A stretch of 33,620 nucleotides of DNA from Pseudomonadota bacterium (GCA_002862545.1 PKDJ01000024.1:1-33620), one strand, 5' to 3'. Shown: positions 1-33,620, counted from the stretch's first letter. Made by a program: numbers and translations. The notes: generated by a model not told the origin, from the letters alone.

Positions 1-1
1 G

Positions 2-109
2 GACATCGACGACGAGGGCCGCCAGGCGGAGGACGTCGATCCCGACGATGACATGGGCGACGATGCACCGGAACCGGTCTGCTTCGATTCCGCCGGAGGT
101 GCCGTCTGA
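2..109 (+). CDS. C-terminal fragment of an Asp-rich protein (gene starts before the window)
   Basis: Open frame from the window edge: DIDDEGRQAEDVDPDDDMGDDAPEPVCFDSAGGAV, stop TGA at 107-109. Confidence 0.5.
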   Translation, partial: DIDDEGRQAEDVDPDDDMGDDAPEPVCFDSAGGAV

Positions 110-330
110 AGATGTGTGAGGGTGGCGGTGTGCGTCGAGCACGGACGAGACAGGCGTACAGGCTGTAACAAGGCGCTTGTCTAACTGTTCCGGTAAGGGG
201 ACTGGAGATGTCCATCATGGGGCGCTGCTTTGCTGGGCGCGGGACGGGGCCGTGTGGATACAATATAACCCGCGGCGGAGGAATGGTGCCACTTTATGCC
301 GCATCCCAGAGCTACCGGGACAGCCACGCC

Positions 331-909
331 TCAATCTGTGAATGGCCCGGACGCCCTCCAGCCGGCCAACGCACGAGGCACCTCTGCGTCAGCCACGGCA
401 TCCAGCGAGAGCCCGACGACGATCAGGTCCCACTCGCCGAGGATGGGCCGCGTCATGTCGCCCGTGCGCGTGTCCAGCTCCACCGGCAGTCCAGCATGAG
501 GAGCGAGGGCCTCCGCGATGCGAAGAGACCGGGCGCTGCGCTCGATCGCCCGCACGGACAGTCCGTCTGCAGCACCCGTGCGAGCGGCGAATCGCGCCAC
601 CCCGAGGTGGGTCGTGCCGAGCCCCGCACCGAGGTCGAGCACGCGCCATGTGCGCCGTGAGGGCAAGGCGCCGACGCGGCGAAGCTCCGACAGCGGGTAC
701 TCCACCTTCGGCAGGTCTCGCGGCAGGAAGAACCGGAGTCGCGCAGCGAGCGCCGCCTCCTGATCCCGCAGGCGCCGGCGGTCACGGGTGTAGACGCGGG
801 ACAGCTCCGCCACGGCCTCTGCGAGCGCGTCGCCCGTCCGGTCCTGGCGGAGGACCTCTCTCGCGACCGTGTCGACGGCGTCCATCCACTGGGACTCGAT
901 GGGCCTCAC
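331..909 (-). CDS. Rsm22-like SAM-dependent methyltransferase, apparently C-terminally truncated
   Basis: SAM motif I VLDLGAGLGTTHLGVA and later WDLIVVGLSLDAVAD; GTG start at 909 preceded by GGAGGAGG; the ORF ends just after the beta4-like strand. Confidence 0.55.
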   Translation of the reverse strand: MRPIESQWMDAVDTVAREVLRQDRTGDALAEAVAELSRVYTRDRRRLRDQEAALAARLRFFLPRDLPKVEYPLSELRRVGALPSRRTWRVLDLGAGLGTTHLGVARFAARTGAADGLSVRAIERSARSLRIAEALAPHAGLPVELDTRTGDMTRPILGEWDLIVVGLSLDAVADAEVPRALAGWRASGPFTD

Positions 910-985
910 TGGGCTGCCTCCTCCTCGTCGCGTCCAGAGTAGTTCGCTGGACGCCCCCGCGGGCGCGGTGCGATAGACGAGCGGC

Positions 986-2554
986 ATGCTGTGGCTCCTC
1001 CTCGCCTGCACCGACCTCGTCGCCGAGCCCGAGCGGGCGCCATCGGCCTACAGCATCCCCACGACCGCAGATGGACTGCTCACCGTCGAGCCGATCATCG
1101 CTCTTCAGGCGGCCCCCGAGCGCTTCCACGCGCCGCTCCATGCCGACCTGTCCGCGCTGTCGGAGACGCCGTGGGAGGCCCCACCACGGATGCACCTGAT
1201 CGACGGCCTGTGCTACGGCAACCCACGGGTTCGCGAGCAGATCCGGGAAGCAGTCCTCGCTATCGACGCCATCGATGATGCCTGGGCCGACTGGCCGTCG
1301 CTGCTCGGCACCTGCTTCACTGACTCCTACTGCCAGTGGGCGAGTACGCTGGCCCAGGAGCCCGAAGCTCACGGACGCTTGTTCCAGCGGGGACTCGCTC
1401 GCTGTGGCGAGGCCGCGCGCCCCGTCCTCGAGGGAGAGACCGTCCTCACCTGGGCGCTGCTCGACTGGTACGCCGATCGGGCTCGCCTCGGCGCTGGCTC
1501 GGCCGAGCCCCTGCTGTACAGCGTCGTCGATCACGCCCTTGCCACCGTCGATGTCGACCCACTGGTTCTCGCCGAGGCTCTCGGAGGCTGGGACCACCCC
1601 GAGTCTGCGGAGCGACTCCTTCGTCTGCACGCGGTGTCCGACGATCCCACCGAGGTCGCCCTGTACATGACCCGGCAGAGCGAACACCAGGCTCAGGCCC
1701 TGGCCGACATGACCTGCGCCTACCGCCAGGACCGCCGCTGCGACGTGGCCTGGCGGCGCCCGGGCAGCGACTGGGTCGGCACCTTTCAGCATGTGCCCCC
1801 CCACAAGGCCCTCGCCCAGTGGGGCAGCACCACCGACCTGATCGACGGCCTCGACGCCTGCGTGCGCACCAGCAGCACTGAGCTCGGCGACACCACGCTC
1901 GCGACGGACTGTCTCTCTGTCCTCTCCCGAGTCGACCGCAGTCGCGCCGCCGGTGTCGCCAGTGAGACCTTCCGCTGGACCGAGGATGCCCGCCTCCAGC
2001 AGCTCCTCGACGAGCTGCCTACTCCCCTGGACACACTTCGAGCCGACCTCGGCAGACTCGGCTTCCTCGGCGGAGAGGTCGAGCCTGCACCGCATGAGCC
2101 GGGCGGGAGCCTCGACCTGTTGATCGCCCACGGTGAGGCCGTCGTCCTCACCCTCGACGGCCCCGACAGCTACCTCCGTCGTCTCCTGTGGCTCGCCGGT
2201 CACCACGATCTGCCCGTCGATCGGGTGAGCGGTGCCCAGGGGCTGGAGGCGGTCCATGTCTGGATCGACGGCAAGAGACTGCGGGTGGTCCACAGCGGCG
2301 ACAGCTGGCAAGCCGTCGTCCTGTCTGTCGCTCTGGCGAACCGTGTCCTCGCCGAGCTGGGCGACTCCCGCCGCATGCGGCTGACGGAGGGCTGGCCGGC
2401 AGCAGCCGTCCTCGGGGAGCCCAGCGCCTTGGCCGAGCTCCCCAGCGTGAGCGGCATCCGCTGGAGAGAGCCCGAGCCCGAGCTGTGGGAGCCCGTCGAG
2501 GACGACACCGATCTACCCCTCGTGGAGCTGGCAGAGCCCGAGGACGCCCTGTGA
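986..2554 (+). CDS. Lipoprotein of unknown function
   Basis: 522 aa ORF starting MLWLLLAC|TDLVAEPE (lipobox LLAC at Cys8); in-frame stop TAG at 974-976 prevents an upstream start. Confidence 0.7.
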   Translation: MLWLLLACTDLVAEPERAPSAYSIPTTADGLLTVEPIIALQAAPERFHAPLHADLSALSETPWEAPPRMHLIDGLCYGNPRVREQIREAVLAIDAIDDAWADWPSLLGTCFTDSYCQWASTLAQEPEAHGRLFQRGLARCGEAARPVLEGETVLTWALLDWYADRARLGAGSAEPLLYSVVDHALATVDVDPLVLAEALGGWDHPESAERLLRLHAVSDDPTEVALYMTRQSEHQAQALADMTCAYRQDRRCDVAWRRPGSDWVGTFQHVPPHKALAQWGSTTDLIDGLDACVRTSSTELGDTTLATDCLSVLSRVDRSRAAGVASETFRWTEDARLQQLLDELPTPLDTLRADLGRLGFLGGEVEPAPHEPGGSLDLLIAHGEAVVLTLDGPDSYLRRLLWLAGHHDLPVDRVSGAQGLEAVHVWIDGKRLRVVHSGDSWQAVVLSVALANRVLAELGDSRRMRLTEGWPAAAVLGEPSALAELPSVSGIRWREPEPELWEPVEDDTDLPLVELAEPEDAL

Positions 2555-3060
2555 GCCCGACCCGGAGACAGGTGCTCGCGGCGAGCGCAGGCGTCGCGGT
2601 CGCCGGAGGCCTGGGGGCAGGCACCATGGCGTGGCGCTGGTGGGAGCGGCCTCCCGGAGCCGGTCTCGCCCAGCTGGCGACCGACGAGCACGCCTTCGTC
2701 CAGGCCCTCGCCGAGGCCTGGATGCCCACAGGAGGCGAGCCTGCACTCTCGGGTGCCGATGCCGCTCTCGGCGACTTCTTCGACGGCATCGTCGACGGCA
2801 TGCACCCGAGCACCGGACGGGAGCTACGCCTCTTGCTCGCCGGCCTCGACGCCCTGACGCTCCCCACCCACCTCGCCCGGTACCACACCCTGGGTCTCGG
2901 CGACCGCCAGGACGTGCTGCGGAGCTGGCTGCACAGCGACATCACCCTGCTCCGCTCTGGCGTTCATGCCGTGGTGGCCCTCGTGTCGCTCGGCTGGACC
3001 AGCCATCCGGACGTGGCCGAGCGCCTGCGGCCGTACTTCAGGTGTGGCTACAGCCGCTGA
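2551..3060 (+). CDS. Tat-exported protein resembling gluconate 2-dehydrogenase subunit 3
   Basis: GTG start overlapping the upstream stop (GTGA); VSPTRRQVLAASAGVAVAGGLGAG twin-arginine signal; EAWMPTGGEPALSGADAALGDFFDGIVDGM resembles the subunit 3 pattern. Confidence 0.55.
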   Translation: MSPTRRQVLAASAGVAVAGGLGAGTMAWRWWERPPGAGLAQLATDEHAFVQALAEAWMPTGGEPALSGADAALGDFFDGIVDGMHPSTGRELRLLLAGLDALTLPTHLARYHTLGLGDRQDVLRSWLHSDITLLRSGVHAVVALVSLGWTSHPDVAERLRPYFRCGYSR

Positions 3061-3159
3061 CGGGTCGCGAGCGCGAGTGCGCACCCCGAAGCACGCGGGA
3101 ACGCGGCACCTCGTACATGTACGGGCGTGGGTGCCCGACCATCCGGCTACGTTCCATAC

Positions 3160-3711
3160 ATGGCACGCGATCCAGAGCACCTGTCTCGTCTGTACGGTGA
3201 GGAACCACCGACCGAGCCCCGCCTGGCCCCGCCACCCTCTTCGCCACTGTTCGCGAACATGGCGCTGCCCTGGATTCTGCTCATCCTGACCCTAGGCGCG
3301 ACCTCCGCTCTGGTGTCCGCAGCCTCGTCCTACGTGATCGCCACCGGGGGCAGCGAGAGCGAGCTCGTGCGATGGGGTGTGACGAGCCGTGGCGAGTGGG
3401 TGCTCGCCTACCAAGACCACAGCCCCGACGGCGACGGCACCTCCGGCTGCGCCGTCCTGGGCAGCGGCTTCCTCGTCCGCTGGGACGATGCGGCACCGAC
3501 CGGACGAATCGACCTCCGCGGCGGGGCCTTGGAGGCACGGCCCAACGGCGTAGAGGCCACTCACGGCGTCGAGCACCTCAGCTGCCCCCTTCCCGACGAG
3601 ACGGCCATTCTCGCCTTCACCACCCAAGCCGAGCCGCTCACCCTCCGGGGCGCCACAGCCACCCACCCCGCGCGTGACCGCAGGGTCGACCGCTATCGCC
3701 TGCGGCGCTGA
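3160..3711 (+). CDS. Hypothetical single-pass membrane protein
   Basis: ORF with TM segment MALPWILLILTLGATSALVSAASSYVIA; two Cys in the extracytoplasmic part. Confidence 0.6.
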   Translation: MARDPEHLSRLYGEEPPTEPRLAPPPSSPLFANMALPWILLILTLGATSALVSAASSYVIATGGSESELVRWGVTSRGEWVLAYQDHSPDGDGTSGCAVLGSGFLVRWDDAAPTGRIDLRGGALEARPNGVEATHGVEHLSCPLPDETAILAFTTQAEPLTLRGATATHPARDRRVDRYRLRR

Positions 3712-3717
3712 GTCGGC

Positions 3718-5712
3718 TCAGACCATCCCGCGACGTCCGAGCCGCCAGCGCACCCGCGCGATCACCAGCGGCACCCGGCGCCCACGATGCCCCGCCGCCT
3801 GAAGCGCGCGAGCGGCCTCTCGCAGAGTCGCTCCTGAGCCGGTGTAGTCGTCGAGCAGGAGCACGTCGCCGCTCGGGACCGTGCCGGCACGCATGCAGCC
3901 GGAGACATTGGCGCGGCGCTGATCGTTGTTCAGCAGCTCTCCCTGTCGTGCCTCCGGGGGCGTCCACTGCAGCGCCTCGACCAGCGGCACCCCAAGGCGC
4001 TCCGCGAGCTCTCGGGCCGTAGCGTCACGGCCTGCCCATGTGCGACTGGGCACGGGCACCACCGCACTCACCCCGAGACCTCGGGCACAGTCCGCGAGCC
4101 GCTCGAGCACCGCGTCTGTCGGCGCACCGCTCCCCCGCCCTCGCATGAAGGACACGAACTCAGGTGACCGTCGTCCGCTGTCGAGCAACGCCCGACCGCT
4201 GGCGAGCTCCTTGCGGTAGCCCCGGACGATCACGGGCCGGGACGCCAGCCAAGCGACGGACTGGGTGTCGGGGGTCGGCGGCGGTGGCTCCTCGCCCGTG
4301 CAGCTCCCGCAGCGCCCACAGCTCGGCGCCTCGGGGTCGCCCAGCGCCCTCCGGAGCGCCCGCATCAGGCAGCCCACCTCTCCCTCGGCATAGGCGACCA
4401 TGCGCTCGAGCTGCTCCCGTCGGGTCTGCTCCTGCCGCACATACCGGCTCAGGTCCGGCTCTCCCGCCTTCGAGGTCGCCCGGTACCACTGGGTACGCTT
4501 GACCGCCTCCTTCACGACGAAGCCCTGCTCCACCAGCTCTGCGACCACCACCGTCACCCGAGTGGGGTGGAGGCCGGAGCGGCGTCGGAGATCCATGAGC
4601 CGCAGCGGCGCTCTGCCCAGGAGCTCTCGGATACGAGCGAAGTCTTCCGGCACCGGACGGGCCGAGTGGATGAAGTACTCCTGGATGCGGCGGTCCGCTG
4701 GGTCGTAGAGCAGCAGTCCTCGTGCCGGCAGACCATCGCGTCCGGCCCGCCCGACCTCCTGGTAGCAGGCGGTGATCGAGCCTGGAACGTCGACGTGAAC
4801 CACCGCTCGAAGGTCGGACTTGTCGATGCCCATACCCAGAGCATTGGTCGCCGCGATCGCCGTGAAGCGCCCGGCGAGGAAGTCCGACTGCAGGCGGCCC
4901 TTGTCCTCCGGTGCCATGCCGGCGTGGTACGCCGCGACGTCGTGGCCACGGTGGGAGAGAAACTCAGCCACAAGCTCGGTGTTGTCGCGCGTCGCGCAGT
5001 ACAGCAGCGCCGGGGTCGGCCCCTCTCGCAGCCAGGCGTCCAGCCGGTCCAGCTTCTCCGCGAGGCCGGACACCCGGCAGGTCGCGAGCGCGAGATTCGG
5101 GCGATCCATGCTGCGCCGGTGGACCTCGATGGGCGACAGCTGCGCCTGGATGTCCGCCTCGGTGCGTGCGTCTGCCGTGGCGGTCAGGGCGAGTACCCGG
5201 GTGTCCCGTCCGCCGTCTCTCACGGCCTGAACCAGGCGGGCGATCTCCCGGTACGCCGGTCGGAAGTCGTGACCCCAGGTCGAGATGCAGTGCGCCTCAT
5301 CGATCACGACCATCGCGAGGGGGAGTGACGTGAGGAAGCGAAGCCGCTCGACGTTGTCGAGCTGCTCGGGGGCCACGAAGAGCACGTCCAGCTCACCCGC
5401 TGCAGCCTGCTCCCGAGCCCGCTCGTTGTCCGCCGGCTCCTGATCCGAGTTGATCGAGGCCGCTGCGATGCCGAAGCGATGCTGCAGGTGGTCGAGCTGG
5501 TCGCGCATCAGGGCCAGCAGGGGGCTGATCACGAGGGTCAGGCCGTCCAAGACCACTGCGGGGAGCTGGTACAGCAGCGACTTGCCAGCTCCTGTGGGCT
5601 GGATGCACAGCAGATCGGTGCCCGCGAGGAGGGCCTCGATGGCCTCGCGCTGGCCCGGGCGGAAGCGCTCGAAGCCAAAGCGCTCACGGAGAACGTGTTC
5701 GAGCTTGGACAT
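3718..5712 (-). CDS. recQ: RecQ-family ATP-dependent DNA helicase with C-terminal ComF-like phosphoribosyltransferase domain
   Basis: Walker A QPTGAGKSLLYQLPA, DEAH box VVIDEAHCISTWGHDFRPAY, motif VI region GRAGRDG, zinc cluster CxxCxxC (SCGRCGSC), C-terminal DVLLLDDYTGSGATLREAARAL PRPP loop. Confidence 0.93.
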   Translation of the reverse strand: MSKLEHVLRERFGFERFRPGQREAIEALLAGTDLLCIQPTGAGKSLLYQLPAVVLDGLTLVISPLLALMRDQLDHLQHRFGIAAASINSDQEPADNERAREQAAAGELDVLFVAPEQLDNVERLRFLTSLPLAMVVIDEAHCISTWGHDFRPAYREIARLVQAVRDGGRDTRVLALTATADARTEADIQAQLSPIEVHRRSMDRPNLALATCRVSGLAEKLDRLDAWLREGPTPALLYCATRDNTELVAEFLSHRGHDVAAYHAGMAPEDKGRLQSDFLAGRFTAIAATNALGMGIDKSDLRAVVHVDVPGSITACYQEVGRAGRDGLPARGLLLYDPADRRIQEYFIHSARPVPEDFARIRELLGRAPLRLMDLRRRSGLHPTRVTVVVAELVEQGFVVKEAVKRTQWYRATSKAGEPDLSRYVRQEQTRREQLERMVAYAEGEVGCLMRALRRALGDPEAPSCGRCGSCTGEEPPPPTPDTQSVAWLASRPVIVRGYRKELASGRALLDSGRRSPEFVSFMRGRGSGAPTDAVLERLADCARGLGVSAVVPVPSRTWAGRDATARELAERLGVPLVEALQWTPPEARQGELLNNDQRRANVSGCMRAGTVPSGDVLLLDDYTGSGATLREAARALQAAGHRGRRVPLVIARVRWRLGRRGMV

Positions 5713-5731
5713 CCGCTGCGCATAGCACGCG

Positions 5732-6217
5732 TCAGGGCAGGGCGACCTCGCGCGAGACCCCGTCGACGGTCACCGTGAAGTGCCCAGGGTCGACAGCGAC
5801 ATCGTCGTGGCGCCCGACGTCGAGGCGAACCACCGCCCCCTCGGGCGAGGCCTCGACGATCATCAGGCGCTCGGAGGTGGTCACCAGCATCGCTGGCCGC
5901 TGGTAGCCGTGCGGGCCCGCGGACAGCTTGAAGCCGACACCCACCTTCTGAAGACCTCGGAGCCGGCGCGTGAGATCGAGGAATCCATGGACCTTAGGCG
6001 CATCACCAGAGGTGGCGACCACCCAGGCTGCAGCATCACCCAGGACGACGACCCTGGGCGCGTCGCAGCCCGCCACCGCCCATCCGACAACTCCCGGAAG
6101 CTCCGCCACAGCTCGCCACTCCACCACCTCGGGCGCCTCACACCCGAGCGCCGCCCCCAGGGCGGGAAGGTGCTCGGTGGGTACAGCGAGCGCCAACGCG
6201 GCGAACAGGGCGATCAC
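5732..6217 (-). CDS. Small exported protein of unknown function
   Basis: MIALFAALALA|VPTEH short signal peptide; ATG overlaps the stop of the upstream CDS (ATGA). Confidence 0.6.
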   Translation of the reverse strand: MIALFAALALAVPTEHLPALGAALGCEAPEVVEWRAVAELPGVVGWAVAGCDAPRVVVLGDAAAWVVATSGDAPKVHGFLDLTRRLRGLQKVGVGFKLSAGPHGYQRPAMLVTTSERLMIVEASPEGAVVRLDVGRHDDVAVDPGHFTVTVDGVSREVALP

Positions 6218-7518
6218 TCGGAATCAGCAGGGACCCGACGGTCGGGCATGGAGGTGACCTCGAACAGGTGGTCGGCGAGATCCTCACGCTCCGTGTAGCT
6301 CTGGTTCACGTCGCGAAGACCATCCCGATGGGCCCCGCCACCGAGGCCAGGCGCCGTGCCCTGGTAGCTGGCCGAGTTCGTCGCCATGCGGATCTCCTCG
6401 AGCTCGCCATCCTTGTTGAGGAGGCTCCGCTTGAGACCGACCATGTTGTGCCGGGAGTCCTTCGCCGCCGCATCGGAGCGCTCACCCTCGCTGCGCATGG
6501 CATCGAGGAGGAACTCGCCATTGGACTCGGCCCCGTTGGCCGCGACTGGCGCGAGCACCTGCTTCCAGTAGGAGCTCATCTCGATGTTCTCGAAGGTGTC
6601 CTGGAGGAAGGCATTGGTGGAGATGTCGTTGCCCTGCTCGTCCTGCATGCCCATGCTGTCGGTGTTGCAGGCGGCGAGCTGCACGGACTTCACGCCGGCG
6701 TAGGCGTTGGGGAACACGCTCTTGAGCACCGCCACGTCGACCAAGCTGAAGTAGTCGTCGGTGTCGTCGTAGACGTGGTCCTGACCCGGCACCTCGCCCC
6801 AGATTCCCCGCCCTGTGTCTGGGGAGTAGTCCGCGTCGTAGTGGTGACCCGAGAAGACGATGCTGCTGACGTCCATCTGCCCCTGCTCGGCCCGGTACAT
6901 CGCCATGATGAACTGGACGAGCTCGTTGGTCGCACCGTTGCCGCTGTCGAGCTCTCGGAACGACCCGTCGTCGTTCTGAAGCAGGGACTGGACCAGGCTG
7001 TCGGCCGTCCCACCGTCCATGCCCAGGGTCATCACCGTGTCGCGCCAGTCGGAGACCGCCTGCGCTTGGGCCACCGGATCGTCGCCGATGCCCGAGGTGC
7101 CCAGAGACTTCACCTCTTCGCCGATGCGGACCTGACCCGACTCGAGGTCGTCGGCACCGTGCCACCACTCGACCCGCTCGGCCGCCTCGGCCCCGAACAC
7201 ACCCGCGTAGGTGCCCTGGTCGAAGGTGACGTTGTCGCCCTCACCACTCCAGTACGGGTCCGAGATGGCCATGAGATCGCGATGCCCCAGCCCCTCGTGC
7301 TCGGCCTGCTTGAGCGCAGCGAGTGACTCGGGGATCTCGTCCTGACGGTGCGTGGTGTTGTTCAGCGTCAGGTACAGGACGACGTCCTGCGGATCCTGCG
7401 ACTGCGCCAGAGCGTCCTTCATGACGTCGTTACTGACTGCAGGCGGCTCTGGGGTCGGCGCGGGGGCGTCAGTCGTCGGAGGAGCGCCCGACGCGCGAAG
7501 GTGACTGAGCTGCGACAT
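6214..7518 (-). CDS. Putative clan-CD (CHAT/caspase-like) cysteine peptidase fold protein
   Basis: Hydrophobic strand + His block SSIVFSGHHYD and hydrophobic strand + Cys block KSVQLAACNTDS about 58 residues apart; Pro/Ala-rich N-terminus; start placed at MSQLSHLRAS. Confidence 0.5.
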   Translation of the reverse strand: MSQLSHLRASGAPPTTDAPAPTPEPPAVSNDVMKDALAQSQDPQDVVLYLTLNNTTHRQDEIPESLAALKQAEHEGLGHRDLMAISDPYWSGEGDNVTFDQGTYAGVFGAEAAERVEWWHGADDLESGQVRIGEEVKSLGTSGIGDDPVAQAQAVSDWRDTVMTLGMDGGTADSLVQSLLQNDDGSFRELDSGNGATNELVQFIMAMYRAEQGQMDVSSIVFSGHHYDADYSPDTGRGIWGEVPGQDHVYDDTDDYFSLVDVAVLKSVFPNAYAGVKSVQLAACNTDSMGMQDEQGNDISTNAFLQDTFENIEMSSYWKQVLAPVAANGAESNGEFLLDAMRSEGERSDAAAKDSRHNMVGLKRSLLNKDGELEEIRMATNSASYQGTAPGLGGGAHRDGLRDVNQSYTEREDLADHLFEVTSMPDRRVPADSE

Positions 7519-7782
7519 GGTGGCCTCCGAGGAGCAGGCGACGACGTACTCTATCAAGATCGGAGACACGGCCCCGTAGAGCAGCCCCCCCTGCATGGCG
7601 CTCTCGGACGCCGCAGGAACGAATACATCGCAGGCCGCCACGGTGAGAGGGGCCGACGCTGAAACGCCGGAGTCCCGACCGGAGCCTCCTCGGTCGCACC
7701 ATGTGAGCTCACACAGCTCGTCGTCTTCGCGCTGCGATGGTGAACGGGCCGCGTGTTGATACCGGGCGCTCCCGGAGGGCCC

Positions 7783-9279
7783 ATGAAGACACGTGCCGAG
7801 GCCAGCGGCTACCGCGAGACATCCCTTCACGCCGACGTCATGCGCTTCGTCTCGTGGCTCGACAGCCGAGACGACCCGCGACTGCACGTCACGTCCTTCG
7901 GGGTGAGCCCGCAGGGTCGTGAGCTACCCCTGCTCGTTCTCTCCCGCGACGGCGTGACCACCCCGGCCGAGGCCCGCGCCACCGGCCGTCCCGTCGTGCT
8001 TATCCTCGACGGCATCCACCCCGGCGAGGTCGAGGGCAAGGAGGCCAGCCTCGCGCTGGTGCGCGACATCCTCGACGGCCACTTCCCCGGCCTGGTCGAT
8101 CACCTGACCGTCCTGTTCGTGCCGCTGTTCAACCCCGACGGCAATGACGCTCTAGACCCCCGCAATCGCGCCCTCGATGTCGCGCGACTCGCTGGTCAAC
8201 CAGGACCGGTCGTCGGCACCCGCACCCAGTCACACGGCATCAACCTCAACCGCGACTACATGAGGATGGAGACGCCCGAGATGCGCCTCCTACAGTCACG
8301 GGTCTGCCAGCCCTGGGCACCGGATCTCACCGTCGACAACCACGCGACGAATGGCTCGGTGCATCGCATGGACATGACGGTCGACATTCCTCACACCGTG
8401 GCCTCGGGACGGGCCGAGCCGGTGGAGTTCATGCGCTCCCGTCTGGTTCCCGAGGTCACCCGGGCAGTCGCTGCTCGAGGCTTCTGCTCGGGCTGGTATG
8501 GCAACTTCGTCGAAGACGAGCGGGCGATGGACTCGGCGACACTCCCCGACCCGTCCGCCGCGATCGGTGAGGGCTGGATGACCTACCCCCATCACCCGCG
8601 CTTCGGGAGCAACTACCGCGGGCTGACCAACCGCCTCGATCTGCTCCTCGAGTGCTACAGCTACCTGTCCTTCGAGCGCAGAGTCGCGACGGCCTCGGCC
8701 TGGCAGATCGAGGTCCTCGCATGGGCCAACTCTCATGCTGACGACATCCGCCAGGTGGTCGCAGCGAGTCGCACACCGCCTCAGCAGGTGGCCGTCCGCT
8801 ACCGACTCGAGACGCTCGACACACCCGTGACCATCCCGACCTGTACCCCGCGGACGCTGTCCGGAGAGCCGGTCGACCTCACCCTGCCGCACCTCGCACG
8901 CTTCGTGGGTGATGTCGTGGTGGACCGCCCGGCGGCCTACCTCGTGCCACCCGAGGTCGCGACACACCTCGCGCGGCACGGGCTGTCGGTCGAACCAGCC
9001 AGCGGCGTCGTCGACGTCGAGATCGCGACGGTCGAATCCACGGGCAGTGAATCCGGCCGGCGCATCTTGGAGGCAGCGGACTTCGGGAGCCTCGGGGTGT
9101 CGTGGAGGAGGTCCACCCAGGAGGTCCCCGAGGGGTGGTGCCGCGTGCGCACCGAGCAGCCGCTAGGGGCTGTCGCCGTCTACCTCTGTGAGCCAGAGAG
9201 TGACGACGGACTCGCCGAGAATGGGATCGTGACGCCCGTGCTCGGCACGCCCTTCCCGGCCTGGCGCGAGCACGCCTGA
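7783..9279 (+). CDS. M14-family zinc carboxypeptidase
   Basis: GIHPGEVEGKE (HxxE zinc site), NLNRDYMRMETPEMR and VDNHATNG (third zinc ligand His). Confidence 0.85.
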   Translation: MKTRAEASGYRETSLHADVMRFVSWLDSRDDPRLHVTSFGVSPQGRELPLLVLSRDGVTTPAEARATGRPVVLILDGIHPGEVEGKEASLALVRDILDGHFPGLVDHLTVLFVPLFNPDGNDALDPRNRALDVARLAGQPGPVVGTRTQSHGINLNRDYMRMETPEMRLLQSRVCQPWAPDLTVDNHATNGSVHRMDMTVDIPHTVASGRAEPVEFMRSRLVPEVTRAVAARGFCSGWYGNFVEDERAMDSATLPDPSAAIGEGWMTYPHHPRFGSNYRGLTNRLDLLLECYSYLSFERRVATASAWQIEVLAWANSHADDIRQVVAASRTPPQQVAVRYRLETLDTPVTIPTCTPRTLSGEPVDLTLPHLARFVGDVVVDRPAAYLVPPEVATHLARHGLSVEPASGVVDVEIATVESTGSESGRRILEAADFGSLGVSWRRSTQEVPEGWCRVRTEQPLGAVAVYLCEPESDDGLAENGIVTPVLGTPFPAWREHA

Positions 9280-9290
9280 TCCCGGCGTGC
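9270..9290. terminator. Short hairpin between convergent genes
   Basis: GCACGCC-tgatccc-GGCGTGC, 7 bp perfect stem overlapping the stop of the M14 gene. Confidence 0.4.
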
Positions 9291-9305
9291 GACGCGTGCG
9301 CCGTC

Positions 9306-9770
9306 TCAGATCTCCGAGTCCTGGAACTCGAGGGCCCAGCTGGGCAGGTTCGCCTGCACCCGCCTCGGGGCCCTCGAGACAGCCGGCACCCTGGCGGGCA
9401 CCGGAACCGTCGACGCGACGGGGCGCCGTGCGCGGCCCCTGAGGGCCTCACGGCGAGACTCGGAGAGGGAGGCCACGACCCGGCCCGGACCCTGATTCGA
9501 CTTCAGTGCCATCGCTGCGACAGCGACGGCGACGCTGCACGCGCAGAGCAGGCCCGTGATCGCGGGGACGGGCACGCCGCTGGCCGCATCGAGACGCGAG
9601 AACAGGATCGCCGCCTCGGGAGAGAGGGCAGGGACCTGAAGTGCAACGACCGTGAGGATTGCGAAGACGTAGGACACGCGGCTGAAGAACACCTCGGCCA
9701 GTCGGTAGGGCCGAGCGCGAAGGGAGCGTGTCACGCGAATCAGAAACGGTGCCGTCTGCGAATGGGCCAT
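9306..9770 (-). CDS. Hypothetical protein with two TM segments
   Basis: VSYVFAILTVVALQVPALS and ITGLLCACSVAVAVAAMAL; SD GGAGGTCCCC immediately before ATG. Confidence 0.65.
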   Translation of the reverse strand: MAHSQTAPFLIRVTRSLRARPYRLAEVFFSRVSYVFAILTVVALQVPALSPEAAILFSRLDAASGVPVPAITGLLCACSVAVAVAAMALKSNQGPGRVVASLSESRREALRGRARRPVASTVPVPARVPAVSRAPRRVQANLPSWALEFQDSEI

Positions 9771-9932
9771 GGGGACCTCCTGCCTAAGCGTGATCCACTG
9801 GCCCTCACATCGTCTTGATGATCTCTTTCCTCCCTTTAGGAACAGTGAAACGCCAACTATGGCCCGCAGTTCATGTTCTGGCGCAAAATCTGACGCCGAT
9901 CTCTACGAACGAGGCCCGCCCTCTGACTTCCG

Positions 9933-12900
9933 GTGACAGAGCCACTACAGTCTGAGCAGCTCCTCCATCTCCTCGCGACGCCAGAGAGACGCTTGATGCC
10001 ACTCCAACCCGGAGTCTGGGTCGAAGACCGCTACCGAGTATGCGAGCTCGTCGCGAGTGGTGGGACCGCCACCATCTATAGAGTGGAGCAGCGCTGGGGT
10101 GGGGTCTGGGCGCTGAAGGTGTTGCACCGCGTCGACCAGGAGCTGATCCAACGCCTGCGTCAGGAAGGACGCGTGCTCGCTCGCCTGCAGCACCCCAACG
10201 TGATCGCCGTCAAAGACACGGTGTCGGTCGAGGGACAGCCTGGCCTGATCATGGAGTTCGTGCCGGGCGGTCGCTCTCTGGCCCACCTCATCCGACGACA
10301 CGGAGGACTGCTGGATCTCGACTCCGTGAAGCACCTCGGCGCACAGGTGATCGACGGCCTGACGGCGGTGCACAGCCTCGGCATCGTCCATCGCGACATC
10401 AAGCCTCAGAACGTCCTCGTGGTCGGCGAGGGCAAGCGTGCTCGCGCCATGGTCTGCGACTTCGGCCTCGCCAAGTACGCGACCGATCCGCTCGTGGCGA
10501 CGCGAGCAGGCACCGCGATGGGAACTCCGCCCTACATGTCTCCAGAGCAGATCAGCGGCATGTCCCAGGTCGATGCTCGGGCGGATGTCTTCTCCCTGGG
10601 TGCGCTGCTCTACGAGCTCGTCACCGGTCGGCGAGCCTTCACGGGTCGCGATCAAGATGAGGTCTTGGCTGCGGTGCGGTCTGGCACCCGACATCGCGTC
10701 CGAGACCTCCGACCGAGCACGCCGTCCCACATGGTGCGAGCCATCGACGCAGCGCTGATCCCCGATCGCTCCCGTCGCACGGAAGACCTCCAGGCGATTC
10801 GCAGGATGTGGCTCGGACTCGATCGGCCCCAGCGCCAGAGACCGGCCTCGATAGCCTCCAGGGTCGTCGGAAATGCGGTCAGGCCGCTGGTCGCCCTCCA
10901 GGGTCGCGACAGCCTCGCCCGCAAGCTCACGCGACTGATCGAGCAAGGCACCCGGCTGATCACGCTCCACGGCCCCGGTGGAGTCGGCAAGTCACTCCTC
11001 GCGAACCATTCTGCGTCTTCCCTGATGAGCCACTTCCCCGGTGGTGTCTGGCGACTCGACTGCTCCGGCATGAGCACCATGGCCGACGTCCAGAGAGGCC
11101 TCCAGCGACTCGGGGTCCGGCGATCACTGCAGAGCAGCCTCCGAACTCTCCTCCTGCTGGACGACTTCGAGCAGCTTGCCGCGGATGTCGGCACGAAGCG
11201 CCTGAGCGACACACTCGCCCGCCGACCGTCACTGCAGCTGCTGATCACCAGTCGAGCGCGGCTGAACCAGAGCGGCGAGCGCGTGGTCCGCGTTCCCCCG
11301 CTCGACACCGAGTCTGCGCTCGGACTGCTCCGTTCCCACGCACAGAGCGAAGGGGTCGACCTCGAGCATGGATCGGACACGACACTCCGAGCGATCGTCA
11401 CGCGACTCGAGTGTCTCCCCCTGGCGATCGAGCTCGCAGCGCCGTGGCTCCGACTGCACGATCCCCAGACGCTGCTCTCCTCACTCGACGAGCGGGGCAT
11501 CCTGCATGCACTCGGTCACGAGAGCTCTCCTCACGCCACCCTGGAGTCCGTCTTCGACAGCTCCTGGCGTCTCCTGGCACCGCCGACGCGACTCGCCCTC
11601 TGTCAGCTCTCGGCATTTCGAGGAGACTTCGTCGTCGAGGATGCACTCGCCGTGCTCGATCTGTCGGCGCTCGACGAGCTCGACGTGGAGGCTCACTTCC
11701 ACAACCTCGTCGATCAGTGTCTGCTCAATCGGATCGCGAGCGGCAGTCGGCCCCGATTCTCACTGTCGAACACCACCCGCCACTATGCTGCCCGTCGGCT
11801 GGCAGACCCCACAGCCATCCTGACGTCCGAGGGAGCAGCGGTCACCGGACCCGAGGCCGTCGAGGCCACACACGCCAGGTACGTGCAGCGCGTCACCCGG
11901 CTCGCGGAGAGTGTCGGTCCGGGGCACGTTCGGGGGCCTGCCTCGTGGGGTCCGACCTCTGCACCGGGCCTGGCCGATCTCCTGGGCGCCATTCACGACG
12001 CCACGGATCGAGGCGACGCCGAGCACCTCAGCGATGCCTGCGTCGCGGCCTGGCAGCTCGTGAGTCGGCGAGGCGGCTTCGCCTCTCTCCTCGGAGCACT
12101 CCTGGCAGCCACCGACGGCATGACGCCGGCCATCGGCCCATGGGTACGGCTCCAGCGAACCATCGCCGCAGCGGCGCTGCCGCTGGGGCGCCTCGACATT
12201 GCCCGCTCTGCGACGCTCCGGCTCTTGGGACTGGCGAGGGAGCAAGGCGATCCCATCACCAACTGCCTGGCCCTCATCGACATCGCCGCAGTTCGCGCTG
12301 CTGCCGGGGCGGACCGGCGGGCCCTCGATGCCTGCCGCCAGGCCATCGCCATCGCACCACAAGAAGACACCCGCACGTGGGCCTTGCTTAGGTTGGCCGA
12401 GATTCACACTGTCCTCCGCCGCCCGGATGGTGGGGCTCTCGAAACGGCAACCGCCAGCTTTCGCCGAAGTGGTGACAGCTCCGGCATCGCCCTCTGTGAG
12501 CTCCTCGCGGCCAGGCGAGCGCTCGACGCCGAAGATCACCACGCCGCCGTACCCCTCGCGAGGCAGGCGCTCGAGCACTTCCGAGAAGATGCCGATCCTC
12601 GGAGAGCAGGGGAGGCCGAGGTCATCCTGGCCATGGGCCTGCACGCCCAGAGTGACGATCGCGCCATGGCCACCGCGCAGCACGGGCTCCGTCAGATCGC
12701 GGACACGGGCGACCTCTGCCTCGCTGCATGGGCCGTCGCGCGAGTCGCCGACCTGCGCGGACGCATCGGAAGCCGGTCTCAGGGACTGGCAGAGGTCACC
12801 CGCCTGATCCGCCAGTCCTCGCTTCCGGAGCCCGTTGAGGCCGACCTGTACACCACCGCCGCCGAGCTCGCGCTCGCTGACGACTGCCTCACCTCCGCGA

Positions 12901-13010
12901 GCGACTACCTCTCCCAGGCGCGTCGGCATCTGCCCCGCGACTGTCACCGCCCCCTAGCCAGCCGAATCGAGAGGGTGGATTCTCACATTCGGGTTAGTCT
13001 TTCGACATAA
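9933..13010 (+). CDS. Ser/Thr protein kinase fused to STAND (NB-ARC-like) NTPase and TPR-like repeats
   Basis: Kinase motifs ALKVL, HRDIKPQNVLV, DFGLAK, GTPPYMSPEQ; P-loop GPGGVGKS; Walker B LLLLDDFEQL; LLITSRARL; CLPLAIELAA; helical repeats at C-terminus. GTG start at 9933 or ATG at 9996. Confidence 0.92.
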   Translation: MTEPLQSEQLLHLLATPERRLMPLQPGVWVEDRYRVCELVASGGTATIYRVEQRWGGVWALKVLHRVDQELIQRLRQEGRVLARLQHPNVIAVKDTVSVEGQPGLIMEFVPGGRSLAHLIRRHGGLLDLDSVKHLGAQVIDGLTAVHSLGIVHRDIKPQNVLVVGEGKRARAMVCDFGLAKYATDPLVATRAGTAMGTPPYMSPEQISGMSQVDARADVFSLGALLYELVTGRRAFTGRDQDEVLAAVRSGTRHRVRDLRPSTPSHMVRAIDAALIPDRSRRTEDLQAIRRMWLGLDRPQRQRPASIASRVVGNAVRPLVALQGRDSLARKLTRLIEQGTRLITLHGPGGVGKSLLANHSASSLMSHFPGGVWRLDCSGMSTMADVQRGLQRLGVRRSLQSSLRTLLLLDDFEQLAADVGTKRLSDTLARRPSLQLLITSRARLNQSGERVVRVPPLDTESALGLLRSHAQSEGVDLEHGSDTTLRAIVTRLECLPLAIELAAPWLRLHDPQTLLSSLDERGILHALGHESSPHATLESVFDSSWRLLAPPTRLALCQLSAFRGDFVVEDALAVLDLSALDELDVEAHFHNLVDQCLLNRIASGSRPRFSLSNTTRHYAARRLADPTAILTSEGAAVTGPEAVEATHARYVQRVTRLAESVGPGHVRGPASWGPTSAPGLADLLGAIHDATDRGDAEHLSDACVAAWQLVSRRGGFASLLGALLAATDGMTPAIGPWVRLQRTIAAAALPLGRLDIARSATLRLLGLAREQGDPITNCLALIDIAAVRAAAGADRRALDACRQAIAIAPQEDTRTWALLRLAEIHTVLRRPDGGALETATASFRRSGDSSGIALCELLAARRALDAEDHHAAVPLARQALEHFREDADPRRAGEAEVILAMGLHAQSDDRAMATAQHGLRQIADTGDLCLAAWAVARVADLRGRIGSRSQGLAEVTRLIRQSSLPEPVEADLYTTAAELALADDCLTSASDYLSQARRHLPRDCHRPLASRIERVDSHIRVSLST

Positions 13011-13027
13011 TCGGGGCGAGAGCAACC

Positions 13028-15277
13028 TTGGATTTCGACGAGCGCTACGACTCCTTCGAGCGTCTGGGTCCAGACCTCCTCCGTGCCCGCCACAAGGGTC
13101 TCGACATTCCTGTCCTGCTTCGCATGGTGCAGGCCGACGATGCGGGCTGGGAAGATGTGATGCGGGTGGGAGGCACCCTCACTCACCTCAGCCATCGACA
13201 CATCCTGCCGGTGAACGAGGTTCTTCGCATCGAGGGCCAGGTCGCGCTCGCCATGCGCGCCCCGAGTGATGGCCGCTCCTTGGACTCCCGGCTGCAAGAA
13301 GGCCCCCTTCCGCTGCTCGAGGCCGTGACTCTCGGCGAGCAGATTCTCGATGCGCTCGCCTGCGCCCACGCACACGGCGTGACCCATCGCGCACTCTCCA
13401 AGCGGTCCGTGCTCGTCCGTCAGCTTCCCTCGGGTCCCGAGGCCTTCGTCTACGACTTTGCCCTGAATGCATCGTCCACCACCGCGACCGGCGGAAGTGA
13501 GCTGGGAGAAGACGTTCGCGCAGCGGGCGCACTCCTGTACGCCATGCTCACCGGGGACGACCCCTCGATCGACTCCGACCCGTCACGCACGAACCCCGGG
13601 ATCCCGCCCGAGCTCAGCGCACTCGTAGCCGACGCCGTTCGGGGTGAGCGCGACGGTAGCGCGCTGTCCTCGGGCGATCTGCTCAGCGCCTGGCGAGCCG
13701 CAACAGACCGCGTGGTCCCCGTCCCCGAGGTCGACTCCGTGGCCTGGGTGCCGTCCCACAGCCTCGGACCGGCGACAGCCGCCGACATCGTGGTCGATTC
13801 GATGCTGCCGCACTCTCTCGACACCTTCTTCGGCAGGCGCGCAGAGTTCGCACGACTACGGAGCTGGGTCGACCGTGGTGCACGCCTGATCAGCATCACG
13901 GGGCTCGGCGGACAGGGCAAGTCTCGCCTCGCCCTCGAGTGGTCGCACCGGAACGCCGATGCCTTCCCCGGTGGCGTCTACCGCTGCGTACTCACGAACG
14001 TCTTGTCCACGGAGGGGCTCTTCGATGCGGTGGGGAGCGCCCTCAGTCTCGCCGTGCTCGATGCCGACCCACAGCGCCAGATCGCCCGCGCCCTCCACTC
14101 CCGAGGACGAGTGCTCCTGCTGCTCGACGACCTCGAGCGCGCAAACGACACCGCTCCCGTCATCAGCGAGTGGCTGGCCCGCGCTCCGGAGGTGGTGGCG
14201 CTCTGCACCACGCGCATGCGCCTCAGAATCTCCGGAGAGCGTGAGCTCCCGCTCGGGTCACTTCCCCCGGAAGAGGCGGCCGCCATGTTCGAGGACCGCA
14301 TGGAAGCAGCCGGTCACCTCGACACCCATGCGCTGTCTCCGCAGGTCGTGGAGGATCTGGTCGCCGAGCTGGATGGCATTCCCCTCGCGCTCGAGCTCGC
14401 AGCACGCTGCACTCGCCTCCACCATCCATCCGAGATGCTCGCGCGTCTCCGGCATGGGGAGCTCATGCTCGGTGGTCCCTCGAGGGCAGGCCGGCAGACG
14501 ACCCTCGCACGCGTGTTCGCCGACCAGTGGGCCCTGCTGTCCAAGCCAGCAAAGTCCATGCTCCTGCAGATCTCAGTCTTCGCGAACGCCTTCACGCTCG
14601 AGGCTGCCCGCAGCATCGTCCAGGTTTCGCCTGGAGCGAACCTCGAGATGCTGCTGCACCAGCTGCTCGTCGCCGGACTGGTCGTGCGGGATGGGCCGGG
14701 GCGCCATCGCCTCCTGCGCAGCCTCGATCGCTTCCTCGCAGACCGGACGGAGAGTGATCTCGTCATGCACCTCGTCGGCCTCGGCCACAGGCACGCCGAG
14801 TACTACAGCGCCCTCGGTCACGGCGATCGCCTGAGGCAGCTGGGCAGCGACGAGCGAGGAGATCTGGAGAACCTGCTGCAGGCTGCGCACTGGGCGCGGT
14901 CCCAAGGTGAGGCCACCATCGCGGCCCGGTGCGCAGTGGCGACGTGGCGCCTGCTTCACCAGTTCGGTCCCACCTCGGCGATCGGATCCTTGATCGAAGA
15001 CGTGCTCGAGCTGCCGAGCTTGCTCCCTCGGCATCGCGGACGCCTCCACACGTGCCTCGCCGAGCGAGCGATGCGGGAGGGTCGACCCGATGCGGCCGAG
15101 TCACTCGTCGCCCGTGCACGCATGGACGTGGCCTCCGACCCCTCGATCCGAGACGTGGACGAGTACCTCGGACTGCGTCGCAGCTTCGTAGATCTCGCCA
15201 TCACACGCTCGCTCGATGCCAGCGCGACCGGAGCCCCGGCGCGCACCCACCAGCCCAAGATCCTCGGGCCTCGCTGA
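13028..15277 (+). CDS. Pseudokinase-STAND NTPase fusion, paralogous to the upstream gene
   Basis: Kinase-like N-terminus with THRALSKRSVLV in place of HRDxKxxN and VYDFALN in place of DFG; P-loop GLGGQGKS; LLLLDDLERA; ALCTTRMRLRISGE; GIPLALELAA; TTG start 17 bp after the upstream stop. Confidence 0.85.
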   Translation: MDFDERYDSFERLGPDLLRARHKGLDIPVLLRMVQADDAGWEDVMRVGGTLTHLSHRHILPVNEVLRIEGQVALAMRAPSDGRSLDSRLQEGPLPLLEAVTLGEQILDALACAHAHGVTHRALSKRSVLVRQLPSGPEAFVYDFALNASSTTATGGSELGEDVRAAGALLYAMLTGDDPSIDSDPSRTNPGIPPELSALVADAVRGERDGSALSSGDLLSAWRAATDRVVPVPEVDSVAWVPSHSLGPATAADIVVDSMLPHSLDTFFGRRAEFARLRSWVDRGARLISITGLGGQGKSRLALEWSHRNADAFPGGVYRCVLTNVLSTEGLFDAVGSALSLAVLDADPQRQIARALHSRGRVLLLLDDLERANDTAPVISEWLARAPEVVALCTTRMRLRISGERELPLGSLPPEEAAAMFEDRMEAAGHLDTHALSPQVVEDLVAELDGIPLALELAARCTRLHHPSEMLARLRHGELMLGGPSRAGRQTTLARVFADQWALLSKPAKSMLLQISVFANAFTLEAARSIVQVSPGANLEMLLHQLLVAGLVVRDGPGRHRLLRSLDRFLADRTESDLVMHLVGLGHRHAEYYSALGHGDRLRQLGSDERGDLENLLQAAHWARSQGEATIAARCAVATWRLLHQFGPTSAIGSLIEDVLELPSLLPRHRGRLHTCLAERAMREGRPDAAESLVARARMDVASDPSIRDVDEYLGLRRSFVDLAITRSLDASATGAPARTHQPKILGPR

Positions 15278-15289
15278 TCCAAGACGAGA

Positions 15290-15316
15290 GCGGGCCATGG
15301 AAACTCCATGGCCCGC
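15290..15316. terminator. Bidirectional terminator-like hairpin
   Basis: GCGGGCCATGGA-AAC-TCCATGGCCCGC, 12 bp perfect stem between convergent CDS ends. Confidence 0.75.
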
Positions 15317-15370
15317 AGCGTCTGCAGCTCGCTCAGCCCGCGGCACGCTCCTGTGCCGCGGTCGCGCACC

Positions 15371-16396
15371 TCAGGGGCAGATCCGGGTACTGAGCATCGA
15401 CCCGTCGATGGCCGGTGTGGTCGACATCATGGTGATGAACGGTGCGCCCGTCACCGGGTCCTTGTCCGAGTGGTAGACCACGTGGTCGTCCGCTCCCATG
15501 GAGTTGACCTCCCAGTGGCGCCACGAGTTGTCGTCGGACCACTCGAAGTACGCGTCCGGGTCAATGGTCCAGTCCAGGCCGTCCGGTGACGTGGCCCGAC
15601 CCCAGCCAGCGATGGACAGCAGGCCACTGTCGTCCAGCGTCCGACCACCCGGGTACATCACGATGCCGCCGGCGTCACAGGTGACGGTCGGGTTGTTGAG
15701 CGTGTCGAGGGCCCAGTCAGCGAAGCCCGGCTCGAGCACCGGCTCTGGCTCTGGCTCGAAGTTCTTCAGCAGATCGGCGGTCGCCATCCGAACCGAGCCT
15801 TCCTGCGTGTAGAACAGGTAGTTGATGCCTCCAGAGGAGACGAACTCGGGGAAGCCCATGTCGATGTGGTTGGCAAGGACGGGCTGGGGGCTGGGAATGG
15901 GTGCGCCTGTCGCGTCACCGTCGGCGTTGAAGCGCACCGTCACTCGACCGACGCCGGTGTAGCGGTTGCAGCCCCAGGCGGGCGTGCCCCGGTCGCAGGC
16001 GTCCGTCATCTGCTCACTCTTGAAGAAGACGTGGACGGTGTTCCGCGAAGTGTCGAAGATTGCCGACGGATGGGCGGCCACGCAGGAGTAGAAGGTGTCG
16101 CCACCGGGCTCGAGAACGGGCGCCGGACGCGGCGTCCAGTTGATTCCGTCCGGCGATGTGGCCATACCGATGCCCCAGCGACCCACCGGACAGGCCGGGT
16201 CGGTCTCGGGAAGGCGCATCTCGAAGGCCATGATGAACCGGTTCGAGTTCGCGTCCCACACGACGCTGGGCGCGCCAACGCCGTTCTCCATGTACGTTCC
16301 CGGGACGGCCTCGAGCATGCGGCCCGGGAAGGGCTCGAACGAATCAAGGGCCTGACCGGCGGCGGGGAACGCGAACAGAAGCATTGCAATCGACAT
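15371..16396 (-). CDS. Secreted protein, probable beta-propeller (GH43/GH32/sialidase-like fold)
   Basis: Signal MSIAMLLFAFPAAGQA; repeated units GIGMATSPDGINWT and GRATSPDGLDWT; conserved Cys. Confidence 0.6.
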   Translation of the reverse strand: MSIAMLLFAFPAAGQALDSFEPFPGRMLEAVPGTYMENGVGAPSVVWDANSNRFIMAFEMRLPETDPACPVGRWGIGMATSPDGINWTPRPAPVLEPGGDTFYSCVAAHPSAIFDTSRNTVHVFFKSEQMTDACDRGTPAWGCNRYTGVGRVTVRFNADGDATGAPIPSPQPVLANHIDMGFPEFVSSGGINYLFYTQEGSVRMATADLLKNFEPEPEPVLEPGFADWALDTLNNPTVTCDAGGIVMYPGGRTLDDSGLLSIAGWGRATSPDGLDWTIDPDAYFEWSDDNSWRHWEVNSMGADDHVVYHSDKDPVTGAPFITMMSTTPAIDGSMLSTRICP

Positions 16397-16540
16397 GGTG
16401 TCTCCAGGTTCTGCTTCGTTGTCGATCCGGGACAGCCTGCTGTGTCTGGTGTTTCCCTTTCATGTCAGCGAGCAATCAGCCTCACTCGGCGCGACAGCGT
16501 CACCTCCACTGTGTGGAACCCCCCGCCAATGGAGGTCCCC

Positions 16541-17434
16541 ATGCAGATGCAGCGCGACCTGCAGGCGACAAAGACCAGCCCTGATTCAAGCTTCTCCGTG
16601 CCTCATTCGACGAAGCCCTGCGAAGCATCATCCGGCTCCGCGCACCACTCATTCCTGAGCACACACGTGAGTGCCGGACTTGCTCTGCTGCTCACTGGAT
16701 GCCTTCCGGGCGGCCCGCTCGAGCCCGTCGATCGTGCCGACACGGGAGTGCCGGCCGAGGTGGTTCCCTTCCACCTCGAGCTCGGGCGCGCACTCGTCGA
16801 CCGGATCGAAGACGCCGACAACGCATGGGAGGTTCCCACGGAGGTCGAGCTCGGACCTGCGAGCTGGACGGCACAGGCCAAGTGCTCCGGCCTCCTGACT
16901 CGCCTGCTCGAGGCCGCCTCCGGGTTCGACCTCCAGGACCGCTGGGAGTGCGACACGACCGTCCCTCTCGCCTGGTACTGGCACGCTCGAATCACCGGAG
17001 ATCTTTCGCCAGATCCCAACCTTTCCCGTGTCGAATCCGCGCACGATCTGAAGCCCGGAGACATCCTCGCCATCCGGTACCTGGACTGCGACCCGGATCT
17101 TCTCTCGTGCGGGCGCGAGAACGACGCCTGCGACGGCGGCAGCACAGGGCACGTCGCCCTGGTCGACGCGACACCCACCTACCGAAGGGTCGGCGGACTG
17201 CTCGAGTGGACCCTCGATGTCATCGACTCGGCGCGCTCTGGTCACACCGCAGCCCTCGACTCTCGCTGGCGCGACGGCGAGTGGCAGGACGGCGTCGGCG
17301 CGGGACCGATGCGCCTGATCACCGATCTCGATGGGCAGCCCCTTGCCTACTCCTGGAGCGCGAGCGCCGACAGTGCGCTCGTGACGAACACCGAAGCAAC
17401 CATCGCGCTTGGACGATGGGAGGAAGAGCCATGA
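16541..17434 (+). CDS. Lipoprotein with NlpC/P60-like domain
   Basis: Lipobox LLLTGC; AKCSGLLTRLL (Cys), LKPGDILAIRY, TGHVALVD (His) fit the NlpC/P60 pattern; GGAGGTCCCCATG start. Confidence 0.6.
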   Translation: MQMQRDLQATKTSPDSSFSVPHSTKPCEASSGSAHHSFLSTHVSAGLALLLTGCLPGGPLEPVDRADTGVPAEVVPFHLELGRALVDRIEDADNAWEVPTEVELGPASWTAQAKCSGLLTRLLEAASGFDLQDRWECDTTVPLAWYWHARITGDLSPDPNLSRVESAHDLKPGDILAIRYLDCDPDLLSCGRENDACDGGSTGHVALVDATPTYRRVGGLLEWTLDVIDSARSGHTAALDSRWRDGEWQDGVGAGPMRLITDLDGQPLAYSWSASADSALVTNTEATIALGRWEEEP

Positions 17435-18120
17435 TCTATTGGCTGACTGCCGCAGCACTGGCCTGGTCCCCACAGCAGACTCCATCCGGAGAGTCGGTGC
17501 AGTGGTCCGACCCCCTGATCCAGTTCCACTTCGCCGTCGATTCCGCGCCCTCACCCGAGGCCGTGAAGCTGGTCCGCGAGGCCTTCGCCGAGTGGGAGAC
17601 CGCGAGCAACGGCGTCATTCAGTTCACTGAGGGACGGCCGATCGCACGCGCTCGAGATGCCGAGGACGGCAGGAACCACGTCGGCTTCCTCACCGAGTGG
17701 GAGCACCCGTCGACCACCCTCGCGGTCACCCGCCTGCGCGTCGACTCGTCGGGCACGATTGCCGAGTTCGACTTGCTCCTCCAGGCCGACCCCCCGGGCG
17801 GCTGGGGTGAGGGGCCCTCCGAGGTCGACTTGGCCTCGACCCTCCGTCACGAGATCGGCCACGCGCTCGGCCTCGGACACAGTCACATCCGCGAGGCCGC
17901 CATGTTCGACCGTGTGCGTGCGGGCGAGCGGCGCGAGCTCCACGCTGACGATCTCGAGGGTCTCGACGCCCTCTACGGTGATCTTCAAGACGCCGACACC
18001 CAGGCTAGCTGCTCCCATGTCGGGACCTTCCCGATGTGGTGGCTGGCACTGGCACTCGTCCGCCGCCGGCGGGTGTCAGGGATCGCCGAGTCTCTTCACA
18101 CCGACTTGTCCACACGATGA
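17431..18120 (+). CDS. Matrixin-like (M10/metzincin) zinc metalloprotease with MYXO-CTERM-like tail
   Basis: HEIGHALGLGHS zinc motif, AAMFD Met-turn; signal MIYWLTAAALA; C-terminal SCSHVGTFPMWWLALALVRRRR; ATGA overlap with the upstream CDS. Confidence 0.85.
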   Translation: MIYWLTAAALAWSPQQTPSGESVQWSDPLIQFHFAVDSAPSPEAVKLVREAFAEWETASNGVIQFTEGRPIARARDAEDGRNHVGFLTEWEHPSTTLAVTRLRVDSSGTIAEFDLLLQADPPGGWGEGPSEVDLASTLRHEIGHALGLGHSHIREAAMFDRVRAGERRELHADDLEGLDALYGDLQDADTQASCSHVGTFPMWWLALALVRRRRVSGIAESLHTDLSTR

Positions 18121-18176
18121 GTCTGGAACCGGGGCCCTCGACGCTCACGTCGACGGTCACCCACGGAGGTGTCCCC

Positions 18177-19151
18177 ATGCGCAGTACCGCTCTCGCCCTC
18201 GCCCTCTTCGTCGCTGGCCCTGCTTCGGCTGGAGACTTCGCCCTGCTCGACCCCACCGGGATCACCGGGGCTCCTGACCACTTCGCCGCGGCCGGCGTCG
18301 CGGCGCCCTCGGCGGCGGCAGACTCCACGACGGGCGAGCTGCTCGTCGCCTACGAGACTGCACTTGGGGCACCCGACGCGCTCTGCCCCACGGGCACCTA
18401 CGCTGTCGGCATCGCGTCCACCCTGGACGGCGAGAGCTGGTCCCACACCGAGAGCCCCGTTCTCGGACCAAGCGGCGCCTTCCCCTGCGGCGTGCGCGCT
18501 CCGGCCATCACCGTGTCGAACGGTGGACAGGTCAACATCTTTGGTGAGATCGCTCCCGCCGCGGCGGACTGTGACGGCGGGTGCCCTGCCGACCTCGGTA
18601 TCGTAGAGGTCGAGCTCGAGGGTCTCGCCCCCATCGCTGCACCGCGCATCGTCGTCGACGCCGGTGGCTCCCCCACCGTCATCCGTCTCGGCGACACCGA
18701 GGAGATGATCTTCACGCTCGACGGCGACCTCTACGGCGCAAGCCGCCGTGTCGGAGGCGCGTGGTCGGTAGACGCCTCGCCCTCCCTGCATGCCGGCGTC
18801 TCCGACTGGAACAACGAGGGACTCAGCTCCCCGTCGATCTCCTGCGCAGATGGCGGAGACTTCTCGTGGGAACTTCACTACACCGGCGTTGGCTACGACG
18901 ACCGGGGCTACACCTGGGCCTGGAGTAGCGGCGTCTCCGACAGCGGCGACTTCTGGTTCATCGACCCCAGCGGGCCCTACCTGCAGCGTCGCTCGGGTGA
19001 TGCCCCCGACCTCTCGGTGGTCCGCACCACCGACGGTGGCCGCGTGGTCTTCGTCGAGCTGCCCTCCCGTGGCGGGCCTGTCATCGCCATCGCCAGCGAC
19101 ACGCCCACCTGGCGTCCCAGCCGGATCCAGTCCCTGCACTGCGAGCCCTGA
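18177..19151 (+). CDS. Secreted beta-propeller-like protein, paralogue of the 15371-16396 product
   Basis: Signal MRSTALALALFVAGPASA; AYETALGAPDALCPTGTYAVGIASTLDGESWS aligns with AFEMRLPETDPACPVGRWGIGMATSPDGINWT. Confidence 0.65.
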   Translation: MRSTALALALFVAGPASAGDFALLDPTGITGAPDHFAAAGVAAPSAAADSTTGELLVAYETALGAPDALCPTGTYAVGIASTLDGESWSHTESPVLGPSGAFPCGVRAPAITVSNGGQVNIFGEIAPAAADCDGGCPADLGIVEVELEGLAPIAAPRIVVDAGGSPTVIRLGDTEEMIFTLDGDLYGASRRVGGAWSVDASPSLHAGVSDWNNEGLSSPSISCADGGDFSWELHYTGVGYDDRGYTWAWSSGVSDSGDFWFIDPSGPYLQRRSGDAPDLSVVRTTDGGRVVFVELPSRGGPVIAIASDTPTWRPSRIQSLHCEP

Positions 19152-19172
19152 GCCCCACCCCCCTCTTCGCTT

Positions 19173-19211
19173 GCGCCCCTCTCTCGCCGTCGATCGGCAA
19201 GAGAGGGGCGC
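19173..19211 (+). terminator. Strong intrinsic-type hairpin
   Basis: GCGCCCCTCTCT...AGAGAGGGGCGC 12 bp perfect stem with an internal GCCG/CGGC extension, 22 bp after the CDS stop. Confidence 0.75.
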
Positions 19212-19920
19212 TGCCGTCTTGCCCTGGTCACGACGACGACACCATACAGCTGTGCCAGCCATCGCCCTCGAAGACGGAGCACGATTCGGGCTTCCAGTCG
19301 TCTCACTCTGAAGAGCCACACAGCGCTTCTATCCTTGGGTGCAGGACCACTCTCCTCCAGCGATGGCCTCGCGTCTCGCGACTCTCCAGCGGCGCGGCCT
19401 CTGTGAGACGGACCCGAGCCGAGCCCGACCACAGGTCAGAGGGGTCTGCCAGCCTGCTTCTCGGCTGATGCGCTGGCACACTCGAGCTTAGCTCCCGGCC
19501 GGAGGCTCGCAGGCCTCATCATGTGGTCGACCGGCTCTACCGCACAGCGATGGCCAAGCCAGGCAGGAGCGCATCGCACAGCACTGGGGTCGGCAGGCCG
19601 GCGTGGTCGGAGTCGTGGCGAGCAGCTCGCCCGGCACACGATGACATCCGCCTGCGCACATGAGCGGCCGCGTCGTAGCCCACTCGCTTGGCACAGCAGG
19701 AGAAACAGGCCCTCCCAGGCCTGCGAGGCGGTCCCACGAGACCCCTCCAGCGAGACTGTACGGTCACCAAGAGGGGGATCCGGAAGGAAGCCCAGACGAA
19801 CACAAAGCGATGAAGTGTGAACTTATACGCCAACCTTCCGAACTAGACCTATCTCGGATCGGCACGAAGGCAGACAGCACCAGGACGCCGCAGCTCCCCT
19901 GGTTGATGACCCGACGGAGA

Positions 19921-19950
19921 GAGCGGTGCTGCCACTGCGCAGCACCGCTC
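19921..19950. terminator. Hairpin
   Basis: GAGCGGTGCTG-ccactgcg-CAGCACCGCTC, 11 bp perfect stem. Confidence 0.55.
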
Positions 19951-19980
19951 ACCGGAGCGACGCAGCCAGGAGATCCAAGA

Positions 19981-20017
19981 CGACGAGAGGCGCTGCCACT
20001 GGCAGCGCCTCTCGTCG
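19981..20017. terminator. Very stable hairpin downstream of the 20032-20247 CDS
   Basis: CGACGAGAGGCGCTGCC-ACT-GGCAGCGCCTCTCGTCG, 17 bp perfect stem with 3 nt loop. Confidence 0.75.
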
Positions 20018-20031
20018 AGCTCCTCGAGCGC

Positions 20032-20247
20032 TCACCGTCCGGAGAGACGGTCCAGCACCTTGTAGACGAGCGGAATCTGGAACGCCACCAGGACCAGTCC
20101 AGCAGGACTGATCGCCGCAATCGTAGCAGCGTCCCAGTTCCAGCAGAGCACACCCACCGCGATCAACGCCCCGAGCTCGATGCCTGTCGCCAGCTGCACC
20201 AGGGCGTAGGCCGAGCCAGCACGGACCATGTTCAGATTCGCGACCAT
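20032..20247 (-). CDS. Small (71 aa) membrane protein
   Basis: Two hydrophobic segments; ATG preceded by GGGAGGTTTTG; followed by a strong hairpin. Confidence 0.6.
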   Translation of the reverse strand: MVANLNMVRAGSAYALVQLATGIELGALIAVGVLCWNWDAATIAAISPAGLVLVAFQIPLVYKVLDRLSGR

Positions 20248-20393
20248 CAAAACCTCCCGAAGATCATCACCAACACCCGGAAGATGCACCCAAGAGCTCA
20301 AACAGTTCTGTAGCTTTCATGACACCCACTGGAGAGAGAATCCCGCCAGCCAATTTCCGACCTTCCAGAACCACCATGGGGGAGGAGGTCCAC

Positions 20394-20879
20394 ATGTGGA
20401 TGCTTTTGACCAGCATGGCGTTCGGTGCCGAGCTCACCCCTCACCTCTCGTTCTTGGTCGGTGACGCGGCAGAGCTCGATGCGGAGACACCGCTGGTCGT
20501 CGGGACCTGGTCGCCTCGCTGTGACTCCTGCGAGAGCACCTGGAAGCGACTCGAGAACATCGCCGAGCGCAACCCTGCAGTCGATGTGCTCGCGGTCACG
20601 GACGACCGCACGACCTGGCTCCTGCCGCACCTGCGGCGCCTGGACCCGGAGTTCTCAGTCGCCGTCGATGCCACGCAGCGCCTGTCCCGAAACCTGCGCT
20701 CCGGAGCCTGCGGTACCGGCGGCTGGGAAGAGCTGTTCGTCGTCGTCGACGGTGAGGTCGTGTGGTCCGGAACCCGCGGGCTGCAGCGCGCGCTCGCCCG
20801 CATCCGTCGCGGCGAGACTCTGCCGACCCGTCCCGCAGGCTGTCTGGGCCTCGAGCTCCCGTACCGCGACAACGTCTGA
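20394..20879 (+). CDS. Exported thioredoxin-fold protein
   Basis: VVGTWSPRCDSCESTWKRLENIAER (CxxC active site), short signal MWMLLTSMAFGA, SD GGAGGAGGT before ATG. Confidence 0.6.
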   Translation: MWMLLTSMAFGAELTPHLSFLVGDAAELDAETPLVVGTWSPRCDSCESTWKRLENIAERNPAVDVLAVTDDRTTWLLPHLRRLDPEFSVAVDATQRLSRNLRSGACGTGGWEELFVVVDGEVVWSGTRGLQRALARIRRGETLPTRPAGCLGLELPYRDNV

Positions 20880-20908
20880 GGGACCGGCCGCTCGAGCCCT
20901 GCGCAGCG

Positions 20909-22696
20909 CTAGTCGAGAGACTGCAGTGCGCCCCAGTATCGCTCGACCTTCCGAGACCCCCCGATCCGAACGAACCAGCTTCGCCGGCCCTCGGTCGACA
21001 GCTCGGTGCTGTCGACCACACCTTGTCGGCCCCCCAACAGCTGCACGCGCTCACCGACGACCACCTCGCGCGCCTCCACCTCGATCAGTGGCGTGTAGAG
21101 ACCTCGGCAGTCGGACTCCTTCACCGTGTAGCGTCCGCTCTCGGCGATCACAGTGAGTGACCAGTCGCTCTCCCCGCTGATGCGCCGATCGGCCACCCAG
21201 CCGGTGATGCCCTGTGCGGGACCAGCCGTCACCACGACGTGCCCTCCGGCTTCGACGGATCGCCAGGCCTCGCCACGGGCCGCAGCCTGGTGTCGAGTCA
21301 GCGCACGAACGTAGTGACGAATCTCCGCCGCATCCGCGAGGCTACGTCCTGTCCGGGGGACGCGGCGGGATCCCAGACCCAGCATCTCGAGACCCTCCAG
21401 CACCCGCGGGTCGCCAACCTGCTCGAGGCGCTCGCAGCCGCTCACGTCCAGGTCGACGAGGCCCGAGAGCTCCCCGAGCGCCGAGATGTCGCGCAGACGA
21501 GGCAGCGAGTGCAGCCAGAGGGATTCGAGACTGGGCACTCCCCCGAGCCCCTCGAGTGTCGACAGCGTGGTGCAGTCCGACAGCTCGAGCGCACGCAGCT
21601 GGCTCGAGCCCGCGAGGTGGCGGACCGTCTCGAGCCGCTCGAGACCACGGGCCGTGACGTCTCGAAGCGCGTGACCCTGCAGACCGTCGAGCTCCCGAAG
21701 CTCAAGAAGGTCAGTGAGGATCACCCGCCTCAGTGGGATCTCCGTCACCGGCGCCAGAGTCTCCAGTCGCTTGCAGCTGGAGAGTGCCAGGCTCTGCAGA
21801 GAGGTCATCTCCGACAGCCCATCGAGGCTCGTCAGCCTGAACATCCGCTGCAGTGACAGCGACGACAGACGGAGGCCGGCCAGATCACTCAGGCCGTCGT
21901 TGTCCACCAGGCGATCGAGCCGCAGTGCCGTGAGCGCATCGAGGACAGCGAGCGGCGTGAGGTCGATCACGCCACGGGCTCCCCCCGCCATGGAGATCGC
22001 GAGCTTCGAGAGTCGCTCGCAGCACCGGACTGGACTCAGATCCACGGGTCCTGCGAGCTCGAGCAGCTCGAGACTCTCGAGCTGAGTGGCCTCTCGCAGT
22101 GGCGCCAGACGCTCGACGGGTCCCCGAAGGCTCAAGCGTCGAAGCGCGCTTAGCCCGCACAAGCTCTCGAAGACCCCTCGCCTGACGCTCAAGGTCGCCC
22201 CAGCGAGGACGCTCAGGTCACCACTCGGCACGGCCACGGCCAGATCGTCGCTGGTCAAGCAGAGACCATAGAGATCTACGGACACCCCGACGACGTGGCA
22301 GGCCGCGAGCTGGACGACGGCGACGTGCTTCGTGCGTCGCTCCACCTCGTCGCGTGACGTCAGGGCTTCGATGATTCCACGGGTCTCCGGGTCTCCCGCC
22401 AGCGTGACGAAGAGAGAGCACGCCAGAGCAATGTCGCCCTCGTCGCGAGACTTGAGGAGCTTACGCAGCGACGCCCGGACCTTCCGCGCCCGCGGAGTGA
22501 TGTCCTCTCGATGAGAGCGACGGGAGACCGCCTCGCGGTAGGCATCGTCCTCATCGACCAGCCAGTGACCATCGGGAAGCAGGCCTTTTTCGGACTGTTT
22601 CCGCAGCGCGGCCACCTCACGCCGTCGACGTGGACACCGGGGACGCTTGTGACCCGGCCGCTCGCAGTAGCTGCAGCGGGGAGCTCTCCTCGCCAA
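20909..22696 (-). CDS. CCHC zinc-knuckle + leucine-rich-repeat protein with C-terminal SH3/KOW-like segments
   Basis: N-terminal CSYCERPGHKRPRC (CX2CX4HX4C); multiple LRRs (LESLWLHSLPRLRDISALGELSGL); GGHVVVTAGPAQGITGWV and GERVQLLGGRQGVV; TTG start with GGAGGA 5 nt upstream. Confidence 0.75.
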   Translation of the reverse strand: MARRAPRCSYCERPGHKRPRCPRRRREVAALRKQSEKGLLPDGHWLVDEDDAYREAVSRRSHREDITPRARKVRASLRKLLKSRDEGDIALACSLFVTLAGDPETRGIIEALTSRDEVERRTKHVAVVQLAACHVVGVSVDLYGLCLTSDDLAVAVPSGDLSVLAGATLSVRRGVFESLCGLSALRRLSLRGPVERLAPLREATQLESLELLELAGPVDLSPVRCCERLSKLAISMAGGARGVIDLTPLAVLDALTALRLDRLVDNDGLSDLAGLRLSSLSLQRMFRLTSLDGLSEMTSLQSLALSSCKRLETLAPVTEIPLRRVILTDLLELRELDGLQGHALRDVTARGLERLETVRHLAGSSQLRALELSDCTTLSTLEGLGGVPSLESLWLHSLPRLRDISALGELSGLVDLDVSGCERLEQVGDPRVLEGLEMLGLGSRRVPRTGRSLADAAEIRHYVRALTRHQAAARGEAWRSVEAGGHVVVTAGPAQGITGWVADRRISGESDWSLTVIAESGRYTVKESDCRGLYTPLIEVEAREVVVGERVQLLGGRQGVVDSTELSTEGRRSWFVRIGGSRKVERYWGALQSLD

Positions 22697-22835
22697 CTCG
22701 ATCCTCCGCGCCGGACCCTACCCCAACCACCCGCGCCCTCCAAGACCGCGAGCGCCGATGAGGCGGGACAGACCCGACCTCACCGGCGCTCTCTGCTCGG
22801 GTGCGAGCGGGCGGCCCCGCTCGCAGCGTCTGCTC

Positions 22836-24944
22836 TCACCGCCTCCGGCGCAGCAGGCCGAGGACTCCGACGAGCAGCCAGGCTCCGGTCGGTCCGCCAC
22901 CCGTGGAGCAGGCGCCGGAGACGTACACCACCGGGCGCTCGTTGCAGCCCTCGTCGATGACGCCGTCGCAGTTGTTGTCCACGCCGTCGCAGAACTCGTG
23001 GGCATCGACGTGAACCCAGCCGTCGTTGTCGTCGCAGTCGTCGGCACCCTCGAAGCCGTCACCGTCGAGGTCATTGCTGATCTCGCTCGCGGTCTCTGTG
23101 TCCGCCCGGTCACCATCGACCACTCCGTCACAGTCGTCGTCGATGCCGTTCGTGTCGTTGTCCGTGGCGTGCGGGCCGATGCTGGGGTCGCCGTCGTGGC
23201 AGTCGCCCTCGCGCTCGCTGGTGCCGTCGCCGTCATCGTCGGCAAGCACGGTGTCCTCGTCGATGATGCCGTCGCAGTCGTTGTCGATGCGATCCGGGCG
23301 CTCGACCGCACCCGGATGGGTCCGCGGGTCCGTCGGGCCGCAGTCGCCGCCAGACTCCACGAAGCCGTCGCCGTCCAGGTCGTGCACGTCGTCGTCCGTG
23401 CGACCATCGCAGTCGTCGTCGATGCCGTTGTAGGGCAGCTCGGGGACATGGGGACCGATTCGCGTGTCGCCGTCGTGGCAGTCGCCCTCGACCTCGGCGT
23501 AGCCGTCGCCATCGTCGTCGAAGCAGGACGTGCCGTTGTCGACCTGGCCGTCGCAGTCGCGGTCTACACCGTCGCAGATCTCCGCCGCCCCGGGGTGGAT
23601 GTCAGCCTGCGTGTCGTCGCAGTCACCGCCTTCCTCGGTGAAGCCGTCGCCATCGTCGTCAGACCAGATGGTGTCCTCGTCGATGATGCCGTCGCAGTCC
23701 TGGTCGATGCCATCGGCGAGCTCCGGAGCGCCCGGGTAGCGGCCGCCGTCGTTGTCGTCGCAGTCGTCGTCGCAGGAGGTGAAGCCGTCACCGTCGAGGT
23801 CGAGCGGGCTGCGGGTGGGGTCGGAGTCGTCGCAGTCTTCGCAGTCGGCCGCGCCGTCGCCATCGGCGTCGAAGAACGGCGTGTCGGGGCAGGCGTCGCA
23901 GCCATCGGCGATGCCGTCACCGTCGCGGTCGGCGTTGTCGTCGTGACCCGGGCAGCGGTCGCAGCCGTGGGGCACATCGTCATCATCACCGTCGTAGGCG
24001 AAGAAGCGGTCGTTGCAGTCGCCGCCGCCGCAGGCCACGTCGATGAAGCCGTCACCGTCGTCGTCGCAGCAGTACTCCATGTCCCAGCAGTCGGGATCCT
24101 CACAGTCCGGCACGCCGTCGAGGTCGTCGTCGATGCCGTTGTCGCAGGTCTCGGGCGGAGCACAGAACTCCGAGCCGAGGCAGTCCGAGTCGTCGCAGTC
24201 GGCGATGCCGTCGCCGTCGTCATCGACGCCGTTCGTGCACTCCTCCTGGCAGCCCGGAGAGGCAGGGTCGACGGACAGCGTGAAGTTGCCGAAGAGGCCC
24301 GGCAGCTCGGGGGAGCAGTAGCCGTCCACGGGGTCCTCGCCGAGCGCCGCCGGCTCGGCGACGTACTCCTGCCAGGCCGGCACGGTGAAGCCGTAGCCCT
24401 CGACCACGATGAAGCGCTCCTCGCCAGCGACACACTCGATCTCGAGAGAGCCGTCGACGCCGTCGTCCAGCTTCTCACCGAGGCAGTCCAGGGAGGGGTC
24501 GCAGGCTCCGGCGATGGCGTAGATGTCGAAGTGGCAGTCGGCGCCGTCGAGGTTGATCTCGACCGTTCCGTTGCGAGTGCACTGGAAGGAGAAGACCTTC
24601 TCGGGTCCCTCCTGGGAGCGCGGCTCAGCGCCACACTCGTAGGCGGAGGCATCGTCGCAGGTCCAGGCGAGCTCGCCGTCCTCACCGGGCCACCAGTAGC
24701 AGGTGTCGCCCAGGTCATTGTCGACCAGCTGCTGGTTCAGCCAGCCGGCGTCGCCGACGGCCGGCACCTCGTGCCCGACCCAGGGGCCCGGCTCGATGAC
24801 ATCATCGTGAACCACGGCGCAGGAGAGGACTCCATCGGGAGCGGTGCAGTCGCCGGCCGAGGCCGTCGAGGAGCCAGCGACGAGTGCGAAGAGTACCAGC
24901 GCGAATGCGTTCTTGCCGCGGGGCTGGGTCGTTCCAGTAGGCAT
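22836..24944 (-). CDS. Secreted MopE-like metal-binding-repeat protein with MYXO-CTERM-like tail
   Basis: Signal MPTGTTQPRGKNAFALVLFALVAGSSTASA; repeats DGIDQDCDGIIDED, DGVDRDCDGQVDNG, NGIDDDCDGRTDDD, DRIDNDCDGIIDED, NGIDDDCDGVVDGD, DGVDNNCDGVIDEG; tail CSTGGGPTGAWLLVGVLGLLRRRR. Confidence 0.85.
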   Translation of the reverse strand: MPTGTTQPRGKNAFALVLFALVAGSSTASAGDCTAPDGVLSCAVVHDDVIEPGPWVGHEVPAVGDAGWLNQQLVDNDLGDTCYWWPGEDGELAWTCDDASAYECGAEPRSQEGPEKVFSFQCTRNGTVEINLDGADCHFDIYAIAGACDPSLDCLGEKLDDGVDGSLEIECVAGEERFIVVEGYGFTVPAWQEYVAEPAALGEDPVDGYCSPELPGLFGNFTLSVDPASPGCQEECTNGVDDDGDGIADCDDSDCLGSEFCAPPETCDNGIDDDLDGVPDCEDPDCWDMEYCCDDDGDGFIDVACGGGDCNDRFFAYDGDDDDVPHGCDRCPGHDDNADRDGDGIADGCDACPDTPFFDADGDGAADCEDCDDSDPTRSPLDLDGDGFTSCDDDCDDNDGGRYPGAPELADGIDQDCDGIIDEDTIWSDDDGDGFTEEGGDCDDTQADIHPGAAEICDGVDRDCDGQVDNGTSCFDDDGDGYAEVEGDCHDGDTRIGPHVPELPYNGIDDDCDGRTDDDVHDLDGDGFVESGGDCGPTDPRTHPGAVERPDRIDNDCDGIIDEDTVLADDDGDGTSEREGDCHDGDPSIGPHATDNDTNGIDDDCDGVVDGDRADTETASEISNDLDGDGFEGADDCDDNDGWVHVDAHEFCDGVDNNCDGVIDEGCNERPVVYVSGACSTGGGPTGAWLLVGVLGLLRRRR
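22960..24250 (-). repeat. Coding tandem repeats encoding Asp/Cys-rich MopE-type units
   Basis: Repeated gccgtcgcagtcgttgtc / gccgtcgccatcgtcgtc patterns on + strand, encoding D-x-D-C-D-G and D-D-D-G-D-G units on -. Confidence 0.75.
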
Positions 24945-25085
24945 CATCTCTCCAAGGTCATGATGGCTGTGAACCACTGACAACGTGATGCCCCCCCCGT
25001 CGATGCGACTGGCGGTTCTCTTCCGTTCGGCGTAAGGTCGGTCGGAGCGCGGACGTGAGCGTCCTCGCCGTTCCCTGGAGTGAGA

Positions 25086-26027
25086 ATGAAGGCGATGGTC
25101 GAGCTCCTGGTGCGCCGTGAAGGCACGCCGCCACAGATTCAGATCGGCCGAGCTGCTGCGCGCCTCGGTCGCTCGCCGAGCAACGACATCATCGTCGACG
25201 TGGCACGCGTCTCCTGGCACCACGCCGTCTTGTGGTGCGAGAGCGATGCCCTCTGGGTGCGCGACACCGGCAGCACCAATGGTGTGAAGGTGAACGGCAA
25301 GCGAATCGAGACGCCCACACAGCTGAGCGTCGGCGACGTCGTCTCCCTAGGAGCGACCGAGGCCGTCCGAGTGGCCTCGCTCACTGGAGCTGCCCCTCCG
25401 ACTACCCTGGTGCGCGACCTCGCGACCGGCGTCTCCCTGGCGGTGCGCGGCACCCTGCGTATCGGCAACAGTCCACTTGCAGACCTCCGTGTCGAAGAAG
25501 GGGATCTCACCGTCCATCTCGACGATGACGGTGTCTGGCTCGAGACCGCGGATGGCCTCGATGAGGTGCCCCACGGAACCACCTTTGCCGTGGGTGAGCG
25601 TCAGTTCATCGTCGAGCATGGGGCAGATGCCCGCGTGGCCACACGCGAGGTCGTTCCCAACACATTCCCTATTCGCATCTCCACGACTCTGAACGGTGTG
25701 ACGGGCCCAGAAGCGCAGCTCACCGATCTCGACGGACACTCCGACCCACTGCTGGTCTCCGCCGACAACGCTGCAGTGCTCCTACACCTCCTCGTCCAGC
25801 AGCTCGAGTCCGACCGAGAGGCCGGAGCCGCAAACCCTGGCTGGCGCTCGGACAGCGACCTGAACTCCGGCATCTGGGGCCGTCGCGGCGAGCTCGATCC
25901 CAACGCCATTCACGTCGTGATCTATCGCCTGCGTAAAGAGTTCGAGGCTGCAGGGTACGACCCTCGCTGCATCCAGAAGAGTCGCCGCCGCACGCGTCTC
26001 CGCGTCGCAGAGGTCGCCACCCGCTGA
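25086..26027 (+). CDS. FHA-domain protein with C-terminal winged-helix-like region
   Basis: ARLGRSPSNDIIVDVARVSWHHAVLW...VRDTGSTNGVKVNGKRI (FHA); C-terminal NAIHVVIYRLRKEFEAAGYDPRCIQKSRRRTRLRV resembles Trans_reg_C. Confidence 0.8.
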   Translation: MKAMVELLVRREGTPPQIQIGRAAARLGRSPSNDIIVDVARVSWHHAVLWCESDALWVRDTGSTNGVKVNGKRIETPTQLSVGDVVSLGATEAVRVASLTGAAPPTTLVRDLATGVSLAVRGTLRIGNSPLADLRVEEGDLTVHLDDDGVWLETADGLDEVPHGTTFAVGERQFIVEHGADARVATREVVPNTFPIRISTTLNGVTGPEAQLTDLDGHSDPLLVSADNAAVLLHLLVQQLESDREAGAANPGWRSDSDLNSGIWGRRGELDPNAIHVVIYRLRKEFEAAGYDPRCIQKSRRRTRLRVAEVATR

Positions 26028-26038
26028 GGGCACGATCT

Positions 26039-26239
26039 CTACTTGCGGGCGACGATGAAGCCCTTCGTCTTCACTTCCTCGACGGCCACGCGAGCCTTGT
26101 CGAGCTCGGCCGTGAGGTCAGAGACGATGTCGCCTGCAAGCAGCGAGATGAACATGGCAGAGATGCAAGTCATCATCACCATGATCATGTACTCGGTGCC
26201 CGTGCGTCCGGCCTCGTCCTTGATGAATCGGTAGAACAT
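26039..26239 (-). CDS. flp: Flp/type IVb pilin-like small protein
   Basis: MFYRFIKDEAG/RTGTEYMIMVMMTCISAMFISLL: G|xxxxEY prepilin peptidase site and following TM. Confidence 0.75.
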   Translation of the reverse strand: MFYRFIKDEAGRTGTEYMIMVMMTCISAMFISLLAGDIVSDLTAELDKARVAVEEVKTKGFIVARK

Positions 26240-26279
26240 TGCCTGCTCCGTGGGTTGGCTGCGTCGTCGGTGAGACGCT

Positions 26280-26296
26280 CGTGCCGCGTCGGCACG
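26280..26296. promoter_or_regulatory. Inverted repeat upstream of the Flp-like gene
   Basis: CGTGCCG-CGT-CGGCACG, 7 bp perfect arms. Confidence 0.3.
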
Positions 26297-26430
26297 ATTC
26301 GAGACTGAACCCTCGACAGACCACTGTGGCTTGAGCTTGGCTTACAGCCCGACGTGTCAGAGTTGCTCCATTCCAAGCAACTGCATTCGGGACTCCTTTG
26401 GCGTTGGACGTTGAGCCCGCTGGAGGACCC

Positions 26431-27666
26431 ATGTGGCCACTGCTCACACTCGCGACTCTCGCTCTCGCCGGAACCGAAGGCCCAGAGCGCACCACGGTCG
26501 ACCTTCGCAGGACCGTGTGGACCGATGATGCCGTGTCCATGCACGATGGCGAGGGCGCCGGCGGCGTCGTCGCGATCACCGACGCAGACGCGATGATCAC
26601 CGGTCACGTCACGGCTGGCATCGTCCAGCTCGGAGCAGTGCTTCCCGCCACACGGATCGCCGACGGCTTCGGCTACGCCGCTGCCGACGCGCGCGTCTCC
26701 CTCGCGAATCACCCCCGCAGTGGCCTCGGCTTCGCCCTGGCCGCGCGCGCCTGGCGACCAGACGGTCGGTCGGTCGAAGGTGGCGGCGTCGAGATGACGG
26801 CCGCTGGCGAGATTCCACTCGGTCCCGTCTCCATGCTCGCGAACGCCGGAGTGGTTCGCTCCAGCGGCTGGAAGCCCGTGGTTCGCAGCGCAATCGCCAC
26901 ACCCCTCGAGGCCCGGTTCGGCGCGTCCGCCGAGCTCGCGGTCGGCACGGATGTTCCCGAGGCGATGACCAGCGTGTGGACCCGTGTTGGACCCGTCGCC
27001 CTGCGGCTCGGTGCCGGCTCGGCCCTGCCCATGACGGCCAGCACACTCCGCGGTGTCGCCTCGGTGGCGCTGCTGCCGCGCAACCGGCACGACCGCGACG
27101 CCGATGCCGTCGTCGACAGCGAGGACCTCTGCCCCTGGGACGCGGAGGATGTCGACGGCTGGGAAGACGAGGACGGCTGCCCCGACCCCGTCCGCCTGGT
27201 CGTCAAGGCTGTCGACGTGCTGGGCCGCGAGGTCCCCGGTGCCGAGTGGGCCGCCAACAACTCCTTCGGTCATGCTCCTGGCGGCACGCTCGTCGAGCCC
27301 GGACCCGTGGCCGTCCGAGCCTGGGCGCCCCGCTACGATGCCTCGACCGTCGTGATCGACGGCGAAGGCGGAGGCACTCGGACCGTCAAGGTCGTGCTTC
27401 ACCGCCAGGTCGGCGACCTGGACGTGGCCGCCGTCAACCGCCAGGGCGAGAGCATCGACGCGACCTGGCGCGTCGTCTCCGGTCCGCCCACGACGGAGCC
27501 CTCCCCGCATGGCTTCAGCATCCCGGGCTGGTACGACATCGAGGTCAACGCTCCGGACCACGCCCCCGTCGTCAAGACCGTCCGGGTGTTCTCGACCGGC
27601 ACGACGCTCCTCGACGTGACGCTCGACCGCGCCCCCGCCGAGTCCGTCGCAGACGCTGGCGAGTGA
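26431..27666 (+). CDS. Exported protein with OmpA-N-like barrel region, TSP type 3 repeat and C-terminal Ig/CNA-B-like region
   Basis: MWPLLTLATLALA signal; DRDADAVVDSEDLCPWDAEDVDGWEDEDGCPDP TSP3-like; no OmpA peptidoglycan-binding domain follows. Confidence 0.6.
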   Translation: MWPLLTLATLALAGTEGPERTTVDLRRTVWTDDAVSMHDGEGAGGVVAITDADAMITGHVTAGIVQLGAVLPATRIADGFGYAAADARVSLANHPRSGLGFALAARAWRPDGRSVEGGGVEMTAAGEIPLGPVSMLANAGVVRSSGWKPVVRSAIATPLEARFGASAELAVGTDVPEAMTSVWTRVGPVALRLGAGSALPMTASTLRGVASVALLPRNRHDRDADAVVDSEDLCPWDAEDVDGWEDEDGCPDPVRLVVKAVDVLGREVPGAEWAANNSFGHAPGGTLVEPGPVAVRAWAPRYDASTVVIDGEGGGTRTVKVVLHRQVGDLDVAAVNRQGESIDATWRVVSGPPTTEPSPHGFSIPGWYDIEVNAPDHAPVVKTVRVFSTGTTLLDVTLDRAPAESVADAGE

Positions 27667-27777
27667 TCACGAGGGGACTGGCTCCCGCTTCCAGTCCGCC
27701 GGTCCCTCACCAGCCCCCGACAACTCTGACCTGTCCTTCAGCGCGATGGCCACTAGTCTCATCGTGCTGGAGGACGA

Positions 27778-29703
27778 ATGCTTTGGTTGTGGGTGAGCCT
27801 CGCGCTCGCGTCGGATGCGACGAGGCTCGGCTGGGTACACCTCGGGCAGGGTGAGACGAGCAAGGCCATGCTCGACGCGAAGCGGGCGCTGACAGATGAC
27901 CCCGACAGCCTCGAGGCCCACCGAATCTACGCCACTTCAGCACTTCGAAACTACCGAGAGCGCGACGCCGTCACCTCCATGTACGAGACGTGGCACGCCG
28001 AGGAGCCACAGAGCGCCGCGGCCCGACTCGGTCTCGCGACCTCGCTCCAAGCCCTGAGGCCCGACGGCTGGTGCGAGAGGGTGTCGACCTTGCTCGACGA
28101 GCCGTCTTCGGACCCCTCGGAGGCCTACCAGCAGCTGCGCGTCTTGCTGTCGGCTGCGCGCAGCTGTGATGCGCTCGACCCAGACGACATCACACAGCAG
28201 ATCCTCGAGGCTGCGCGCGCCGAGGGGGCCACAGGCTCGGTCGTCGGCTGGGCCTACCAGCAGCGCCTCAAGGAAGGCGTCACGGCTGAGTCCGTGGCCG
28301 ACCTCACGACCACTCTGGAGGCGAATCCTGGCCGAATCGACTCCATCGCGCGCCACGTCTGGGCCGACAAGGGGCGGCACGCCAAGGCAGCACGCGGAAT
28401 CGTGCTCACCGAGGCAGCCCGCTACGCCGAGTCCGACGACCTCGGACTGCGCTGGCTCGCACACGAGGTCTTCACCGAGGCAGGCGATCCTCGAGCCCAG
28501 GAGCTGGGGGAGGCCCTCCACAAGGAAGATCCCCGCAGCGGTGACGATGAGTGGACCCCCCTCATGCAGGAGATCTACGACGCGAACCGCAAGCCGACCC
28601 ACGAGCTCGGGCTGGCGGCCCTCGACGCACTCGACGTCGACCCGGGCGATCCGGCCTACTCTCTCCTGCTCGAGCTCCGGGCAGAGCGACTCGAGGGTCT
28701 CGGCGACGAAGACGGGGCCTACGCCAACACCAAGCGGATGGCCCAGCACGCCCCAGACAGCCCACGCCTCGTCAACCAGTGGGCCTGGTCCGCTGCTCTG
28801 CGCGGTGAGGACCTCGAGGATGCACTCGCTGCCATGGATAGGGTCCTCGCCCTCGATCCTCCGGTGTGGTCGGCCGAGGAACCGCACGACCGCTGGGCAG
28901 AGGCCATGCGCCGGGGTCGAGCCGGCCGCATCGACACGCGCGGATGGCTGCTCTATCGGCTCGGTCGACTCGAGGAGGCACGCGACGCCATCCGAGAGGC
29001 CCTCCGGCTCGCAGACAGTCCGGTCGTGCATGAACACCTGGCGTTCGTGCTCCGGGATCTCGACGATCGCGCCGCTGCCTTCGCCCACGCCTCGACCGCG
29101 CTGATCGCGTATGAAGAAGACGACCGCGACGAGGAGTTCGACGCCCTCGTCAGTGAGCTCTGGCAGACCCATGGTCGCTGGCATCCCCATGGCCTGGACG
29201 GCTGGGTCGAGCAGCAGCGAGCCACACGCGACGCCGAGGACGATGACGAAGAAGAGCCCGACGGGGAAGAACATCCTCTCGTGGGTCAGGCCTTCCCCCT
29301 CGACGTGGTCGATGCCCTCAGAGGCGGAGCCATTGAGCTGACCGATCTCGAGGGTCCGCTCGTCGTGGACGTCTGGGCCACCTGGTGCGGTCCCTGCGTC
29401 TCAGGCATGCCCCACCTGCAGGAAGTCGCGAGCGCCTACGCCGAGCGGAATGTGCGGGTCGTCGGCCTGTCGGTCGACGACAAGAAGGCGCCCGCGATCG
29501 CCTTCTTCCGAGGCGCCGGCGAGATGTCCTACGACCTCGCCTGGATCGGAGGGAAGGGCTGGGACGTCCTCCAGCTCACCGGCATTCCCGCGCTGTTCGT
29601 CATCGACGCCGATGGCACCGTCATCGAGCAGATCCAGGGGTATGGCGGCGCCAACGACACACGCCTCGAGATGGCCCTCGACGCCGCCCTCGCGCCTGGC
29701 TGA
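27778..29703 (+). CDS. TPR protein with C-terminal TlpA-like thioredoxin domain
   Basis: VVDVWATWCGPCVSGMPHLQEVASAYAERNVRVVGLSVDD...TGIPALFVIDADGTV; helical repeat N-terminal part. Confidence 0.85.
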   Translation: MLWLWVSLALASDATRLGWVHLGQGETSKAMLDAKRALTDDPDSLEAHRIYATSALRNYRERDAVTSMYETWHAEEPQSAAARLGLATSLQALRPDGWCERVSTLLDEPSSDPSEAYQQLRVLLSAARSCDALDPDDITQQILEAARAEGATGSVVGWAYQQRLKEGVTAESVADLTTTLEANPGRIDSIARHVWADKGRHAKAARGIVLTEAARYAESDDLGLRWLAHEVFTEAGDPRAQELGEALHKEDPRSGDDEWTPLMQEIYDANRKPTHELGLAALDALDVDPGDPAYSLLLELRAERLEGLGDEDGAYANTKRMAQHAPDSPRLVNQWAWSAALRGEDLEDALAAMDRVLALDPPVWSAEEPHDRWAEAMRRGRAGRIDTRGWLLYRLGRLEEARDAIREALRLADSPVVHEHLAFVLRDLDDRAAAFAHASTALIAYEEDDRDEEFDALVSELWQTHGRWHPHGLDGWVEQQRATRDAEDDDEEEPDGEEHPLVGQAFPLDVVDALRGGAIELTDLEGPLVVDVWATWCGPCVSGMPHLQEVASAYAERNVRVVGLSVDDKKAPAIAFFRGAGEMSYDLAWIGGKGWDVLQLTGIPALFVIDADGTVIEQIQGYGGANDTRLEMALDAALAPG

Positions 29704-29712
29704 GAGGAGAGC

Positions 29713-30870
29713 TCAGGGACAGTCGCCGCCGTTGTTCTCGACCACCTTGCTGCCCGATGCCTGAACGACGGCAGCAGCCAGCTCTGCGGCCGACTGGCAC
29801 AGCGAGGCGTTGTCGGTGATCCGGACGTCACTCCCCACCGACTCCAGAGACGTGATCGCGTCGACGCTGGTGAGGCTCGCGTTGGCGGTGATCTCGAGGT
29901 CCGTGCCCACGGTCTCGAGTCCCACGAGACCATCGATGTTGGCGAGGCGCGCGTTGGAGGCCACCGTGAGGCTGTCACCCACCCCGACGAGTCCCGGCAT
30001 GCCGTCGACTCCGAGCAGGTTCGCGTTGCCGCGGATCGATAGAGCGCCACCCACCTGCTCGAGCTCGTCCAAGCCCGCGAGGCTGGTGAGTGCCTCATTG
30101 TCTTCGATCTGCAGACCCCAGCCGACCGTCTCGATGGCACTCAGGCCCGCGAGCGACGAGAGCGCTGCGTTGCCGCGGACCGTGAGGTTGTAGTCGACCT
30201 CGTACACGCCGGACAGACCGCTCAGATCGGTGAGCGAGGCGTTGTTGGTCAGCGTGAGATCACCCTGGACAATGGTCAGACCCGCGAGACCCGACAGCGC
30301 CGCGAGTGCGTCGTTGTCGTCGATGACGATCCAGCCAGCCAGCGTCATCGTCGAGAGCCCGTCCAGGTCAGCCAAGACCAGGTTGCGCTCGATGGCGATG
30401 GTGTTCCCGACGAACTTCAGCGCACTCAGGGCCGAGGTCGAGCCGAGCGTCGGGTTGTCGGCGATTCGGAGGGTCTGCTCCACACGCTCCAGAGCGTCGA
30501 GACCGCTGAGCGAGGCGAGGTTGCGGTTCGCGCGGATCGTCAGGCTCCCCACGCGCTCCAGCGCCTCCAGACCCGACAGGTCGGTCAGCTCGTCTGCGTC
30601 GATCACGACCTCTCCGTCCACAGACTCGAGGCAGGCGAGCGCCGACAGATCGGTGACGCTGTCGTCGGGCTTGATGGTCAGGTCGCCGGTGATGGTGCGA
30701 CACGCTGCGGCTCCGAGCAGGCGCTCCGCATCCGTGACGTCGAAGCTCCGATCGCACTTCGTGCAGCCTGCCGTGTCGACCGCAGAGCTGGTCGTGCTCC
30801 CTCGCTTCTTGCCCTTGCCGTCGCTCCCGCCACAGCTCACCAGGAGGAGTACCAAGATCGGACGCATCAT
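29713..30870 (-). CDS. Lipoprotein with leucine-rich / receptor-L-like repeats
   Basis: Lipobox LLLVSC; repeats of LTNNASLTDLSGLSGVYEVDYNLTVRGNAALSSLAGL type; start overlaps the upstream stop. Confidence 0.75.
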   Translation of the reverse strand: MMRPILVLLLVSCGGSDGKGKKRGSTTSSAVDTAGCTKCDRSFDVTDAERLLGAAACRTITGDLTIKPDDSVTDLSALACLESVDGEVVIDADELTDLSGLEALERVGSLTIRANRNLASLSGLDALERVEQTLRIADNPTLGSTSALSALKFVGNTIAIERNLVLADLDGLSTMTLAGWIVIDDNDALAALSGLAGLTIVQGDLTLTNNASLTDLSGLSGVYEVDYNLTVRGNAALSSLAGLSAIETVGWGLQIEDNEALTSLAGLDELEQVGGALSIRGNANLLGVDGMPGLVGVGDSLTVASNARLANIDGLVGLETVGTDLEITANASLTSVDAITSLESVGSDVRITDNASLCQSAAELAAAVVQASGSKVVENNGGDCP

Positions 30871-32273
30871 CGGGGCAGCTCCGGAGGCCACGTCAGCGGC
30901 CAGCGACTCGTGTTGATCACCCCCTCGGCCTGCTCGACACGGGGCTTGAGCAGCTCCCACATCTCCAGCGTGGTGGGGTCGTCGGGGGCGTAGAGATTCA
31001 CGGCTTCGGACGGATCGTCCGCGACGTTCGTGACGACCACCCGCCCATCCGACCAGTAGAACTGGATGCGGCGCGTGTCGCGGACGATGGACTGGACCAC
31101 ACCGGCCCTCGCGATCGACATGCTGTAGCGCACCCGATCGGGCTCGATGTCATCGATGATCTGCCCCGTCATGGTGGCGGGAGGCTCGACGCCGTACAGA
31201 TCGAGCATCGTGGGGGCGATGTCGATGGTCGACACCGGGCCGTCGTAGGACCCCGGCCGGATGTTCTTCGCCCAGAAGAAGGCGATGACCTGATTCTCGG
31301 GGTCGTAGAGGTCCCAGGCGTGGGTCTGGTTGCCGTGCTCCCAGAAGGCCTCGCCGTGGTCGGCCCAGAACACGACGAGCGTGTCGTCGAGCCGGCCGGA
31401 CGCATCGAGCAGACGCCACGCATCCTGGAGCATGTCGTCCATGTAGGTGCACTCCGCCTCGTACCGAATGCGGAGCTGGGTCTCGAGCTCGGCCTTCATG
31501 CCGGGAGAGAGATCGGAGTAGCCCGCACCCGAATTGACCGCGTAGTGCTCGTCGCGCATCGACAGGTCCCAGGGGAGCTCGGTGCGGCCCTCGAGCCGCT
31601 CCAGGTACTCCTCTGGCGGATCGTAGGGCGCGTGCGGGTCGTACAGGTGAGCATGGAAGAACCAGCTCTGGTCGTCGGGCAAGGCCAGCAAGTCGGGAAT
31701 CAGGGTGTCCATGACGGGGCCCGCCTTGGCACCTCCCATCGCCCGAAAAGTGTCGAAGCCCTGGGTGTTGCCCCAGGCCGGGTCGAGCCAGCCGTTCGTC
31801 GAGATCAGCTCGGTGACGTACCCACTGTCACGCAGGACCTCGGCCAAGAAGATGGAGTCGTCGGGGATCGACTCGCCCTCACGAGCACCGAGAATCGGCT
31901 CGAAGCCTGCATCGATCCCATGGCGGCCGGACATCGTGCAGCTGGTTCCCGCACCCGTCCAGTTTCCGCACTGGTGCGCATCGTCGAGCACGAAGCCCTC
32001 GGCCATCAGCCCATCGAGAAACGGCATCAGGTCGTCACCGCCGTACCGGGACCAGACGTCCTGCCGGAGAGTGTCGATGGAGATCCACAAGATGTTCTGG
32101 GGCACGGGACCGTCGAACTGGATCAGCCCCTTCGGCCCAGTGGGCTCGGTCGTGTCGCCCGTCGTCGTCGTCTCGGTCTCCGTAGAGGTGGGAGTCGTCG
32201 AGGACTTCGAGGAGTCACGGAGCTTGTCGCCAGAGCCACAAGCCACCAACCAGATCAGGGTCAGAGCACGCAT
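30867..32273 (-). CDS. Sulfatase-family (alkaline phosphatase superfamily) lipoprotein
   Basis: LTLIWLVAC lipobox; NILWISIDTLRQDVWSRYGG; VFWADHGEAFWEHGNQTHAWDLYD; GNWTGAGTSCTMSGRHG. Confidence 0.85.
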   Translation of the reverse strand: MRALTLIWLVACGSGDKLRDSSKSSTTPTSTETETTTTGDTTEPTGPKGLIQFDGPVPQNILWISIDTLRQDVWSRYGGDDLMPFLDGLMAEGFVLDDAHQCGNWTGAGTSCTMSGRHGIDAGFEPILGAREGESIPDDSIFLAEVLRDSGYVTELISTNGWLDPAWGNTQGFDTFRAMGGAKAGPVMDTLIPDLLALPDDQSWFFHAHLYDPHAPYDPPEEYLERLEGRTELPWDLSMRDEHYAVNSGAGYSDLSPGMKAELETQLRIRYEAECTYMDDMLQDAWRLLDASGRLDDTLVVFWADHGEAFWEHGNQTHAWDLYDPENQVIAFFWAKNIRPGSYDGPVSTIDIAPTMLDLYGVEPPATMTGQIIDDIEPDRVRYSMSIARAGVVQSIVRDTRRIQFYWSDGRVVVTNVADDPSEAVNLYAPDDPTTLEMWELLKPRVEQAEGVINTSRWPLTWPPELPR

Positions 32274-32382
32274 GACCGGAGTGTATCGCGGTCCCTGACA
32301 GACCTGTACAGCGCCTGGACCGCTCACCACTGGACCGCCCCGGCACGCCGCGCTACCGACGCGCGCCTCGCGGAGGGCTCCG

Positions 32383-33600
32383 ATGCGCGTGATCTTTTTG
32401 TGCCCGCAGTACCCACCGGAGATGGCCCACTACGTGAGGGGCCTCGCCGAGGTGGGCGCCAAGGTCTACGGCGTCGGCGACACACCCAAGGCGGCCCTCC
32501 CACCCCACGTGCGCCGCTACCTGCACGGCTACCTGCACGTTCCCCGCATCCTTGACGAAGACGCTGTACTGGCAGCCGTGCGCTCGTGGGTCGCGGGTGC
32601 CCGTATCGATCGGGTCGAGGCGCTCTGGGAGCCCGTCGTCCTCCTCGCGGCGCGCCTGCGCGAGGCCCTCGGCGTGCACGGAATGTCGGTCGACACCGTG
32701 CGTGGCTTTCGCGACAAGGAGATCATGAAGCAGCGAATCCGCGCTGCAGGTCTGCGCGTACCGCACAGCTTCCGGGTCTCCAGCGCGAGCGAGGCCTGGG
32801 AGGCGGCCGAGACCGTCGGCTACCCCTTGATCGTCAAGCCCATCGCTGGCGCGGGCAGCGCCGACACCTACCGGGTCGACGACAGCCGCGAGCTGGAGCG
32901 GGTGCTCGACCTCACTCGGCACGTCCCCGAGGTGAGCGTCGAGGAGTTCGTCGAGGGCGACGAGTACACCTACGACACGGTCTGTGTGCGCGGCGAGCCC
33001 CGCTACGAGAACGTCGCGCAGTACCTACCGAGGCCCCTGATCGCCAGGACCAACGAGTGGATCAGCCCGGTGATCTGCACCGTCCGCGATCTGTCCCAGC
33101 CCCACCTGCGCGACGGCATCGAGCTGGGCCGTGGCGTCCTGAAGGCCCTCGGCATGGGCACGGGCTTCACGCACATGGAGTGGTACCGCAAGAGCAACGG
33201 CGAGGTCGTGTTCGGCGAGATCGGCTGCCGACCGGGCGGGGCCCACCTCATCGACCAGATGAACTTCACCAGTGATGTCGACCTGTTCCGTGAGTGGGCG
33301 CGCGCAGTGTGCTGGGAGGATGTCCAGATCAACCACTCCCGCCGCTACAACACAGCGATCATCTTCAAGCGCGCCCTCGGCCAGGGGCGCATCACGCGGA
33401 TCGAGGGCCTGCACCCCTTCCTGCGGACCTACGGTCGGCACGTCGTGTGGGAGAACCTCCTCAAGCCGGGTCAGCATCGTCGTGACTGGCTGCGCACCCT
33501 GGTCAGCGACGGATTCGTGATGGTCCGGCATCCCGAGTGGAGCAGCGCACTGGAGATCGCCGACGCCGCAGCGCGAGGCGTGACGCTCTACGCCGAGTGA
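32383..33600 (+). CDS. ATP-grasp domain protein
   Basis: DKEIMKQRIRAAGLRVPHSFRV, YPLIVKPIAGAGSADTYRV, VEEFVEGDEYTYD, FGEIGCRPGGAHLIDQM. Confidence 0.85.
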   Translation: MRVIFLCPQYPPEMAHYVRGLAEVGAKVYGVGDTPKAALPPHVRRYLHGYLHVPRILDEDAVLAAVRSWVAGARIDRVEALWEPVVLLAARLREALGVHGMSVDTVRGFRDKEIMKQRIRAAGLRVPHSFRVSSASEAWEAAETVGYPLIVKPIAGAGSADTYRVDDSRELERVLDLTRHVPEVSVEEFVEGDEYTYDTVCVRGEPRYENVAQYLPRPLIARTNEWISPVICTVRDLSQPHLRDGIELGRGVLKALGMGTGFTHMEWYRKSNGEVVFGEIGCRPGGAHLIDQMNFTSDVDLFREWARAVCWEDVQINHSRRYNTAIIFKRALGQGRITRIEGLHPFLRTYGRHVVWENLLKPGQHRRDWLRTLVSDGFVMVRHPEWSSALEIADAAARGVTLYAE

Positions 33601-33620
33601 GCCTGACATCACTCGTCCGG

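What the first reader, a model, noticed from the sequence alone, without database searches (positions are those of the whole stretch)
9933..15277. Tandem active-kinase-STAND and pseudokinase-STAND pair
Two adjacent co-directional genes (17 bp gap) share kinase-like + STAND NTPase architecture. They are evidently paralogues: FPGGVWRLDCS/FPGGVYRCVLT, LLLLDDFEQL/LLLLDDLERA, CLPLAIELAA/GIPLALELAA. The first keeps the canonical kinase residues (ALK, HRDxKxxN, DFG, SPE). The second has lost them while keeping an intact P-loop. Inference: they could work as a sensor/regulator pair, with the pseudokinase STAND gating or scaffolding the catalytic one. STAND NTPases include bacterial antiphage and programmed-death sensors, so an immunity or development role is possible but untested.
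Basis: partly seen in the sequence, partly recalled or inferred. Interest (0 to 1): 0.75.

Follow-up and report, generated by a model that had tools for sequence, protein, structure and literature searches.

The report
Kinase–pseudokinase STAND gene pair, duplicated
Two neighbouring bacterial genes encode related switch proteins, one carrying a working protein kinase and the other a dead copy of it, and a second, strongly diverged copy of the same pair elsewhere in the genome suggests that the two proteins are kept together because they work together.

Summary
Gene A (9933-13010) is an intact Hanks-type kinase fused to an NB-ARC-like STAND NTPase and a long C-terminal region. Gene B (13028-15277) is a paralogue with a pseudokinase in place of the kinase: the beta3 Lys, alphaC Glu and HRD Asp are replaced, the Gly-loop and activation segment are deleted, and its NTPase motifs are intact.

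The decisive new fact is a second pair, A'B', on another contig of the same genome: same gene order, 4-nt overlap, 40% (A/A') and 44% (B/B') identity. B' has no lysine in its pseudokinase region, so the catalytic Lys has not moved. The STAND tree is ((A,A'),(B,B')): one tandem duplication, loss of catalysis in B, then duplication of the whole pair. Separate duplications are rejected (p-AU 0.005). The pseudokinase core is among the better conserved parts of B/B' (50%), while A's C-terminal region diverges fastest (27%).

B-type genes were found nowhere else (63 order, 71 class, 379 phylum genomes), and every other kinase-STAND protein with its catalytic motifs covered is intact. B is best read as a non-catalytic partner regulating kinase A. 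Immunity is unsupported: neither locus shows defence genes. Rating: new variant of a known kind.

The parts
9933..13010 (+). Gene A: active Ser/Thr kinase - STAND (NB-ARC-like) - long C-terminal region, 1025 aa; probable true start ATG 9996
10035..10784 (+). Hanks-type kinase domain of A, all catalytic motifs present (ALK62, E78, HRD155, DFG176, SPE205)
   Evidence: Pfam Pkinase 35-284, E 8.9e-43; motif table
10890..11741 (+). STAND NTPase (NB-ARC-like) domain of A: GPGGVGKS, LLLLDD, CLPLAIEL
11760..13007 (+). C-terminal region of A, probably TPR-like helical repeats (Pfam TPR_MalT E 0.0068 only, below cut-off); fastest-diverging part of the pair, inferred sensor
13013..13022 (+). Purine-rich GGGGCGAGAG, possible ribosome-binding site of B, in the 17-bp A-B gap
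   Evidence: sequence; inference
13028..15277 (+). Gene B: pseudokinase - STAND, 749 aa, TTG start
13028..13732 (+). Pseudokinase domain of B: Gly-loop shortened, Lys/Glu/HRD Asp lost, activation segment and APE deleted, DFG Asp kept; predicted kinase fold without activation segment
13796..14707 (+). STAND NTPase (NB-ARC-like) domain of B with intact P-loop and Walker B
14708..15274 (+). Short helical C-terminal region of B, conserved in B' (47%)

Best explanation
A and B are the two subunits of one STAND-type signalling switch. A is the catalytic, sensing subunit: its variable C-terminal region detects a cue, its NTPase domain switches and oligomerises, and its kinase domain is activated by trans-autophosphorylation. 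B is a co-expressed non-catalytic subunit: its NTPase domain co-assembles with A's, and its pseudokinase domain packs against A's kinase as an allosteric regulator or spacer, setting when A can phosphorylate. Shown: the architecture, loss of catalysis in B, conservation of the B pseudokinase, and duplication of the pair as a unit. Inferred: physical interaction, hetero-oligomerisation, sensing by A's C-terminus, and the sign of regulation (unknown).
For: A second pair A'B' on contig C15, same order, 4-nt overlap. STAND tree ((A,A') 100/99,(B,B') 100/98) joined 99/83; grouping A with B by separate duplications rejected, p-AU 0.005. Shared inactivation in B and B' and no lysine in the B' pseudokinase region. 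The pseudokinase core is among B's better conserved parts, 50% against 41.5% for its STAND domain (C-terminus 47%). A and A' kinases intact, 59% identical; their C-termini 27%. NTPase motifs intact in all four. Co-directional and close or overlapping genes. No flanking homology between the two loci, so the pair itself is the unit. Every other kinase-STAND ORF in the genome and order with its catalytic motifs covered is catalytically intact, including those in tandem.
Against: Both examples are in one genome; no B orthologue was found elsewhere, so co-occurrence across species is untested. No interaction, complex or activity data. No complex prediction was possible, and full-length B did not fold confidently (pLDDT 38.8). 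The pair could be kept adjacent by co-regulation without physical contact.
Confidence: 0.68

Rival explanations
1. B is a decoy: a catalytically dead look-alike of kinase A that baits invader proteins targeting kinases, and B (or A with B) then triggers the response, as in plant NLR pairs with integrated decoys.
For: Inactive effector-like domains, including kinases with disrupted catalytic residues, are reported in bacterial conflict systems, with decoy or dominant-negative roles proposed (PMC7159879). The pseudokinase fold is kept while catalysis is lost.
Against: A decoy under an arms race should diversify, but the B pseudokinase core and C-terminus are among the better conserved parts of the pair; A's C-terminus is the variable part. 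No defence genes nearby.
Confidence: 0.1
2. Adjacency is historical: A and B are tandem duplicates that now work separately, and the second pair is a chance segmental duplication.
For: Tandem or neighbouring kinase-STAND genes occur elsewhere in the order without specialisation (L069, L070, both catalytically intact).
Against: Order and adjacency were kept in both copies through about 60% divergence while the flanks differ entirely; B-type genes have not been found alone.
Confidence: 0.15
3. B's kinase-like region is a decaying remnant without function; only its STAND domain matters.
For: Catalytic residues and the activation segment are lost.
Against: The remnant is as conserved between B and B' as any part of the protein (50% over residues 1-150), with coding-type GC at codon positions and higher identity at codon positions 1 and 2 than at 3; it is predicted to keep a kinase fold.
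Confidence: 0.05
4. B retains nucleotide binding or an unusual catalysis through a Lys-to-Arg beta3 substitution and the retained DFG Asp.
For: R32 is conserved in B and B' beside the beta3 position; the DFG Asp D143 is retained in both. Families with beta3 Arg, such as ActPs2, are suggested to bind ATP (PMC12599244).
Against: No catalytic Asp, no alphaC Glu, shortened Gly-loop and no activation segment. Binding is possible, phosphotransfer unlikely.
Confidence: 0.1

Closest known systems
Bacterial Hanks-type kinase - STAND (NB-ARC/AAA_16) proteins
   Same: A and A' have this architecture; about 30 relatives were found in the same order and genome
   Different: All other members whose catalytic motifs could be read are intact; none was found paired with a pseudokinase paralogue
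CP1 family of bacterial pseudokinases (PMC12599244)
   Same: Cytosolic kinase-like domain, about 40% pseudokinases, always fused to a predicted ATPase (COG3899)
   Different: B has an NB-ARC-type NTPase (AAA_16 below its Pfam cut-off) and no GAF/PAS domain; no obligate active-kinase paralogue next door is described in the CP1 section
Inactive kinase domains in VMAP/MoxR-vWA ternary conflict systems (PMC7159879)
   Same: Kinase domains with disrupted catalytic residues, in systems proposed to be multi-protein switches
   Different: Those are effector modules of a vWA/MoxR/VMAP system; here no MoxR, vWA or VMAP gene was identified beside either pair among the flanking genes scanned
Paired plant NLRs and pseudokinase adaptors of ZAR1 (ZED1/RKS1) (own knowledge; PMC6634424 for ZED1)
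   Same: Two linked NB-ARC proteins with unequal roles; a pseudokinase working with an NB-ARC switch
   Different: Different N-terminal effectors, no LRR, bacterial; analogy only
Eukaryotic kinase/pseudokinase pairs such as LKB1-STRAD or HER3 (own knowledge)
   Same: A pseudokinase allosterically controls an active relative
   Different: No STAND domain; not related by architecture

Membership tests
Hanks-type Ser/Thr kinase (gene A) | beta3 Lys, alphaC Glu, HRD Asp, DFG, APE | tested here: met
   Pfam PF00069 147 bits against a cut-off of 31.7. The first glycine of the Gly-loop is Ala in A and A'.
Hanks-type Ser/Thr kinase, catalytic (gene B) | Lys, HRD Asp, DFG, APE | tested here: not met
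   Lys, Glu, HRD Asp and APE absent; DFG Asp present; no lysine in the B' region
Protein kinase-like fold (gene B) | kinase topology | tested here: met
   AF2 pLDDT 68, pTM 0.70; the 50 best PDB matches shown are kinases, best E 9e-11, TMq about 0.6. The alignment row used was active kinase A, so the model leans that way. Sequence matches: Pfam E 1.5e-4, PDB PknE E 2.4e-8.
STAND NTPase (A, A', B, B') | NB-ARC-type P-loop NTPase with Walker A, Walker B and GxP motif | tested here: met
   Pfam NB-ARC above cut-off in all four; motifs in the alignment
STAND NTPase | C-terminal repeat sensor and signal-dependent oligomerisation | not testable with these tools
   Only weak TPR-like similarity in A (E 0.0068); oligomerisation needs experiment
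CP1 pseudokinase family | fusion to a COG3899 predicted ATPase and CP1 constraint residues | tested here: inconclusive
   No COG library on hand; B matches NB-ARC above and AAA_16 below the Pfam cut-off
ActPs2 pseudokinases | HRD Asp to Asn, 250-aa activation-loop extension, C-terminal TM regions | tested here: not met
   Family definition from PMC12599244; B has HRD Asp to Ala (B' to Gly) and a deleted activation segment
Known anti-phage system (PADLOC) | full-length match to a system component plus partner genes | tested here: not met
   A and B match kinase models (PD-T4-6, mad6 and others) only over the kinase or kinase-like domain; neighbours match no coherent system
VMAP/MoxR-vWA conflict systems | adjacent MoxR and vWA genes | tested here: not met
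   Pfam scan of nearest neighbours of both pairs shows none

The most novel reading that the evidence does not exclude
An obligate two-subunit bacterial STAND switch in which an active-kinase STAND protein is controlled by a dedicated pseudokinase STAND paralogue: a bacterial counterpart of paired NLRs in which the regulator is a dead copy of the effector, multiplied within one genome with diverging sensors.
Probability: 0.5. Interest if true: 0.72.

Novelty: new variant of a known kind. Interest (0 to 1): 0.52.

Why it matters
Kinase-STAND fusions are widespread in complex bacteria, but how their kinases are gated is not known to me and was not found in the papers read. A natural active/dead pair, present twice with diverged sensors, gives a tractable system to test whether a pseudokinase can gate an NLR-like switch in bacteria. 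It would link pseudokinase allostery, so far mostly a eukaryotic subject, to NLR-like pairing.

Tried and rejected
Two scans of genome contigs, one of viral contigs and a plasmid search found no relatives of B; plasmid matches were short kinase-like pieces of 66-71% identity. Full-length AlphaFold of B with only A as partner row failed (pLDDT 38.8); the pseudokinase domain alone gave a usable model. I did not hand paralogues from genome-search loci to the structure tool because its stated rule does not list them. L027, next to the A/B clade in the STAND tree, was examined and proved to be a winged-helix-like STAND protein without a kinase. Other neighbouring kinase-STANDs (L069, L070) were examined as possible active/dead pairs and rejected: all four kinases are intact. 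A defence-island reading was considered and not supported: the RecQ-like helicase at 3718-5712 matches PADLOC helicase models but looks like an ordinary RecQ. A first tree lost B through a de-duplication error and was rebuilt. The Foldseek search against viral structures was started but not collected.

Full report
What is there. The window holds two co-directional genes. A (9933-13010) encodes a Hanks-type kinase, an NB-ARC-like STAND domain and a long C-terminal region; B (13028-15277) encodes a kinase-like region, an NB-ARC-like STAND domain and a short C-terminal region. A keeps every catalytic motif. In B the Gly-loop is shortened by four residues, the beta3 Lys and alphaC Glu are gone, HRDIKPQN reads HRALSKRS, and the activation segment with APE is deleted, while the DFG Asp remains (DFA). 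The P-loop, Walker B and GxP motifs of B's NTPase are intact.

The decisive addition. Searching the window's own genome (a 6.19-Mb draft, 88% complete) with B returned a full-length paralogue, B', on another contig (43% identity, E 1.8e-150). Immediately upstream, overlapping by four nucleotides, lies A', an intact kinase-STAND protein 40% identical to A. B' has the same lesions (HGGLCAQS, no activation segment), and its kinase-like region contains no lysine at all, so the catalytic Lys cannot have migrated. The flanking genes of the two loci share no similarity, so the pair itself is the repeated unit.

History. A maximum-likelihood tree of 52 STAND domains, which does not use the kinase columns, gives (B,B') at 100/98 and (A,A') at 100/99, joined at 99/83. 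Holding A with B against the others, as separate tandem duplications would require, is rejected (p-AU 0.005). The simplest history is one tandem duplication of a kinase-STAND gene, loss of catalysis in the downstream copy, then duplication of the whole pair. Both pairs have since diverged by about 60% at protein level without losing adjacency or order.

Selection. Between B and B' the pseudokinase core (residues 1-150) is 50% identical, more than the STAND domain (41.5%) and slightly more than the C-terminus (47%); codon positions 1 and 2 are more alike than position 3. Between A and A' the kinase is 59% identical, the STAND domain 41.5% and the C-terminal region only 27%. So the pseudokinase is maintained, and the fastest-changing part is A's C-terminus, the place where STAND proteins usually carry their sensor. 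This argues for A as sensor and enzyme and B as conserved non-catalytic partner. The sensor assignment is inference; Pfam sees only weak TPR-like similarity there.

How unusual. Kinase-STAND genes are common in this order: 29 of 58 relatives searched have a STAND match to B at E 1e-20 or better. Every such kinase whose catalytic motifs are covered by the fetched sequence is intact, including those in tandem (L069) or convergent (L070) arrangement; several entries are truncated or duplicated loci, so this is roughly 30 distinct proteins, not a full census. Profiles of B, or of its pseudokinase alone, found no other member in 63 genomes of the order, 71 of the class or 379 of the phylum; the best other matches to the pseudokinase profile (E 6e-18 and weaker) were not classified one by one, but fall far below B and B' (E 2e-152 and 3e-124) and in the range given by ordinary kinases such as A itself (E 4e-13). 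No relative of B was found in viral contigs or plasmids. A-type relatives at E 1e-80 or better were only two single kinase-STANDs besides A and A'.

Fold. With A's kinase as the only partner row, AlphaFold2 gives the B kinase-like region pLDDT 68 and pTM 0.70, with strands and helices in kinase order but no activation segment. Foldseek matches are all kinases in the rows shown, best E 9e-11, TM about 0.6. The partner row biases the model towards a kinase. Full-length B did not fold usefully.

Mechanism. Best explanation (0.68): B is a dedicated non-catalytic subunit that co-assembles with A through the STAND domains and uses its pseudokinase to control A's kinase. Shown: anatomy, loss of catalysis, maintained pseudokinase, duplication as a pair. 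Not shown: contact, direction of control, the cue, the substrates. Rivals are a decoy role, independent function with historical adjacency, residual nucleotide binding, and a decaying remnant; the last is the least likely.

Known kinds. Single pseudokinase-ATPase fusions are described (CP1 family, fused to COG3899; PMC12599244), and inactive kinases occur in ternary conflict systems (PMC7159879). In the papers searched and read I found no active-kinase STAND with an adjacent pseudokinase STAND paralogue; absence from an open-access library is weak evidence. I rate it a new variant of a known kind. An immune role is not supported: neighbours are an M14 peptidase, uncharacterised genes, a PilZ-methyltransferase protein and a histidine kinase, with no MoxR, vWA or defence partner in the flanking genes scanned, and PADLOC matches are to the kinase or kinase-like domain only.

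Limits. One genome, two copies; draft assembly; shallow alignments; no experimental data. The phylum search was a sample of 379 genomes, and metagenome contigs could not be searched.

Noticed in passing
L069 (G007:C66, 1-9000): Very similar tandem duplicate of two long kinase-STAND genes, both with intact catalytic motifs; a young pair that could resemble the ancestral state of A and B.
   Followed up: partly
L070 (G011:C20, 4050-10415): Convergent pair of kinase-STAND genes, both with intact kinases but HLD instead of HRD.
   Followed up: partly
G019 (9.8-Mb genome): Large expansion of STAND genes: 18 matches to B at E 1e-20 or better, including three within 12 kb on contig C26.
   Followed up: no
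L009:10018-13074: Downstream of A'B': a fusion of PilZ, an apparent alpha/beta-hydrolase region and a methyltransferase (1019 aa), followed by a histidine kinase-response regulator hybrid.
   Followed up: no
window 9933-9996: GTG 9933 is probably not the real start of A; ATG 9996 matches the start of A'.
   Followed up: partly
window 10035-10784: The first glycine of the Gly-loop is Ala in both A and A' (ASGGTA, AAGGTA), unlike most relatives (GxGG).
   Followed up: no
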